Positions 1 through 64,000 of a DNA stretch of 64,000 nucleotides are shown here, piece by piece. Source of the stretch: Roseiflexus sp. RS-1 (GTDB lineage Bacteria > Chloroflexota > Chloroflexia > Chloroflexales > Roseiflexaceae). The stretch spans positions 1,922,001 to 1,986,000 of the forward strand of contig NC_009523.1 of NCBI RefSeq assembly GCF_000016665.1, read 5' to 3'. Position 1 is the stretch's first letter. Every line of letters begins with the position of its first letter. Position numbers and translations under genes: made by a program. The notes beneath the pieces were generated by a model. The model was not told the origin of the DNA and did not search any database. It worked only from the letters and a program-made list of their open reading frames with translations.

Positions 1-2
1 CA

Positions 3-839
3 GCGCGTCAGGCGATTATTCCCAATCTCGTGGCGCCGCAGCATCTGCCCAATGCCCTGAGCCTGAATATCGTCGCCTGGCAACTTGCGACCGTGATCGG
101 TCCGGCGTTGTCCGGCATCCTGATCGCGGCGGTTGGGGTTGCACCGGTGTACTGGATCGATGCTGCCAGTTTTCTCGCAGTGGTTGTTGCAGCGCTACTT
201 ATGCGCACGCGCAATCTCCCCGCGCGCGCTGAACCGGTCTCGTTGCAGGCGGCGCTGGCAGGGTTGCGCTTCGTCTTTTCGCATCGCCTGATTGCAGCAA
301 CGATGCTGCTTGATTTCTTTGCCACGTTCTTTGGCGCTACCGGTGTGTTGCTGCCGGTCTTCGCCGATCAGGTGCTGCGGGTTGGTCCAACCGAACTGGG
401 CTGGATGTATGCAGCGCCATCGGTCGGCGCGGTGATCGCCGCCACGCTGCTGAGCGGCGTGCGCATCCCGCGTCAGGGGATGACGCTCCTGGCGGCAGTG
501 CTGCTCTTTGGCGTATGCGTCGTGATCATCGGCGTGTCGCGCTGGCTGCCGTTGACACTGCTGGCGCTGGCAGGCATGGGCGCGGCGGATACGGTCAGCA
601 TGGTGATCCGCGGCACGATCCGTCAGTTGCTGACCCCCGATGAGTTGCGCGGAAGAATGGTGGCGGTCACGATGATCTTTTTTGCTGGCGGTCCGCAACT
701 GGGTGAAACCAATGCCGGGTTTATCGCCAGTCTCATCGGCGCGCCTGCAGCAGTGGCGATCGATGGTGCGGCGTGTATCGTCATAGTGATCGGGACGGCG
801 CTCAAGGTTCGTGAGTTGCGCCAGTATGACGGTTCGTGA
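3..839 (+). CDS. MFS transporter, C-terminal part (5' end outside window)
   Basis: The reading frame is open from the first bases of the window (ARQAIIPNLV... continues upstream of a GTG at 30), so this is the tail of a longer gene. It is hydrophobic throughout, with roughly seven membrane segments separated by short basic loops. The ARQAxIPxLV and LxGxxxA patterns, with a loop near residue 215 reading PDELRGRM, are typical of major facilitator superfamily drug/solute exporters (MFS_1/MFS_3). The substrate cannot be told. The product should act in the cytoplasmic membrane as a proton-coupled permease. Confidence 0.85.
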   Translation, partial: ARQAIIPNLVAPQHLPNALSLNIVAWQLATVIGPALSGILIAAVGVAPVYWIDAASFLAVVVAALLMRTRNLPARAEPVSLQAALAGLRFVFSHRLIAATMLLDFFATFFGATGVLLPVFADQVLRVGPTELGWMYAAPSVGAVIAATLLSGVRIPRQGMTLLAAVLLFGVCVVIIGVSRWLPLTLLALAGMGAADTVSMVIRGTIRQLLTPDELRGRMVAVTMIFFAGGPQLGETNAGFIASLIGAPAAVAIDGAACIVIVIGTALKVRELRQYDGS

Positions 840-843
840 GCGT

Positions 844-873
844 TTGACGAGCGGCGGATCATGTCGCTATACT
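844..873 (+). promoter_or_regulatory. Candidate sigma-70 promoter for the J-domain-like gene
   Basis: TTGACG at 844-849 and TATACT at 868-873 are separated by 18 bp. The -10 box overlaps an upstream in-frame ATG at 861, which argues that 861 is not the translation start and supports the GTG at 912. Confidence 0.5.
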
Positions 874-911
874 ACACACGTACAGGTCTGTTCCAGCATA
901 AGGAAACCGGA

Positions 912-1343
912 GTGACTCACCACGATAACCAATGGCGAGATATTGATCCTGCGTCGATCGATCCGGCGTGGCTGTTGAATGAGTTGAAGCAGGCGCATCT
1001 GACGATCCGCGCCCTGTTGCGCCAGCTCAGCAAGGAACAGGACCGCCATGCCGAGATCGCGCGTGCGTACAATAAAACGGTTGCCAACCTGGTCGAGATC
1101 ACGCGCGAGAACGCAGTGTTGGAGCGCGAACGCGATATGTGGAAGGCGCGCGCCGAGAGTGCGATGCGCGAGCAGGCGGAATGCAGGATTGGCACCTTTC
1201 CCTTTTCGCTCACCGCAGCCGAGATCAGCGCCATCCGCAAGGCGATGGCGCGGCTCCATCACCCCGACGCCGGCGGTGACGCCGAGCGTATGAAGCTCTG
1301 GAATGCCGCGCTCGATCCGCTCGAGGAGCGGCTCTCCTCCTGA
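912..1343 (+). CDS. Small coiled-coil protein with C-terminal J-domain-like HPD segment
   Basis: The GTG at 912 is chosen because AGGAAACC sits seven bases upstream and because the upstream ATG (861) lies in a probable promoter. The product is about 143 residues. Residues about 20-90 are charged and heptad-like (probable coiled coil). The last 45 residues read like helix II, the HPD loop and helix III of a DnaJ J-domain (LHHPDAGGD followed by a short helix). Glycine/phenylalanine and zinc-finger regions of DnaJ are absent. It may recruit a DnaK-type chaperone to a partner held by the coiled coil, but that is inference. No operon partner is obvious. Confidence 0.7.
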   Translation: MTHHDNQWRDIDPASIDPAWLLNELKQAHLTIRALLRQLSKEQDRHAEIARAYNKTVANLVEITRENAVLERERDMWKARAESAMREQAECRIGTFPFSLTAAEISAIRKAMARLHHPDAGGDAERMKLWNAALDPLEERLSS

Positions 1344-1366
1344 ACCGCTCCCCCTCCTCCTCCCAT

Positions 1367-2434
1367 CTACCTGACGACAAATGATGTTACACCGGTCAGA
1401 CGACTGCGTGTGCCGTGCGCCACGATCTGATAGGTCCCCGGCGTCAGATCGGAAGGGCGATACGACAGCCATACTCGCCCTGAAGGATCGGCGGCTGATG
1501 CCACATCGAGCGGTTTGACGCCGCGGGGTGTGTTGAGCCACGTCACGACATTCTCACCCGGTACGAAGCGGTCGCTGAAAAAGGTGCGCGTCTCGTTTGC
1601 CGTTCCCTGCACCGGCTCGACGATCAACCAGACGAAGGGGGCGGTGTCGTTGCCGCCGCCGACCAGCACCGGCGCCCAGTTGCCACGTCCATTTCCACCA
1701 CGATTCTCATCAGACCAGCGGAACGTGGAACGCACATCGATGACGGTTTTGTCCGTCAGCCGGTCGTTGACCCTGAAATCGATGAAGCCACTGCGCATCT
1801 TGCCGCCGCCAAGACGACCAAAGGTTATGGTCAGTTGGGTCGGCGTCAATTCGCTTACCCAGTCGCCTGCGCTACGGTCGAACCGGCTGGCAATTGGCAG
1901 GATGTGGTTGCGGTTGTACGGGAAAACGACGGTTGTGCTGCTGGCGTCGCCTTCACCATCGTTGTAAACGCGGATTTCGTAGGTCAACGTCATGCCGCGC
2001 CCCACACGAATACTCGGCTCGGGCCAGGTGACTGCGGTCACATCCGCGCCTGGCGGCGGCGGAACAGGCGTTGGTTGCGGCGGAAGAACCGCCTGCATCG
2101 GCGGACTCACAATCAACGGCAGATAAACCGGCGGTACTGGAGACGGGATCGCACTCACTGCCAGCGCATCCGGTGCAGCAGGCGCCGGAAGATCGCCGGT
2201 GCGCTGGAGATACGCGACGAGTGCTGCCTGGATGATCGCATCAATGTCGTCACCAATATCGCGGGTTGCCGGTCCGAGGTCTTCTTGAAGAAATACGGGC
2301 ATATCGCCCGGTGTGGCGACCGGTGTTGGATCATCGGCGGATTGCACTGCACGCGGCGCGGTGAAGGGCAGCAGAGCCGCCATCAGCGCGACGATCAGCG
2401 CCGCCGACCATAAAGGACGCAAGAATCCACACAT
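1367..2434 (-). CDS. Secreted hypothetical protein with DUF11/CARDB-like beta domains
   Basis: The ATG at 2434 is preceded by a GAAAGGAG ribosome-binding site. Residues 1-30 form a signal peptide (basic start, long hydrophobic core, Ala-rich cleavage region). Residues about 95-135 are a proline-rich linker containing VYLPLI. The rest is beta-rich: about 135-230 resembles a DUF11/CARDB-type adhesion domain (TYEIRVYNDGEGDASSTTVVF), and the C-terminus looks like a second immunoglobulin-like domain. No catalytic motif is seen. An extracellular or cell-surface structural role is likely. It stands alone, facing away from malQ. Confidence 0.75.
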   Translation of the reverse strand: MCGFLRPLWSAALIVALMAALLPFTAPRAVQSADDPTPVATPGDMPVFLQEDLGPATRDIGDDIDAIIQAALVAYLQRTGDLPAPAAPDALAVSAIPSPVPPVYLPLIVSPPMQAVLPPQPTPVPPPPGADVTAVTWPEPSIRVGRGMTLTYEIRVYNDGEGDASSTTVVFPYNRNHILPIASRFDRSAGDWVSELTPTQLTITFGRLGGGKMRSGFIDFRVNDRLTDKTVIDVRSTFRWSDENRGGNGRGNWAPVLVGGGNDTAPFVWLIVEPVQGTANETRTFFSDRFVPGENVVTWLNTPRGVKPLDVASAADPSGRVWLSYRPSDLTPGTYQIVAHGTRSRLTGVTSFVVR

Positions 2435-2566
2435 TTGATTGTTCTCCTTTCACCATGTGACCGTTTCCCCCCCATCGACGATCCCACGAATGAACATATC
2501 TTTCCATGGGTAAGACGTCCGCCGTCCTGCGATTGTTCCAGGATTATTCCACAAATGAGGTTGAAT

Positions 2567-2715
2567 GAGCGGTTTTCTGCATTCCCGTGCGCTTTTGCCC
2601 CTCATCCCCCCAAACCCCTTCCCCCACAAGGGAAGAAGGAAGAGTTTGGGTGTCCTGAAGCCCAAAACGAGAGAAGAAACGCAAGGGCTTCCCAAAAAAC
2701 CTGCCCCTGTAAGCT
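2567..2715 (+). repeat. Dispersed repeat family B, copy 1 (diverged)
   Basis: The stretch holds the pattern CATTCCCGTGCGC...CCCCTCATCCCCCC...CCCACAAGGG...GTCCTGA...GGGCTTCCCAAA. It recurs near 29.5/31.0, 32.1-32.3 and 55.3 kb. The core is a hairpin of C-rich and G-rich arms around CCACAAGGG. This copy has more substitutions than the others. It fills most of the gap upstream of malQ. Confidence 0.7.
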
Positions 2716-2753
2716 CCTGTCAGGATTAGAACTGTCATGTACAGGGTTTCGGG

Positions 2754-2759
2754 TATACT
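2754..2759 (+). promoter_or_regulatory. Probable -10 box of malQ
   Basis: TATACT lies 35 bp before the preferred malQ start and just beyond the family B repeat. A small inverted repeat CTGT-CATGT-ACAG lies at 2732-2744 where a -35 element or operator would sit. No good -35 consensus is visible. Confidence 0.35.
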
Positions 2760-2793
2760 AGGGAAGAAAGCCGTGCTGTGTATGAGGATGCCT

Positions 2794-4332
2794 ATGAACC
2801 GCCAACGAGCCAGCGGTATTCTGCTCCATCCAACGTCGCTTCCGTCGCGGTGGGGTATCGGCGACCTGGGTGATGGAGCATACGACTTTGCCGATCTGCT
2901 TGCCGCCGCAGGTCAACGTATCTGGCAGGTGATGCCGCTGGGTCCGACCGGCTACGGCGACTCGCCGTACCAGAGTTTCTCTGCGTTTGCCGGCAATCCC
3001 CTGCTGATCAACTTCGACATCCTGCTCGAAGAGATGTTGCTCACGCCGTCGGACCTGGCTGACGCGCCGATTCTGCCGGATACATCGGTGAATTATGGCG
3101 CAGTCATTCCGTTCAAGAACCAGATTCTGCGCCGCGCATTCGCGCGCTTCCGCGAAGGATACGCCGACCATCTGCGCGCCGATTTCGAGGCGTTCTGTGA
3201 AGCCCAGGCATCCTGGCTCGACGACTACGCCCTCTTTGCCGCATTGAAGAGCGCCAACGGCGGCGGTCCGTGGTCCGACTGGGAACCAGACCTGCGCAGA
3301 CGCGACCCGGCGGCGCTCGCTGCCGCGCGTCGTGCGTATGCCGACGAAATCGCCTATCAGCGTTTCATCCAGTACCTCTTTTTCGACCAGTGGCTTGCGC
3401 TGAAGAAGTATGTCAACGATCTGGGGATCCAGATCATGGGAGACATTCCGATCTTCGTCGCCTACGACAGCGCCGATGTCTGGGCGCATCCTGAGTTGTT
3501 CTTCCTCGACGATGAGGGGCGACCGACGGTTGTAGCCGGCGTACCGCCGGATTACTTCAGCGCAACCGGGCAGTTGTGGGGGAATCCGTTGTATCGCTGG
3601 GACGTACTGAAAGAACGCGGCTACGACTGGTGGATCGAACGGTTCCGCACCACGCTCACGATGGTCGATATTGTGCGTCTCGATCATTTCCGTGGCTTTG
3701 CTGCCTACTGGGAAGTGCCTGCCGATGAGGAGACGGCAGTCAATGGTCGCTGGGCGCCAGGACCCGGCGCCGACTTCTTCGAGGCGGTCAAACGGGCGCT
3801 TGGCACGTTGCCGATTGTGGCGGAAGACCTGGGAGTCATTACGCCTGACGTCGAAGCGCTGCGCGATCAGTTCGGCTTTCCCGGCATGCGCGTGTTACAG
3901 TTTGCCTTTGGCGGCAAAGCCGATCAACCCTACCTGCCGCACAACCACATTCAACGCTGCGTGGTCTACACCGGCACACACGATAATGACACGACGCTTG
4001 GTTGGTGGCGCACTGCTTCGGATCAGGAGCGCCGCCATGTTCAGCTCTACCTGGGGCGCAGCGGCGAAGATATTGCGTGGGATTTCATCCGCGCTGCGCT
4101 GTCGTCGGTGGCAGACACCGCCATTATCCCCCTGCAGGATGTCCTGTCGCTGGGAAGCGAGGCGCGGATGAACACACCCGGACGACCGGGCGGAAACTGG
4201 ACGTGGCGCTTCGGATTGCACCAGTTGACACCGGCGGTCATCTCGCGTCTGCGTGAACTCACCATCCTCTACGGGCGGTACGTCGAGCCGGAACCGAAGC
4301 AAAAAAGCGAGGAGGATGTTGTCGAACATTGA
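2794..4332 (+). CDS. malQ: 4-alpha-glucanotransferase (amylomaltase, GH77)
   Basis: The enzyme transfers alpha-1,4-glucan segments between maltodextrins in the cytoplasm. The product is about 512 residues, normal for bacterial MalQ. The N-terminus has the family pattern RASGILLHPTSLPSRWGIGDLG and QVMPLGPTGYGDSPYQ. Catalytic elements are visible: nucleophile Asp in VRLDHFRG (about residue 296), acid/base Glu in VAEDLG (about 343), and transition-state Asp in THDNDT (about 397). ATG 2794 is preferred because GAGG lies six bases upstream, although ATGs at 2737, 2782 and 2788 are in frame. It is convergent with the beta-mannosidase gene, 11 bp apart. Confidence 0.95.
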   Translation: MNRQRASGILLHPTSLPSRWGIGDLGDGAYDFADLLAAAGQRIWQVMPLGPTGYGDSPYQSFSAFAGNPLLINFDILLEEMLLTPSDLADAPILPDTSVNYGAVIPFKNQILRRAFARFREGYADHLRADFEAFCEAQASWLDDYALFAALKSANGGGPWSDWEPDLRRRDPAALAAARRAYADEIAYQRFIQYLFFDQWLALKKYVNDLGIQIMGDIPIFVAYDSADVWAHPELFFLDDEGRPTVVAGVPPDYFSATGQLWGNPLYRWDVLKERGYDWWIERFRTTLTMVDIVRLDHFRGFAAYWEVPADEETAVNGRWAPGPGADFFEAVKRALGTLPIVAEDLGVITPDVEALRDQFGFPGMRVLQFAFGGKADQPYLPHNHIQRCVVYTGTHDNDTTLGWWRTASDQERRHVQLYLGRSGEDIAWDFIRAALSSVADTAIIPLQDVLSLGSEARMNTPGRPGGNWTWRFGLHQLTPAVISRLRELTILYGRYVEPEPKQKSEEDVVEH

Positions 4333-4343
4333 AGGGGGCGCCA

Positions 4344-6845
4344 TCACATCATCCCCAGCCAGCGCACGCTGACCGGTCGTTCGCCGAGACCCTCTGCGTG
4401 GATGACCTGTTCATCGCCGGGCATCAGATCGAGATAGTTATCGCTCCAGGCGACGCCATCGCCAGCAGAGAGCACGACCCCTTTCGCAGGACGCGCGGCG
4501 CGTATGTGCAGATAATCGCCGGGCGCCAGGTCGAGCACGATCACCGGATCGGGGAGGGTCAGATACTTGAACGGTTCGGGCCAGAGCGAAGCGCGCGCCA
4601 CGATCCTGTCATTCACGATCAGGCGTGCATCGAAAATGAGCGCTGATCCGGGATCGAAGCCGAACTGCCCCAATTCGGTTGTGCGATTGGGTGGAAGTGA
4701 GACGCTCAATTTTTCGAGCGCCACCAGATCACCGCCGAGGGTCCAGGTACGCAGTTCAACCTCGACTTCCGCTGCTGCTACGGTTCCATTCACCACCCAC
4801 AGTTCAACGCTATCGGCAGTGCGCGACAGACCGGGAGCGATCGGCGCGAGCGCCCGCCGCACAGCGTAGAGCGCTGGTTTGGGGCGCAGGTAGTAATCGA
4901 TCATCGACCAGCTGATGACGGGCCAGCAATCGTTGAGTTGCCAGACCAGCGCACCCGCCGTGGCGTAGCGTCCCGGTCCGCCCCACCGCCGTCGCCAGGC
5001 GCGGATTGCCGTTGTCAGCGCCTCCGCCTGCACCAGTTGCGTCGCATAGATATACCCGTCCAGGTCGGGCGGGATGCGGACATTATCGTTCAGGTACACC
5101 GCCAGGCGCCGTGGACCATCGGCGGCTTTATTGTGATGATCGAGCGTGCGGCTCTGCGGGTAGCGTTCTGCTGGCGGCGCAAATGCTTCGATGGTGGCGC
5201 GATCAGGAAACGCCTGCATCCCGAATTCGCTGACAAAACGCCCGTGGTAGGCTGCATATGCCTGATACGGCGCAACCGGTCCGTGCCAGATCTCCCAGGT
5301 ATGCCGGTCGCCAAAGGTTTGATCGCTGCCATCCGCGCCGCCATACGGACTTCCGGGCCAGTAGGGGCGGGTTGGATCGAGATCGGCGCAGATAGCGGGC
5401 AGCAGTCGCTCGTAGAGCACCCGCGCCGGGAAGCGGTCAGCATTCTCTTCAGGGGTGAGGTTGGGATCATAGCGACCGGTAGCGGCGCCGATCTGATAAT
5501 CTTCGTTATTCCCGCACCAGAGCGCCAGACACGGATGATGCCGCAGGCGACGCACCTGCGCTTCGGCTTCGGCGCGCACACTATCGCGGAACCAGCCAGG
5601 AGCGGGATAGATGCCACAGGCGAACATGAAATCCTGCCACACCAGCAACCCCAACTCGTCACAGGCATCGTAGAACGCATCGTGCTCATAGATGCCGCCG
5701 CCCCAGACGCGCAGCATGACCATGTTCGCCGCGGCTGCCTGCTCGCACCAGGCACGATAGCGCTCCGGCGTGATGCGCGTCACGAAACTGTCGGCAGGGA
5801 TCCAGTTCGCTCCGCCACAGAAGATCGGCACATTGTTGACCTCAAACAGGAAGGTCGTGCCGGGTTCCCCTTCGAGTGAATCCTGCACCAGGCGCAACCG
5901 TCGCAGACCGAGGCGCAATTCACGCCGGTCGAGGATGTCGTTGTTGCGCTGGAGGGTGACAACCAGGCGATACAGCGGTTGGTCGCCATAACCGTTGGGC
6001 CACCAGAGGCGCGGCGCAAAGACGATCAGATCAGTGCTGCCCCTGCCATCGACGACCGGCAGGGTGACCGAGGCGACCGGCGCGCCATCAGGATCGAAGA
6101 GATCGACCTGCACTATCAGACTGGCGAAAAAGAGCGCCAGTTCCTGCGCATTGCGCGCAATCGCGCTCCCTGCTTCGACAACAATCTTCACCGGGATTGT
6201 CGCAATCCGAAGATCAGGCGTCACCTCGATCGGGCAGTGCAGGTCGGCAATCCGGGCAGTGAACACTTCCAGGCGAACCGGACGCCAGGGACCGGCGGTC
6301 AGCAGCGTCGGACCCCAATCCCAACCATAGTGGTACTGCGCCTTGCGCACATAGAGGCGGCTGCTATCGCCATTCCAGAGCGGCAGTGCGCCGCCTTCCG
6401 CTTCACGCGCCCGCCCGCGCCGCAATGCCGACTCGAACAACACGATCAACCGATTGTGACCCGTCTGGATCAGGCGCGTCACCTCGATGCGGCGTGGTAT
6501 GAACATATTATCGCTGGACAACACCATCACATCGTCGAACCAGACCTTTGCGAAGGTATCGAGACCATCGAAGCAGAGCGTCGCCGTTTCATCGGGTGCG
6601 AGATCATTGGCGATCTCAACATCGCAGCGGTACAACCAGTCAACCTCGCCGACCCACTGCGCCGCACGTTCATTCAGCCCCTCGAAGGGATCGGGCAGCA
6701 AACCGGCAGCGATCAGATCGTGATGCACGACGCCAGGGACAGTCGCCGGTATCCATCCGTCATCTTCATCGATCTGCGTGGCGAGGTCGCGTGATGGATC
6801 GCGCTGCTTGAGTTGCCAGCCACTGGAAAGCATGATCTGCCGCAT
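4344..6845 (-). CDS. Beta-mannosidase, glycoside hydrolase family 2
   Basis: A GH2 enzyme of about 833 residues that should release mannose from the non-reducing ends of manno-oligosaccharides. Order: jelly-roll sugar-binding domain (about 1-180), Ig-like domain (about 185-300), TIM barrel (about 300-600), C-terminal beta domains. The acid/base Glu is in CGNNED (about residue 445) and the nucleophile is in VSEFGMQ (about 540), the beta-mannosidase signatures rather than LacZ ones. No signal peptide is visible, so it is probably cytoplasmic. ATG 6845 is chosen because GGAGGA lies five bases upstream; an in-frame ATG at 6863 precedes the ribosome-binding site. A long hairpin occupies the leader. 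Confidence 0.92.
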   Translation of the reverse strand: MRQIMLSSGWQLKQRDPSRDLATQIDEDDGWIPATVPGVVHHDLIAAGLLPDPFEGLNERAAQWVGEVDWLYRCDVEIANDLAPDETATLCFDGLDTFAKVWFDDVMVLSSDNMFIPRRIEVTRLIQTGHNRLIVLFESALRRGRAREAEGGALPLWNGDSSRLYVRKAQYHYGWDWGPTLLTAGPWRPVRLEVFTARIADLHCPIEVTPDLRIATIPVKIVVEAGSAIARNAQELALFFASLIVQVDLFDPDGAPVASVTLPVVDGRGSTDLIVFAPRLWWPNGYGDQPLYRLVVTLQRNNDILDRRELRLGLRRLRLVQDSLEGEPGTTFLFEVNNVPIFCGGANWIPADSFVTRITPERYRAWCEQAAAANMVMLRVWGGGIYEHDAFYDACDELGLLVWQDFMFACGIYPAPGWFRDSVRAEAEAQVRRLRHHPCLALWCGNNEDYQIGAATGRYDPNLTPEENADRFPARVLYERLLPAICADLDPTRPYWPGSPYGGADGSDQTFGDRHTWEIWHGPVAPYQAYAAYHGRFVSEFGMQAFPDRATIEAFAPPAERYPQSRTLDHHNKAADGPRRLAVYLNDNVRIPPDLDGYIYATQLVQAEALTTAIRAWRRRWGGPGRYATAGALVWQLNDCWPVISWSMIDYYLRPKPALYAVRRALAPIAPGLSRTADSVELWVVNGTVAAAEVEVELRTWTLGGDLVALEKLSVSLPPNRTTELGQFGFDPGSALIFDARLIVNDRIVARASLWPEPFKYLTLPDPVIVLDLAPGDYLHIRAARPAKGVVLSAGDGVAWSDNYLDLMPGDEQVIHAEGLGERPVSVRWLGMM

Positions 6846-6866
6846 CAATGTCCTCCGGTACATACG

Positions 6867-6938
6867 TCGACCCAGACGAGGCGAGCGGACTGTCGGTATG
6901 GTCTTGTACAGTCGCGCGACATAACTCGTCTGGGTCGA
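6867..6938 (-). promoter_or_regulatory. Nested inverted repeat in beta-mannosidase leader
   Basis: A perfect 14-bp inverted repeat, TCGACCCAGACGAG at 6867-6880 and CTCGTCTGGGTCGA at 6925-6938, encloses a second inverted pair, GACTGT (6888-6893) and ACAGTC (6908-6913). Read on the minus strand it ends about 20 bases before the beta-mannosidase start codon. It could be a two-site operator or an RNA hairpin controlling translation. Confidence 0.5.
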
Positions 6939-6998
6939 TCACCGATGCTTTTTCCGCAACCGGAATGCATTCAGTTCGGCGCTTCGGTCTGGAAGACC

Positions 6999-7409
6999 TT
7001 ATGCTTCAAGGGCTGCCAGCAGGCGAAGATAATCCAGGGTCTTATGCACATGGTCGACGCTCGCGTCTGAAGACCCGGCAGGAAAGTGCGCCTCAATCGC
7101 GTGGATCGCTTCACGAACCGGCTCTGATCCTTTCAGCAACGCCAGTGCTCCAAGATCTTCCAGCACGTAGCCGCCAGACTCACGGTTGAAACTGATCCGA
7201 CAGCCATAGGACGACTTGAGTGCATCGAGGTCGTGCTTAAGAGCCGCCACTGCCGCCGACGGGTATCCTTCGGCGCCGAGTTCCTGCTGCACGGCTTCAA
7301 TCAGTGCCTCAGTCGATGCCGGACCGCGCAGCAACAGGCGCGCAATAAACAGGCGTCGTCGGAATGTCAGTTGCGAACTGCGTTTGATGCCGCCGCGTCG
7401 TTGTGTCAT
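6999..7409 (-). CDS. Winged-helix DNA-binding protein (WYL-regulator N-terminal type, no sensor domain)
   Basis: The ATG at 7409 follows a strong AAGGAAGG site; in-frame codons further up lie in the promoter. The product is about 136 residues. Residues 10-80 form a DeoR/WYL-like helix-turn-helix (RLFIARLLLRGPASTEALIEAV, then a second helix and a wing reading GCRISFNRESGGYVL). The remainder is helical and far too short for the WYL effector domain found in longer relatives. It probably acts as a small transcription factor. It is transcribed divergently from the DUF4397 gene, and palindromes lie between them, suggesting local control. Confidence 0.65.
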   Translation of the reverse strand: MTQRRGGIKRSSQLTFRRRLFIARLLLRGPASTEALIEAVQQELGAEGYPSAAVAALKHDLDALKSSYGCRISFNRESGGYVLEDLGALALLKGSEPVREAIHAIEAHFPAGSSDASVDHVHKTLDYLRLLAALEA

Positions 7410-7444
7410 GATCCTTCCTTTCAGCAGGCTCCATCGCAGGCTAG

Positions 7445-7539
7445 AGTATAGCACAAAAGTATAGCATAAATAAAATGTAATGGTGTTTGGAGACATCCAT
7501 TTTGGATGTGCATACGTAGAGTCAGATGCAAGCGCTTGC
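7445..7539. promoter_or_regulatory. Divergent promoter/operator region
   Basis: On the minus strand two extended -10 boxes TGCTATACT (7458-7466 and 7445-7453) lie 13 bp apart before the winged-helix gene. On the other side are a palindrome ACATCCA-TTT-TGGATGT (7493-7509) and a perfect 12-bp palindrome GCAAGCGCTTGC (7528-7539) before the DUF4397 gene. These are candidate binding sites for the winged-helix protein. Confidence 0.4.
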
Positions 7540-7591
7540 GTCTCCTGGCAATCGAAGTGAAGAAGGAAGAAAGAAAGGGAGGATACCCAAC

Positions 7592-8314
7592 GTGATTCGC
7601 CGATCGCTCACCATGCTTGTTGCACTCGTCGCAGTTGCGCTTGCATCGCTCATCTCACTCGCCCCCGCGCAGGCAGCAGGCAACGCGAAGGTGTATGTCG
7701 TCCATGGCATTCCCGGTCGTGATCTTGGGCTTCAGCCAAGCCTGCCGGTTGATGTATCGGTTGATGGAGCGTGCGCATTGACGCGCTTCAAGTACACCGA
7801 TACCGTTGGTCCGATTGAGCTGCCTGCTGGCTCATACAGCATTAAGATCCATCTTTCACCGTCGCTGTCCACACCCCCGTGCAGCGGTCCAGTCGCTGTC
7901 GCCGCAACAGTTCCCTTTGCTGCCGGTGAAAATGCGACTATTGTCGCTCATCTGACTGCAAGTGGCGCTCCAACGGCATCGAAGTTCATGAACGACGTAA
8001 CGCCTGCAAGCTCTGGCAGTGGTCGGATTGTGGCGCGCCATACGGCGCCGCTGCCTCCCGTTGACCTGATCGTCAAAACATTTTCGTCACCTGCGGCGCT
8101 GGCGGTGATCCCGAATGTCGCCAACGGTGATCAGGTAGCAGCGGAACTGCCGGTCAACACCCGCTTCCGGGTGCAGTTTGCCCTGGCAGGCACGACTGAT
8201 CCGGTCCGCGTGAGCAGTGTGAAGGCGCGTCCGGGTGAGACGGTGATCTACCACGCCGTGGGGTCGATCCGCAAGAACACATTCACGCTGATCGAGCTGC
8301 GCGTTCGGCAGTAA
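7592..8314 (+). CDS. Secreted DUF4397-domain protein
   Basis: GTG 7592 is the likely start: it follows GGGAGG at proper spacing and begins directly with a signal peptide (IRRSLTMLVALVAVALASL..., cleavage near AQAAG). Upstream in-frame codons would bury that signal. The mature part has the DUF4397 pattern VYVVHGIPG, LPVDVSVDG and LPAGSYSI, found in exported proteins of bacteria, often in cell-surface or envelope settings. The function of DUF4397 is unknown. The product is about 240 residues and should be secreted. A strong terminator follows. Confidence 0.82.
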   Translation: MIRRSLTMLVALVAVALASLISLAPAQAAGNAKVYVVHGIPGRDLGLQPSLPVDVSVDGACALTRFKYTDTVGPIELPAGSYSIKIHLSPSLSTPPCSGPVAVAATVPFAAGENATIVAHLTASGAPTASKFMNDVTPASSGSGRIVARHTAPLPPVDLIVKTFSSPAALAVIPNVANGDQVAAELPVNTRFRVQFALAGTTDPVRVSSVKARPGETVIYHAVGSIRKNTFTLIELRVRQ

Positions 8315-8331
8315 AACCGACGAAGTTGGGC

Positions 8332-8368
8332 GAGGCGCTGCGACGCAGCGCCTCTTCTCTTCTTTTCC
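8332..8368 (+). terminator. Rho-independent terminator after DUF4397 gene
   Basis: A 9-11 bp G/C-rich stem, GAGGCGCTG with CAGCGCCTC around a CGACG loop, is followed by a T/C-rich tail TTCTCTTCTTTT. Confidence 0.8.
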
Positions 8369-8428
8369 GCTCCAGGAGAGTCCTTCTTCGATGCGCACGC
8401 CGCTCCCGCCCTCCCGCGCTCAGGACGC

Positions 8429-10477
8429 TTATGATGCCCTCAGGTGATCGAGGAGAAACGCATACTCGAAGGCTGTGTCGCGCAAGCGATCATAGCGCCC
8501 GGAAGGACCGGCATGCCCGGCGGTCATTTCGGTCTTCAGCAACACTGGTGTGTCGTTCGTTTTGACCTCGCGCAGTTTTGCCACCCATTTGGCGGGTTCC
8601 CAGTACTGCACACGCGGATCGTGCAAGCCGGCGGTCGCCAGGATTGCCGGATATGCACGCGGCGTGGTGTTGTCGTAGGGAGAATAGGACTTCATATATG
8701 CGTACTGTTCTGCAATCGCCGGATTTCCCCATTCTTCGAACTCGATTGCCGTCAGCGGGATCGACGGATCGAGCATAGTGTTGATCACATCGACGAACGG
8801 AACATCGGCGATCACGCACCGCATCAGATCTGGTCGCATCGTTGTGACTGCACCTACCAGCAAGCCACCGGCGCTGCGTCCCATGATTGCGAGTCGCTCT
8901 GGCGTGGTGTATCCCCCGGCAATCAGGTGTTCAGCGCAGGCAATGAAATCGGTGAAGGTGTTGCGCTTGTTCAACATCTTGCCCGCTTCGTACCACGCGC
9001 GTCCCAACTCTCCACCGCCGCGAACGTGGGCGATTGCAAAGATAACGCCGCGATCCAGCAGGCTGATCCGTTCGAGCGAGAAACGCGGATCGGCGGTGGC
9101 GCCATACGAACCGTAGCCGTAGAGCAGCAGTGGCGCCGGACGTGTCACATCGGCGCGATAGACAATGGAGATCGGTATGCGGACGCCGTCGCCTGCCGTC
9201 GCCCACAGGCGTTCGCTGCGGTAGCGCGATGGATCGTAGCCGGGGATGTCGTCGCGCTTCACCAACTGCAGGACACGCGAGGTCATATCGTAGTCATAGA
9301 TAGTGCGCGGCTGAGTGAGCGACATGACGTGGAGCCGCAAAACGGCAGTGTCAAACTCCAGGTTTGGTTCCCACAGCGCGTCTCTGTCCCACGGTTGCAG
9401 GGTGTAGACCTGCTCTGGGAATGTCAGCAGGTGCGCTTCGCCGGTGCGCAGATCGATAATCTCGACGCGCTCCCGTGCATCGGCGCGTTCGTATGCCACC
9501 AGATGATCGGCGAAGAGCGCTATGTCATCGATCATCACGTCGTTGCGGTGCGGGATGATTTCTTCCATCCGTTCCAGGCGCGCATCATCGACCGGCGTGC
9601 GCAGGACGCGGAAATTCAGCGCGTTGTCATTCGTCAGAAAGTAAAAATGGTCACCGCAGTGATGCGCTGTATACTCAACCCGATGGCGGCGCGGCAGAAG
9701 AAGGCGCGGCGCCGTCGTCGGTTCATCAGCCGGAATCGCATACACTTCTGAGGTTGTGTTGCTGTGCGATGTCACCAGGATGTATGCCCGGCTTCGGGTC
9801 AGGGAAACGTCGACGTGGAAGAGATGATCCGTCTCTTCGTACACCAGTGTGTCCGCTTCTGGATCGCTTCCGATGGCGTGGCGGTAGACGCGATAGGGGC
9901 GTCTGGCATCATCGAGGGTGGTGTAGAACAGGTACTGTCCATCGTTGCTCCAGGCGACGCCATAGTAGGTGTTGGAAATCGGACGATCCAGCAGCGCGCC
10001 GGTTGTCAGATCTTTGATGAAAAGCGTGTACGTTTCCGATCCATTCACATCGACCGACCAGGCGAGCAGGCGTCCATCGTGCGTCGGTCGAAAGACCCCG
10101 ATACGGGTGAAGGCGTGTCCTTCCGCCAGGGTGTTGATGTCGAGGAGGATCTCTTCTTGTGCATTGTGAACGGGGCGACGGTACACAATCGGGTATTGTC
10201 GTCCTGCCTGAGTGCGCGTGAAGTACACGAACGGTCCGTAGCGATCAGGAACGCTTTCATCCTCCTCGCGCAATCTGCTGCGCATCTCGCTGTACAGGCG
10301 CTCACGCAGCCCGGCAATGTGCGCCGTCATCTCTTCCGTGTAGCGGTTTTCGGCTTCAAGATGGGCGATGACCTCCGGGTTATCGCGTTCGCGCATCCAG
10401 AAGTAGTTGTCGATCACCTGATTGCCGTGGATGGAGACCACGTGCGGTTGCTTTGGCGGAACAGGGGGTGTTGGCAT
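8429..10477 (-). CDS. ptrB: Oligopeptidase B / prolyl oligopeptidase family (S9A)
   Basis: A serine peptidase of 682 residues that cleaves short peptides, in oligopeptidase B after basic residues. The N-terminal half is a beta-propeller that restricts access; the C-terminal third is an alpha/beta hydrolase. The catalytic Ser lies in GRSAGG (about residue 530), Asp in GLHDPRV (about 622) and His in TAGHAGPSGRY (about 655). The GYGSYG oxyanion segment is present. No signal peptide, so cytoplasmic. The ATG at 10477 follows GGAAGGGCT. The N-terminus (HGNQVIDNYFWMRERDNPEV) is characteristic of the oligopeptidase B branch. Confidence 0.92.
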   Translation of the reverse strand: MPTPPVPPKQPHVVSIHGNQVIDNYFWMRERDNPEVIAHLEAENRYTEEMTAHIAGLRERLYSEMRSRLREEDESVPDRYGPFVYFTRTQAGRQYPIVYRRPVHNAQEEILLDINTLAEGHAFTRIGVFRPTHDGRLLAWSVDVNGSETYTLFIKDLTTGALLDRPISNTYYGVAWSNDGQYLFYTTLDDARRPYRVYRHAIGSDPEADTLVYEETDHLFHVDVSLTRSRAYILVTSHSNTTSEVYAIPADEPTTAPRLLLPRRHRVEYTAHHCGDHFYFLTNDNALNFRVLRTPVDDARLERMEEIIPHRNDVMIDDIALFADHLVAYERADARERVEIIDLRTGEAHLLTFPEQVYTLQPWDRDALWEPNLEFDTAVLRLHVMSLTQPRTIYDYDMTSRVLQLVKRDDIPGYDPSRYRSERLWATAGDGVRIPISIVYRADVTRPAPLLLYGYGSYGATADPRFSLERISLLDRGVIFAIAHVRGGGELGRAWYEAGKMLNKRNTFTDFIACAEHLIAGGYTTPERLAIMGRSAGGLLVGAVTTMRPDLMRCVIADVPFVDVINTMLDPSIPLTAIEFEEWGNPAIAEQYAYMKSYSPYDNTTPRAYPAILATAGLHDPRVQYWEPAKWVAKLREVKTNDTPVLLKTEMTAGHAGPSGRYDRLRDTAFEYAFLLDHLRAS

Positions 10478-10510
10478 AGCCCTTCCTTGTCACGTATGAT
10501 AGTGCAAAGA

Positions 10511-10608
10511 TTATCGATTATCAGCTATTGGCTATCGGCTATCGGCTATCAGCTATCGGCTATCGGCTATCGGCTATCAGCTATCAGCTATCAGCTATCG
10601 GCTATCGC
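10511..10608. repeat. Heptanucleotide array 1 (CTATCGG/CTATCAG), about 14 units
   Basis: About fourteen contiguous 7-bp units, mostly CTATCGG or CTATCAG, with degenerate units at the ptrB side. The array overlaps the end of the PfkB-family gene: its last codons and stop TAG are made of repeat units. Confidence 0.9.
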
Positions 10609-11524
10609 TAAGAATCTGGCGGAGTTCGTCGTCGATCGGCGGGCGCGCGCCGCTCCGCTGCGCCACCCACGCCCCGATCTGGTTGGCAAAACGCGCAGCG
10701 CCAGCGGCGTCGCCGGTGGTCAGGTAACGCGCCAGAAATGCGCCGTTGAAGGCATCGCCCGCACCGGTCGTGTCAACCGGCGTGCCGATGACCTGTCCGG
10801 GAATATGCGCTATCAGCGTGTGCGTCATGATAAAGCATCCATCCCGATCCAGTTTGAGCGCCACCAGCGCGCCGGGGAAACGTTCGCGCAGCGCTGCCGC
10901 AATTGCCTGCGGCTCGCGTTCACCGGTCAGCGCTTCCCCCTCGTCGCGGTTGGGGAACAGCATGTCCACCGGCAGATCGGCGGTGATCCGGTCGAACTGA
11001 TCGTGCCCGATCTCGCGGATGATCTGGTACGATGCCGGGTCGAACGAAATGGTGGCGCCGAATGCGCTGGCGATGCGTGCAGCATGCAGGGCGGCGGCGC
11101 GCGGCGGGTCGCTGAAGAGCGACCATCCGGTAACATGGAGATGGCTGCACGAACGCAACACGCCTTCCGGCGTCATATCCGGCATAAGTTGATGATCGGC
11201 GCCACGGTTGGTTACCATACTTCGCTGCCCGGCGCGATCAATCAGCGCCAGAACCACGCCGGTTTCACTGTGGCGCAGGCGAACAATATGCGTCTCGACC
11301 CCCTCGCGTTGCAGGTCGGCAGCGATGAGATCGCCGAACACATCCGCGCCCAGCGCGCCGATGAACCCGGCAGGCGCGCCGCAGCGCGCAACCCATGCAG
11401 CCACGTTTGCCGCCGATCCCCCCGGCGCAAGTTTGATGCTGCCGGTGGTGTCACCGCCAGGAAGCAGCAGTCCGTCCGGCTTTACCAGAACATCCCATAC
11501 CAGATCGCCGATTGCGATGATCAT
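10595..11524 (-). CDS. PfkB-family carbohydrate kinase
   Basis: A ribokinase-fold kinase of 309 residues, phosphorylating a sugar or nucleoside with ATP. The N-terminal PfkB signature (GGSAANVAAWVARCG) and the C-terminal one (DTTGAGDAFNGAF, with the catalytic Asp at about 252) are both intact. The substrate cannot be deduced; ribose, fructose or KDG kinases are all possible. The C-terminal residues SDSR and the stop are encoded by the heptamer array, so the tail length may differ between strains. A rhamnulose-phosphate-aldolase-like gene lies upstream, divergently placed. Confidence 0.88.
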   Translation of the reverse strand: MIIAIGDLVWDVLVKPDGLLLPGGDTTGSIKLAPGGSAANVAAWVARCGAPAGFIGALGADVFGDLIAADLQREGVETHIVRLRHSETGVVLALIDRAGQRSMVTNRGADHQLMPDMTPEGVLRSCSHLHVTGWSLFSDPPRAAALHAARIASAFGATISFDPASYQIIREIGHDQFDRITADLPVDMLFPNRDEGEALTGEREPQAIAAALRERFPGALVALKLDRDGCFIMTHTLIAHIPGQVIGTPVDTTGAGDAFNGAFLARYLTTGDAAGAARFANQIGAWVAQRSGARPPIDDELRQILSDSR

Positions 11525-11542
11525 TGTCGTATCGCTTCTCTT

Positions 11543-11659
11543 ATGGAGATTGAGAATTTAATCCGGTATGCGCCTCTTGCCGTGGGGCTAAAGCCCTCGG
11601 CTATGCAAGGCGAAGCCCGCCTGCGCGGGCTATACCGAATTATTTATTCAAAGACCATC
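11543..11659 (-). repeat. MITE-like repeat family A, full copy
   Basis: A 117-bp element bounded by ATGGAGATTGAG... and ...CTTTGAATAAAT on opposite strands, with imperfect terminal inverted repeats ending in ATCCGGTAT / ATACCG. Inside are two G/C-rich hairpins (GGGGCTAAAGCCC and AGCCCGCCTGCGCGGGCT). It matches the copy at 55472-55587 and the array near 29.1-29.5 kb. Confidence 0.8.
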
Positions 11660-11725
11660 AGAAACCCCTTGATTGCCTGCCGCATAGCGGGTGTTCACTC
11701 ATTCGACCGAATCATATCATACCTG

Positions 11726-11828
11726 CTCCTGCAAAAGGTCATGTCACCACGGAGACGCAGCGGACGCAGCAAGCGACGGATGGAAACCTCTGCACACCAA
11801 GTGTCTCGGTGGTGCGTTTTTGCAGGAG
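11726..11828. repeat. Foldback element with 11-bp outer arms
   Basis: CTCCTGCAAAA (11726-11736) pairs with TTTTGCAGGAG (11818-11828). A second inner pair, CACCACGGAGAC (11745-11756) with GTCTCGGTGGTG (11803-11814), has one mismatch. Together they form a nearly 100-bp foldback, possibly a small non-autonomous element. It lies upstream of the aldolase-like gene. Confidence 0.55.
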
Positions 11829-11947
11829 AGTCATATCGTGCAAAGATCTCGACGTTGTTTCATTCGGTGACGCGGTTCTGTTGACGCCATACGGGGACTC
11901 GCCTATCATTGCGGGCGCTTATCGGAGAAGGAAGGAGAAACGCTTCT

Positions 11948-12772
11948 ATGTCACTCGATCCCCCTTTTCCTGCGCTGGACGACGTGATGCTACGGATCGG
12001 CGAAGCAGGACGACGGATGGCAGACATCGGCGCCAGTGAAGGCGCTGCTGGCAATATATCGGTGTATATCGGCTGGCCACTCGAGTTCCAACCAGTCTTT
12101 CCACTCGTCGAGGAGATCGACCTGCCGGTTGCCGCGCCAGCGCTGGCTGGCGGGGTAGTCCTGGTCACCGGATCGGGGAGACGGTTGCGCGAAGTGTACG
12201 ACCACCCGACCGATAATCTCGGCGTGGTGCAGATAACCCCTGATGGAACGCGCGCCAGACTGTACACCGCTCCCACGCGCCTGTTCACCCGTCTTACCAG
12301 CGAACTCAACTCGCACCTTGCCGTGCACAACGATCAGGTCGCTGCCACCGGCACAAACTACAGTGCGCTGGTGCATGCGCAACCGCTGCACCTGACCTAT
12401 CTCAGCCACATCCCGCGTTACCGCGATCCCGTCGAACTGAACCGCCGCTTATTCCGCTGGCAACCGGAGATGATCATGGCATTCCCGCAGGGAGTCGCAG
12501 TGTTGCCATTCATTATTCCCGGATCGACGGAACTGATGATGGCGACGGTGACGGCGCTGCGGAACCATCGCCTGGTCCTCTGGAGCAAACATGGGGTCAT
12601 GGCGCGATCCGAAGTTTCGGTAAAGCGCGCTGCTGACCTGATTGAATATCTGGAAACCAGCGCCCGCTATGAAGTGCTCAACCTGAGCGCCGGTGAACCT
12701 GCCGATGGACTGCAACCGGATGAAATACGCGCCATTGCCCGTGCCATCGGTGTGAATCAGACCCTGTTCTGA
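11948..12772 (+). CDS. rhaD: Class II aldolase, rhamnulose-1-phosphate aldolase-like
   Basis: A zinc-dependent class II aldolase of about 274 residues, the usual RhaD length. It should split rhamnulose-1-phosphate into dihydroxyacetone phosphate and lactaldehyde. Recognisable segments: GGVVLVTGSGRRLREV with NLGVV, LTSELNSHLAVH, VHAQPLHLTYL in the zinc-ligand region, MAFPQGVAVLPFIIPG, and LVLWSKHGVM with the last ligand His. The first ligand region has one His where E. coli RhaD has HxH. ATG 11948 follows GGAAGGAG. No rhamnose kinase or isomerase is adjacent, so the symbol rests on similarity only. Confidence 0.75.
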   Translation: MSLDPPFPALDDVMLRIGEAGRRMADIGASEGAAGNISVYIGWPLEFQPVFPLVEEIDLPVAAPALAGGVVLVTGSGRRLREVYDHPTDNLGVVQITPDGTRARLYTAPTRLFTRLTSELNSHLAVHNDQVAATGTNYSALVHAQPLHLTYLSHIPRYRDPVELNRRLFRWQPEMIMAFPQGVAVLPFIIPGSTELMMATVTALRNHRLVLWSKHGVMARSEVSVKRAADLIEYLETSARYEVLNLSAGEPADGLQPDEIRAIARAIGVNQTLF

Positions 12773-12803
12773 CGTTCGGGAGGGAACATGGTATCATGCA
12801 GGT

Positions 12804-13802
12804 ATGTCCAGCACGCTGCTTGCACTCACCGATGCCGGTCTGTACTGTCCGACCGGTGATTTCTACATCGACCCGTGGCAACCGGTTGCACGCGCCGTCA
12901 TTACGCACGCACACAGCGATCACGCCCGCCCCGGCAGCGCAGCCTACCTGGCGACGCGCGATAGTGAGCGGGTGCTGCGTACCCGTCTCGGCGCGGATGC
13001 ACATATCGAAACCCTCGCCTATGGAGAGATCGTCTCGATCAACGGTGTCGATGTCTCATTCCATCCAGCCGGTCACATATTGGGATCGGCGCAGGTGCGC
13101 GTGGCGTATCGCGGCCAGGTATGGGTCGTCAGCGGAGATTACAAGACCGACCCTGATGTGACGTGTGCGCCATTCGAGCCGGTGCGCTGTCATACCTTCA
13201 TGACCGAGTCGACATTTGGGTTGCCGATCTATCGCTGGCCCCCGCAAGCCAGCGTTCTGGCGCAGATCAACGATTGGTGGCGACGCAACCAGGAAGCGGG
13301 ACGAGCCAGCATCCTGTATGCCTATGCGCTCGGCAAGGCGCAGCGCCTGATCGCCGGTCTCGATCCGACCATCGGACCGATCTTCGTCCATGGGGCGCTC
13401 GTCCGTATCACGGAAGACTACCGCGCCAGCGGCGTTGCGTTGCCGCCGGTGCAATACGTCGGTGATGCACCGCGCGGGTTCGACTGGTCGCAGGCGCTGA
13501 TTCTGGCGCCGCCTTCAGCCCATGGCACCCCATGGTTACGCCGGTTCGGTCCTTTCTCCACCGGTTTCGCATCCGGGTGGATGCGCATCCGCGGAACACG
13601 CCGTCGGCGTGCCATCGACCGTGGCTTTGTGCTCTCCGACCATGCCGACTGGCCCGGTTTGCTGGCGGCAATTGACGCCACCGGGGCGGAAAGGGTATGG
13701 GTCACGCACGGCTACGCCGCAGTGCTGGTGCGCTGGCTTCAGGAACAGGGGCGTGATGCAGCCGTTCTCCAGACACGCTTTGAGGGTGAGGTTGGGGAAT
13801 AG
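12804..13802 (+). CDS. Ligase-associated DNA exonuclease, metallo-beta-lactamase fold
   Basis: A 332-residue protein matching the putative exonuclease found next to ATP-dependent DNA ligases in bacteria (TIGR04122-type). Metal-binding motif THAHSDHARPG sits near residue 35, followed by PAGHILGSAQ and VSGDYK, and a C-terminal SDHAD...VTHGY region, as in beta-CASP-like nucleases. It starts the three-gene run with the ligase and the deacetylase-fold gene, 15-20 bp from the ligase. Probable role: end processing of DNA before ligation. Confidence 0.87.
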   Translation: MSSTLLALTDAGLYCPTGDFYIDPWQPVARAVITHAHSDHARPGSAAYLATRDSERVLRTRLGADAHIETLAYGEIVSINGVDVSFHPAGHILGSAQVRVAYRGQVWVVSGDYKTDPDVTCAPFEPVRCHTFMTESTFGLPIYRWPPQASVLAQINDWWRRNQEAGRASILYAYALGKAQRLIAGLDPTIGPIFVHGALVRITEDYRASGVALPPVQYVGDAPRGFDWSQALILAPPSAHGTPWLRRFGPFSTGFASGWMRIRGTRRRRAIDRGFVLSDHADWPGLLAAIDATGAERVWVTHGYAAVLVRWLQEQGRDAAVLQTRFEGEVGE

Positions 13803-13820
13803 CAGTGCCGCCGGAGCGTG

Positions 13821-15479
13821 ATGGAGACGCACATACCTGTATTTATGCACACATTTGCACAACTCTACGCCACACTCGATGAAACCACCCGAACCAGCGT
13901 GAAAATCGAGGCGCTGACGCGCTACTTTGAGCGCTCAGAACCGGCTGACGCTGCGTGGGCGATCTTTTTCCTTATCGGTCGGCGAGTGCGGCAGGCTGTG
14001 CCTTTGCCAACACTGCGCGCCTGGGCAGTCGAAGCGGCTGGCATTCCCGACTGGCTCTTCGGCGAGTGTTACGATGCCGTCGGCGACTTTGCCGAGACGG
14101 TCACGCTGCTTCTGCTGGAGCCGGACGAGTGGACGGTGGACGTCGACCGTTCCGTTCTGCCGTTTGAAGGTCCACAACCACTCCACCGCTGGGTTGAGGA
14201 GGTGCTGCTCCCCCTGCGCGACCAGGACGAAACGATGCAACGCGCGATTGTGCAGGCGGTGTGGGCGACGCTTGGCGGAACAGAACGCTTTGTATGGAAC
14301 AAATTGATCACCGGTGCATTTCGGGTTGGCGTCTCACAGCAACTGGTGGTGCGCGCGCTTGCCCGTGTCAGTGGCGTCGATTCGTCCACGATTGCGCATC
14401 GTCTGATGGGTGAATGGACCCCGTCGGAGACATTCTACCGGACGCTCCTGGCGCGTGACACAACCGACGCCGATGTGAGTCGGCCCTACCCCTTCTGTCT
14501 GGCGCACCCGCTCGATGCCGATCCCGAAACCCTCGGACCAATCGATGAATGGCAGGCGGAGTGGAAATGGGACGGCATCCGGAGTCAGTTGATCCGCCGC
14601 GCCGGGCGGACATTTCTCTGGTCGCGCGGCGAGGAACTGATCACCGACCGTTTCCCCGAAATTGCAGCGATTGGCGCGCTGCTCCCCGATGGCATCGTCA
14701 TCGACGGCGAGGTATTGCCTTGGAAGGATGGCGTCGTGCTCCCCTTCGCGCAGTTGCAGCGTCGGATCGGACGCAGGAACCTGACGAAGGCTATCCTGGA
14801 CGAAGCGCCGGTTGCGTTGCTGGCGTATGATCTGCTCGAACTCAACGGCGTCGATGTGCGCAATCAGCCGCTGGAGCGGCGTCGGGCGGAACTCGAACGC
14901 CTGATCGCAACCTGTGTGCCGGGCAATCAGGCGCTCCTGATTTCGCCGGTGGTCGTCGCGGCAGATTGGGACGATCTTGCGGCGCAGTGGGCCACATCGC
15001 GCGAACGCAATGTCGAAGGTCTGATGCTCAAGCGTCGCAGTTCACCGTACCGTGTCGGGCGGGTGCGCGGCGACTGGTGGAAGTGGAAAGTCGCGCCCTA
15101 CACCATCGATGCGGTGCTGATCTATGCGCAGCGCGGCAGCGGCAAGCGCGCCAGTCTCTACACCGACTACACCTTCGCCGTGTGGGACGGCGACCGGTTG
15201 ACGCCGTTCGCCAAAGCGTATTCCGGGCTGACCGACGAGGAGATCCGGCAGGTTGACGCATTCGTAAGACGCAATACACTGGAAAAGTTTGGACCGGTGC
15301 GCACCGTCACTCCGGAGCTGGTCTTTGAACTGGCATTCGAGGGTATTCAGCGCTCGAATCGTCACAAATCGGGAATTGCGGTGCGCTTCCCGCGCATCCT
15401 GCGCTGGCGGCGCGACAAGCGTCCGGCTGATGCCGACACGCTGGAACAGGTGCGCGCCATGTTGCCAGAGGAATCATGA
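13821..15479 (+). CDS. ATP-dependent DNA ligase (LigC/PP_1105-like)
   Basis: About 552 residues. Order: N-terminal DNA-binding domain (about 10-200), nucleotidyltransferase domain (about 230-430) and OB-fold (about 430-545). The adenylation lysine is in EWKWDGIR (motif I KxDG, about residue 248). Motif III/IIIa (WSRGEELITDRFPE, IDGEVLPW), motif IV (EGLMLKRR) and motif V (DWWKWK) are intact. ATG 13821 follows GGAG closely; family alignments from memory favour ATG 13845 (MHTFAQLYATLDETT), so the start is uncertain. Likely a repair ligase working with the upstream exonuclease, additional to the housekeeping NAD-dependent LigA. Confidence 0.93.
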   Translation: METHIPVFMHTFAQLYATLDETTRTSVKIEALTRYFERSEPADAAWAIFFLIGRRVRQAVPLPTLRAWAVEAAGIPDWLFGECYDAVGDFAETVTLLLLEPDEWTVDVDRSVLPFEGPQPLHRWVEEVLLPLRDQDETMQRAIVQAVWATLGGTERFVWNKLITGAFRVGVSQQLVVRALARVSGVDSSTIAHRLMGEWTPSETFYRTLLARDTTDADVSRPYPFCLAHPLDADPETLGPIDEWQAEWKWDGIRSQLIRRAGRTFLWSRGEELITDRFPEIAAIGALLPDGIVIDGEVLPWKDGVVLPFAQLQRRIGRRNLTKAILDEAPVALLAYDLLELNGVDVRNQPLERRRAELERLIATCVPGNQALLISPVVVAADWDDLAAQWATSRERNVEGLMLKRRSSPYRVGRVRGDWWKWKVAPYTIDAVLIYAQRGSGKRASLYTDYTFAVWDGDRLTPFAKAYSGLTDEEIRQVDAFVRRNTLEKFGPVRTVTPELVFELAFEGIQRSNRHKSGIAVRFPRILRWRRDKRPADADTLEQVRAMLPEES

Positions 15480-16372
15480 AACTTTTCTACTCCGACACCT
15501 TTGTCCTGCCCTTACCGGAAGGACATCGCTTCCCGATAACAAAATACGCCATGCTGCGCGAACGGGCGTCTGCCGAAGGTCTGGGTGAGTTGATCGTTCC
15601 CGCAGCCGCCGACGACCGCGACATTCTGCGGGCGCACACTGCCGATTACCTGCACCGCATCCAGATCGGCGCGATGAGCGACCGCGAGATGCGGCAGATC
15701 GGATTTCCCTGGTCGCCGCACCTGGTTGAACGCTCACGCCGTTCGGTCGGCGCAACGATTGCCGCCTGTCGCACTGCATTGAGCGGCGATGGGATCGCGG
15801 CAAGCCTGGCAGGCGGCACCCACCACGCCTTCGCCGACCACGGCGAGGGGTATTGCGTCTTCAACGACAGCGTGATCGCAGCCCGCGTCATGCAGGCGGA
15901 AGGGCGCGTCCGACGCGTCGTTATCATCGACTGCGATGTGCATCAGGGGAATGGGATCGCCGCCATCCTTGCCGGTGACGAGACGATCTTCTCCTTTTCC
16001 ATCCACGGCGCGAAGAACTATCCCTTTCGCAAAGAGCGCAGCAATCTCGACATTGCGCTGGAGGACGGAACCGGTGACGCGGTGTACCTGGCAGCGCTGG
16101 AGCAGGGGCTGTACCAGGCGATCGAGCAGAGTTGCGCCGATCTTGCAATTTATCTGGCAGGCGCTGACCCCTACGAGGATGATCGGCTTGGACGCCTGAA
16201 GGTAACAAAAATGGGGCTGCTGGAGCGTGACCGGATGGTTCTGGAAGCCTGTCGCAGTGCGGGCATTCCGGTAGCGATCACCATGGCGGGCGGCTATGCC
16301 CGCAACATTGCCGACACGGTGGACATCCACGCCAGGACACTACGCCTGGCAAAAGCCATCGGCGGAGGGTAA
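15476..16372 (+). CDS. Histone deacetylase-family protein (arginase/deacetylase fold)
   Basis: The ATG overlaps the ligase stop (ATGA), so it is translationally coupled. The product is 298 residues, short like bacterial acetylpolyamine or acetoin-utilisation-type deacetylases. Zinc/catalytic motifs are complete: GGTHHAFADHGEGYCVFND (paired His about 120), DCDVHQGNG with ligand Asp and His (about 159-161), AGADPYEDD and GGYAR. It should hydrolyse an N-acetyl-lysine, polyamine or similar amide. Its place in a DNA-repair ligase operon is unusual and hints at deacetylation of the ligase, of a chromosomal protein or of a DNA-end ligand. That link is inference. Confidence 0.88.
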   Translation: MKLFYSDTFVLPLPEGHRFPITKYAMLRERASAEGLGELIVPAAADDRDILRAHTADYLHRIQIGAMSDREMRQIGFPWSPHLVERSRRSVGATIAACRTALSGDGIAASLAGGTHHAFADHGEGYCVFNDSVIAARVMQAEGRVRRVVIIDCDVHQGNGIAAILAGDETIFSFSIHGAKNYPFRKERSNLDIALEDGTGDAVYLAALEQGLYQAIEQSCADLAIYLAGADPYEDDRLGRLKVTKMGLLERDRMVLEACRSAGIPVAITMAGGYARNIADTVDIHARTLRLAKAIGGG

Positions 16373-16479
16373 GAGGAGCGTGTACCTGTCTGCACATTTC
16401 CAGCCGGAGGGTGAGCGGCATTCCCTGACACTGCTGTTCACAGTCGTCCCGAAAGAGTTGACGACAGGCATTGCGCTGC

Positions 16480-17688
16480 TCACCGCAGTGGCAGAGATTC
16501 GCCCGCTGCCTGCTGATGGATAAAGGGAAGCGTCCCACTCTGTTCCGTCCATGTGTACACCAGGCGACCGCCGACAAAGACGTGCTGCACCACCGGATCG
16601 GGCACCCGCTGCACGACGATCAGATCGGCAAGCAGACCAGGACGGATGCTGCCAATGAGATGATCGAGTCCGGCGGCACGCGCCGGGTTGCGGCTGATCA
16701 AAGCGACAGCAGCGGGAAGATCGAGCGTACCGCGGTCAACGAGCCGAAAGATGACCGGCAAAAGAGAAGCCGGATAGTAATCGGCGCAAAGCCAATCGAC
16801 CGCACCAGCTTCGATAGCAGTGATTGCGCTCAGGTTTCCGCCGCTGGACTTTCCTCGCAGGACGTTCGGCGCCCCCATACCGACGGCCATACCGGCAGCG
16901 TGTGCAGCCTGTGCAGCTTCCATCGTCGTGGGGAATTCGGCAATGCGCAGACCGTATTCGACCCATTGCGCCACTTTTGCCGGTGTATCATCATCGTGAC
17001 TGGCGACAGGCAAATTGTGGCGCGCTGCCAGTTCAACCACCTGCCTGATCCGACGAGGAATATCAGCCTGTGAAGCGCGTTTGCGAACCAGAATCTCGTC
17101 GATTTCGGCATCACTCCGACCGCTGGTTTGGGCGACATATGCCCGGAACATCTGCTCATTCGCATACTGGCCCTGTCCCGGACTGTGATCCATAATCGAG
17201 ATAAGGCGCAAAAACGGGTGACCGAGCATCGTCTTCAGCGCTTCCAGACCACGCTGACTGCTGACCTCAACGCGGGCATGGACCATATGCCGGGCGCCGC
17301 AGTGCCGATCCATACTCAGACGATGGAGAAAATCGTGCATGAAGCGATCACTGCGCACCCCAAATTCGGCATCATCGAGTGAGAGCGCGTGCAACTGGCA
17401 GGTCACGCCACAGCCAAGTAAAAGACGGTCGGCGGCATGGAGCGCAATGCCTGCTTCGATCTCAACACCGGGGCGCGGTTGCACCAGTTTTTCAATCGCG
17501 TCGCAGTGGAGATCGACAAGTCCAGGGAAGAGATATGCGCCGTCAAGATCGAAGTGTGGCATCGTGGGAGTCTGCGGGTAAGCGCCGCAGCCGATTGAAC
17601 CGATCCGATCCCGATCGATAACGACCCAACCTTCTTCCACCACGCGATCAGGAAGCACAATGGTTGCGTTGGCTAACAGAAATCGCAC
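16480..17688 (-). CDS. phnM: Alpha-D-ribose 1-methylphosphonate 5-triphosphate diphosphatase
   Basis: An amidohydrolase-fold enzyme of 402 residues that removes pyrophosphate from the ribosyl phosphonate triphosphate made by the PhnGHIL complex, giving the PhnJ substrate. Key segments: FPGLVDLHCDAIEK with metal ligands, VTCQLHALSLDD, SIMDHSPGQGQY, SHDDDTP, EFPTTMEAA, MGAPNVLRGKSSGGN and SSGGNLSAITAIEAG. It is the last gene of the phn operon, 3 bp after phnL. Confidence 0.95.
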   Translation of the reverse strand: MRFLLANATIVLPDRVVEEGWVVIDRDRIGSIGCGAYPQTPTMPHFDLDGAYLFPGLVDLHCDAIEKLVQPRPGVEIEAGIALHAADRLLLGCGVTCQLHALSLDDAEFGVRSDRFMHDFLHRLSMDRHCGARHMVHARVEVSSQRGLEALKTMLGHPFLRLISIMDHSPGQGQYANEQMFRAYVAQTSGRSDAEIDEILVRKRASQADIPRRIRQVVELAARHNLPVASHDDDTPAKVAQWVEYGLRIAEFPTTMEAAQAAHAAGMAVGMGAPNVLRGKSSGGNLSAITAIEAGAVDWLCADYYPASLLPVIFRLVDRGTLDLPAAVALISRNPARAAGLDHLIGSIRPGLLADLIVVQRVPDPVVQHVFVGGRLVYTWTEQSGTLPFIHQQAAGESLPLR

Positions 17689-17691
17689 ACC

Positions 17692-18384
17692 TTACCTCCC
17701 TGGTTGAAATGTCCATTGCCGGTCGGCGCACGGACCCAAACCAGACAGATCATGGGAGACGCTGATAATGGCCGTTCCTTCAGCCTGCGCGGCCCGGATC
17801 ATGTCGATCACCACCTGCCTGGTTGCCTCATCGAGGCTGGCAGTCGGCTCGTCGAGCAACAACAGTCGTGGTCGCGCAATAAACGCGCGTCCCAGATTGA
17901 TGCGCTGCTGCTCACCGCCGCTGAACGTTATGGGGCTGGCCTGCCACAGTTCAGGCGCGATCCCTAACCGATGCAGCCATTCCTCCCCGATGGCGTGTGC
18001 TTCCCCGCGATCCATCTGCTGCCGGTACAACGGTTCGCAGATGGTATCAAGCGCCGAAACGCGGGGCAGGACGCGCAGAAACTGCGAGCAGAAGCCGATC
18101 TCGTGCTCACGGAGATGCAAGATCACGCTTTCTTCGGCGCGACTGAGATCGATCCGACCAACATGCTGCGACTCGAACCAGATTGCGCCGGATGTCGGCA
18201 GGTACGTTCGATAGATACACTTCAGGATGCTCGTTTTCCCCAAGCCGCTGCGACCGTGGATGAGCAGATGTTCCCCGGCGGCTACCGTAAAGCTGACGTC
18301 GCGTACCGGTGTGATAGTACGGCCGTCGATCAGGTGCAGGGTAAACGATTTATACAGGTTGTGCACTTCAAGCAAATGGTTCAT
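17692..18384 (-). CDS. phnL: C-P lyase system ATPase PhnL
   Basis: An ABC-type ATPase of about 230 residues required with PhnGHI for attaching ATP's ribose to methylphosphonate. Walker A is GRSGLGKTS, the signature is FSGGEQQRINLGRA and Walker B is LLLLDEPTAS. Start 18384 (MNHLLEVHNLYKSF) matches the usual family beginning; a GTG further up would add an atypical basic leader. It lies between phnK and phnM in the operon. Confidence 0.94.
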   Translation of the reverse strand: MNHLLEVHNLYKSFTLHLIDGRTITPVRDVSFTVAAGEHLLIHGRSGLGKTSILKCIYRTYLPTSGAIWFESQHVGRIDLSRAEESVILHLREHEIGFCSQFLRVLPRVSALDTICEPLYRQQMDRGEAHAIGEEWLHRLGIAPELWQASPITFSGGEQQRINLGRAFIARPRLLLLDEPTASLDEATRQVVIDMIRAAQAEGTAIISVSHDLSGLGPCADRQWTFQPGR

Positions 18385-18457
18385 GCGACAGGAGACGCCT
18401 CTCCGAGTTGACACGCGGTTAGCATGCTGTGACCATGCGTTCTCACGCCGTTCTCCC

Positions 18458-19300
18458 TCATAATGCCGACGAGACGAGGAGTTGCGTATACGGGTGCTGC
18501 GGATCTTCCAGGATCTGATCGGTCAGACCGGCCTCAATGATTGCGCCGTTTTTCATCACGATGGTGCGGCGGGCAAGCTGACGCACCACACCCAGATCGT
18601 GCGAAACCAGCAGCATCGTCATCCGATCTTCCCACTGGATGCGGCGTAAAAGGTCGAGGACGCGCGCCTGGACCGAAACATCAAGCCCACTGGTTATCTC
18701 GTCGAGCAGGAGCAGCGTCGGATGGATGGCCAGCGCTTTTGCAATCTGAACCCGTTGGAGCATTCCACCACTGAAGGTCGCCGGCTCATCGTCGATGCGC
18801 TCAGGCGGCAACTCAGTCCTGGTCATCAATTCGAGCGTCCGCACCCGGATGCGATCAAAGTGGCGCCATTCAGCCAGGAGCAACTTTTCGGCCACATTGC
18901 CGCCCACCGAAAAGCGCATATTGAGTCCCAGCTCCGGACGCTGGCAGACAATACCGAGCCGGGTATTGCGAAAGAGACGGGTTTCATACCGGTCGAGAGT
19001 AACGAGATCGCACACCGTTCCATCTGCTTCGCGGAACCAGATGTGACCACTGTCGGGGCGTAGCGCCAGGTAGACCATCTGGAGCAGGGTGCTCTTGCCG
19101 CTGCCGCTTTCACCAACGATCCCCAACACTTCGCCAGCGTACAGGTGCAGGTTGATATCAACGCACGCCCATACCGTACCGCAGCGCGGGCAGCGCGACC
19201 GACCGACATCCGGTCCTGTCAAACGGCGACAGTCGGGGCAGGTTGGACCGAAATGCTTGTGCAGGCGCTCGAGACGTAAGAGCCAGTTCTCCATTGTCAT
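18458..19300 (-). CDS. phnK: C-P lyase system ATPase PhnK with N-terminal Cys4 insert
   Basis: An ABC-type ATPase of about 280 residues that binds the PhnGHIJ core. Walker A GESGSGKST, signature FSGGMLQRVQIA and Walker B LLLLDEITSG are all present. Residues 18-46 carry CPDC...CPRCG plus a further Cys (21, 24, 37, 40, 46), a zinc-ribbon-like knuckle absent from E. coli PhnK. ATG 19300 overlaps the phnJ stop by four bases. The knuckle may bind Zn or Fe near the PhnJ iron-sulfur site (inference). Confidence 0.94.
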   Translation of the reverse strand: MTMENWLLRLERLHKHFGPTCPDCRRLTGPDVGRSRCPRCGTVWACVDINLHLYAGEVLGIVGESGSGKSTLLQMVYLALRPDSGHIWFREADGTVCDLVTLDRYETRLFRNTRLGIVCQRPELGLNMRFSVGGNVAEKLLLAEWRHFDRIRVRTLELMTRTELPPERIDDEPATFSGGMLQRVQIAKALAIHPTLLLLDEITSGLDVSVQARVLDLLRRIQWEDRMTMLLVSHDLGVVRQLARRTIVMKNGAIIEAGLTDQILEDPQHPYTQLLVSSAL

Positions 19301-20163
19301 AGCAGCGCCTCCGCCTGTGCGCGCCGCCTGGCGCAATATGCCGTATCCGAACAGGTTGCTTCCCAACGCCCGCCGCCGGCGTCGGCGACAAAATGATGCG
19401 TGAGAAACGTGTGCTCCGCGCCGCAACGGGCGCAGCGCTGACCGGGTTGGTATTCGGTGCGAAAAGGGTAGTCGTCGAACTGGAGCGGTTCCACGATTGT
19501 GTACGGAGGAACGGCATAGATGCGCTTTTCACGACCTGCGCCAAACAGATACAACGTCTCGGCCATATGGAGTTTGGGCACATCCCAGCGCGGAATCGGC
19601 GTACTATCCATGAGATAACGGCGGTTCACCAGCACCGGATACTGACTGGCAATCCGCAGGTCGCCGGCCCGCACGACACTTTCGTACATATAGACCCACA
19701 TCTTGCCGTAATTGGCCTCACTGTGCATAACCGTCGCCCGCTCCAGATTCGGCTCGACCCAGCGCAGCGGATCGGCCATCGGCACCTGCAAGACCAGAAT
19801 CTGGTCGGCGCGCAGCGACTCTTCTGGAATGCGGTGGCGAGTCTGAATGATCGTGGCTTCGGCAGTATCGACCGTTGTGTTAACGCCGGTTGTGCGCGTG
19901 ATCAGGCGGCGCAGATTGACCGCATTCACACTATCGTCGTCACCCTGATCGATCACTTTCGGCGTATCGTCCGGGGTAATGATCGACATGGTGATCTGAA
20001 GCCCGCCGGTGCCCCAACCGCGGGCAATCGGCAGGTCGCGACTGGCGAACGGAACCAGGTGACCGGGCAGCGCCACGGCTTTCAGCAGGCTGCGCCGGAT
20101 CTCGCGCTTCGCGTCTTCATCGAGCAGGGCAAAATTGTATAACCGGTCAAGAGATGTGCTCAC
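19297..20163 (-). CDS. phnJ: Carbon-phosphorus lyase core subunit PhnJ
   Basis: The radical-SAM enzyme that breaks the C-P bond of ribosyl phosphonate, releasing the hydrocarbon. The product is 288 residues. The four-cysteine pattern CARC (244, 247) and CSDTAYC (271, 277) matches the positions and spacing of the E. coli enzyme (241, 244, 266, 272). GTGGLQITMSIITPDD and HSEANYGKMWVYMYE are highly conserved family segments. It overlaps phnI by four bases (ATGA) and phnK by four, so the trio is translationally coupled. Confidence 0.97.
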   Translation of the reverse strand: MSTSLDRLYNFALLDEDAKREIRRSLLKAVALPGHLVPFASRDLPIARGWGTGGLQITMSIITPDDTPKVIDQGDDDSVNAVNLRRLITRTTGVNTTVDTAEATIIQTRHRIPEESLRADQILVLQVPMADPLRWVEPNLERATVMHSEANYGKMWVYMYESVVRAGDLRIASQYPVLVNRRYLMDSTPIPRWDVPKLHMAETLYLFGAGREKRIYAVPPYTIVEPLQFDDYPFRTEYQPGQRCARCGAEHTFLTHHFVADAGGGRWEATCSDTAYCARRRAQAEALL

Positions 20164-21329
20164 GGCTGTTCCTCCAACGCCTGATCAACCAGCTCACCGA
20201 GACGCGAACGACGCCGGGCGGCGTGATCGCGGGCGCGTTCGAGCACGCTCAGGTCGGCTGCAAACGTGACATAGTGCGGTAATTTGAAATGAGACACAAA
20301 CCCGCTGGCTTCGATACCATCGCTGTGGAGCAACACAAACTCTTCGTCAGCCGCAGGACCCGTCTCACCGCTGAGGCTGCCGGCGCGAGCCTGGGTCAAG
20401 ACGCTATCGAGGATCGCCGTGCTCATGACTTTGAGTTCGCTTTGCCCGAAGGCAAAGCCGTAGCCAGCATTGAAGCGCGGTGGTTGAGCATGGTTGGTGA
20501 CGCTGTGCGCTTTTGAAGCAATCTCAGCCTCGGTAGCCTCAATCTCGCCAATTGTGATCGGTTCGCCGGTGAGGGGATGCGCCACCTGTACGGCAAGGAA
20601 GCCGTAGCGCAGTTCGATCAGCGTCGGGTGGGCATCGCCGTAGCCACGGACACTGCTGTACGCAAGGCTCATGACACTGCCGGTGTCGGCTTGCATCAGC
20701 GCCTGAAGGCGAGCGCTGCGCGGGCAGGGAAACACGAGCGGTTCGCGGGTGATGTCATATGGCTCAGCCTGCACCGGCTCAGACGGCACATCAACAATCA
20801 TTCGTTCCTGACGCATATAATCGGCGACTTTCGGAAATCGCCCCCATTCACCTGCACGATGACCGCCGATTTCCGCGAGTGCAGCATAGCGTTCACCGGC
20901 ACGAACAACCGCAGTCATATCTTCATCGACAAGTTCGGGACGCAAAAGCCGGATCAGATAATCGGTCGCAGGTCCGAGCACCTGACCGCCGGGAATGTCC
21001 TTGAACGACGCCGAAATGCGACGCAGGCACATCATGTCGCGTCCCGAAGACGGTAACGACGCCATCACCCGTGGGAGCGTCGTGCGGTAAGCGCGGAGGA
21101 GGAAAGCGGCTTCGATGCTATCACCCTCGGCCTGCTTTACCGCCAGTGCTGCGAGGAGTGGTGCATAGAGCGCCCCCTCGTGCATTGCCCGACTGACCGC
21201 GTGGCGGAGTTGGTCGCGGATCTGCGGCAGGTGCAACGGGGTGCTGCCGCCGATCAATCGCAAACACTCGACCAATTCCTCGGCGCGGGCAACAGCGTCG
21301 GCGCCGCCGCGCACAGCAACGTAACCCAT
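20160..21329 (-). CDS. phnI: C-P lyase core complex subunit PhnI
   Basis: The nucleosidase subunit that, with PhnG, PhnH and PhnL, attaches ribose triphosphate to phosphonate. The product is 389 residues. Typical beginning MGYVAVRGGADAV and segment MCLRRISASFKDIPGGQVLGPATDYLIRLLRPEL; HFKLPHYVTFAADL near the C-terminus is conserved. ATG 21329 follows GGAG. Sits 12 bp after phnH. Confidence 0.96.
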   Translation of the reverse strand: MGYVAVRGGADAVARAEELVECLRLIGGSTPLHLPQIRDQLRHAVSRAMHEGALYAPLLAALAVKQAEGDSIEAAFLLRAYRTTLPRVMASLPSSGRDMMCLRRISASFKDIPGGQVLGPATDYLIRLLRPELVDEDMTAVVRAGERYAALAEIGGHRAGEWGRFPKVADYMRQERMIVDVPSEPVQAEPYDITREPLVFPCPRSARLQALMQADTGSVMSLAYSSVRGYGDAHPTLIELRYGFLAVQVAHPLTGEPITIGEIEATEAEIASKAHSVTNHAQPPRFNAGYGFAFGQSELKVMSTAILDSVLTQARAGSLSGETGPAADEEFVLLHSDGIEASGFVSHFKLPHYVTFAADLSVLERARDHAARRRSRLGELVDQALEEQP

Positions 21330-21341
21330 CGTTCGCGGCTC

Positions 21342-21974
21342 CTATACGTCCCAACACGCAATCTGCACGGTGCGCGGCAAACCCGCACAGTGCTGATGGC
21401 GGTCAATGAGAAAGATATCGATCCCCAGTGGAAATCGTCCGGGCCGGTCTGCCAGGGCAGCGATCTCAGTCCGTGTCATTCCTGGTAGACCAATCATTGT
21501 CTGACCGGCAATACCCGGTCCGCTCAGGCGCAGAGTCGCGCCGCCGGCGATGATCTCCGGTACGCACAGAAACACGGTGCAACTATGTTCGGGGCAGATG
21601 AGCGTCCCTTGTTTGAGTTCTTCCAACAGCGCCACACTTGCCGGTGTGTGCAAAAGGGCAAAGTCCGCTATCGGGGCTGGAACCGGCTGAGCGTTGCTGC
21701 GCAGCGTGATCCAGCGTGTCAATGGATGATCTGCAGACAGCCAGATCGTGCCTGCCGCCTGAGCGAAACTCACCGTTTGATCGAGCAGGCTCATACAGGC
21801 AGCGACCGCTACCGGGTTGGGGATGTCGCCATCGTCGAGCGACGGCGGATCGGTCAACGGCGGATCGGGTAATGTGCCGACACGTCCGGGACGAGCCAGA
21901 CAGTCGAGCAGAACACGGAACACGCGACCGTTGAAGCGTTCCAGCGGACCCGGAGAAGGAACGACGATTCTCAT
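21342..21974 (-). CDS. phnH: C-P lyase core complex subunit PhnH
   Basis: A 210-residue subunit of the PhnGHIJ core with a PLP-transferase-like fold lacking cofactor. FNGRVFRVLLDCLARPGRV near the start and the LPGMTRTEIAALADRPGRFPLGIDIFLID end are diagnostic. It follows phnG after 3 bp with only a weak ribosome-binding site, so expression probably depends on coupling. Confidence 0.93.
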   Translation of the reverse strand: MRIVVPSPGPLERFNGRVFRVLLDCLARPGRVGTLPDPPLTDPPSLDDGDIPNPVAVAACMSLLDQTVSFAQAAGTIWLSADHPLTRWITLRSNAQPVPAPIADFALLHTPASVALLEELKQGTLICPEHSCTVFLCVPEIIAGGATLRLSGPGIAGQTMIGLPGMTRTEIAALADRPGRFPLGIDIFLIDRHQHCAGLPRTVQIACWDV

Positions 21975-21977
21975 AGT

Positions 21978-22397
21978 TCAGAACGTCTCAAATGCAACCC
22001 GCGTCGCAGCGGCGGCGGCAAAACGTTGTTCGTACACAGCGCCGAGCGCGCGTCCCAATTCAGCAATCCGAGGGCGAAGATCGGCGTGCGGATCGCCCGG
22101 CATCCGAAGCGCGGCGTCGAGGATCGCCAGCGCTGTCGCATGATCGGGGTTGCGACCGATCACCATTCCGAATCCAAACTGCCCGTTTAGTTCCAGGCGT
22201 GTCTCGGTTGCGAGAATCTCGCCAGCGTTGAAGACTGTTTCGGCAACACCCTCAACCATCCGCAACTGCACCAGCACGGAGCGCGGTCCGCTGAGAAACA
22301 CTACTGCGCTGCGGTCATACCGCGCCAGGATGGCTTCAGCCAGTTCGCAAACAAGGTGCGGCGGACTGCAACTGAGGATATGCGATTCGGTAAGCAC
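21978..22397 (-). CDS. phnG: C-P lyase core complex subunit PhnG
   Basis: A 139-residue small core subunit. The ending GRNPDHATALAILDAALRM followed by a long helix is typical of PhnG, as is LNGQFGFGMVIGR. The start is GTG 22397, nine bases after an AAGGAT site. It begins the core-enzyme half of the operon, 20 bp after the second permease gene. Confidence 0.92.
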   Translation of the reverse strand: MLTESHILSCSPPHLVCELAEAILARYDRSAVVFLSGPRSVLVQLRMVEGVAETVFNAGEILATETRLELNGQFGFGMVIGRNPDHATALAILDAALRMPGDPHADLRPRIAELGRALGAVYEQRFAAAAATRVAFETF

Positions 22398-22417
22398 GAC
22401 CAGGTATCCTTCGTTTA

Positions 22418-23248
22418 TCAGTATGGACGCTGAAACCCGACGAACCCTTTCAGCCGGGTAGCAACCAGTTCCAGGAGAATAGCGAATATCAGCACAGCGT
22501 AGGTAAAGACACCCAATTCACGCAGGTCGAGATAGAAGGAACTGGCCATGAACATATCGAAACCAATACCGCCAGCGCCGGCAACAGCGCCCATGGCGAT
22601 CGCCACAGAGAAATTGATCTCAAAGCGCACGAACGTCCAGGAGAGCAGGGCTGACGCCGACGACGGCGTCACTGCTTGAAAGACCATCTGCCACCAGTTT
22701 GCTCCACTCGCCCGCAGCGCTTCGAGCACTCCCGCGTCCAACTCTTCGAATGTCTCAGCATACGCCTTGACCAGATAGCCAATCGTGTGAAACGTCATCC
22801 CGATTACTGCTGCGATACTCCCCAAACCTGCCGTGACCGCGAAGAACAACACCCAGAGCACTGTCGGTACAGCTCGAATAAAAGCCATCACCCCCTTGAC
22901 CACACCGGTAACCCGCCGTGGCGCCAGATTCTGTGCTGCAATCAGGGCGAGAAAGAACGCAATCGCCGCGCCCAATACGGTGGTGAGCAAGCCCAGGCCC
23001 ACCGTAACCATCAATTCGCGAAACACATCCAACCAACTCAGGTTTTTCAGCCGCGCTTCGATCAGGACAACCCGGAAGTTGTTGAACATATCGCTCAGCG
23101 CAGTGAAGACATCGATATTGCGGGTGTCAATGGTGACCAGACCATACACGGTCAGAATCGCCAATACTATCAGGGTCGCTTGAATAGCAATATTGGCGGC
23201 ATTGCGCGGTCGCACTCTGATGCGACGGGCGGGAACTGTTGTTTCCAT
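22418..23248 (-). CDS. phnE: Phosphonate ABC transporter permease (second)
   Basis: A 276-residue permease with about six membrane helices and the EAA-type loop (EALRASGANWWQMVFQAVTPS) that docks on PhnC. Its ATG overlaps the stop of the first permease gene (TAATG). Tandem permeases PhnE1/PhnE2 are common outside E. coli and would form the heterodimeric channel. Confidence 0.93.
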   Translation of the reverse strand: METTVPARRIRVRPRNAANIAIQATLIVLAILTVYGLVTIDTRNIDVFTALSDMFNNFRVVLIEARLKNLSWLDVFRELMVTVGLGLLTTVLGAAIAFFLALIAAQNLAPRRVTGVVKGVMAFIRAVPTVLWVLFFAVTAGLGSIAAVIGMTFHTIGYLVKAYAETFEELDAGVLEALRASGANWWQMVFQAVTPSSASALLSWTFVRFEINFSVAIAMGAVAGAGGIGFDMFMASSFYLDLRELGVFTYAVLIFAILLELVATRLKGFVGFQRPY

Positions 23249-24036
23249 TACAGTATCGTCCTGCGGATGGAGTTCGAGAGCATCTCGATCAGTATCACAG
23301 TGACAACCGTGACAAGGACCACCAGGCTCGCCGAACCATAACTGAAGTTCTTGAAATAGAGGTCAAACAAAAAGCCGATGCCGGTGCCGGTAAGGATGCC
23401 AACCAGCGTCGCGCTGCGAATATTCGTCTCGATCATGTACAGGAGCCAGCTGATCAGTTGCGGCAAACAGGCTGGAATGACACTTTGACTGATGATAGCG
23501 CCATAACCAGCGCCTGTCGCCCGCAGCGCCTCCACCGAGTCGGCGCCGATCTCGTCAATGGTCTCAATCATCACACGGGTGATGAAGCCGAAAGTCACAA
23601 AGAACAAAGCGAAAAAACCGGTAAACCCGCTCTGCCCGAACGAAAAGAGCAGGATGAGCGCCCAGACCGAGACATCGATATTGCGAAAGATGCTGGCCAA
23701 TCCTCGCGCCGGCAGGCTCAACCACGGATGGGGGCGCGTTGTATTGGCGCCAAGCAGCGCAAGCCCTAACCCAAACAGCGCCGCAATCGTCGATGCAGCA
23801 ATCGATACCAGCACCGTCTCCTGCAACTTTTCCAGAATGCGAGGCAAACGCGACCATGCCCGCTCATCGGGGATAAAGTTTGCCACCGCCCAGACAAACG
23901 CGCGTGGAACCGCCACAATTCCCTGGACGACATCAAACTGCGTGATCGCAATACTGCCGTAGGTGAGTGCGCCGAGAACCGCAAAAAAGAGGAGCGATTG
24001 CAACCGTCGGCGGCGGAAGAAGACATCAGGCGGCAT
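23248..24036 (-). CDS. phnE: Phosphonate ABC transporter permease (first)
   Basis: A 262-residue membrane permease with about six helices and an EAA loop (EALRATGAGYGAIISQSVIPA). It overlaps phnC by 11 bp and the next permease by one base. It resembles its neighbour, consistent with an old duplication. Confidence 0.93.
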   Translation of the reverse strand: MPPDVFFRRRRLQSLLFFAVLGALTYGSIAITQFDVVQGIVAVPRAFVWAVANFIPDERAWSRLPRILEKLQETVLVSIAASTIAALFGLGLALLGANTTRPHPWLSLPARGLASIFRNIDVSVWALILLFSFGQSGFTGFFALFFVTFGFITRVMIETIDEIGADSVEALRATGAGYGAIISQSVIPACLPQLISWLLYMIETNIRSATLVGILTGTGIGFLFDLYFKNFSYGSASLVVLVTVVTVILIEMLSNSIRRTIL

Positions 24037-24811
24037 AGCGTTCCTTCAAATCGAGAATCAGTTCACCGGCTTCTGAGCCGTAGATCTGGTATATCTGCGC
24101 ATTGGTCAATGTATCCGGCGATCCATCGTAGACCACCTGTCCCCGATTGATGCCGATAATCCGCCGGGCATAGCGGAGCGCGACATCGACCTGGTGGAGA
24201 TTGACCAGCACCGTGATGCCCATGGTAGCGTTGATGTCACGAAGCGTATCCATAATCACCTTCGCCGAACCCGGATCGAGTGAAGCAATCGGCTCGTCGC
24301 ACAGGAGCATCTTCGGCTGTTGCACCAGCGCACGAGCAATGCCAACGCGCTGCTTCTGACCGCCGCTGAGCTGATCGCAACGTTTGTACATCTGCTCACT
24401 CAGCCCCAGGTTCTCGAGGATGCGTACCGCTTCGCGCTTCTCCGCTTCGCTGTACAAACCAAGAATGCCTTGCAGCGTGTTTTTGTAGCCAAGCCGACCG
24501 TGCAGCACATTTTCAATCACGCTCAGGCGATTGACCAGGTTGTAGTGTTGAAAGATCATGCCGATCCGGGTGCGGTGACGACGCAGGGCAACGCCGCGCA
24601 ACTGTGGTACGCTCATGCCATCAAAGCGAATATCGCCGCCGCTGATATCGATCAATCGGTTGATGCAGCGCAGCAAGGTCGACTTCCCGGCGCCGGAAGG
24701 ACCGATAATCGCCACAAATTCTCCGTCATGCACAGAGAAACTGACCGAATCAAGCGCGAGCGTCTCTCCACCGTAGCGCTTGGTGAGCGTATCGATTTCG
24801 AGCAGAGCCAT
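24026..24811 (-). CDS. phnC: Phosphonate ABC transporter ATP-binding protein
   Basis: An ABC ATPase of 261 residues energising phosphonate import. Walker A GPSGAGKST, Q-loop GMIFQHYNLV, signature LSGGQKQRVGIARA, Walker B LLCDEPIASLD and switch His in LHQVDVAL are intact. The QHYNLVNRLSVIENVLHGRLGY segment is typical of PhnC. Located between phnD and the permeases. Confidence 0.95.
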   Translation of the reverse strand: MALLEIDTLTKRYGGETLALDSVSFSVHDGEFVAIIGPSGAGKSTLLRCINRLIDISGGDIRFDGMSVPQLRGVALRRHRTRIGMIFQHYNLVNRLSVIENVLHGRLGYKNTLQGILGLYSEAEKREAVRILENLGLSEQMYKRCDQLSGGQKQRVGIARALVQQPKMLLCDEPIASLDPGSAKVIMDTLRDINATMGITVLVNLHQVDVALRYARRIIGINRGQVVYDGSPDTLTNAQIYQIYGSEAGELILDLKERYAA

Positions 24812-24878
24812 AGAGCCTCCTTAAGCGACACCGGTTCCTGACAGGGGAGGAACCGGCGTCGCCATTGAACTGAAGGTA

Positions 24879-25940
24879 TCAACGGGCGGCAAGCTCGCGG
24901 ATCGGATTGAAGAAGGAGTCGTCAACCACAAGGAACCGCTCTTTATCGGTCTTGCGGAAGAGCGGCTTGAAACCAGCGTCAATTTCCGCCTTCGTGGCGA
25001 AGATACGCGGATTGTTGGCAATGGCGTCCGAGGTCAGAACGTCCTGCAACCGCTTGATCTCATCATCGCTCAGCATGCTGCGGTTGGCGACGAAAGGTGC
25101 ATTAAGCACCGGAGTTGATGAGATGATGACAAACTCCGCGCCGGGGAACTTGTCAAACGGTTCGGAAGCATTGGCAAGCACGCGATACACAGCGCCAGGA
25201 CGATTCTCTTGCCCCTCGACCAGTTCGACATAATTGCCGACACAGACATCACAGAAGGAAGCGACATCCGCCTTGCCCGACAGAAGGTTGACCGCCGAAC
25301 CCTGGTGGGAACCGCCAAACAACACCTCGCCGAAGAACTTATTCGCACCACCTTCGATCAATTCGTCAGTCGAGAGATTCTTCCACTGATCCTGCTGACT
25401 GAAGTAGCGGACAATGCCCGCTGCCGGTACGCGAAAGCCGGAGGTCGAGCTGCTTGAGACGAATGAGAAGCGCTTTCCCTGGATATTGTCAATCGAAAAG
25501 GCGCCATCCTTCTGATACGCCCCTTCCTGACCGCGCGCTACCGCAAGCCAGCTGTAGTAAACGGCTGTCTCGACTCGACCATCAGAGCCACTCGGGATGA
25601 CAAGCGGAATCACATTAGCGTTCTTTGCATGCGCCTGTACATAGGCTTCTGCGCCGAAGAAACCAAGATGCGCTGTGTTGTTCGCCAGCGCCTCAACCGC
25701 GATCAGGTAATCGGTGGTTGTGCGATGCTCGACTGGACGACCAAGAGCTTCACTTACTGCTTTGCCGATAGCATCGCGAGCATCATTAAGCTCAGCACCC
25801 GACTCATTCGGCAACCACGCGATAATAACGGGCGAATTTGCATTCGAGGTCGTACCGGTCGTGTTTCCGCCTTCGGATCCGCAGGCTGCGAGGACGATCA
25901 TCACAGCCAGAACGATACATAAGAGCCGCATAGACCGCAT
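24879..25940 (-). CDS. phnD: Phosphonate-binding lipoprotein PhnD
   Basis: The substrate-binding component, about 353 residues. Start 25940 is preferred: AGGAGG lies ten bases upstream, whereas the in-frame GTG at 25949 is too close to it. The signal peptide ends in a lipobox LAAC, so the protein is anchored to the outer face of the membrane. Family segments: DYLIAVEALANNTAHLGFFGAEAY and SSSTSGFRVPAAG. First gene of the operon; the strongest expression is expected here. Confidence 0.95.
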   Translation of the reverse strand: MRSMRLLCIVLAVMIVLAACGSEGGNTTGTTSNANSPVIIAWLPNESGAELNDARDAIGKAVSEALGRPVEHRTTTDYLIAVEALANNTAHLGFFGAEAYVQAHAKNANVIPLVIPSGSDGRVETAVYYSWLAVARGQEGAYQKDGAFSIDNIQGKRFSFVSSSSTSGFRVPAAGIVRYFSQQDQWKNLSTDELIEGGANKFFGEVLFGGSHQGSAVNLLSGKADVASFCDVCVGNYVELVEGQENRPGAVYRVLANASEPFDKFPGAEFVIISSTPVLNAPFVANRSMLSDDEIKRLQDVLTSDAIANNPRIFATKAEIDAGFKPLFRKTDKERFLVVDDSFFNPIRELAAR

Positions 25941-26008
25941 AAGGGGCACTCCTCCTTGCAGGCATTACTGACGTTGGCACACCACCTGGAGCAGTCTATG
26001 CGATCAAG

Positions 26009-26079
26009 ATTGTATGCAGGTAATGAAAGAATGATGCTACGATTAAGTTCTGCTAAAAGTTTCGCAAAACCTTTGCAAA
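26009..26079 (-). promoter_or_regulatory. Candidate Pho-box promoter of the phn operon
   Basis: Four 11-bp units read on the minus strand as TTTGCAAAGGT, TTTGCGAAACT, TTTAGCAGAAC and TTAATCGTAGC (26079 down to 26036). They are followed 21 bases later by a TACAAT -10 box (26014-26009). Eleven-base direct repeats covering the -35 position are the architecture of PhoB/SphR sites, which would couple the operon to phosphate starvation. Inference from spacing only. Confidence 0.45.
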
Positions 26080-26200
26080 TTCAGCGCAATCAGGAGGCGA
26101 TCACCGTTGCATCATTGATCCTGGCAGGAAGCGCGGGCACGGCATTCGTTTGCGCCGCTCAGCAGGTACAGGTGAATAATCTCACCCTGCTCACAGCGGA

Positions 26201-26977
26201 TTACTGCCGTTCTTCGAGGCGCCGCAGCCGGCAGGCATGGACGACGCGCTCGATCAACCGTTCCGGATCGTCAGGCGGAAGACCGAGTCGCACCTGCAAC
26301 CCTTCGCCCAACTGCATCGCCAGTTGCCGACGCACGGGTGGCGCCAGATCGCGGCGCTGATCGAGAAAGTCGCACAACAGCGCATAATCGTCGGGCGTCA
26401 ACAGACCTGCATCGATGGCAAGATCATTATCATCTGGCGGAAGCGGCGTCTCCGGCGCTACGTTGGCAACGAGACTTTCCAGCGTCACGTCGGCGCGTTC
26501 ACGCACCACCAGCGTACCGGCTGCCAGATCGCCCAACCGCCGTGCGCGCCCGTCGATAAACATCGCAATCACGCCAATGCCGTAAAACAACGGCAGGAAG
26601 TCGATAATGCGGATCAGATTCCGAATGACCGACCCAAGGACGGTCATCGGGCGCCCCCCTTCGGTTACAACCCGCAGCCCGATCAGGCGCTTACCGGGAC
26701 TTTGCCCGTTCCATGTCAACTCGAACGCGATATAGTATCCCCAGAGGATGACGAACCCCAGTGTTGCTCCGATGGCAAGCCACACACTCTCCGCAAATTG
26801 GAGCATGCCAGCGACCTGAGCGACTGCAAGAAACAATGCCACTTCTGCCAGGATGATCAGCGCGCTGTCGATGATCGCCGCCAGAAACCGCGAGCCGATC
26901 CCGGCAATATCGTATGCCAGTTCGATCTGTTCTGGGGTCTCAACGATGTAGTCATTAATCTGCATTGATGCGGACAT
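26201..26977 (-). CDS. RDD-family membrane protein
   Basis: A 258-residue protein. Residues about 20-165 form the RDD domain: AGIGSRFLAAIIDSALI gives the first Arg/Asp pair, then three to four membrane helices, a QSPGKRLIGLRVV loop and DGRARRLGDLAAGT. The C-terminal 90 residues are soluble and helical. RDD proteins are of uncertain function; some are linked to transport or Na+/H+ exchange. ATG 26977 is used; ATG 26965 is possible. Upstream of the divergent CAP-domain gene. Confidence 0.85.
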   Translation of the reverse strand: MSASMQINDYIVETPEQIELAYDIAGIGSRFLAAIIDSALIILAEVALFLAVAQVAGMLQFAESVWLAIGATLGFVILWGYYIAFELTWNGQSPGKRLIGLRVVTEGGRPMTVLGSVIRNLIRIIDFLPLFYGIGVIAMFIDGRARRLGDLAAGTLVVRERADVTLESLVANVAPETPLPPDDNDLAIDAGLLTPDDYALLCDFLDQRRDLAPPVRRQLAMQLGEGLQVRLGLPPDDPERLIERVVHACRLRRLEERQ

Positions 26978-27050
26978 CCGTGTAGATATATACTCAGAAC
27001 GCGGCGTTTTTGATGCCAGGGGTATTATATAGCGCCTTCGAGGTGTGGCG

Positions 27051-28859
27051 ATGCGACGATTACTGCACCTGTTCCTTCTGGCTGGTCTTCTGATCGCTCT
27101 GGCGCATTACGTGCCGTATTCACATCCGTCGCCATCTCGTGCACTGGCGCACGCCGAACCCGCATATCAGACCGCCGATCTGCTCTACAATGAAGCGCGT
27201 ACAGTCCACCTGGGAAATCTCGCCAGACGCGCCAATGGCATTCCGCCGTTGCGCTGGAACCGCCAGTTGACCGCTGCAGCGCGCTGGTTCGCGTGGGACT
27301 CGACCGAGAATCGTCCCATCGGGTATTGTGGCCACCAGGACACGAACGGAAACTGGCCCGTCTACCGGGCGCGCGCCTTCGGGTACCTGGGATTCGCAGG
27401 CGCAGAGAATGCGTTCTGTGGGTACGTTCCCCCCGAAGGCGCCATTGAAGGGTGGATGAACAGTCCCGGGCATCGCGCCAATTTGCTCGACCCCGCCTCG
27501 CGCGAAGTGGGACTTGGATACTACCAACGTTCCGGTGATGGGCGCGGTTATATCGCGCAAAAATTTGGCGTCGATTCCGCCTATGCACCCGTCATTATCG
27601 AAAACGAAGCGCCTTTCACTTCCAACCCCAGCGTCAACCTGTATATCTACAACCGGACGGAGCAGAGCGGTTTTGCGAGCATGGGTCCGGCAACGCAGAT
27701 GATGGTCAGCAACGATGCCTGTTTTAGCGACCGTGCGTGGGAGCCGTTTGCCAGCCACAAGACGTGGACGCTGGAAGGCGGTCAGGGCTGGCGCACCGTG
27801 TATGTCAAAACGCGCGATGCACTCAATCGCACCGCAACGGTGAGCGATACGATTTACCTGGGAGAACCGCTGCCAGTGCAGGAACTCAGCGACGCGCATC
27901 TCAGCACGACGCAGCCATATGTGACCCTGTACCATCTCGATGGCGGCGGCCTGCCAATGGTGCAGTTCAGTCCGGGGTGGATCGCCGATGATACCTATCC
28001 GACATTTGGCAGGTTGTGGGGAGCCGGTGAACGTATCAGTGATCCCGACGCCTGGGGCGGCACAGCGTATCGACTCTTGCCGGGTAGCGGCGAGACATCG
28101 GCATGGGTGTGGGACACCACATTCATCAAGGACACGCCGATGACAGCATACATACGGTTGAAGACGGGCAGTAACGTCTCGAATCAAGAAATAGCGCAGG
28201 TGACGGTCAAGGGCGGCGGTGTCGAGTATGGTCCGCGCCGACTGCGCGGCGTCGATTTTGCCGCGCCCAACCAGTATCAGGAGTTCGCAATCGATTTTAC
28301 GTTTCATTCGAACCCGAACGAGCCATTTCTCATCTTCCAGTTCTGGCGTAGCGGCACTACCGATATTTACGTAGACGCAGTGACCATCTTCAGCAGACCC
28401 CAACCGATAACCAGTCCATTGACGTGGAACGTGCCGGGCGGTAATTATCGCGGTCAGGGCGTTTGGGTGCGCTACACGGACGGTGTGCGCTTTTCGGGGA
28501 TGGTCGAAGCTGCGACAACACCAATGCAACTCTTCGTATCCCCGACAGAACTGACATTCCTGGCAGCCAGGGATGGAACCCCTCCGCCTGCTGCATTTTT
28601 GCGGGTGGCGCCGGTATGTGCGGCGTTTACCTGGGAGATCAGCCATGATGCGCCCTGGTTGAATGCAGAGAAAACAGGGAGCGGCGCCAGAATCAGCGTG
28701 AACCCGGCTGGACTGAGCAACGGCATCTATTCAGGCAATGTCACGGTACGGGCAACCGGGGGCGCCAGTACAGCGTCAGTTTCCGTTCCCGTCAGATTGA
28801 TCGTCGTGGATCGTTTGTTCCCGGTCTATCTTCCGCTGACAGCCAGGGGCTACTGGTGA
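27051..28859 (+). CDS. Secreted CAP-domain (SCP/PR-1) protein with BACON-like domain
   Basis: About 602 residues. The signal peptide covers residues 1-32. A CAP domain (about 45-185) starts with LLYNEARTVHLGNLARRANG and ends with EGWMNSPGHRANLLDP and GYIAQKFG, the conserved CAP motifs. A long beta-rich middle follows, with a carbohydrate-binding-like section around 330-450. A BACON-like Ig domain (about 490-585, with FTWEISHDAPWL) precedes the terminal VYLPLTARGYW. ATG 27051 follows GAGG. Probably extracellular or surface attached. The final codons are included in a 42-bp tandem duplication. Confidence 0.85.
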   Translation: MRRLLHLFLLAGLLIALAHYVPYSHPSPSRALAHAEPAYQTADLLYNEARTVHLGNLARRANGIPPLRWNRQLTAAARWFAWDSTENRPIGYCGHQDTNGNWPVYRARAFGYLGFAGAENAFCGYVPPEGAIEGWMNSPGHRANLLDPASREVGLGYYQRSGDGRGYIAQKFGVDSAYAPVIIENEAPFTSNPSVNLYIYNRTEQSGFASMGPATQMMVSNDACFSDRAWEPFASHKTWTLEGGQGWRTVYVKTRDALNRTATVSDTIYLGEPLPVQELSDAHLSTTQPYVTLYHLDGGGLPMVQFSPGWIADDTYPTFGRLWGAGERISDPDAWGGTAYRLLPGSGETSAWVWDTTFIKDTPMTAYIRLKTGSNVSNQEIAQVTVKGGGVEYGPRRLRGVDFAAPNQYQEFAIDFTFHSNPNEPFLIFQFWRSGTTDIYVDAVTIFSRPQPITSPLTWNVPGGNYRGQGVWVRYTDGVRFSGMVEAATTPMQLFVSPTELTFLAARDGTPPPAAFLRVAPVCAAFTWEISHDAPWLNAEKTGSGARISVNPAGLSNGIYSGNVTVRATGGASTASVSVPVRLIVVDRLFPVYLPLTARGYW

Positions 28860-28924
28860 CTTCGGGTCACTCTTCCGCCGATAGCCGGGAGCTACCGGTG
28901 GTTGCCGGTCACTCTTCCGCCGAT
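28841..28924 (+). repeat. 42-bp tandem duplication across the CAP gene stop codon
   Basis: Units 28841-28882 and 28883-28924 are near-identical (AGCCAGGGGCTACTGGTGAC versus AGCCGGGAGCTACCGGTGGT, both ending CTTCCGCCGAT). The first unit contains the last codons and the TGA of the CAP-domain gene. Confidence 0.7.
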
Positions 28925-29099
28925 ACCAGATCCTGATCGATAGGATACATTCCTGCCAGGGCAACGCATAGTCGTTCTGGAATATGCCTTGCTCTCTGGA
29001 ACGGTGAGCGTCGCCGCACTGCCTGGGTGAGCGGGCGTCTCGCCCACAAGCGCCAGCGTTGCCGCACCGCCTGGGAGCGCGGTCATCCTGACCGCATGC

Positions 29100-29475
29100 A
29101 GCCTTATATAGTGTTTGAAGAAATAATCCGGTATAGCCCGCGCAGGTGGGCTTCGCCTTGTATAGCCAAGGGCTTATGAACTTTGAAGAAATAATCCGAT
29201 GTAGCCCGCACAGGCGGGCTTCGCCTTGTATAGCCGAGGGCGTATGGTCGTTGAACAATTACTCCGCTATAGCCCGCGCAGGCGGGCTTCGCATTCCATA
29301 GCCGAGGGCGTATGGTCGTTGAGTAATTATTCCGCTATAGCCCGCGCAGGCGGGCTTCGCATTCCATAGCCGAGGGCTTCAGCCCGACGGCTAGCGCGGT
29401 AGAGCGGATTTATTTCTCAATCTCCATGAGCCCGACGGCTCATACGGTAGAGCGGATTTATTTCTCAATCTCCAT
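29100..29475 (+). repeat. Tandem array of repeat family A (68-bp period, four units)
   Basis: The AGCCCGCGCAGGCGGGCT hairpin recurs at 29134, 29203, 29271 and 29339, a spacing of 68-69 bp, each with AATAATCCG before and TAGCCGAGGG after. Two copies of the family right end (GGATTTATTTCTCAATCTCCAT) close the array at 29405-29475. No coding capacity is evident in the whole 28925-29563 gap. Confidence 0.85.
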
Positions 29476-29476
29476 A

Positions 29477-29563
29477 CAAAGGCAGGTTTTTTGGCAAGCC
29501 CCTGCGTACCATCTCCCGTTTCAGCCATCAGGACGCCCAAACTCCCCCTTCTCCCCGTGTGGG
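29477..29563 (-). repeat. Family B repeat, part cut off by the insertion sequence (left)
   Basis: Contains GGCAAGCCCCTGCG, CGTTTCAGCCATCAGGACGCCCA and the C-rich arm ending CCCCGTGTGGG. The missing part continues at 30957 beyond the insertion sequence. Confidence 0.8.
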
Positions 29564-30945
29564 TTGAAAGGGGGGGGATTTAGGGCGATTTCAGGCATTG
29601 GGACGGGTCATAGATATGCATGGTTACGCTGTCACCTATTTTGGGCAAGGGCTCCGGGCGCAACCACAAGCGGACCCAGCAGCGCCCTTGCGCCAGCAAC
29701 CAGCGCAGGCGCCGACCTGCCCCCCGCCGGAGCAGGCTGATCACCCGCTGCGCCGTGCCGCTCCAGCGACGGCGCGGCGGCGCGCCCGTCGTCGGTGGCG
29801 CCCGGCGCAAGCGACCGGGCGGAACCCCCTGCGGTTCTGCATCGTCGATCCGCGTGCCGACGGCCACCGTCCACAGCGTGACCGTCGCCACCACCAGATA
29901 CTGCCAGGCGACGGCATCCGGGTCCGTCACCTGACCGCGTTGCCAGTCCCAGCCCATCGATGTACTTTGGCGGAAGCCCGCCTCGTCCCAACTGCGCAGG
30001 GCATACCACGCGGCATCCACCTGCGCGGCTGGACGCTCGCCGAGCGGCGCCCACGGTTCCGCATGGCCTGCACCCCACGCCACTGCCAGCGTGCCCGCAA
30101 TCCGCTTGGGTGCGTGCGTGAAGGCGACCCCCACGCCCACCCATCCATGCCCCGGTCCGGGCGCCAGGCGCAGCACCGACTGGCGCACCTGACCGGTCGG
30201 CGCGAAGGTCGACGTGGTACGCACCCGCATGATGGGATGGAACTGCTGCGACCGGATGGCGTGCCACAGCCGGGGGCTCCACACCCCCTGATCCGCCAGC
30301 GTGAGGACCTCCTGGTCGAGCGGCAGCGCGCTGCGGGCCCAGCGCAGCATCCGCTCCCAGTGCGGTTCCCACGCACCCGGTTGGTTCGCCGGGACGATCA
30401 CCCAGGCGACCGGCAGGGCGGCGCCCCGATAGAGGACGCTCATGCGCAGCAGAACGACGTCATCGCGCCGATGGGAGGCATCCAGCCCGAGCACCAGCGG
30501 TCCGCCGGTCCAGTGCGCGCGAATCCAGCGGAGCAGGTCGGCGCCGCACGCCAGCGGACGGACCACCGGTGGCGCACCCGCTGCGGGTGGGTCGGCGGTG
30601 TCAATGCGATGGGCCGGGGCGGCGATCCAGGCGTCCCAGGCGTCCGCCAGGGTGGCGGCGCGGGCGATCCCGGCAGTGGCGAGCGCTGGCGCCAGCGCGG
30701 GACGATTGGCGCTCCCCGCCAAGAGGGCGCCCAAGACCCAGCGGGCCAGGGCGCGGCGCCGGTGACGCGACAAGCGCGGGAAGAGGGTCTGGATCTGCTG
30801 CTGCAGCAACCGTTCTGTGGACGTGCGGGACATACCATCCTCCGTGTCTCGCGATCCTTCCATGATCATGCTACCGACGGATCGGCCCGTGCGTTCGGTG
30901 GAACGGAAACGGTTGACAATCTGCCTGCGAGTCCCCCCCTTTCAA
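29564..30945 (-). mobile_element. IS4-like insertion sequence, 1382 bp
   Basis: Ends are inverted: TTGAAAGGGGGGGGA at 29564 and the complement of ...TCCCCCCCTTTCAA ending at 30945. It is flanked by an 11-bp duplication, CCCCGTGTGGG (29553-29563) and CCCCTTGTGGG (30946-30956), with one mismatch. The size of the duplication fits the IS4 family. One transposase gene fills the element. The target is a family B repeat copy. Confidence 0.85.
29580..30833 (-). CDS. Transposase, IS4-like (DDE)
   Basis: About 417 residues. ATG 30833 is preferred because GGAGG sits five bases upstream; ATG 30869 is also in frame. DDE residues can be placed: Asp in VLGLDASHRRDD, Asp in LTLADQGVW, and Glu in the YREK-like segment RSWDEAGFRQ...GWDWQRG. 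The N-terminus is basic and helical for DNA binding. The C-terminal quarter is very Arg-rich. No frameshift or stop is visible, so it may still be active, although the mismatch in the target duplication suggests the insertion is not recent. Confidence 0.85.
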   Translation of the reverse strand: MSRTSTERLLQQQIQTLFPRLSRHRRRALARWVLGALLAGSANRPALAPALATAGIARAATLADAWDAWIAAPAHRIDTADPPAAGAPPVVRPLACGADLLRWIRAHWTGGPLVLGLDASHRRDDVVLLRMSVLYRGAALPVAWVIVPANQPGAWEPHWERMLRWARSALPLDQEVLTLADQGVWSPRLWHAIRSQQFHPIMRVRTTSTFAPTGQVRQSVLRLAPGPGHGWVGVGVAFTHAPKRIAGTLAVAWGAGHAEPWAPLGERPAAQVDAAWYALRSWDEAGFRQSTSMGWDWQRGQVTDPDAVAWQYLVVATVTLWTVAVGTRIDDAEPQGVPPGRLRRAPPTTGAPPRRRWSGTAQRVISLLRRGAGRRLRWLLAQGRCWVRLWLRPEPLPKIGDSVTMHIYDPSQCLKSP

Positions 30946-30956
30946 CCCCTTGTGGG

Positions 30957-31044
30957 AGAAGGGGGTTGGGGGGATGAGGGGCAAAGGCGCACGGGAATGT
31001 AGAAAACCGCGCATCGCTCCCAGGAACGCTACCCTTGAGGGCAG
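30957..31044 (-). repeat. Family B repeat, remaining part (right of the insertion sequence)
   Basis: Continues the interrupted copy: AGAAGGGGGTTGGGGGGATGAGGGGCAAAGGCGCACGGGAATG and a tail ending CTTGAGGGC, matching the copy at 55239-55420. Confidence 0.75.
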
Positions 31045-31108
31045 ACATCGCAGAATGGGAACGAACACTGGTGAACCGCGCATCGTGTTCTGCCCGATTT
31101 GATATCAC

Positions 31109-31276
31109 TCCTCAGTTCTCGATTCTCAGTTCTCAGTTCTCAGTTCTCGATTCTCAGTTCTCAGTTCTCGGTTCTCAGCCCTCGGTTCTCAGTTCTCGGT
31201 TCTTGGTTCTCAGTTCTCAGTTCTCGATTCTCAGTTCTCAGCCCTCGGTTCTCAGTTCCTGATTCCCAGTCCTCAT
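31109..31276. repeat. Heptanucleotide array 2 (TTCTCAG/TTCTCGG/TTCTCGA), about 24 units
   Basis: Twenty-four contiguous 7-bp units with variation mainly at the last two bases and occasional CC at the start. It ends five bases before the stop codon of the phosphatase gene. Confidence 0.9.
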
Positions 31277-31281
31277 CTCAA

Positions 31282-31953
31282 TCACGCCCGCTCTGCGTCG
31301 TCCACCTGCGTCTCCATCATGTCCGGCGCTTCGACAATGCCATCGAGGTGCGACATATCGTTCACGCTCAGGATTCGCCAGTCGTGTGCCTCACACGCAA
31401 TGATTGAGAGCGAGGTGTTGCCAACGTGGAGCGGACGCGGCAATACACCGATTTTATCACGCGCAGCATGGAGCAACAGCGCGCGCGCCGGACCGCCGTG
31501 CGTCACCAGAGCGATAGTTTGCCCCGGTCGCTCGATGATCAGGCGCTCTACCACACCGACCACACGATCATAGAGTTGCCCAAAGGTTTCACCATCCCCG
31601 CCACGTGGGACATCTTCACCCGACTCAAAACGCTCCAACAGATCCGGAAATCGCAATCTGACCTCACTGCGGGTCAGACCGCTCCACGCCCCCACATCGA
31701 TTTCGCGCAGCGCAGGCAATGGTTCGGGGATGACTCCCAAACGTTCAGACAGCAGCGCTGCCGTCTCCCACGCACGCTTCAGGTCGCTGCTATACAGCGC
31801 ATCGAAGCGAATGCGTCGAGCAAAGAGACGTCGCGCAAGGCGTTGCGCCTGCAAGCGACCCGCATCGTTCAGCGGAATATCTGCTTTTCCCTGCCAGCGC
31901 CCCTGGAGATTCCAATCGGTCTGACCGTGACGGATGATGTAGAAGGTCGTCAT
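31282..31953 (-). CDS. Histidine phosphatase family protein (phosphoglycerate mutase-like)
   Basis: About 223 residues. Catalytic RHG motif IIRHGQTDWNLQGRWQG at the start, Glu in LREIDVGAWSG, and second His in LVTHGGPARALL are all intact. ATG 31953 lies nine bases after AGGAAAG; an upstream in-frame ATG adds 22 atypical residues. The product may be a cofactor-dependent mutase or a broad phosphatase such as CobC/GpmB types; sequence alone does not decide. Located between a repeat array and family B repeats. Confidence 0.88.
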   Translation of the reverse strand: MTTFYIIRHGQTDWNLQGRWQGKADIPLNDAGRLQAQRLARRLFARRIRFDALYSSDLKRAWETAALLSERLGVIPEPLPALREIDVGAWSGLTRSEVRLRFPDLLERFESGEDVPRGGDGETFGQLYDRVVGVVERLIIERPGQTIALVTHGGPARALLLHAARDKIGVLPRPLHVGNTSLSIIACEAHDWRILSVNDMSHLDGIVEAPDMMETQVDDAERA

Positions 31954-32088
31954 TGTGTCTATCTTTCCTGTTTGAATACGAAAGGACGCTGTTGGCAGCG
32001 TCCCTTCTATCGTTTTCACCAGGAATTATACACGAACGAGGCACTGCTCTTCGTGTTTCAAGAACCGCCGATCTTCCGGTGAGGGAAA

Positions 32089-32290
32089 AAGGGCATCAGG
32101 ACGCCCAGACTCCCCCTTCTCCCTTTGTAGGAGAAGGGGGCAGGGGAGATGCTCACAGGGGTGGATGTTCTGGCAAGCCCCTGCGTGCCATCTTCCGTTT
32201 CAGGCATCAGGACGCCCAGACTCCCCCTTCTCCCCTTGTGGGAGAAGGGGGTCGGGGGGATGAGGGGCAAAGGCGTACGGGCATAATCAA
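32089..32290 (-). repeat. Family B repeat, two copies in tandem
   Basis: A partial copy (32089-32150) followed by a full one (about 32152-32290), sharing GCATCAGGACGCCCAGACTC and CTTGTGGGAGAAGGGGGTCG. Together they fill the gap between the phosphatase and VOC-fusion genes. Confidence 0.8.
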
Positions 32291-32299
32291 GACATGTTC

Positions 32300-32869
32300 T
32301 CATTCCTGCAACTGATCGCGCTCGACGATTTCAATCTCGCGTCCATCGGGATCGCGCAGACTGAAAGTCCGACCATACGCTTTATCGACGATCGGTGCAC
32401 CCAGCAGGGGAATATTCCGCTCAACCAGGTAGAGGAGCACATCCTCCAGTGTTCCACGACAATTGAAGGAGAGGGTGATTGGTGGAGGAACGGCTTTTGT
32501 TCCCTGAAAAACGCTGCCGATGTCGCTATCAGAAGGTTCGTGAATGCCCAGCAGCATATCGCCCATACGCAGTTCAGCCCACTTGTGCTCACGATCCTCC
32601 ACTGCCACCTGAAAGCCGAGTCGCCGGTAAAAACCGAGCGCAGCATCGAAATCGCGCGTGACAATGATCGGCATGGGAGTGATCGGCAGCGAAGATGGTG
32701 GACGCTGATCTCGCGGAATAGCAGATCCTTCTTCCAACGCCCGGCGCAACGCCGTTTCAACCAGACTGGAAAGTGACACACCTCGCTCAATCGCAGCATG
32801 CTTGATGGCACGAACCAGCGATGGCGGCAGGTAGATATTGAACTGTTGCTTCTTCTCGTCGTTCATCAT
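32300..32869 (-). CDS. Ribbon-helix-helix / VOC (glyoxalase-fold) fusion protein
   Basis: A 189-residue protein. Residues 5-50 form a CopG/Arc-type ribbon-helix-helix DNA-binding domain (FNIYLPPSLVRAIKHAAIER then SLSSLVETALRRAL). Residues 65-185 form a vicinal oxygen chelate domain of the glyoxalase/bleomycin-resistance type (VTRDFDAALGFYRRLGF, RTFSLRDPDGREIEIVE). The pairing suggests a one-component regulator that binds DNA through the first part and a small molecule or metal through the second. GGAG precedes the ATG. Three 82-bp repeats with promoter and palindrome lie directly upstream, good candidates for its own operators. Confidence 0.88.
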   Translation of the reverse strand: MMNDEKKQQFNIYLPPSLVRAIKHAAIERGVSLSSLVETALRRALEEGSAIPRDQRPPSSLPITPMPIIVTRDFDAALGFYRRLGFQVAVEDREHKWAELRMGDMLLGIHEPSDSDIGSVFQGTKAVPPPITLSFNCRGTLEDVLLYLVERNIPLLGAPIVDKAYGRTFSLRDPDGREIEIVERDQLQE

Positions 32870-32880
32870 TGTCGCTCCAA

Positions 32881-33127
32881 AATGAAAAGGGGAAGGGGAA
32901 CAGTGACGTGTGCATAGAATGCTAGCATGCTAGTATATCTCAAAATGGCAGTGACCTCCCGCAATGAAAAGGGGAAGGGGAACAGTGACGTGTGCATAGA
33001 ATGCTAGCATGCTAGTATATCTCAAAATGGCAGTGACCTCCCGCAATGAAAAGGGGAAGGGGAACAGTCGATGTGTAAATAGGATGCTAGCATGCTAGTA
33101 TATCTCAAAATGGCAGTGACCTCCCGT
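32881..33127 (-). promoter_or_regulatory. Triple 82-bp repeat with embedded promoter and palindrome
   Basis: Units start at 32881, 32963 and 33045. Each holds ATGCTAGCATGCTAGTATATC (perfect palindrome ATGCTAGCAT at 32919-32928, 33001-33010 and 33084-33093). Read on the minus strand each unit has TTGAGA, a 17-base spacer containing the palindrome, and ATTCTA/TTCTAT, so the palindrome lies between -35 and -10, the classic repressor position. The third unit has a diverged stretch. Units end with CAGTGACCTCCCG, and AAATGACCTCCC recurs at 33164. Confidence 0.65.
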
Positions 33128-33300
33128 TCCCCGTTGTGGCATACTGGCATACGTTGAAACGGAAATGACCTCCCTGTCCTTTATCTTCGCCATTCCTCCT
33201 CAGATCAGAACTGCTGGTCTGCGTGCTGCGAGGAAGCAACGATACTACCCTCCCCAAGCGCGTATATGCTTCCAGACCGTCTGGCGCCTGGTGAAAAAGG

Positions 33301-33470
33301 GCGACCGTCGGCTTGAGCAAAGACACCAGGTGTCATTTGCTGACCTGCTACGGGGTCAGTGGCGCCAGCGACGGCTTGATCCGCATACGAGGTCAGTAGC
33401 GCCAGCGACCGCTTGATCCGACAGACCTGTTACTGGGTTAGCGGAACCAGCGACGGCTTGACCCGCATGA
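33301..33470. repeat. Imperfect tandem copies of the 3' end of the membrane-protein gene
   Basis: Motif AGCGCCAGCGACCGCTTGATCCG and variants occur near 33361, 33399 and 33445, with a weaker one near 33301. The one at 33445 is the real end of the gene ending at 33430; the others lie outside it. No gene is convincing in 33128-33429. Confidence 0.55.
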
Positions 33471-35385
33471 GCACGCCACAGAACCAGAGCACGACCCCGC
33501 TCCAGGCGACGAACAGCAAGAGACTGCCGGTCACCCAGCGCCCGCCAGCACGCATTGTCAGCCGCGCCAGCGTCGCGCCAGCCGCCAGACAGATGAGCGG
33601 TGTGGCAAAGTAGATGTAGCGCGTCAATAACTGGAGAAAGACATACGAGAAGAAGAAGACGACACATACAAGCAACATTGAAATCACAACAGTACGTTGC
33701 AGGGGATGTCGTTGCTGCGAGACGAGCAGCAGCGGCAACCCTGCAACTGCAAGCGCCAGAACCGGGGACAGAAAACCGAGGATGAAAGCGCGTGCCACCA
33801 GTTCGATCCGCTCTGGCCATAACACCAGTCCCTCGCTGAAAGACGCGAGCGGGTCGAGTGTTGTCGGACTGCGAGGAGCATCAGCCAGCGGCGCGGCAGC
33901 CGCAGTAAAATAGACCGGCACAGTGAAAACGACTGTAAGGACCAGTCCGCTGACCATGGCGTTCCATTCACGATGAGGGAGCGCTCGCCTTCCGAACAGG
34001 ACGACCAATCCCAGCAGCGCTGCCAGCGTTACCAGTGCGCCTATGTGGGTTGTCAGGCACAACACAGTGACGAGCGTCAACAGCGCCAGATGCGACCTGG
34101 TGGGATCACGGGTCAGACGAAGCAGGAGCCAGAGGAGCAACACCCACCACACCTGGGCGATCGCATTGGCGGCAAAGCCCCACCACATCATGGTCATTGA
34201 AATCGGCAGCGCGACGTACAGCGCCATCGCCAGCAGTCCGGCACGCGCCGTCAATCCGAATTCGCGCGCTATCAGTAGCAGCAGCAGGGCGATCAGCGCA
34301 TCCAGCAGCGCAACGCCGAACTGCACCGTCAGACGCATATCTCCGAGCGCCAGATGCAGCGGCAGCAGAACGATATAGGCGGCAGGCGGATTGAACGTTT
34401 GCCGGTTCTGGAATTCGGCAGGGGTTGAGTACAGGTAGAGAGAGCCGCTTGCAACGGTGCGCAACCAGCGCGTGTGGACGTGGATATCGCGGGCATCAAA
34501 GAGCGGATGGACCGCCCCCAACAATCTTACGAGCAGAGCAGCTGCGAGCAGCGCCCACGCGATGCGCGCCTGGATGCGGTTGAGCCAGGGTCTCGACAAC
34601 TCCCGACCTGAGCTGCCAGCATCCGCGATCCGCTCCAGCAGGCGCGTCATGCGGGGTGCGACGATCCATGTCGCAATCAGGAGGGCAGCAACGACGACCA
34701 GCCAGGAGATCAATCCCAGGCTGACCCAGAGTGGTTCAGTCGTATTCAGACCCGCCAGCGCAACCGACGAGAGAATGCCGCACGTCAGCGCAACACGCTC
34801 TGGCAGCATGAGGCGGGCGATCAGTGCGAGTGTCAGCCCGAGCAGGAGCGCCTGACCGGTGAATTGCTCCCACGCCAGCCCTTCTCCACTGCTGAGTGCA
34901 CGCAATGCAATCCAATCGATTGCGATTCCCAGGCGACGACTATCTTCAGACGGCGTATGGGTATCGCTGTGCAGGGTGATGTTGAGGGTCAACCCTGCCA
35001 TTTCGGATGGTAGCATAACCGCATACGTTCGCAGGTTGGGCGTGGTGCGGAACGCGCCCCACATCCGGTCTGCGATCATCATACGCACATTCGGATTTGG
35101 AATGCCCTCCGGTCGCCATCCGTGAGCACGGATTTGTAGTATCCGGTAACGAGTGTGGATGTTAGGGATCGTGATTGTGGTGATCGCCTGGGTCCAGCGG
35201 TAGTTTTCAAACGCATTTTCTTCTCTGCCATGCACGCCACGCAACACGGTGTGATCACCCCATTGACCAACGTCTACGCGCAGTTCGGTCGCAGCATTAA
35301 GACTGTACCACAACGCTGGCAGCGTCAGGAGCCATATGATCATCAGCCAGAATGCCGAATGTTGAGTTCCGCCTTCCACCTTCAA
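33430..35385 (-). CDS. Polytopic membrane protein, GT39/GT-C-like
   Basis: About 651 residues with roughly twelve membrane helices. An extracytoplasmic beta-rich section (residues about 35-150) follows the first helix. An Asp-containing loop ([13 protein letters not shown], about 300) and [11 protein letters not shown] resemble the PMT/ArnT class of lipid-linked glycosyltransferases. The substrate is unknown. Candidate starts are TTG 35385, overlapping the stop of the upstream gene, GTG 35379 and ATG 35343. The first codons consist of heptamer units whose purines could serve as ribosome-binding site. It ends the minus-strand run from lon. Confidence 0.7.
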
Positions 35386-35396
35386 CCTTCCACCTT
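35367..35396. repeat. Heptanucleotide array 3 (GGTGGAA/GGTTGAA on minus strand), four units
   Basis: Units GGTGGAA, GGTTGAA, GGTGGAA, GGCGGAA on the minus strand span the SEC-C gene stop (TGA at 35384-35382) and the start of the membrane-protein gene. Confidence 0.75.
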
Positions 35397-36242
35397 CTCG
35401 TCATTATCATCCCCCTTCCGCCCTACCAACCCGATCGATTCTCCGGCAAGATGCAGGGCAACCCTGGTTTGCAGGATGATCTGCTCCAGCAGCGAGGGGT
35501 CTGGCGCTTCAACAGGGAGCGCCATCACAAAATGGTTCAAAATCTCGGATTTCGCACGCAGCAGGTCGTCGAAACCGGCATCGGCGCAGTCGCGGCGGAA
35601 GGCTTCAAGGTGCAGTCCGGCAAACTCGCGCAACTTTCCGGCGGTGTCGGGAGTCAAATGCGCCGCAGCGCCGCCGATGACCCGCTTCGCTCCTGCTGGC
35701 AGCAGATGCCCGACAACCACATCCCCAGTCGCAAGCCGGCGCGATGCTGCGCTGTCGGCTATGACATACGACTGTTCGCTTAACAGGTCGTGCACCTCGA
35801 TCTCCTGCCCCTTGCGAATGGTATCAACAACCCAGGCGCGCAGCCCAACCCCCGCCCATTGGGGCAGCAGTTGCCGCTCCGGCTCACTCAGGTCAAGCGC
35901 TGAGTCGTCCGCCGCCAGTCGCTCGACCAGGGTTTGCCCGTCGTCGAGGCGGTAATCGAACGCGAGCCAGGTGAGAAATCGGTCGGCGCCGCGATCTTCC
36001 AGGTCGTCGAGTTCGGCGAGTTGCTCCGGTGCATACTTGCCGTTCCAGTAGCGTTGCAACGCATTGGGGACAACCTCCGGAATGGCGCGTGCGGCATCGA
36101 TAATCTTCGGCAGCAATGTGTCGACAGACCGACGGAGCCGTAACTGTTCGGCGCGTGCGGCTTCTTCGCGCGGCAGACAGCACTGTTTGTATTTCTTGCC
36201 GCTGCCGCATGGGCAGGGATCGTTCCGTCCAACTGCTGGCAT
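35382..36242 (-). CDS. SEC-C motif zinc-binding protein
   Basis: A 286-residue protein. Its N-terminus ([20 protein letters not shown]) is the SEC-C zinc motif, known from the tail of SecA and from many uncharacterised proteins. The rest is helical with an acidic bias and no signal peptide. The function is unknown; SEC-C motifs mediate binding to ribosomes or SecB-like partners. Good site CAGGAG before ATG 36242. It follows the CoA-transferase gene after 18 bp. The final codons EKVEG fall in a heptamer array. Confidence 0.85.
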
Positions 36243-36260
36243 ATGCGTCTCCTGAACGTG

Positions 36261-37304
36261 TTATGGTATGTCCCATTCGCGCAGAATTGCTGCGGTATGC
36301 TCGCCGTGGCGCGGCGCAGGCGCCTCTGCCGGAACCCCTCCTGCGGCGAATGGCAGCGGCGCATAGGAGCGCGCTTCTTCCAGCGTTGCGGCTACGGCGC
36401 ATGGAACGTCGGCGGTGCGGAGCAACACTTCCCATTCATGCGCCGGACGCTCCGCCAGCAGTGCAGCGATTTCCGCAGTGAGCGATTCCTGATTCAGTTC
36501 GGCGAAGCGTGCCCGCCATTCGGCTCGACCAACGGCGTCACAGAATGCGTTCCAGAACTTCTCTTCAAGTGCAGCAAGCGCCAGATAACGCCCGTCACTG
36601 CAACGGTACAGGCGATAACCGGCGCGTCCGCCGCGCAGTAGATCGCCAAAGCGGAGCGGCATCCCCATTTCGGCGCGCTCGGTGAGCAACAGGGCGCCAA
36701 TGCTTTCTTCGAGCGTGACCGGCACGTGTCGCCCTTCACCGCTCGTCTGACGTGCTGCCAGTGCTGTGACAATGCCAAGCGCAGCGAAGAGACCGCCGAC
36801 GAGATCGGCGAGCGGCAACGTAGGGTGCGTCGGCGATCCCGCTGTCAGACAGAGCGCACCCGCCACCGCCTGATAGGTGATGTCGTGACCTGCTGCGGTT
36901 GCCAGTGGGGTGTCGGCGGCATACCCCGCCAGCGAACAGGTGATCAGGCGTGGATTGTCGCGACGCAGTATGTCCAATCCGACCCCAAAACGATCCAGAA
37001 CGCCTGGACGGAAACTTTCCACCAGCACATCGGCGCGCTTTGCCAGCTCGCGCAGGATACGCCGCCCCTCGGCAAGGTTGAGATCGATGATTATGCTGCG
37101 TTTGCCACGGTTCAGGGCGGTAAAAACAGGATTCATACCGTCAGGACCGTAGGGCGGCAGCATGCGCAGGTAGTCCCCCATACCCGGCGGCTCGACTTTG
37201 ATGACCTGCGCGCCGAGGTGCGCCAGCAGAAGGGTTGCATACGGACCGGGGATCAATCGCGAGAGATCGAGCACGGTCGTACTGGCGAGCGGCGAATGGT
37301 TCAT
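36261..37304 (-). CDS. CaiB/BaiF family CoA-transferase (class III)
   Basis: About 347 residues. ATG 37304 follows GGAG and starts just before the family pattern VLDLSRLIPGPYATLLLAHLGAQVIKVEPP. Further motifs: GKRSIIIDLN, VLVESFRPGV, and GHDITYQAVAG with the catalytic Asp. The length fits alpha-methylacyl-CoA racemase rather than the 400-residue transferases. Upstream in-frame ATGs would add 72 residues of no family likeness. It may participate in acyl-CoA metabolism, but the substrate is not assignable. Between an APH-type kinase and the SEC-C gene. Confidence 0.88.
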   Translation of the reverse strand: MNHSPLASTTVLDLSRLIPGPYATLLLAHLGAQVIKVEPPGMGDYLRMLPPYGPDGMNPVFTALNRGKRSIIIDLNLAEGRRILRELAKRADVLVESFRPGVLDRFGVGLDILRRDNPRLITCSLAGYAADTPLATAAGHDITYQAVAGALCLTAGSPTHPTLPLADLVGGLFAALGIVTALAARQTSGEGRHVPVTLEESIGALLLTERAEMGMPLRFGDLLRGGRAGYRLYRCSDGRYLALAALEEKFWNAFCDAVGRAEWRARFAELNQESLTAEIAALLAERPAHEWEVLLRTADVPCAVAATLEEARSYAPLPFAAGGVPAEAPAPRHGEHTAAILREWDIP

Positions 37305-37365
37305 AGAGGACTCCAGAATCTTAGCCAGAAGATGACCAGATGTACGATGTCCTTTGAGGGCGCCC

Positions 37366-38298
37366 CTACCGCAGAACCACCCCGTATAACGCTTCGGCGC
37401 ACGCAAGCGCTTCTTCCCAGCCATGCCCGTGATCCTCATACGACCACCAGGCAGACAGAACAGCCTGCGCCAGTCCCCATCCGGCGATGCGTTCGCGCTC
37501 AAAGCCAAGCGCTTCTGCAAGCAGATCGACCCGTCGCGTCATGATACGCACAAGCTCGCTCTGCACGCGCCAGGGTGGCGGGTTGCGCAGCAGCGCCCCC
37601 ACCTCGTACATTGGCTCGCCAACCACGCCTTTCGGGTCGATCGCCAGCCAGGGCGTGCGTTGCGCCGTCAGCACATTTTCCTGATGGAGATCGCCGTGCA
37701 ACACTACCGGCGCTACGCTCGAAGCATCAAGTTCGGCGTACAACCGCTCCGCCGCGTCTGTCAGCGCCGATGGAAACGGACCGCTGCCATCGTCGAAGGA
37801 GCGTCGCATCCGTGCAAACCCTTCGCCCCAGGTTGCGGTCGTCGGAAAAGGATGCTGGTCGGGTGCCTGGCGCCAGATCTGCTGCATCGTTTCAGCGGCG
37901 ATAAGAACAGTCCGATCATCCGGCTCCAGACGACGCAACGACGTTCCGGGCAGCAGGCGCTCAACCAGCAGTGCGCCGCGCGCTTCATCGGCTGCAAGCA
38001 ACCGGACGCAGCCGCGCCCGTCAAAGAAGCGCAAGGCGGCAACTTCGGTTGTCAGATCAGGGTCAGGTACGCCGACCTTCAGAACCAGCGGCTCGCCATT
38101 GTCTCGAATCGCTGGTGCGACGTAATTGTACGTCAGGTTGGGAAATGGCGGCAGAATGGTCAACGACCAGGACTCTGCGAGGGCGTCAAGGAGTGAGGGC
38201 AGTCGCTCCAGCCAGATGTTGCCCGACGCACCGTAGCGTTCGATGATCGTGCGGCTGAAGGCTTCGAGGTGTGAAGCGTGCATGTTGACCCACACCAT
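37366..38298 (-). CDS. Aminoglycoside/hydroxyurea phosphotransferase-like kinase
   Basis: About 310 residues. The ATG at 38298 overlaps the lon stop (TGATG), with GGAG ten bases before; ATG 38283 is an alternative. APH_6_hur-type motifs: VLKVGVPDPDLTTEVAALRFFDG for ATP binding, VVLHGDLHQENVL with catalytic Asp, and AIDPKG in the metal-binding position. In other bacteria this family gives resistance to streptomycin-type drugs or hydroxyurea, but many members have unknown small-molecule substrates. Coupling to lon is unusual. Confidence 0.87.
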   Translation of the reverse strand: MVWVNMHASHLEAFSRTIIERYGASGNIWLERLPSLLDALAESWSLTILPPFPNLTYNYVAPAIRDNGEPLVLKVGVPDPDLTTEVAALRFFDGRGCVRLLAADEARGALLVERLLPGTSLRRLEPDDRTVLIAAETMQQIWRQAPDQHPFPTTATWGEGFARMRRSFDDGSGPFPSALTDAAERLYAELDASSVAPVVLHGDLHQENVLTAQRTPWLAIDPKGVVGEPMYEVGALLRNPPPWRVQSELVRIMTRRVDLLAEALGFERERIAGWGLAQAVLSAWWSYEDHGHGWEEALACAEALYGVVLR

Positions 38299-40805
38299 CA
38301 GGGTTGCGCTCCGTTGACCGTCGTTTCTTCCGCAGCCAGGCGTTTGTCGCTGCTGCGTTCGCACAGCGCGCACCTGATGACATCCATCATATGATCGACA
38401 TACACAAAGTTCAGCCGACGCTTCACATGCGCCGGCACTTCTTCGAGATCGACCGCATTGCGTCGCGGTAGAATAATGGTATGAATACCGGCGCGATGCG
38501 CGCCCAGCACCTTTTCTTTGACGCCGCCGACGGGCAGCACCCGCCCACGCAGCGTGATCTCACCCGTCATCGCCACATCCCGGCGCACCGGTCGTCCGGT
38601 AAACGCCGAGATCAGCGCCGTCGCCATGGTGATCCCGGCTGATGGACCGTCCTTCGGGACGGCGCCGACCGGCACGTGGATGTGAATGTCGGTCGTCTCG
38701 AAGCGCTTGGGTTTGATGCCCAGCGTCTCCGCATTTGATCGCGCAAATGAGAGCGCTGCCTGCGCCGACTCGCGCATGACCTCGCCAAGTTGCCCGGTAA
38801 GCGACAATACGCCGCGCCCTTTCATTAACGAGACCTCAACTGCCATCACATCGCCGCCGTTGGCTGTCCAGCTCATCCCCGTTGCGACGCCGATCTCGTC
38901 CTGCTGCTCGGCAAGCCCGTAAAGGTATCGTGGCGGACCAAGATAACGCATCAGCGCAGAAGGATGAACAATGTGCGCATAACTGCGTCCTTCTGCGACA
39001 CGTCGCGCCACTTTCCGGCAGATAGCGCCGATTTCGCGTTCGAGATTCCGCACCCCCGCTTCATAGGTATACCCGCGAATGATCTGTCGCAGGGCGCTAT
39101 CGCTGAAACGGAGCGCCGCGCCGGGAAGGTTCTCCAGGGATGCATCCCGGTTATGCACGGCTGCAACCGCGCTCTGGGCGGCATACTCCGGGCTGGCGAG
39201 ACCATTCGCCTCCAGTTGCCGCGGTACGAGAAAACGCCGCGCGATTTCCAGTTTTTCCTCTTCGGTATACCCCGGCAGATGAATGACCTCCATCCGGTCG
39301 CGCAACGCTGGCGGTATCGGATCGAGCAGATTTGCGGTAGTGATGAACAGCACCCGCGACAGGTCGTAGGGCAGGTCGAGGTAATGGTCGGTAAACGCAA
39401 CATTCTGCTCCGGATCGAGGACTTCGAGCAGCGCTGATGCCGGGTCGCCGCGAAAATCACTGCCCAGTTTATCGATCTCATCGAGCATGAACACCGGGTT
39501 GATCGTGCCAGCATCTTTCATCGCCTTGATAATCCGCCCCGGCAACGCACCGATATAGGTGCGACGGTGCCCCCGAATCTCCGCCTCGTCGTGGACGCCG
39601 CCGAGCGAAATGCGCACAAAGCGCCGTCCCAACGCTTCGGCGATAGAGCGTCCCAGCGATGTCTTGCCAACACCCGGCGGACCGACGAAGCAAATGATCG
39701 GCGACTTAAGGCGCGGACCGGCAAGCATCCGGGCTGCCATAAACTCCAGAATACGCTCCTTCACACGCGGCAACCCGTAATGGTTCCGTTCGAGCGTCGC
39801 CGCTGCGCGCACTAAGTCGGTGTCATCTTCCGTTTGCTGGCTCCAGGGTACGTGGATCAACCAGTCGAGGTAGGTCCGCAGCACACTATACTCAGGCGAT
39901 GCTGGCGGCATCATTTCCATGCGCTCCAACTCTTCGAGCGCTTTCGCCTGGGCGCGTTCCGGCATTGCTGCCGCCAGAATCCGCTCACGCAGTTCATCCA
40001 TCTCGCGCTGGATCGGGTCGGTCTGTCCGAGTTCGCGCTGGATGGCTTTCATCTGCTCACGCAGAAAGAACTCGCGCTGCGACCGGTCGACTTCCTTCTG
40101 AACCTGGGTGTGGATGCGGCTCTCAAGTTCGAGCACATCGAGTTCCTGGGAGAGCATGATCGAGAGGCGACGCAACCGTTCCTCGACATCGAGCGTCTCC
40201 AGGATTTCCTGGCGACGCGGCACGTCGAGCGGCAGCGTGGAAGCGATCAGATCCGCCAGCCAGCCCGGTTCGCTCACGTTCATCGCCATGATGTAGGCAT
40301 CATCGGGCAGGGTGCGCGACAGTTTGACGACCTTCTCGAAAAGCGACAGCACCGCGCGCATCATCGCTTCGACCGCAATGGTTTTCTCGGTGTTCTCGTA
40401 AATAGCGACGCTGTGCGCATGCAGCGCCTGGCGATCCTGGATATATTCGACCACACGCATCCGCCGCTGACCCTGAACGACGATTGAGATCGATCCGTCG
40501 GGCATCTTCAGAATGCGCTGAATCACCGCTTCCACGCCGATAGTGTACAGGTCGGCGGGTCCGACATCCTCAATATCCGGCTCACGCTGCGCAACTGCCA
40601 GGATCATGCGGTCGCTGCTCATCGCTTCCTCGATGGCGGCAACCGAACGTTCGCGCCCGACAAACAGCGGTGTCAGCATATGCGGGAACAGGACGGTATT
40701 GATCAACGGTACAACCGGCAAGACCCGTTCCTGTCCCTGTCCATCGATCAGCACCGACTCCGGGTTGAGCGGGAAATCGAAGAGAATTGGTGATTCTTCT
40801 GGCAT
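38298..40805 (-). CDS. lon: ATP-dependent protease Lon
   Basis: About 835 residues. Order: N-terminal substrate domain (about 25-220), coiled-coil linker, AAA+ domain (Walker [10 protein letters not shown] about 375, Walker B FMLDEIDK, sensor FITTAN), and protease domain with catalytic Ser in KDGPSAGI (about 720) and Lys in [14 protein letters not shown] (about 763). It degrades misfolded and regulatory proteins in the cytoplasm. ATG 40805 follows GAGGG; the upstream in-frame ATG lies near the promoter. It leads a minus-strand run of genes. Confidence 0.97.
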
Positions 40806-40850
40806 GGCGCCCTCATATATGGCGGACCGAAAGCCAACGGTATGCAATGG

Positions 40851-40856
40851 ATTATA
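40851..40856 (-). promoter_or_regulatory. Extended -10 box of lon
   Basis: Minus-strand ATGCTATAAT (TGC plus TATAAT at 40856-40851), about 45 bases before the lon start. The -35 match is weak, as expected for an extended -10 promoter. Confidence 0.5.
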
Positions 40857-41099
40857 GCATGACGCAGAAAGGGTCGATGTGGAAAGGCAGAACGGGCAGA
40901 ATCATGTGGCAGGCGCTCTCTGGACAGTCTCGTATGATCAGCGAACACTGCTGCGACAAAATCGCACACATCTCGCCACAAAATCGAAACGATCGCAATC
41001 GATGATGCCTGCTATACTTGAAGCGGGGCAAGCGGAAGGCTTCGGATACACCGGATAGACATTCTACCGCACCTCGCACAAATCACGCACAAAAAGGGC

Positions 41100-41128
41100 T
41101 TCACAGGGAGCGAACGAGTCGGTATAAT
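41100..41128 (+). promoter_or_regulatory. Strong promoter with long leader
   Basis: TTCACA (41100-41105) and TATAAT (41123-41128) are exactly 17 bp apart. Transcription would start near 41135, leaving about 190 bases of leader before the small membrane protein. The leader holds CCCGGT...ACCGGG inverted segments at 41153-41184. A weaker extended -10, TGCTATACT, lies at 41010-41018. Nothing else is seen in the 40806-41328 gap. Confidence 0.6.
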
Positions 41129-41328
41129 ACACTCTGCAGCAGCGCAGGTGCTCCCGGTTTCACAAAGAATCTTCATCGACCGGGCTTCGCCAGCGACGCC
41201 ACCCGGACAAACGCACCTCGCACTCGACGCTATGCATGAATCTGCTGCCCGAAGCAGCATAACCACGTCAGGCGACACATGAGATCCCGTCCAGTCAGCA
41301 GAGAACTTATCACATTCGGAGGAACAGT

Positions 41329-41586
41329 ATGGTGGAGCTGATTGTACAGATTGTCGTCATCACTCTCTGGGGCGCAATGATTGCCATCCATACGCGCCGA
41401 TTGCTGCGTCTGGCGCGCATCGAAGCGCCGGTCTCCCTTCGGGGTCGTGAGTTGCGCCAGAATCTGTCGCGCGTCTGGTGGTGGTTGGGTCGTGAAGAGT
41501 TCTGGCGTGCTGTTCAGGTCGATGGGATGCGCTGCACGCAGATGACCCTGATGCTCTTCTTGCTGGCGCTCGGGCTGCTCGTATAG
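41329..41586 (+). CDS. Small membrane protein, unknown function
   Basis: 85 residues with a hydrophobic helix at each end (about 3-22 and 70-85) and a basic middle (RRLLRLARIEAPVSLRGRELRQ...VWWWLGREEFW). The ATG follows an ideal GGAGG site. It is not recognised. The charged, tryptophan-rich middle between two helices suggests a hairpin in the membrane with a cytoplasmic loop. It has its own strong promoter. Confidence 0.7.
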   Translation: MVELIVQIVVITLWGAMIAIHTRRLLRLARIEAPVSLRGRELRQNLSRVWWWLGREEFWRAVQVDGMRCTQMTLMLFLLALGLLV

Positions 41587-41867
41587 TCAGCGTTCCACCT
41601 CGCGGCGCCGAATGCCGCACGCAATACTGTAAGGTCACCGTCTGGAGTCTGGCAGAAGCGCGGCGTGTTGTGCATACGAGCAGATCGCAATGGCGCGACC
41701 GGCGCTCGGTGATAACAATGCGCCGCGCCCACGTTTTGTGTATACCTTCATCGTAACCCTCCTCGACTGCGCCTCACTCCTTGCTGCATCGATCAGCGGT
41801 CTCTGCCCACACGACAACGCGATCTTTCGTTTGCCGAACCCGGTGATCCGGCAGACGCATTCAGCAG

Positions 41868-41873
41868 TATAAT
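41868..41873 (+). promoter_or_regulatory. -10 box before metalloprotease gene
   Basis: TATAAT about 33 bases before the start codon; no clear -35. The rest of the 41587-41905 gap shows no gene. Confidence 0.35.
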
Positions 41874-41905
41874 AGCCCCGAACCGATGGGCAGGAATCTC
41901 GGACC

Positions 41906-43906
41906 ATGCATTCACCCCGTGCGCGCCAGCGATCAACGTTACTCTCCGTTCTCGCAACATGCGCCATCGTTGCGATCCTGTCAGCATGCACAGCTCCCTC
42001 AGAGAAGCCGCCGATTGCACCCTCACCAACACCGCTCAGCACGCTGCCGACGGTAGCGCCATCTGCGACCCCTGCGCTTCTTTCTGCCACCCCCATTCCT
42101 TCGCCGGTTGCGGTTGCTGCGCCCATCGACGAGATTGCCGCAATTGCTGCACATCAACCCGCTCCGCGCGACCAGCACGCGCTGGCGGTTGCATTCAACG
42201 GCATCGATGCGCCAGACGCGGGGTGGAGAGAGCCGCTCGACGTGCAGCCCGGCGCAGTGGAGACATTCTGGGTGGCGGATGTCTCGAACGGTGTCAACTA
42301 CACCGTTACCGCACAGTTGCGCTATGCCGGTCCGGTGGTGTTGATGTATGTCGATACAACGCTCGATATTCCGCAGTACGACATCGAACGGTCGGCAAAG
42401 GTCTTCGAGGAGCGGATCTACCCGCGTAATCGTTTCCTCTTCGGCGCGGAACGAGTCCCCGGTATTGATGGCGATGTGCGCCTGACCGTTTTGAATACGC
42501 GCATTCGCGGCGCTGGCGGCTATTTTTCCTCCGCCGACGGCGTTTCGCGCGCGGTGAATCGCTTCAGCAACGAGCGCGATATGTTCGTGATCGATGCAGT
42601 TGCATTTCCACCCGGCAGCGAGACGTACAACGCAACACTGGCGCACGAATTTCAGCATATGATCCACTGGCATCGTCAGCCGCGCAGCCCTGCCTGGTTC
42701 AATGAAGGTCTCTCAACACTCGCCGAAGACCTCAACGGTCTGGGTGACAACGGCGCTACACTTGCGTATTTGCGCAATCCCGATACACAGTTGACAACCT
42801 GGTTCTCGGGGAGTGGCGTGTCGCGGCACTACGGCGCAGCGCAACTCTTCATGCGCTACGTGTACGAACAGTATGCTGGCGAAAGTCGCCCTGCCGACTG
42901 GATTGACGCCGACGCGGGTAACAACCCGCAGGCGCTCGCCGATCTCGCTGCCCGTCGTCGTCCGGATGTGGTGCGTTTCGAGCATCTGTTTGCCGATTGG
43001 GCAGTGGCAAATGTGTTGAACGATCCATCGGTCGGCGATGGGCGCTATGCGTACCGCGGTTTGCCTGTGCGCGCCGCGACTGCGCCGCTGTCGGCAGGAA
43101 CAACCGCCGCCGATGTGCGTCAGTTCGGCGTGGATTACTTTGGTCCGCTCGAAGGTCCGCTGACGATCCGTTTCGATGGCGCGGATACGGTATCGCTCGT
43201 CGGCGCACTGCCGGTTGAAGGACGCTTCGCGTGGTGGAGCAACCGCGGCGACGAGAGTGTTTCGACCCTGACGCGGCGTTTCGACCTGCGCCGCGTAGCG
43301 CAGGCGACGCTGCGCTTTCGTCTCTGGCACGAATTAGAGCGTCACTACGACTACGCTTTCGTGACGGTTTCAACCGATGGCGGCGTGCGCTGGCAGACGC
43401 TTCCCGGTATCACAACCAGCACCGATGATCCTCAGGGGCATAATCTGGGGCACGGTTTCACCGGTATCAGCGGGGCGCCGGAAGTCGCGCTCGGCAGCGT
43501 GCGCGGGCGCTGGATCGAGGAGCGCATGGATCTGACGCTGTTTGCCGGGCAGGAGGTGCTGGTGCGCTTCTGGGTCATCTCAGACGCGGCGATCAACGGT
43601 CCCGGTCTGTTAATCGACGATATCCAGATTCCGGAGATTGGTTTTGCCGATGGCGCAGAAACCGATGATGGCGGGTGGCAGGCGGAAGGGTTCGTGCGCA
43701 CCTCTGGAATCCTGCCGCAGCGCTGGACTCTGCGCCTGATCGTGTTTGATGGCGACCATGTGCAGGTCGTTGCCCCCGCTGTCGATAGTCAGGGGCGCGC
43801 TGAGATGCAGATAACCGAAGGTCAGCGCGCGATCCTGATCGTCAGCGGCGTCACTCCTGGTACAACTGAACCAGCCTCATACAGCATCGACGTGTCGATA
43901 CCATAA
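41906..43906 (+). CDS. Secreted lipoprotein metalloprotease, M6/immune inhibitor A-like
   Basis: 666 residues. The signal peptide ends at a lipobox LSAC, so it is a lipoprotein; a Ser/Thr/Pro-rich stalk follows (about 30-75). The catalytic zinc motif LAHEFQHMIHW lies near residue 248 with WFNEGLS downstream giving the third ligand Glu, as in M6-like and gluzincin peptidases. The C-terminal half contains beta-rich MAM/immune-inhibitor-like domains (FRLWHELERHYDYAFVTVS, FAGQEVLVRFW). It probably degrades extracellular proteins. The deacetylase gene follows after 11 bp. Confidence 0.83.
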   Translation: MHSPRARQRSTLLSVLATCAIVAILSACTAPSEKPPIAPSPTPLSTLPTVAPSATPALLSATPIPSPVAVAAPIDEIAAIAAHQPAPRDQHALAVAFNGIDAPDAGWREPLDVQPGAVETFWVADVSNGVNYTVTAQLRYAGPVVLMYVDTTLDIPQYDIERSAKVFEERIYPRNRFLFGAERVPGIDGDVRLTVLNTRIRGAGGYFSSADGVSRAVNRFSNERDMFVIDAVAFPPGSETYNATLAHEFQHMIHWHRQPRSPAWFNEGLSTLAEDLNGLGDNGATLAYLRNPDTQLTTWFSGSGVSRHYGAAQLFMRYVYEQYAGESRPADWIDADAGNNPQALADLAARRRPDVVRFEHLFADWAVANVLNDPSVGDGRYAYRGLPVRAATAPLSAGTTAADVRQFGVDYFGPLEGPLTIRFDGADTVSLVGALPVEGRFAWWSNRGDESVSTLTRRFDLRRVAQATLRFRLWHELERHYDYAFVTVSTDGGVRWQTLPGITTSTDDPQGHNLGHGFTGISGAPEVALGSVRGRWIEERMDLTLFAGQEVLVRFWVISDAAINGPGLLIDDIQIPEIGFADGAETDDGGWQAEGFVRTSGILPQRWTLRLIVFDGDHVQVVAPAVDSQGRAEMQITEGQRAILIVSGVTPGTTEPASYSIDVSIP

Positions 43907-43917
43907 GGAGTTTCACA

Positions 43918-44751
43918 ATGGCGGACGAACGATTGAGAATCCTGATCTTCGGCGCGCATCCCGACGATGTGGATTTCACTGCCGGAGGCACGGCGGCGCT
44001 CTATGCGCGTCAGGGGCACGAGGTGCTCTGTGTGTCGGTCACCAACGGCGATGCCGGGCATCAGACCGAAGCCGGAGCGTACCTTGCGCGTCGCCGTCGC
44101 GCGGAAGCCGAGGCTGCCGGAAAGGTCATCGGCGCGCGCTATATTACGCTCGACAACCACGATGGCGAACTGTTGCCGACCCTGGAGAATCGCCGTCAGA
44201 TCATTCGCCTGATCCGTCAATTCAAGCCGGATCTGATGATGTCGCCACGTCCTAATGACTACCATCCTGATCATCGCTATACGGCGCAGTTGATCCAGGA
44301 CGCCGCCTACATGGTGACGGTTCCGAACGTCTGCGCCGATACGCCGCACCTTGAATCAAACCCGGTGATCGTCTATGTGAGCGACACGTTCCAGAAACCG
44401 TATCCCTTCACTGCCGATGTGGTCGTTGCCATCGACGAGGTGATCGACCTGAAGTTTGCCATGCTGCATGCGCATACGTCGCAGATGTACGAATGGCTGC
44501 CCTACAATCAGGGCATCCTGCACGAGGTTCCCGAAGGCGATGCTGAACGCCTTGCGTGGCTGCGTCGTCGCCTCGATGGGCGTATGCGCCAGGACGCGGA
44601 TCGCTTCCGTGATCTGTTGATCGAACTGTACGGCGCCGGACGCGGACGCACTGTGGTCTATGCCGAGGCGTTCGAGGGGTGCGAGTATGGCGGGCGGCTC
44701 ACGCCGGAGAACCTGCACCGCCTCTTTCCGTTCTTTCCGGCAGAGCGGTAA
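43918..44751 (+). CDS. LmbE/PIG-L family N-deacetylase
   Basis: 277 residues. Zinc motif FGAHPDDVDFTAGGTAA at the start and second ligand in NDYHPDHRYTAQL are intact. These enzymes remove N-acetyl groups from GlcNAc conjugates such as bacillithiol precursors or lipid-linked sugars. AAGGAG overlaps the stop of the metalloprotease gene, so the two are one operon. Its 3' end overlaps comEC by 53 bp on the opposite strand. Confidence 0.92.
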   Translation: MADERLRILIFGAHPDDVDFTAGGTAALYARQGHEVLCVSVTNGDAGHQTEAGAYLARRRRAEAEAAGKVIGARYITLDNHDGELLPTLENRRQIIRLIRQFKPDLMMSPRPNDYHPDHRYTAQLIQDAAYMVTVPNVCADTPHLESNPVIVYVSDTFQKPYPFTADVVVAIDEVIDLKFAMLHAHTSQMYEWLPYNQGILHEVPEGDAERLAWLRRRLDGRMRQDADRFRDLLIELYGAGRGRTVVYAEAFEGCEYGGRLTPENLHRLFPFFPAER

Positions 44752-46243
44752 GTGGCGGACGGCTCCCATCTTCCACCGTGGCATTCCACAACCACGCTCC
44801 GATGACAATCGTATAGTACGCCAGCAGCAACCAGAGCGGGAAGGGTGGCAGTTGCACCGCAGCCCAGGGCAACTGCCCGAACAGACGAGCGCCCTCCGTC
44901 AGCCAGGCGAGAAACAGATAGGCAGGCAGCGCCAGCAATTGTCCCAGCGGCAGCCAGATCATCCCGCCGACCAGCGCCAGCGCCCCGAAGAGCATCGCCG
45001 ACGGTACCATCGGCAGCATGACCACATTTGCAATAGGGGCGATCAGCGAAAGATTGCCAAAGGCATAGAGAATAAGCGGCAACGCCAGAATCTGCGCTGC
45101 CAGCGTTGCCGTCAACGCCTCCCGCGCCCAATCGAGCCATCCGGCGCGCAACGGCGTCCGCATAAGCAACGCCTCAGTCCCTTTGCCATACGCAAACAGC
45201 GATGCGGTTGCCAGTGCGCTCAGTTGAAACCCCATATCCCATAGCGTCTGCGGATTCCACAAGGTCATCGCCCAACACGCAGCAAAAAGGGTCGTCCACG
45301 CATGCGCCGGGCGTTCCAGGCGCTGTCCCAGCACGACAATGCTGCCCATCACCGCCGCACGAATGACAGTCGGCGTGGCGCCGACGAACAGAGTATACAC
45401 CCAGATCGTGATCAGAACCGTCCAGAACGCCTTGCGCCGCGCCAGTTTCATCCCATCCGCAAGGCTGTACAGCGCCGCACTGATAATCGTGATGTTCCAG
45501 CCGGAGATCACCAGAATGTGCGATGTGCCCGTAGCGCTGAAATGATCCAGCACATCATCAGGGATCGACGATTGCAGCCCCAGCAGAATGCCAACCGCCA
45601 GCGCCGCCTGTGGTTCAGGAAGTTCACGCAGAAGCGTCTGACGCGCCCGGTCGCGGAATCCGAGCAACGTCGCCATCACCGGATTCCCCTGATTCACTGC
45701 AATCAGGCGCGACCGTTCCGGCTTCATAAGTGAAAAAATGCCGCGTCGCGCCAGATAGACCCGATAATCGAAGTCGCCTGGACGCGCCGCCGCACGCGGG
45801 GTTGTGAGCACTCCGGTCAACTCCAGCCTGTCCCCATAAAAGCGCTCCGGGTAACGCGGCAGGGTCACCAGCGCCAGACCTTCGGCTGGCTTCCACGTAC
45901 CGCCGCTGCGAACGCTCTCGGCGGCGAATATGACCCGTTGCCCATCGGCAAGACGACGCGGGTCTTCGATAATACGCCCGCGGATCTGAACCTCAGCGCC
46001 GTCGTTCAGCAGGCGAATGCTGTGGGGAAGGATTGGAATCTCCGCCGCTGCCAGGCGGGCGCCGCCCGCAGTCGCCACACACAGCACAAGGAACACCATA
46101 CGGATCAGCGCGCGCCGCCGCAGAACGATTGCCGCAACGCCACATCCCACGCTGCCAGCGACGAGATGCCAGAGCGGCAGGTGCAACGCATCGGCGAGAA
46201 ACACGCCAATCATCCAGGCAATTGCGAGAATAATCAGAGTCAT
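44699..46243 (-). CDS. comEC: ComEC/Rec2-like competence channel lacking the metallo-beta-lactamase domain
   Basis: About 514 residues with around ten membrane helices. A DUF4131 OB-like region (about 70-165, EVQIRGRIIEDPRRLADGQRVIF) is followed by the competence domain with LAVGILLGLQSSIP, GTSHILVISGWNITII and GATPTVIRAAVMGSIVVLGQ. These mark the DNA uptake channel. The C-terminal metallo-beta-lactamase nuclease domain of longer ComEC proteins is absent; the protein ends after helices in a short polar tail. ATG 46243 is chosen; ATG 46339 is possible. Confidence 0.87.
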   Translation of the reverse strand: MTLIILAIAWMIGVFLADALHLPLWHLVAGSVGCGVAAIVLRRRALIRMVFLVLCVATAGGARLAAAEIPILPHSIRLLNDGAEVQIRGRIIEDPRRLADGQRVIFAAESVRSGGTWKPAEGLALVTLPRYPERFYGDRLELTGVLTTPRAAARPGDFDYRVYLARRGIFSLMKPERSRLIAVNQGNPVMATLLGFRDRARQTLLRELPEPQAALAVGILLGLQSSIPDDVLDHFSATGTSHILVISGWNITIISAALYSLADGMKLARRKAFWTVLITIWVYTLFVGATPTVIRAAVMGSIVVLGQRLERPAHAWTTLFAACWAMTLWNPQTLWDMGFQLSALATASLFAYGKGTEALLMRTPLRAGWLDWAREALTATLAAQILALPLILYAFGNLSLIAPIANVVMLPMVPSAMLFGALALVGGMIWLPLGQLLALPAYLFLAWLTEGARLFGQLPWAAVQLPPFPLWLLLAYYTIVIGAWLWNATVEDGSRPPLTALPERTERGGAGSPA

Positions 46244-46493
46244 GGTCAGCCACCCTGCCAGTGCTACCGTATCGGTAAAGAAAAAGTTACTGCCCGTCTG
46301 CCGGATGAGCCGCTTTACAGTTCGATTACAGACCGGCATATCTTTTTACCGCATCAGGAAGCCATAAACTGCTCTTTGTCCGCAACCCGTCCAGATGGTT
46401 GTCAGACGTGTATCAGACGCACATCAGTAGTGTCATAGCCCTATGGTCTACGATAGAACTGCGGAGAATACTGCTAGAGAAGGAGCGATTCGT

Positions 46494-49388
46494 ATGCGCG
46501 TCCTGATTATTGCACCACTACGTCTCGTAACCATCGCCATGATGCTGCTCATCGTGCTTTCTCTGGTGCTGCCGTTTCACTCATCAGACGCTCAGGAGAA
46601 GACAGGAGATCTGCTGCCTGAACGAACCGTCGCTGTACCGGGTGGCGATGCTGCGCTGGCGATGATCGACGAGGCGGGATCGTACCTGATGGCGCCGGTT
46701 CAAACGACGCGCCCGTTCAGTCACCTTGTGATCCGGTACGACGCGCAGGTTCCACCCGGTGCAACGCTGACCCTCTTCGTGCGCACGTCGGATGATGGGG
46801 TTGGCTGGACCGAATGGGCGGAACTGGTCAGCAGCGATGATCTGCGCCGTCCTGAAGATAGTCCGGATGTGGTATGGAGCGACATTATTGATGTCGGATC
46901 GTTGATGCGCTTCTGGCAGGTACGTGTGCTCATGTCGCCTGCACCGGATGGCGCCCTGCCGATCCCCGGCGTGATTGAGGCGCACACTGTCGATGCACTG
47001 ACAGGTCCGGCTACGCCTCCGGCGACAGAATTTGTACTGCCCCAGAGCACAGGTCCAGGCAAGCCGCCGGTCGTATCCCGCACGGCATGGGGTTCGCCAG
47101 ATGGTCAGGGGAGTCGCGCGCGCCCGGCATATTATCCGGTTAGCCACATCATTGTCCACCACACTGCGGACGGAAACACACTTTCGCCAGGGCAGCCGAA
47201 CTGGGCGGCGCGTGTGCGCGCCATCTGGTCGTTCCACGCGATCACGCGCCAGTGGGGGGATATTGGATACAACTATTTGATCGATCCCAACGGCGTTATC
47301 TACGAAGGACGCTCTGGCGGCGACGACGCTGTCGGATTTCACGATACCGCCAACTACGGGTCGATGGGCATCGCGTTGATCGGGACATACTCCGGTGTTG
47401 CGCCAACCCCTGCCGCGCAGGAGTCGCTGGTGCGCCTGATCGCCTGGAAAGCAGCGCAGAAGGATATCGACCCGCTCGGTCGTTCGTACTACTACGGATG
47501 CTCCCGGTCGAGCAAGTGTCTGCCGTTCAATCCAGGGGCTATTGTTCCCAACATCGCCGGTCACCGTCAGGTCACGCCGGGTCATACCACATGTCCAGGC
47601 GATGCAACCATGGCAATCCTTCCCGACCTGCGGAACCGCGCGCTGGCACTGATGCGCGGCAGTGATGGAACATATGACAACGGCGATCTGGTCATCGATG
47701 AGCGGGAGAGCGGTTTCAGCCGGAGCGCCGCTAACTGGTACAGCGCAGCCTGCGGTGCGGGTGGTCATGCACTGTACACCTTTGCGACGAATAACCCGGC
47801 GGAAAGCGCTAACCGCGGCGTCTGGCGCCCCAACCTGCCCTACCGCGGCACGTATCGCGTTCTTGCGCATATCCCGCGCGATTGTGGACTCGGACCGCTG
47901 ACCGGTCGCGCCAGGTATGTGATACACAGCGCCAGCGGCAGTGTTACGGTTCCAATCAGCCAGGAAAGTGTCGAAGGGTGGGTTGATCTTGGCGTCTACA
48001 CCTTCGACGCCGGCAGCAACGGCGCGGTCGAACTCGACGATCTGACCGGCGAACCGCTGTCTGCCAGGCGAATCGTCATGTTCGATGCGGTGAAATGGGT
48101 TCCTGAACATTCCCAGGCTTCGGCGCAAATTGTGGCGGTGCGGTTCGCGCGGGAGACGCTTGCCGCTGGTGAATTGCTCCGCGTTGATGTGACGGTGCGC
48201 AATACTGGATCGACCATCCTCTCCGGGCAGGAGCCGCGTGTTGATCTGACTGCCGGCGGCGGCATGAACGATCCGGCAAACGCATATGTCTATGAACAAC
48301 ACGAATGTTTTGCTGGCAGTCCGACCGGCGCATTTCCGACATTTCCGAAAGAAGCGGGCAGGATTCGCATTGCGCTTGGCATGCCGGGTTGGAGCGCACT
48401 GTATGGCGGCGGATGCGCCGGTCCAACCTCGGATTACCCGTGGCGCTGGGGCTTGAATGGCGACCTGGCACCGGGCGAAGAGCAAACGATCACGGGATAT
48501 GTCCGCTTCCATACGCCAGGAGCATACCCGCTGCGGGTGGGTATGGTACACGAATATGTGCGCTACCTGGCGCAGGATGTCGCCGCAACGACGATCACGG
48601 TCACTGATGAGCGTACTCCGCCCGATGCGGCGACCTTCGACGAATGGTTGCGTCCCACCGCGTGGGTGTACCGGCTCGACGCCGTACCCGACAGCCTTCT
48701 GGCGCGTGCTGGCGAAGCGCAGGCGCTGCTGTCCGGGGTGGAAGTCGGCAGTTTTGTCTGGCACGGTGAACTGCTCGATTGGGGCGATGGCGGACCGCTT
48801 GGGCTGCATGATCGCTTCGTCATTGCGCAAACGCGCATTTTTTATGCGCCGATCAGCGGCGAATACACCTTCCGTACCATCAGCGATGACGGCTCATGGT
48901 TGCTGGTGAACGGACAAACAGTTGTTACGAATAGCGGTCTGCATGATCGCACCGAAGCAACGGGAACCATCTACCTGGACGCAGGCTTCCATGCGCTCTC
49001 AGTTGTCTTCTTTGAACTGCGCGGCATGGCGGTGTCAGGGTACGATGTGCGGTTGCCCGGTTCTGGCACATTCCAGCAGATACCCGACGGATTGAGTGAT
49101 ACGCCGCGTTTGGGCGGAACATTTCTATCTCCGGCAGCATTGACGCTTGCCGCCGATGACCGGGGCGGCAGCGGCGTCACTGCGATCCGCTGGAGCCTGA
49201 ATGGATCGACGTGGCAGACTGCCGTCGGATCGATTGTGCGCATCAACCTGCCATCCGATGGACTCTTCCATGTACGCTATCGGGCGATTGATGCAGCTGG
49301 CAACGAAGGTCCTGTGCGCGAACTGAGGGCGCGCGTCGACTCGAACATGACGATCCATCGGGTGACATTGCCTTTGGTGATGCGGTAA
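46494..49388 (+). CDS. Large secreted N-acetylmuramoyl-L-alanine amidase (PGRP) with PA14-like domain
   Basis: About 964 residues. ATG 46494 follows GAAGGAG and opens a signal peptide. A beta domain (about 45-160) precedes a PGRP/Amidase_2 domain (about 195-390): VSRTAWGSPDG, HIIVHHTADG with zinc His, GDIGYNYLIDPNGVIYEGR, and GHRQVTPGHTTCPGD with the second His. A golvesin-like domain (about 400-550), CARDB-like (about 555-700), PA14-like (about 715-860, ISGEYTFRTISDDGSWLLVNG) and an Ig-like domain follow. The protein ends in RVTLPLVMR. It should cleave peptidoglycan outside the cell. Confidence 0.88.
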   Translation: MRVLIIAPLRLVTIAMMLLIVLSLVLPFHSSDAQEKTGDLLPERTVAVPGGDAALAMIDEAGSYLMAPVQTTRPFSHLVIRYDAQVPPGATLTLFVRTSDDGVGWTEWAELVSSDDLRRPEDSPDVVWSDIIDVGSLMRFWQVRVLMSPAPDGALPIPGVIEAHTVDALTGPATPPATEFVLPQSTGPGKPPVVSRTAWGSPDGQGSRARPAYYPVSHIIVHHTADGNTLSPGQPNWAARVRAIWSFHAITRQWGDIGYNYLIDPNGVIYEGRSGGDDAVGFHDTANYGSMGIALIGTYSGVAPTPAAQESLVRLIAWKAAQKDIDPLGRSYYYGCSRSSKCLPFNPGAIVPNIAGHRQVTPGHTTCPGDATMAILPDLRNRALALMRGSDGTYDNGDLVIDERESGFSRSAANWYSAACGAGGHALYTFATNNPAESANRGVWRPNLPYRGTYRVLAHIPRDCGLGPLTGRARYVIHSASGSVTVPISQESVEGWVDLGVYTFDAGSNGAVELDDLTGEPLSARRIVMFDAVKWVPEHSQASAQIVAVRFARETLAAGELLRVDVTVRNTGSTILSGQEPRVDLTAGGGMNDPANAYVYEQHECFAGSPTGAFPTFPKEAGRIRIALGMPGWSALYGGGCAGPTSDYPWRWGLNGDLAPGEEQTITGYVRFHTPGAYPLRVGMVHEYVRYLAQDVAATTITVTDERTPPDAATFDEWLRPTAWVYRLDAVPDSLLARAGEAQALLSGVEVGSFVWHGELLDWGDGGPLGLHDRFVIAQTRIFYAPISGEYTFRTISDDGSWLLVNGQTVVTNSGLHDRTEATGTIYLDAGFHALSVVFFELRGMAVSGYDVRLPGSGTFQQIPDGLSDTPRLGGTFLSPAALTLAADDRGGSGVTAIRWSLNGSTWQTAVGSIVRINLPSDGLFHVRYRAIDAAGNEGPVRELRARVDSNMTIHRVTLPLVMR

Positions 49389-49399
49389 CTATAGCCAAC

Positions 49400-49483
49400 G
49401 TTGAAGGTTGAAGGTTGAGGGTTGAAGGTTGAAGGTTGAAGGTTGAAGGTTGAAGGTTGAAGGTTGAAGGTTGAAGGTTGAAC
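49400..49483. repeat. Heptanucleotide array 4 (GTTGAAG), 12 units
   Basis: Twelve nearly perfect 7-bp units starting 11 bases after the stop of the amidase gene and ending ten bases before the -35 box of the next gene. The unit is the same as in array 3 (GGTTGAA on one strand). Confidence 0.9.
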
Positions 49484-49492
49484 GTCATCCTT

Positions 49493-49520
49493 TTGACACA
49501 TGCCGCCGCTATGGTAGACT
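49493..49520 (+). promoter_or_regulatory. Promoter of rfbB
   Basis: TTGACA (49493-49498) and TAGACT (49515-49520) with a 16-bp spacer, about 35 bases before the start codon, right after the heptamer array. Confidence 0.6.
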
Positions 49521-49554
49521 TCAGCAGACAAAGCACGTGCTTCAGGAGTACAAT

Positions 49555-50607
49555 ATGCGCACTATTCTGGTCACCGGCGGCGCCGGATTCATTGGCAGCA
49601 ACTTTGTTGAACTGATGCTGACGAAATACCCGGACTATCGGATCGTCGTCTACGATAAGTTGACGTATGCCGGGCGATTGGAAAATCTGGCGCGGTTTCA
49701 CGGTGATCCGCGTTTCACGTTTGTGCGGGGCGATATCTGCGATCCGGCAGGGGTGCGGGAAGTCATTCGTGCGCACGGTGTTGATACGCTGGTCAACTTT
49801 GCTGCTGAGACGCATGTGGATCGTTCAATCATGGATCCCGACGCTTTTATTCGCACCGATGTGTATGGGACATACGTGTTGCTCGAGGCGGTGAAAGAAA
49901 TGAAACTCGAGCGCGCCCTGTTTGTCAGCACCGATGAAGTCTACGGACACATCGAACCGGGTCATTCATCTTCGGAGGACGATCCGCTCAAGCCACGTTC
50001 GCCCTACGCTGCATCGAAGGCAGGCGGCGAGCATCTGGCGTATGCGTACTATATCACCTATGGGTTGCCGGTGCTGATCACCCGTGGCACGAACAATATC
50101 GGTCCGTACCAGTATCCGGAAAAAGCCGTGCCACTCTTCATTACCAATGCCATCGACGATATTCCTCTGCCGCTGTACGGCGACGGGCGACAGATGCGCG
50201 ACTATCAATACGTGATGGATCACTGCGAGGGGATCGATGTTGTGCTGCACCGTGGCGTTATCGGCGAAGCGTACAACATCGGCTCAGGCGTGGAGACGGA
50301 AAATATCGTGATGGCGAAGGCGATCCTCGATCTGCTGGGCAAGCCCTACTCGTTGATCCAGCCGGTCGCCGATCGACCGGGGCACGACCGACGCTACTCC
50401 GTGCGCACGGACAAAATCAAGGCGCTGGGATGGCAGTCGCGTCACACGTTCGCTCAGGCAATCGAGAAAACTGTGCGCTGGTATGTCGAACATCAGGACT
50501 GGTGGCGTCCAATCAAGTCGGGTGAGTTCAAGGAATACTATCGCCAGCAATACCTGGAGCGCCAGACCGTATCGTATCGGTCTCAGAACGCACCATCACA
50601 GATGTGA
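49555..50607 (+). CDS. rfbB: dTDP-glucose 4,6-dehydratase
   Basis: About 350 residues of the extended SDR superfamily; makes dTDP-4-keto-6-deoxyglucose, first step to rhamnose and other deoxysugars. NAD motif TGGAGFIGSNF, FAAETHVDRSI, STDEVYGHIEPG with catalytic Thr/Asp/Glu region, and YAASKAGGEH with Tyr-x3-Lys are all present. ATG 49555 follows CAGGAG. It stands alone; the other rfb genes are not in the window. It may feed rhamnose or surface sugar synthesis. Confidence 0.93.
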   Translation: MRTILVTGGAGFIGSNFVELMLTKYPDYRIVVYDKLTYAGRLENLARFHGDPRFTFVRGDICDPAGVREVIRAHGVDTLVNFAAETHVDRSIMDPDAFIRTDVYGTYVLLEAVKEMKLERALFVSTDEVYGHIEPGHSSSEDDPLKPRSPYAASKAGGEHLAYAYYITYGLPVLITRGTNNIGPYQYPEKAVPLFITNAIDDIPLPLYGDGRQMRDYQYVMDHCEGIDVVLHRGVIGEAYNIGSGVETENIVMAKAILDLLGKPYSLIQPVADRPGHDRRYSVRTDKIKALGWQSRHTFAQAIEKTVRWYVEHQDWWRPIKSGEFKEYYRQQYLERQTVSYRSQNAPSQM

Positions 50608-50610
50608 AAC

Positions 50611-50644
50611 GAAGCCATCTCCCCAATTCAGGAGAGATGGCTTC
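50611..50644. terminator. Bidirectional hairpin between rfbB and the glcD-glcE fusion
   Basis: An 11-bp perfect stem (GAAGCCATCTC and GAGATGGCTTC) between two convergent genes. There is no T-run, so its efficiency as an intrinsic terminator is uncertain. Confidence 0.5.
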
Positions 50645-50706
50645 GCCACTTCCGACGCCTTGCACAATCAGTGAGTATCTGTGACTTTTCTCACAACCGG
50701 TCAGGT

Positions 50707-53379
50707 TCAGACCAGGAACGCACCCGGATTGAGCAACCCATCCGCTCCCCATCGCCGTCGGAGCGCCTGCATTTTATCGAGTGCATCGGGAGTGAAACCC
50801 CACCGGTCGATGCGCGCGCGCGCCGGCGCCGCCAGCGCCACTGCATAGCCGCCGAGGGTTCGCGCCGCCGTGCGCAGACGCTCCAGAATACGTCCGGCGT
50901 CATCCGGGTGCGGCGCCGGCGCGCGCACATACACCTGTCCAGCCGCCACATCCGCTACATACGACTCTTGCCCGCCAAAACCGGCGCGTTGCAGCAGCGC
51001 CCCAATATCCCTGGGGGCGACGCCAATCCGCACCATCAGATCGTCCGGTTGCGCTGCGCTGAGGAAGGCGCCCCACAGGTCGCTGCCCGACGGATCCTCA
51101 ATCTGCAGCGCCGGTATGCCAGCGTTGCGCAGGACGGTGCGCACGGCGGCGAGTTCTGCCGCCACGTCTTCCGCCAGACCTTCGGCAGTGTAGACCAGAA
51201 GCGTCATTGGGCGGCGATCCAGGCTGACCGGGAGCGACGCCGCCCAACGTCCATCATCGGCGACCTCCAGCAGCAGCACCGCAGAGGCGATCAGGGAGTG
51301 TTGCGCCAGTTTCGCACCGGTTTCGAGCGCCTGCGCGATCCGGCGCGGTGCAGCGATCAGTGTTGCCCGCATCCGCGGCAATGGCGTCAGTTTGATGGTT
51401 ATATCACAGAGCAACCCCAGTGTGCCATGTGCTCCGACGTGCACTTTCGGCAGGTCGTATCCGGCGACATTCTTGACAACCGGTCGTCCAATGCGGGCGA
51501 CGCGACCGTTGGGGAGCGCAACCGTCGCCGCCAGTATCAGATCGCGGAGACTGCCGTAACGCATGCGCAGTGGCGCATTCAGGTTGGCGGCAATCGTACC
51601 GCCAATCGTCGCGGTAGACCAGGGAGATGCTATCGGCGCCCACATCCCATAGGGGTGCACCGCCTTCTGGAGTTCCTCCAGACATGTACCTGCGCCGACA
51701 GTAATGTACAGATCATCAGGCGCAAGCACGCGAATGCCTGACAGATGTGCAGTGGATACCACCGCATCGGCTGGCGGAAGCAGGGCTGATTTCGTTCCGC
51801 CCCCCCGAATGCGCACGCTTTGCCCCGCACTGGTCAGGTCGCGTAATCTCTCCGCTGCTTCCTCCGCGCTTTCCGGTGCGATGAGCACAGGCGCAGTGGG
51901 TGCAGATTCGCTCAGCGACCCGGTCGCTGCCGGTGACATACGCCCCGGTTGCGGTTCCTGCGCATTGTGCAACCCTGCCATCACCTCGTCACGCGGCGGC
52001 AACACCTTGCCGGGGTTCATCATGCCGGTCGGGTCGAAAATATCCTTCACATCCCACATCAGTGACAGTTCAGTAGCGCCGTACATCAGCGGCATGAATG
52101 CGCGCTTCTCGATGCCGACGCCATGTTCGCCGGTGATGCTGCCACCAGCCGCAACGCAGACTTCCAGGATTTTGCGACCGGTTTCGAGCACCCGCGCGAT
52201 CAACGCTCGATCCGAGGGATTTTCAATCAGGATGAGCGGATGCAGATTGCCGTCACCGGCATGAAAGACATGACCGGTGCGGAAGCCGTCAGCTTCGATG
52301 ATCCGGTTCACCGCTGCCAGGGTTTCCGCCAGTTTGCTGCGTGGCACGGTGCCATCGACCAGATAGTATGCTGGCGCCAGACGCGCCATAGCGCCAGCGG
52401 CGCTCTTGCGCGCGAACCAGATCCGATCACGCTCTGCGGCGCTTTGCGCCACCCGCACCTCACGCACGTCGCAGTCGCGCAGGGTTGCTTCAATCTCGGC
52501 GATCTGCGGTCCAACGCTTTCAGGATAGCCGTCAACTTCAATGATCAACACGGCGCCAGCATCGAGCGGTAATCCAGGATGTGCATACTCCTCAACAATG
52601 CGTACAATACTCGAATCCATCATCTCCATCGTCGCTGGCACCAGACCGCGTGCAATAATTGCAGATACCGCTTTTCCCGCCTGCTCGACGCTGTCGAAGG
52701 CAGCCAGGAGCGTGCGCACCGCTGGCGGATCGCGGAGCAGGCGCAGATCGGCGCGTGTTATGATGCCCAGCGTGCCTTCACTGCCGACGAAGAGCGCCGT
52801 CAGGTCGTAAGCCGGTATATCGAGCGCCCGCCCACCGGTATGAATGATCCGCCCGTCGCTCAGCACCACTTCCACACCGGTCACATAGTTGCTGGTGACA
52901 CCATATTTGAAACAGTGCGGTCCGCCCGCATTCGTACCGATATTCCCGCCGATGGTCGCCGTGCGCTGGCTGGAGGGATCGGGGGGAAAGAACAGACCAT
53001 GCTGACGCACCCGGGTATCGAAGATCAGGTTGACCACGCCGGCTTCGACCACTGCGCTGCGACCGGTCAGATCGATATCCAGCACGTGGTTCATCAGCCC
53101 GAGTTGCACCACCACGCCGCCGTGTTCGGGGACGGCGCCGCCTGCCAGACCGGTTCCCGATCCGCGCGCGATGAGCGGTATCTGATGCCGGGCAGCCCAA
53201 CGCACCAGTTGCACCACCTCGTCGACCGAACGGGGGAAGACAACGCCATCGGGATGACCACGGTCAAAACTGCCATCGACTTCGTAGGTGATGAGTTGAG
53301 CCGGATCCACAATCACGCGATCAGGTCCGAGCCGCGTAGACAGATCGGCAAGCAACGCCTGGGTGTCGGCAGTGGTCAT
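50707..53379 (-). CDS. glcD: Glycolate oxidase GlcD-GlcE fusion protein
   Basis: 890 residues. Residues 1-470 match GlcD: FAD-binding region (ARGSGTGLAGGAVPE, ATIGGNIGTNAGGPHCFKYG, VGSEGTLGII) and C-terminal region (GHVFHAGDGNLHP, GGSITGEHGVG). After a linker (about 475-520), residues about 520-890 match GlcE, a second FAD_binding_4 domain (RIRGGGTKSALLP, ATIGGTIAANLNAPLRMRYGS, KNVAGYDLPKVHVGAHGTLGLL). Normally separate subunits, here joined. The iron-sulfur subunit GlcF is not in the window. Oxidises glycolate to glyoxylate, coupled to the membrane quinone pool. AGGAGG precedes ATG 53379. Confidence 0.92.
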   Translation of the reverse strand: MTTADTQALLADLSTRLGPDRVIVDPAQLITYEVDGSFDRGHPDGVVFPRSVDEVVQLVRWAARHQIPLIARGSGTGLAGGAVPEHGGVVVQLGLMNHVLDIDLTGRSAVVEAGVVNLIFDTRVRQHGLFFPPDPSSQRTATIGGNIGTNAGGPHCFKYGVTSNYVTGVEVVLSDGRIIHTGGRALDIPAYDLTALFVGSEGTLGIITRADLRLLRDPPAVRTLLAAFDSVEQAGKAVSAIIARGLVPATMEMMDSSIVRIVEEYAHPGLPLDAGAVLIIEVDGYPESVGPQIAEIEATLRDCDVREVRVAQSAAERDRIWFARKSAAGAMARLAPAYYLVDGTVPRSKLAETLAAVNRIIEADGFRTGHVFHAGDGNLHPLILIENPSDRALIARVLETGRKILEVCVAAGGSITGEHGVGIEKRAFMPLMYGATELSLMWDVKDIFDPTGMMNPGKVLPPRDEVMAGLHNAQEPQPGRMSPAATGSLSESAPTAPVLIAPESAEEAAERLRDLTSAGQSVRIRGGGTKSALLPPADAVVSTAHLSGIRVLAPDDLYITVGAGTCLEELQKAVHPYGMWAPIASPWSTATIGGTIAANLNAPLRMRYGSLRDLILAATVALPNGRVARIGRPVVKNVAGYDLPKVHVGAHGTLGLLCDITIKLTPLPRMRATLIAAPRRIAQALETGAKLAQHSLIASAVLLLEVADDGRWAASLPVSLDRRPMTLLVYTAEGLAEDVAAELAAVRTVLRNAGIPALQIEDPSGSDLWGAFLSAAQPDDLMVRIGVAPRDIGALLQRAGFGGQESYVADVAAGQVYVRAPAPHPDDAGRILERLRTAARTLGGYAVALAAPARARIDRWGFTPDALDKMQALRRRWGADGLLNPGAFLV

Positions 53380-53565
53380 AGCCTCCTCGCTTTGGAATCT
53401 CTATCCTATCGTTGCGTGTAGTGGCAGTATATCAAAAATATGCGGACATGCGAACATCTGAGGATGGCAGAGTTCGACCGGCGCACTCCGGCGGGAAAAG
53501 CGGGCAAAGACCGCGCCTTCGCCCGCAAGCAAGGGAGCTCTGCGTCAGCAAAGGACGTGGTGCGA

Positions 53566-53614
53566 ATCAAAAAAGGGCATCCGGCAGTTCACGGTGCGTA
53601 AACGCCAGATGCCT
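53566..53614 (-). terminator. Rho-independent terminator of the FKBP gene
   Basis: On the minus strand a stem of AGGCATCTGGC with GCCGGATGCCC, loop about 17 bases, followed by TTTTTTG. It lies 23 bases after the FKBP stop codon. The remainder of the gap up to 53380 holds no gene. Confidence 0.7.
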
Positions 53615-53636
53615 GAGACGACACGAGAGTCGTTCA

Positions 53637-54065
53637 CTACTCGATCGCCACCAGTTCGATATCGAAGGTCAGCGTCGCGCCAGCCAGCGGATGGTTGGCG
53701 TCGAACGTCACTTCGGACGGCGACACATCGCGCACCGTGACGATGAATGTCTGCCCGTCCGGGCGACGCATCTGATACTGCTCACCGATCGCCGGGTCGA
53801 TCTGGGGCGGCAGCTCATCGCGGTTCAGCGAAAAGATCAGTTCATCGTGGTACTCACCGTATGCCTGATCTGGCGTCAACACCGCGCGGCGCTTCTCCCC
53901 CTCCTGCATCCCGATCACCGCCTCCTCGAACCCCTGGATGACCTGCCCGCTGCCCAGTGTAAACACCAGCGGTTCGCGACCGTGCGAACTGTCGAAGACA
54001 GTCCCATCTTCCAGCGTGCCGGTGTAGTGCACTGTCACGGTGTCGCCAGTTTGTGCCGTTGCCAT
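53637..54065 (-). CDS. FKBP-type peptidyl-prolyl isomerase, SlyD-like
   Basis: 142 residues. FKBP half: [41 protein letters not shown] and the end [18 protein letters not shown]. The insert-in-flap domain between (about 70-120) marks the SlyD class with chaperone activity. The His-rich metal tail of E. coli SlyD is absent. It is cytoplasmic. CAGGAG precedes ATG 54065. Followed by a strong terminator. Confidence 0.93.
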
Positions 54066-54302
54066 TGTGTACTCCTGTTTGGTAGCGGCTCTACGATATC
54101 GCCGGGCATATGATGCGCATGCACATCAGAGCCAGGAGACGGCGCACAGCCACATCTGTTTTTGCATGGGTACAGCATACCATGCGAAGGGCAAGGGTGC
54201 AAAGCGGGAGTCATGCGATTTCATGCTGCTGTTGACCCTGTGCCAGGTTATGGTAGGATAGCAGGGTTGCTCACATCTTCCGAAACGGAAAGCGCACCAT
54301 CG

Positions 54303-55220
54303 ATGAACAGAGGCGTGCTCTATGCAGCCGGCGCATATGCCTGCTGGGGCTTGCTGCCGGTCTTCTGGAAATCGTTGCAGCATGTCGATGCACTGGAAAT
54401 TGTCGCCCACCGGATCATCTGGTCGCTGGCGTTTGCGTTTGTTCTGTTGACCCTTGGGCGACGCTGGTCGCGGATCGGCGTCACCTGGCGGGATCGCCGC
54501 GTCCTGGCGACGTTCCTGGCGACCGGGATGCTGCTGACTGCCAACTGGTTCGTGTATGTCTGGGCAGTGAATGCCGATCATATTGTGGAAACCAGTCTGG
54601 GTTATTTCATCAACCCGCTGATCAATGTGCTGCTTGGCGCCCTGGTGCTGAAGGAGCGTCTGCGCATCGGTCAGGGCGTGGCGATGAGTGTGGCGCTGGC
54701 GGGGGTGCTCTATCTGACGTTTCAGTATGGATCGTTTCCCTGGATTGCCCTCATCCTGGCATGCACGTTTGCGCTCTATGGTCTGTTGCGCAAAACGGCG
54801 CCACTCGACTCGCTCGATGGGTTCACGCTCGAAACGGCGCTTCTGACGCCGATGATGATCATATTCCTGATCTATCGTGAACTGACCGTGCAGACTGCGT
54901 TCGCCCATGGCGATCCACTGACCTGGACTCTGCTGATCGCTGCGGGTCCGATCACCGCAGCGCCGCTGCTCTTGTTTGCCGCTGGCGCGCGGCGCGTCTC
55001 GCTCGTGACGCTGGGTGTCCTCCAGTACATTGCACCGACGCTCCAGTTTCTCATCGGCGTCGTAGTGTACGGCGAACCGCTCACACCGGCGCGCCTGATC
55101 GGGTTTGTGCTGATCTGGACGGCGCTGGCGATCTATACCTTCGACAGCCTTGTCCATCGTCGATCAACCGCTGCCGCCATGCCGTCTCCGTCCATGCGCA
55201 TTGATGCCTCGTGCGACTGA
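54303..55220 (+). CDS. rarD: EamA-family transporter RarD
   Basis: About 305 residues with about ten membrane helices. The N-terminus GVLYAAGAYACWGLLPVFWKSLQHV and HRIIWSLAFAF match RarD. NWFVYVWAVNADHIVETSLGYFINPL and VLQYIAPTLQFLIGV are family hallmarks. The substrate is unknown; the drug/metabolite superfamily includes amino acid exporters. ATG 54303 is supported by this match; upstream codons would add a non-family leader. Confidence 0.9.
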   Translation: MNRGVLYAAGAYACWGLLPVFWKSLQHVDALEIVAHRIIWSLAFAFVLLTLGRRWSRIGVTWRDRRVLATFLATGMLLTANWFVYVWAVNADHIVETSLGYFINPLINVLLGALVLKERLRIGQGVAMSVALAGVLYLTFQYGSFPWIALILACTFALYGLLRKTAPLDSLDGFTLETALLTPMMIIFLIYRELTVQTAFAHGDPLTWTLLIAAGPITAAPLLLFAAGARRVSLVTLGVLQYIAPTLQFLIGVVVYGEPLTPARLIGFVLIWTALAIYTFDSLVHRRSTAAAMPSPSMRIDASCD

Positions 55221-55238
55221 TCGCCCCTGGGCTTGCTG

Positions 55239-55420
55239 CCTCACAGGGGTAGATGTTTTGGCAAGCCCCTGCGTGCCATTTCCCGTTTCAGCCATCAGGA
55301 CGCCCAAACTCCCCCTTCTCCCCTTGTGGGAGAAGAGGGTTGGGGGGATGAGGGCCAAAGGCGCACGGGAATGCAGAACATCGCTCATCTCTCCCAAAAA
55401 CTCTCCCCTTGAGAGGGGCT
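55239..55420 (-). repeat. Dispersed repeat family B, full copy
   Basis: Holds CACAGGGGTAGATG, GGCAAGCCCCTGCGTGCC, CGTTTCAGCCATCAGGACGCC, the hairpin around CCCCTTGTGGGAGAAG, GGGCCAAAGGCGCACGGGAATG and an end CTCCCCTTGAGAGGGG. It is the most complete copy in the window. Confidence 0.85.
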
Positions 55421-55471
55421 TGCTGCGTCTTCTGTGTGTGGGGAGCGCCTCCATCGACCCGTGTTGTGCTG

Positions 55472-55587
55472 ATGGTCTTTGAATAAATAATCCGCTACAG
55501 CCCGCGCAGGCGGGCTTCGCCTCGCCTAGCCGAGGGCTTCAGCCCCACGGCAAAAGGCGCATACCGGATTTATTTCTCAATCTCCAT
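55472..55587 (+). repeat. MITE-like repeat family A, full copy
   Basis: Begins ATGGTCTTTGAATAAATAATCCG, ends ATACCGGATTTATTTCTCAATCTCCAT; the two ends are imperfect inverted repeats. Internal hairpins AGCCCGCGCAGGCGGGCT and GGGCTTCAGCCCC. Opposite orientation to the copy at 11543-11659. Confidence 0.85.
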
Positions 55588-55659
55588 AAGCAAGCGCACG
55601 CATGCGCTCAATTCGCTCTTGCGCCTGGCGCTTCGCACGCAACCATACGACGGCTCTCG

Positions 55660-55668
55660 TGCTATAAT
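55660..55668 (+). promoter_or_regulatory. Extended -10 promoter of the first sensor kinase
   Basis: TGCTATAAT about 36 bases before the ATG, with no strong -35 box. Confidence 0.45.
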
Positions 55669-55703
55669 CCAGTGTTTGAAACATGCTGCGTTGGAGGCGT
55701 GAG

Positions 55704-58004
55704 ATGACCGTTACGCAGCCGTCGCTTGTGGGTGAAATCTACGATCAACCAGTCAACGAAGCGGAACAGCGGAGCGAGGTTCTGAGCAACCTGCTCGATG
55801 TTTCGACCTACCTGGTTTCCGTTCTCGACCCGACCGAACTGTTTGCGGGATTGGTGCGGCGCGTCGTCGAAGTGGTGCCCGCTGTCCAGGCCGGGTTGCT
55901 CTGGATCTACGACCGACAGCAGATGGCGCTGCGGCTGGAGTCGTACTACGGGCTTGATCTCGGTCCTGCCACCGAAGCGATCTGCCGTCTGCGATTGCGC
56001 CCGGGCGAAGGGCTGGCAGGTGAAGCGTTGCGGCGCGGCGAGCCGCTCCTCATCGAAACGCGCTCATCATACCGTGATCTGGCGCGACGGGTCAGCCCGC
56101 GCAGTGAACCGGACATATGCGCCTTCCTCGAACGTCTGCCGCGCGAGTTGACGGCTGTGATTCTGCCGCTGCGCATCGGTGCGGAAGTGATTGGCGTGCT
56201 GGAATTGATGAATCTCGGCAACCGTCCACAACTGCGCCGCACCGATCTGCAAGTGCTGCAAACGTTCAGCAACCTGGCAGCCGGCGCAATTAAGAATGCG
56301 CAACTCCACGCCCAAATGCAGGCGCACCAGCGACGACTGGAAGCGTTCGGCGCGATTGGCACGGTGATCAGCACGGCGGCGGATCTTGACGAACTCATGC
56401 GCAATGTGCTTGATGTCGTGCTTGGCGTTGTGGAAGCGTCGGTTGGCGTACTGTTCCTCCTCGATCCCGGTCGTGGCGTGTTGCAACCCGGCGCCTGGCG
56501 TCACGTTCCGCCGCAGTTCGTCGAACAGAACCGTGAAATCCAGGTCGCTGGCGCAGCGTGCGAAGAGGCGGTGCGCTACGGTCAACCGATCCGTCGTCCG
56601 CTCATCGTCGGGACCGGCGAAGAACTGTTGCTGGAAGCCGGTCTTGCGGGATGCGCCTATGTGCCGCTGCTGGCAGGCGGCACGGTGGTGGGAGTGATCG
56701 GGATCTATGGCGACGCCTCCCTGCCAGAACGCATCGATGTGCAGACAGTGATGATGATGAGCAACCTGATCGGGTTCGCCATCGCCAACGTGCGTCTGTA
56801 TCAGGAAAGCCACATCGAGCGCCGGAAACTGACTGCGGTGATCAACAGCATTGTCGAAGGGGTGGTGTTGTGTGATCGCCTCGGTCGCCTGGTGCTCGCC
56901 AATCGTACTGCAATGGAACTGCTCTCGTCCGACTCGTTCACGTCATTCCCCTACCAGCAACCGATCAGTTCGATGGTGGATTTCTATGCCATCCGCGATC
57001 TGGAGGGACGCATGCTGCCGGTTGAACGTCTGCCGCTGGCGCGTGCGCTTGCCGGAGAGGTATTTCACGATTACCGGGTGTTGCTGCGCGGCGCCAGTGG
57101 CGAAGATACGGTGATGAGTTTCAGCGGCGCCCCCGTGTATGGCGATATGAACACCATCGAAGGCGCGGTTGTCATCTTTCGGGATATTACCGAGCACCAG
57201 AAACTGGAGCGCGCAAAAGACGACTTCCTGGCAGTCGCAGCTCACGAACTGCGCAGTCCGCTGGCTGCGGTGCGCAGTTACGCCGATCTGCTCATCCGAC
57301 GCGAGCAGCGGCGTGATAAGGAAGATACGACCGAGTTGCGCGGTCTGACCATCCTTTCGCAACAGGTCAGCCATATGCTGCGCCTGGTTGATAACCTGCT
57401 CGATATGTCGCGCCTGGATGCGGGTCTCTTCAGTCTGCAACTTCAGCAGGTCAACCTGGTGGCATTGACGCACCAGGTGATCGAGCAGTTGCGCCCGGTC
57501 ATCGGCGAACGCGACGTGACCCTGACCTGCGACGCTCCCGATCTGCTGGTCATCTGTGATCCGCTGCGTATCCGTCAGGTGCTGACGAATCTGCTGGTCA
57601 ATGCGGTGCGATACAGCGGGCCCGGCTCTCCCGTCGAAATTGCGGAAGTCGTTATTCGATCAGACGTGCTGGCGGCAAGGTATGCCCATCAACCGCCAGC
57701 AACGTTGCGCGCCCTGGTCGGTGAGATGCAACGTCATCCCAGACCGCTGGCGTTGATCACGGTGCGCGATCATGGCATTGGCATGTCGGAAGAGACGATG
57801 CAACGCCTGTTTCAGCGGTATGCGCGTGGTCGTCATCGCAGCGGCGAAGGTCTTGGGCTGGGGTTGTATCTCAGTTACGAAATGACCGTGCGTCATGGCG
57901 GCACAATCTGGGCGGAAAGCATCGAAGGACGCGGCAGCACCTTTTATGTCGCACTTCCGATAGGGGGTCCGCATCAGGACAAAAGTCCTGATGCAGCAAC
58001 GTAA
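55704..58004 (+). CDS. Sensor histidine kinase, GAF-GAF-PAS-HisKA-HATPase
   Basis: About 766 residues with no membrane segment, so a cytoplasmic sensor. Two GAF domains (about 20-200 and 210-375), a PAS-like domain (about 380-500) ending in VVIFRDITEHQKLERAKDDFLAV, HisKA with phospho-acceptor His in AAHELRSPL (about 513), and HATPase_c with N box NLLVNAVRYSG, G1 DHGIGM and G2 GEGLGLGLYLS. ATG 55704 follows GGAGG. No receiver or response regulator is adjacent, so the partner is elsewhere. The zinc-ribbon gene follows after 58 bp. Confidence 0.92.
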   Translation: MTVTQPSLVGEIYDQPVNEAEQRSEVLSNLLDVSTYLVSVLDPTELFAGLVRRVVEVVPAVQAGLLWIYDRQQMALRLESYYGLDLGPATEAICRLRLRPGEGLAGEALRRGEPLLIETRSSYRDLARRVSPRSEPDICAFLERLPRELTAVILPLRIGAEVIGVLELMNLGNRPQLRRTDLQVLQTFSNLAAGAIKNAQLHAQMQAHQRRLEAFGAIGTVISTAADLDELMRNVLDVVLGVVEASVGVLFLLDPGRGVLQPGAWRHVPPQFVEQNREIQVAGAACEEAVRYGQPIRRPLIVGTGEELLLEAGLAGCAYVPLLAGGTVVGVIGIYGDASLPERIDVQTVMMMSNLIGFAIANVRLYQESHIERRKLTAVINSIVEGVVLCDRLGRLVLANRTAMELLSSDSFTSFPYQQPISSMVDFYAIRDLEGRMLPVERLPLARALAGEVFHDYRVLLRGASGEDTVMSFSGAPVYGDMNTIEGAVVIFRDITEHQKLERAKDDFLAVAAHELRSPLAAVRSYADLLIRREQRRDKEDTTELRGLTILSQQVSHMLRLVDNLLDMSRLDAGLFSLQLQQVNLVALTHQVIEQLRPVIGERDVTLTCDAPDLLVICDPLRIRQVLTNLLVNAVRYSGPGSPVEIAEVVIRSDVLAARYAHQPPATLRALVGEMQRHPRPLALITVRDHGIGMSEETMQRLFQRYARGRHRSGEGLGLGLYLSYEMTVRHGGTIWAESIEGRGSTFYVALPIGGPHQDKSPDAAT

Positions 58005-58062
58005 CTTGTACGTTCCCGCTACGTTCTATTGAAAGCAGGACCTGTGAACAAGGAGATAGGTG

Positions 58063-59499
58063 ATGATTCGCTGCCCGCAGTGTCAGGCTGAACTTGAGGA
58101 AGGAAAACGCTTCTGCCCGCAGTGCGGTGCGCGTTTGACGGAACCAACAGGCGATGCTGGCAAAACCACGGTCACACCGCCAGAGCCGCCGGGCGACGTC
58201 GGGCGCACGGTGCTGCTGCCGCCGGAAGGCGACGCTGGTAAAACCATGGTCGCGCCGCCGCAACCGCCGGGCGACGTCGGGCGCACGGTGCTGCTGCCGC
58301 CGGAAGGCGACGCTGGTAAAACCATGGTCGCGCCGCCGCAACCGCCGGGCGACGTCGGGCGCACGGTGCTGCTGCCGCCGGAAGGCGACGCTGGTAAAAC
58401 CATGGTCACGCCGCCGCAACCGACTTCGTCAGGTGCACCATCGAGCAGTGCAGGATTGCAGACGATCCTCGAAGATCCAGCCCGCAGGCAATCGCCGTCT
58501 CCTGCGGGTGGCAGCTTCGGATTGCCTCCCGCCGCCCCGCCGACCACCCCTTCAGCAGGTGGCGGATTCGGTCTGCCGCCATCACCGCCGCCCCCTGCCG
58601 GGGGCGGATTCGGCTTGCCTCCGGCAGCCCCACCGACCACCCCTTCAGCAGGCGGCGGATTCGGTGTGCCGCCATCACCGCCGCCCCCTGCGGGCGGTGG
58701 AGCGGGGAGGCTTCCCCCAGTCCCGCCATCGGCGGTTAGGGGCGCATCGGGCGCTCCTGCTGCCACGACAACTGCAAAGAAGGGACCGAACTGGCTGCTG
58801 ATCATCGGTATCATTCTTGGCGTCCTGGTGCTGGCGTGCGTCCTCATCCTCGGCAGCTTGTACTGGATCGGTCAGCAGGCGGCTCAATCATTGGGCACAG
58901 CCGTTGCTGTCACCGCGGTCAGCATTGGCGAACCATCGGCATCGACCGATTTCCCCAACGTGCTGCTGCGCGATTCGCTCGCCAGCGAAGCGACCAGTCA
59001 GTTTACTGCTGGACAAACGGAGAGCGGCGATTACCGTTTTGAGAATGGCGCCTTTGTGATCGAATCGCTCGACACCGATCAGATCGTCTGGCAGACCATC
59101 GACGAGGTGGTTGATGATGCGTCGTTCGAGATCGAGGCGACGGTCGATAAGCCGCGCAGTGCAGCCATTGCGCTGCTCTTCCGCTATCAGGACAATCAGA
59201 ATTTCTACATCCTCAACATTGATGGCCGCGGACGCTACCGCGTTGCGCGCTATGTGAACGATGAATTCTCGGTTCTGAGCGACTGGAAGACTTCTCCGGC
59301 GATCAATGCCGCCGGTTCGTCCAACCGGTTGCGGATCGACATGGCTGGCGATGCGCTGACCTTCTTCTGCAATGGACAGCGTCTCACCAGTCTACGCGAT
59401 AGCGCCTTCCGTAGCGGCAATCTTGCATTCGGCACGGAAACATTCGATGAAGGACAGGGAGTGGTTCGTTTCACTAACCTGGTGGTGCGTGGTCGGTAG
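58063..59499 (+). CDS. Zinc-ribbon membrane protein with Thr-Pro repeat and ConA-like domain
   Basis: About 478 residues. The N-terminal zinc ribbon CPQCQAELEEGKRFCPQCG is followed by tandem repeats of the type GDVGRTVLLPPE-GDAGKTMVAPPQPP (residues about 30-130), each with Thr before a hydrophobic pair and PP. A Gly/Pro-rich linker (about 155-240, AGGGFGLPP) leads to one membrane helix (about 262-285). The extracytoplasmic part (about 305-478) is beta-rich like the laminin G/3-keto-disaccharide hydrolase fold (FEIEATVD, NFYILNIDGRGRYRV). Thr in the repeats may be sites for Ser/Thr kinases with FHA readers (inference). AAGGAG precedes ATG 58063. Confidence 0.8.
   Translation: MIRCPQCQAELEEGKRFCPQCGARLTEPTGDAGKTTVTPPEPPGDVGRTVLLPPEGDAGKTMVAPPQPPGDVGRTVLLPPEGDAGKTMVAPPQPPGDVGRTVLLPPEGDAGKTMVTPPQPTSSGAPSSSAGLQTILEDPARRQSPSPAGGSFGLPPAAPPTTPSAGGGFGLPPSPPPPAGGGFGLPPAAPPTTPSAGGGFGVPPSPPPPAGGGAGRLPPVPPSAVRGASGAPAATTTAKKGPNWLLIIGIILGVLVLACVLILGSLYWIGQQAAQSLGTAVAVTAVSIGEPSASTDFPNVLLRDSLASEATSQFTAGQTESGDYRFENGAFVIESLDTDQIVWQTIDEVVDDASFEIEATVDKPRSAAIALLFRYQDNQNFYILNIDGRGRYRVARYVNDEFSVLSDWKTSPAINAAGSSNRLRIDMAGDALTFFCNGQRLTSLRDSAFRSGNLAFGTETFDEGQGVVRFTNLVVRGR
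58191..58424 (+). repeat. 78-bp tandem repeat inside the zinc-ribbon gene, three units
   Basis: Units begin GGGCGACGTCGGGCGCACGG at 58191, 58269 and 58347 and are almost identical over 78 bp, encoding 26 residues each. Such identity at nucleotide level suggests recent expansion or ongoing homogenisation. Confidence 0.9.
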
Positions 59500-59526
59500 A
59501 GCCAGTGATCAAGGAGTCTGCGTCGT

Positions 59527-60939
59527 ATGAAAATCATTGTTGTCGGCACCGGATTCGTGGGCCTGACTCATGCAGCGGTATGCTCGGAGTATGGTCACGA
59601 AGTGTACGCATATGATATTGATCACCAGCGTATCGAGGCATATCGGTCATGCCGCCCAGAGGCGATCGAGCACTACGTGCACGAACCAGGACTGACGAGC
59701 ATTATTCTCGAAAATCATGGGCGGTATCTGTTCTTCGTCGATGATGTCGAGTCGGTCATCGAGGGCGCCGATGCGCTCTTCTTATGCCTGCCCACGCCAC
59801 CCAAACCGGACGGCTCGTCGGACCTGAGTTACTACTTCGCGGCAGCGCGCTATCTGGCGGAACTGCTGGCGCGGCGGCGTGATCAGCGTCGCGTGGTGGT
59901 GATCAACAAGAGCACGGTGCCGATCGGCACGGCGCGTCAACTTGAGCGCGTGTTGCGCGAGTATAACGTTCCCAACGCGGGGGTCGCTTCGAACCCGGAG
60001 TTTCTTCCTGAAGGCGACGCGGTCGAGAAATCGCGCCGTCCGGATCGCGTCGTGGTCGGCGCCGACAATGAGGAGGATTTCCGCATCATTCGCCGGATCT
60101 ACTCGCAGTTCGTCAACCACGTGCGCATCCGGTATATCGAAACCACGCCGGAAACGGCGGAAGCGATCAAGTACGTCGCAAATACGCTTTTGCTGACCTA
60201 CATCTCCTTCTGGAACGGGGTTGGGGCGCGTCTTGCCGAAACATTCCCTAACATTATCATGGAGGATTTGAAGCGCGGCGTGACTGCCGATGCGCGCATC
60301 AGCACGTGGGGATCGTATGTCTCGAACGGCGCTGGCGGATCCTGTTTCGGCAAGGATATTCAGTCGCTCATCTACCAGCTGAAAACCGCCGGTCAGTCGG
60401 TCGATATTTTGCAGTCGGTCTACGGCATCAACGAATACCAGAAGACCTACCTGATCGACCGTGCGATCCGTGAGGCGGGGGTCAGTTTCAACAACAAGAC
60501 CGTGGCGCTCCTGGGGCTTGCGTTCAAGCAGCGCACCAATGACATGCGCGACTCATCGGCGCTCAAGGTGGTCGAAGCGCTGCTGGGCAGGGGGGTGCGC
60601 TCCATCCGCGCCTATGATCCGATGGCGTTGCGTGAAGCACGCAAGTTTTTCGACCCGGAAAAGAACCATCTGTTCGAGCGCATTTCGTACCATACCTCGG
60701 TGCGCGAGGCGCTCGCTGGCACCGACATGCTCTTTATCTCCACCGACTGGGAAGAGTTTCGCGGTCTGTCGCGCACCATCGAGGAGACGGTATCTCCTCC
60801 CTACCTGGTGATCGATGGGCGGCGGATGATCCCTGACTATACGGAACTGGTTGCCGCCGGCTATGGGTATCTCGCCGTCGGATCGCCCTATATGCCGCCT
60901 GGCGATACGCTGCCAGGTCGTGGCAGGAGTCGTCTCTGA
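59527..60939 (+). CDS. UDP-glucose/GDP-mannose dehydrogenase family protein
   Basis: 470 residues. NAD-binding IIVVGTGFVGLTHAAVCSEYGHEV, LFLCLPTPPKPDGSSD, NKSTVPIGTA and NPEFLPEGDAVEKSRRPDRVVVG lead the Rossmann half; the catalytic Cys is in GAGGSCFGKDI (about 278); the C-terminal domain has GLAFKQRTNDMRDS. It oxidises a nucleotide sugar to its uronic acid for surface polysaccharide. AAGGAG precedes the ATG; it is 27 bp after the zinc-ribbon gene, so co-transcription is likely. Confidence 0.92.
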   Translation: MKIIVVGTGFVGLTHAAVCSEYGHEVYAYDIDHQRIEAYRSCRPEAIEHYVHEPGLTSIILENHGRYLFFVDDVESVIEGADALFLCLPTPPKPDGSSDLSYYFAAARYLAELLARRRDQRRVVVINKSTVPIGTARQLERVLREYNVPNAGVASNPEFLPEGDAVEKSRRPDRVVVGADNEEDFRIIRRIYSQFVNHVRIRYIETTPETAEAIKYVANTLLLTYISFWNGVGARLAETFPNIIMEDLKRGVTADARISTWGSYVSNGAGGSCFGKDIQSLIYQLKTAGQSVDILQSVYGINEYQKTYLIDRAIREAGVSFNNKTVALLGLAFKQRTNDMRDSSALKVVEALLGRGVRSIRAYDPMALREARKFFDPEKNHLFERISYHTSVREALAGTDMLFISTDWEEFRGLSRTIEETVSPPYLVIDGRRMIPDYTELVAAGYGYLAVGSPYMPPGDTLPGRGRSRL

Positions 60940-61079
60940 TCATCAATCTGTCATCATCCGGTCGTAGTCTGATCTGGTATTGCGCTATCGAATACGATAT
61001 AATTCGGTGGAGGCAGTGTGTTTAAAATACGGTAAAACCGGGACCCATCCCGCTTTGCCTGCCTGAGAGCAGTTCACGC

Positions 61080-63215
61080 ATGGAAGCTCAGGTTCCGACA
61101 AATCAGATGTATGACATCGTCGAATGGACCTCCAGCGATGATCCGCTTCTGGAGAGTCTGGGACGGATCGCACAATCGGTTGAGCGCGCCACGACTCTCG
61201 ACCAACTGCTGCACCTCTCACTGATCGAGTTGACCCGTCTCTGCCGCGCGGATCGTGCGATTGCGCTACTGAAGGACGTTCAGGGGCGGGCAGTATGGGT
61301 CTGTGAATATCCTCAATCCGGCGATGCCCCTGAGTTGACGCTGGACGCTATATCGGGCGCTGCGGACGCAATGCGACTGCGGCGCCCGATAATTGTGCAT
61401 CCCCAAGAACAGGCATTGCTGGCGCGCGACGTTCGGGTGCTGCTGGTCGCGCCGCTGATCGCCCGTGACGAAACGCTTGGCGCTCTGGCTATCTGTAGCG
61501 CTCATGCCACGCGGACATTCGATAGCAAGGATGTGGCGCTCATCAGGGCGCTGAGCGGGCAGATCGCGCTGGTAATCATGTCGCACCGCAGTTGCGAATC
61601 GGTCGAGCGACGCACGCAAGAACTCAAAACCCTCAACGATATTGCGTCAGTTGTCACATCGACGCTCGATACCCGTGAAGTGTACCGCCTGGTCGTCCAG
61701 CAACTCAGCGATTATTTTCACGTCGAAGCCGGTTCGTTACTGCTCGTTGATGAAGCGACCGGCGACCTCGAGTTTGTGATGACCATCGAAGGCGGCGAAG
61801 AAAAGCTTGCCGGTTTTCGCGTTCCGGCTGGACAGGGTGTTGTCGGGCATGTGGTGCGCACCGGTCGATGGGAGATCGTGCACGATGTCAGCCGCGATCC
61901 GCGCTTCTATCGCCAGATTAGCGAGGCGACCGGTTTTTCGACGCGCTCGATCCTGTGTGTGCCGATGATTGCCAAGGGGCGGGTCATCGGCGCCATCGAA
62001 CTGCTGAACAAGATCGGCGGGGATTTCGACGAAGAGGATGCGCTGCGGTTGATGCGCATGGCTGCGTTCATTGCGGTTGCCATCGAGAATGCCCGCCTGT
62101 TCCAACAGGTGACTGCGGGGCGTGATCGCATGGCATCCGTGCTTCGCTCAACTGCCGATGGCATTCTGATGGCCGATATGCGCGGCGAGATACAGATCGC
62201 CAATCCGCTGGCGGTTGAGATTTGCGGATGTCCAGAAGAGTCGTTGATCGGCCGGCGGATCGACGATGTCGTGGCGGAATTGTATGCGCGCGCCCACGAC
62301 ATCACGACCCCATCGTGGAGCCAGGAGGTTGCGGTACCGGCGCAGATCAGCGATCTGGCGTTTGCGAGCGGAGCGCACCGGTATGTGCGCCTGATCCGTC
62401 TCCCTGTCTACGATGCCCAGAATGAGCCGCGCGGCGAGTTGCTGATCCTTCGCGATATTACGCAGGAACGCGATCTGGAACAGTTGCGCGAGGATTACAC
62501 CAGTATGCTGGTGCACGACCTGCGCGCACCGCTTACATCGATCATGAACGGCGTGATGATGCTTCAGCGCGGCATCGTCGGACCGGTGACCGAACAGCAG
62601 CAGGAGTTGCTGAAGATCGCCTATCAGGGCAGTCAGACGATGCTGCACCTGATCAATACGCTGCTCGATATCTCAAAGATGGAACAGGGCCGGATGGACC
62701 TGGACCTCAAGCCATTGCCGATCTTCAGCGTCATCGATCAGGCAATCGAGCGCCTGCAGCATCTGGCCAGCAGTCGCGGCGTGACGATTGAACAACGCCT
62801 GGCGCCCTATCTCCCGCCGGTCGAGATCGATGGCGAAAAGATCGTGCGCGTGTTGCAGAACCTGCTCGATAATGCGATCAAGTTCTCTCCGGCGCAGGGC
62901 GTGGTGACTATCGGCGCGTTCCTGGCAGGAGGAACACATGCACCGCCGGATGATGTACCGGTGCATGTGACGTTCAACGATTCACGAGACTATCTGGTCG
63001 TATGGGTGCAGGACCGCGGTCCGGGCATTCCACCTGCCTATTTTCAGCGCATCTTCGAAAAGTTCGGTCAGGTGCGCGGGCGAAAGGTGCGCGGGACCGG
63101 GCTGGGGTTGACCTTCTGCCGCCTGGCAGTGGAAGCGCACGGCGGGCGCATCTGGGTTGAGAGCGAAGAAGGCGCCGGGAGCGTGTTCGCATTTGCACTG
63201 CCCATCAATGGATAG
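61080..63215 (+). CDS. Sensor histidine kinase, GAF-GAF-PAS-HisKA-HATPase (second)
   Basis: 711 residues, no membrane segment. GAF domains at about 15-170 and 190-345 (FRVPAGQGVVGHVVRTGRWEIVHDVSRDPRF is classical GAF), PAS at about 350-465, HisKA with VHDLRAPLTSIMNGV (His about 478), HATPase_c with NLLDNAIKFSPA, DRGPGIPP and GTGLGLTFCRLAVEAHGG. The domain order matches the kinase at 55704, so the two are probably paralogues. No partner response regulator is nearby. The ribosome-binding site is weak. Confidence 0.92.
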   Translation: MEAQVPTNQMYDIVEWTSSDDPLLESLGRIAQSVERATTLDQLLHLSLIELTRLCRADRAIALLKDVQGRAVWVCEYPQSGDAPELTLDAISGAADAMRLRRPIIVHPQEQALLARDVRVLLVAPLIARDETLGALAICSAHATRTFDSKDVALIRALSGQIALVIMSHRSCESVERRTQELKTLNDIASVVTSTLDTREVYRLVVQQLSDYFHVEAGSLLLVDEATGDLEFVMTIEGGEEKLAGFRVPAGQGVVGHVVRTGRWEIVHDVSRDPRFYRQISEATGFSTRSILCVPMIAKGRVIGAIELLNKIGGDFDEEDALRLMRMAAFIAVAIENARLFQQVTAGRDRMASVLRSTADGILMADMRGEIQIANPLAVEICGCPEESLIGRRIDDVVAELYARAHDITTPSWSQEVAVPAQISDLAFASGAHRYVRLIRLPVYDAQNEPRGELLILRDITQERDLEQLREDYTSMLVHDLRAPLTSIMNGVMMLQRGIVGPVTEQQQELLKIAYQGSQTMLHLINTLLDISKMEQGRMDLDLKPLPIFSVIDQAIERLQHLASSRGVTIEQRLAPYLPPVEIDGEKIVRVLQNLLDNAIKFSPAQGVVTIGAFLAGGTHAPPDDVPVHVTFNDSRDYLVVWVQDRGPGIPPAYFQRIFEKFGQVRGRKVRGTGLGLTFCRLAVEAHGGRIWVESEEGAGSVFAFALPING

Positions 63216-63275
63216 AGTGACAAACTGTTCATCGAATATTTTACAGTCTTCTTAACCTGGTCAGCGATGTATCGC

Positions 63276-63304
63276 TTGATATATAGCTGTTCAAAGGCTA
63301 TAAT
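63276..63304 (+). promoter_or_regulatory. Promoter of the membrane sensor gene
   Basis: TTGATA (63276-63281), 17-bp spacer, TATAAT (63299-63304), about 58 bases before the ATG. A near-consensus sigma-70 promoter. Confidence 0.7.
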
Positions 63305-63361
63305 GCATTGTCAAGTCGAGCTTTTGTAAACCATTGCACCAGATCGGAAAGCAGGTCGGGC

Positions 63362-64000
63362 ATGCGCGGGCTTGTATCGGTCTTCCGCTCACACATCCGA
63401 TACAAAATCATCCTCCCCTACCTGGCGCTGACCCTGGTGGTGATGATGGCGGGGGCGGCGATTGCCGTTGGTCTGGTGGCGGCCTCGTGGGAAGAGCGGT
63501 TGCAGAACCAGCTTGCGCAGGTGGCGCGTAACACCACCGATGCCCTGGTGCGCCGCGAGCGCAACAATCTGGAGTTCTTGCGGCAGGTGGTGTTCGCGCC
63601 GGCCAACCAGGATATTCCGGCAGTCGCCGATGCGTTTGCCAGCGGTGACGATGAGCAGGTTATGCGCGCACTCGAACCGTACTATCGTTTTGGCGTTGGG
63701 AGCGTTAACCTCGATTTTGACCGCATGATCGCCTTTGATCGCAACGGCAAGACTCTCGTCGACTGGTTGCGCGTTTCAGAAGACCCTGACGCCCTGCCTG
63801 CCCGGATCACGACGACCGATCTGTCGGGGCTGGATTTTGTGCGCGCGATTGTCTCAGGAACAACGATTGACGGAAACGATAAATTTGCGAACCTGATCTA
63901 CTTTGCGCCTGATGTGCAACCCTATTTCTACACCGTTGCGCCGGTGCGCCGGGGAAATGACGTCGTCGGCGGGGTTCTGATTGCGGTCAAGTGTGATCGT
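63362..64000 (+). CDS. Membrane sensor protein, N-terminal part (3' end outside window)
   Basis: The frame stays open from ATG 63362 to the last base (213 codons). Residues 1-20 are basic cytoplasmic, 22-45 form a membrane helix (ILPYLALTLVVMMAGAAIAVGLV), and the following stretch is a Cache-like extracytoplasmic domain (LVRRERNNLEFLRQVVFAP..., DRMIAFDRNGKTLVDWLR, ending in a YTVAPVRRG...VGGVLIAVK pattern typical of double-Cache sensors). The output domain lies beyond the window; a histidine kinase, guanylate cyclase or chemoreceptor are all possible. It follows two soluble kinases, suggesting a signalling cluster. Confidence 0.8.
   Translation, partial: MRGLVSVFRSHIRYKIILPYLALTLVVMMAGAAIAVGLVAASWEERLQNQLAQVARNTTDALVRRERNNLEFLRQVVFAPANQDIPAVADAFASGDDEQVMRALEPYYRFGVGSVNLDFDRMIAFDRNGKTLVDWLRVSEDPDALPARITTTDLSGLDFVRAIVSGTTIDGNDKFANLIYFAPDVQPYFYTVAPVRRGNDVVGGVLIAVKCDR

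Follow-up and report, generated by a model that had tools for sequence, protein, structure and literature searches.

A ribbon-helix-helix (RHH)–VOC protein of Roseiflexus sp. RS-1, encoded in the stretch of 64,000 nucleotides analyzed here (the window), appears to be the one-polypeptide form of a widespread autoregulatory module. In the reading that we consider probable, the module represses itself through CTAG boxes, its VOC domain binds a small molecule by which repression is modulated, and the repeated units upstream of the gene arose by duplication. The palindrome within these units is very probably part of a repeated 8-bp box that forms the operator of the autorepressor, as judged from its conservation among related loci.

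The fusion of a CopG-type DNA-binding domain to a glyoxalase-fold domain in one 189-residue protein, as described in the original prediction, was confirmed: the open reading frame was present, both domains scored above their Pfam cut-offs, and the fold was modelled (Table 1). The RHH_1 family (PF01402) was matched at residues 10-47 with 26.7 bits against a cut-off of 20.5, and the Glyoxalase family (PF00903) at residues 69-181 with 21.1 bits against 20.6, a marginal score that still places the domain among VOC proteins. An AlphaFold2 (ColabFold) model, for which ten fused homologues served as input, had a mean pLDDT of 78.4 and included the RHH helices at residues 16-29 and 33-47 as well as a VOC fold at approximately residues 67-184, with low confidence at residues 48-57 between the two parts. 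In the RHH strand QQFNIYLP, the residues Q9, N11, and Y13 were invariant in all ten sequences of the RHH-domain profile, named A1. The gene may start with the ATG at 32869 or with the next codon at 32866, the latter being the start in most homologues.

Table 1. Features of the RHH–VOC gene and its upstream region (window positions).
Feature	Position	Strand	Basis
RHH–VOC fusion gene, 189 aa	32300..32869	-	ORF list, Pfam
RHH (CopG/Arc-type) DNA-binding domain, residues 8-47	32729..32848	-	Pfam, profile, model
Linker, residues about 48-66; modelled with low confidence, sequence differs among homologues	32672..32728	-	
VOC/glyoxalase-fold domain, residues about 67-186	32312..32671	-	Pfam, fold
GGAG, Shine-Dalgarno-like, outside the repeat	32875..32878	-	Read from sequence
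Repeat unit 1, gene-proximal, putative promoter/operator	32881..32962	-	Repeat finders
Promoter-like hexamers of unit 1: TTGAGA (32938-32943), CATTCT (32916-32921), spacer 16	32916..32943	-	
Putative operator boxes of unit 1, CTAGCATGCTAG	32922..32933	.	
Repeat unit 2, identical to unit 1 (82/82)	32963..33044	-	Repeat finders
Putative operator boxes of unit 2, CTAGCATGCTAG	33004..33015	.	
Repeat unit 3, 77/83 columns identical to unit 1 (93%)	33045..33127	-	Repeat finders
Putative operator boxes of unit 3, CTAGCATGCTAG	33087..33098	.	
Decayed fourth-unit fragment, ~36 bp, without intact CTAG boxes	about 33138..33174	-	Repeat finders

By sequence and fold, the VOC domain was nearest to the bleomycin-binding proteins, PluN2, the zorbamycin-binding ZbmA, and other VOC proteins, and the model matched VOC structures with E-values down to 5e-7. 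The relationship to the bleomycin-binding proteins was one of fold only, as the Ble/BLMT family of NCBIfam was matched with 25.6 bits against a cut-off of 210. In an alignment with 1f9z, neither the H5 nor the H74 position of the glyoxalase I metal histidines was occupied by histidine in the fused proteins, and an assignment as a glyoxalase enzyme was rejected on these grounds. Because these metal ligands are missing, a ligand-binding rather than a catalytic role is likely. The similarity to drug-binding proteins that lack the metal (for bleomycin, zorbamycin, and mitomycin) suggests that the VOC domain may be a small-molecule sensor. By analogy to NikR, sensing would be the simplest reason for a fusion to a DNA-binding domain. 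NikR similarly combines an RHH and a small-molecule domain in one polypeptide, but its partner is a nickel-binding ACT-type domain (PMC7055735), whereas the C-terminal domain found here is a VOC domain lacking the glyoxalase histidines, and the protein is not a member of the NikR family.

The palindrome ATGCTAGCAT occurred once in every unit, as originally described, and seven matches with at most one mismatch were found in the window against 1.8 expected. The real motif is wider than the palindrome, however, and consists of a tandem pair of CTAG boxes with an 8-bp period, reading ATGCTAGC-ATGCTAGT-AT in the units. The CTAG tetramer is rare, with 11 occurrences in the 64 kb, six of which are within the three units. 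Pattern searches of the 5.80-Mb single-contig genome identified 16 CTAG-N4-CTAG sites against 0.17 expected if the boxes were independent. The three units of the window are among them, as are two decayed promoter units (C1:306135-306460 and C1:1000659-1000840), each with a broken RHH coding sequence behind it (local alignments with z above 20), and a site at C1:3958605 that has its promoter part and first codons in common with the RHH–VOC unit. Judging by these remnants, the module was duplicated and then lost elsewhere in the Roseiflexus genome; one pseudogenized copy retained the RHH domain and lost the VOC frame. No recognizable RHH gene was found at C1:1729797, 3715245, 3854084, or 3979467. 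The first of these regions (C1:1729743-1729811; L024:2243-2311) contained two tandem units, each of ~50 bp and carrying the same CTAG boxes (ATGCTAGCATACCAG and ATGCTAGCATGCTAG), located ~150 bp upstream of an open reading frame that resembles an ABC-type solute-binding protein, and could be a second target or a relic.

Other repeats were also observed in the window. Downstream of the gene, two copies of a 60-bp palindrome (32092-32151 and 32203-32262) were 92% alike and read CCCCCTTCTCCC...GGGAGAAGGGGG; similar, REP-like sequences recurred elsewhere in the genome. Three short tandem arrays had a period of 7 bp or a multiple of it and were located at 10519-10607 (TATCGGC, 12.7 copies), 31111-31275 (CTCAGTT-type, with a period of 14-28), and 49400-49482 (GTTGAAG, 11.9 copies). 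In addition, about four 68-bp tandem repeats (29115-29377, 89% matches) adjoined a transposase-like open reading frame (29580-30869), of which a near copy was located at C1:3977500-3979300 (L028).

The association between the boxes and the gene was examined among 30 loci of this RHH subfamily with a fused or adjoining VOC domain, from Chloroflexota, Burkholderia, and Streptomycetaceae. The profile A1 was searched against 400 Chloroflexota genomes, where it had matches in 19, and the Burkholderia and Streptomycetaceae loci were obtained from plasmid records only. At 25 of 29 loci, the 150 bp preceding the start contained an exact CTAG-N4-CTAG, compared to 0.12 loci expected from dinucleotide shuffles. 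The combination of RHH domain and promoter model was partly chosen after the data were seen, except for one locus (L139), which was fetched after the rule was fixed; it encodes a fused protein, reads TTGACAACTAGGATACTAGTATGCTAGCATACTATCTATG, and passes. With this locus included, the exact pair was present at 26 of the 30 loci, so that the search for the palindrome upstream of other RHH–VOC genes recovered the box array in three phyla. At the four remaining loci (L057, L059, L069, and L077), the 8-bp register was kept with a one-base variant, such as CTAG-ATAG-CTAG. As several loci are close relatives, the independent cases number fewer than 30; the independent groups are the genus of the window, the families f4 and f24, two further Chloroflexota families, Burkholderia, and Streptomycetaceae. 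The locus of the window itself has an A1-type RHH domain, a fused VOC domain, and CTAG boxes in the 8-bp register before the start, the three features of the module. The pair was found at none of 11 other RHH_1 genes of the same genomes, nor at either of two weak A1 matches without a VOC domain (L074 and L075). This distribution supports, by comparison, the predicted self-regulation of the protein through the palindrome. By these counts and those of the window, an origin of the array by chance was rejected. At six other CTAG-N4-CTAG sites read in related genomes, no RHH-like gene was observed. Separately, in a genome of the same genus, four CTAG boxes in the 8-bp register (L132:1548-1575; G003:C72) directly followed what appears to be the last CRISPR repeat, GGATTGAAAC.

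A consensus of ATGCTAG(C/T)AT was derived from 76 boxes, and the best promoter-like match overlapped the boxes at 26 of 29 loci. Many loci contained TTGAC(A/T) together with a second hexamer, TAGTAT, TAGCAT, or CATACT, themselves part of the box array. Because the boxes overlap the promoter core, the bound protein should hinder RNA polymerase and repress its own gene. No more than about 10 bp separate the boxes from the start codon in Burkholderia and Streptomycetaceae, and the message there may therefore be nearly leaderless.

In MetJ, dimers are placed side by side on tandem 8-bp met boxes. Similarly, dimers of the RHH domain would bind adjoining CTAG boxes, the 8-bp period placing one dimer on each box, and the invariant Q9, N11, and Y13 would face the invariant CTAG. 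Bases are read by paired strands in RHH proteins (PMC3325190, PMC4803016), and tandem 7-bp repeats are known from omega (PMC4803016). At other loci, the predicted target of repression is the RHH–VOC operon, several of which end in a SAM methyltransferase gene, and the VOC domain probably binds a small molecule by which repression is altered. Binding, repression, ligand sensing, and an effect of the extra copies, if any, are what we infer from the comparison of sequences.

The distribution of fused and split forms varied among taxa. A full-protein search of the genome contigs returned one relative, in a Roseiflexus MAG. The fusion also occurred elsewhere in the genus, in two genomes as such (G004 and G005), in one truncated (G003), and in one frameshifted (G001), as well as in family f24 and in family f4 (G053 and G396), where the homologue of G053 has an identity of 51%. 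In G001, the gene was frameshifted and partly deleted (L014/L021; G001:C99) while the operator was intact, suggesting that the module is dispensable, unless these are assembly errors. The adjacent-gene form was found in three Chloroflexota genomes (G378, G286, and G189), Burkholderia, and Streptomycetaceae. One of these, G378, encodes three split loci, where the partner at the third is of the Glyoxalase_3 type; at another locus (L071 in G331), the RHH gene was interrupted and no VOC domain was seen. In annotated records, a 'ribbon-helix-helix' or 'CopG family' regulator is followed by a 'VOC family protein', and in three of four annotated cases a class I SAM methyltransferase gene, which matches TIGR00027, comes next. 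No relatives were found in viral contigs or phage records. The VOC types of the fused and split forms are related (hhalign, 96.8%, E 2e-10), with the partner of the split operons being closest to TioX, ZbmA, and the mitomycin-binding protein. In the VOC tree, the two types are deeply split and the fused or split state requires at least two changes, suggesting that fusion or fission, or both, took place more than once.

The VOC relatives also point to a reading without sensing, in which the RHH domain merely holds the protein level and the VOC domain is a sequestering or detoxifying payload whose dose is thereby set. This is a serious possibility, though we consider it somewhat less than probable. 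Most relatives of the domain are sequestering or resistance proteins, the VOC protein of the split operons could act alone, and some operons have added a methyltransferase. In contrast, a fusion holds the VOC domain at the operator, which would be odd for a mere payload, and fused forms occur in three Chloroflexota groups.

With regard to the upstream array, repeat finders recovered the three tandem units predicted directly before the gene, with lengths of 82, 82, and 83 bp. The promoter-like pair of boxes predicted for each unit was present as well, but the match was weak, and the TTGAGA-16-CATTCT pair of the units was absent from the results of a strict sigma-70 scan. In unit 1, the two hexamers overlap both CTAG boxes. 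As the GGAG and the start codon are outside the repeat, the upstream units would represent extra promoter/operator copies instead of complete expression units. The proposal of three tandem promoters as a layout was not upheld: every other homologue examined had a single block of boxes, and a recent duplication is likelier. A functional array, selected because three promoters or operators give stronger, cooperative autoregulation, would be consistent with the intact boxes and promoter-like hexamers in all three units, and with the further tandem pair of CTAG units at C1:1729743-1729811. It appears unlikely, however, since repeated units were absent from all homologues examined, and duplication and loss in the absence of selection, of which the sequence comparison gave no sign, would account for the identical copies and for the decay of the fourth fragment. 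With copies 1 and 2 identical, copy 3 diverging, and the fourth fragment decayed, the triple array looks like a recent, local tandem duplication of one promoter/operator and not a conserved design. The extra copies may provide more operators or a stronger promoter.

The small RHH gene in first position, the tightly linked second gene, the autoregulatory operator, and the occurrence on plasmids are also reminiscent of type II toxin–antitoxin systems, where the RHH protein would be an antitoxin and autorepressor, the VOC partner would tune repression, and the fused form would represent a pair that has been inactivated or neutralizes itself. We regard this as quite improbable: to our knowledge, no toxin has a VOC fold, and the fusion of a toxin to its antitoxin in several lineages is unlikely, while the pseudogenized copy that kept its RHH domain and lost the VOC frame is compatible with this reading but not telling. 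A known toxin–antitoxin or defence system was rejected, as neither the fused nor the split proteins had a PADLOC match. It is very improbable that the CTAG array is part of a structural or mobile repeat and lies upstream by coincidence. Units like it do occur at other places in the genome, some with no recognizable gene, but the array stands before the same gene in distant phyla and before that class only among the RHH genes tested, and two other units of the genome precede RHH relics.

Compared to known systems, the module shares with the CopG/Arc/MetJ-type autorepressors (PF01402 and relatives) the RHH fold, the paired-strand reading, and an operator at its own promoter, and differs from them in its C-terminal VOC domain or VOC partner gene and in the CTAG box. 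Its closest VOC relatives by sequence and fold, Ble/BLMT, ZbmA, TioX, and the mitomycin-binding protein, function on their own in resistance or as carriers and have no DNA-binding domain. The same RHH subfamily includes PDB entry 9kkd ('Ribbon-helix-helix protein, CopG family', 60 aa; 89 bits and E 1.3e-24 to A1; strand QFNVYLP), which differs in being an RHH chain only. As its structure has been solved, the subfamily may be under study; no paper on the entry was found in the open-access literature. Neither a characterized RHH–VOC member nor, in the open-access literature (subscription papers being outside the scope), a description of RHH–VOC fusions or operons was found. The module, present across phyla, would be an autorepressor of the RHH type whose partner is unusual and whose operator is conserved. 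A bolder version, which we hold tentatively and at somewhat less than even chance, is that of an undescribed class of ligand-responsive repressors, fused or split and present in at least three phyla, whose drug-binding VOC partner gates the cooperative binding of RHH domains to the 8-bp CTAG array, a single module thereby sensing a natural product and also sequestering it.

Taken as a regulator family, RHH–VOC proteins come with a predicted operator and a predicted sensor domain, and their fused and split forms lend themselves to comparison. From the operator rule, by which CTAG recurs at 8-bp steps immediately ahead of RHH–VOC genes, targets can be predicted in further genomes. If the VOC domain gates DNA binding, the drug-binding VOC proteins, known mainly for resistance, would also be sensors and could help to identify their ligands or serve as biosensors.
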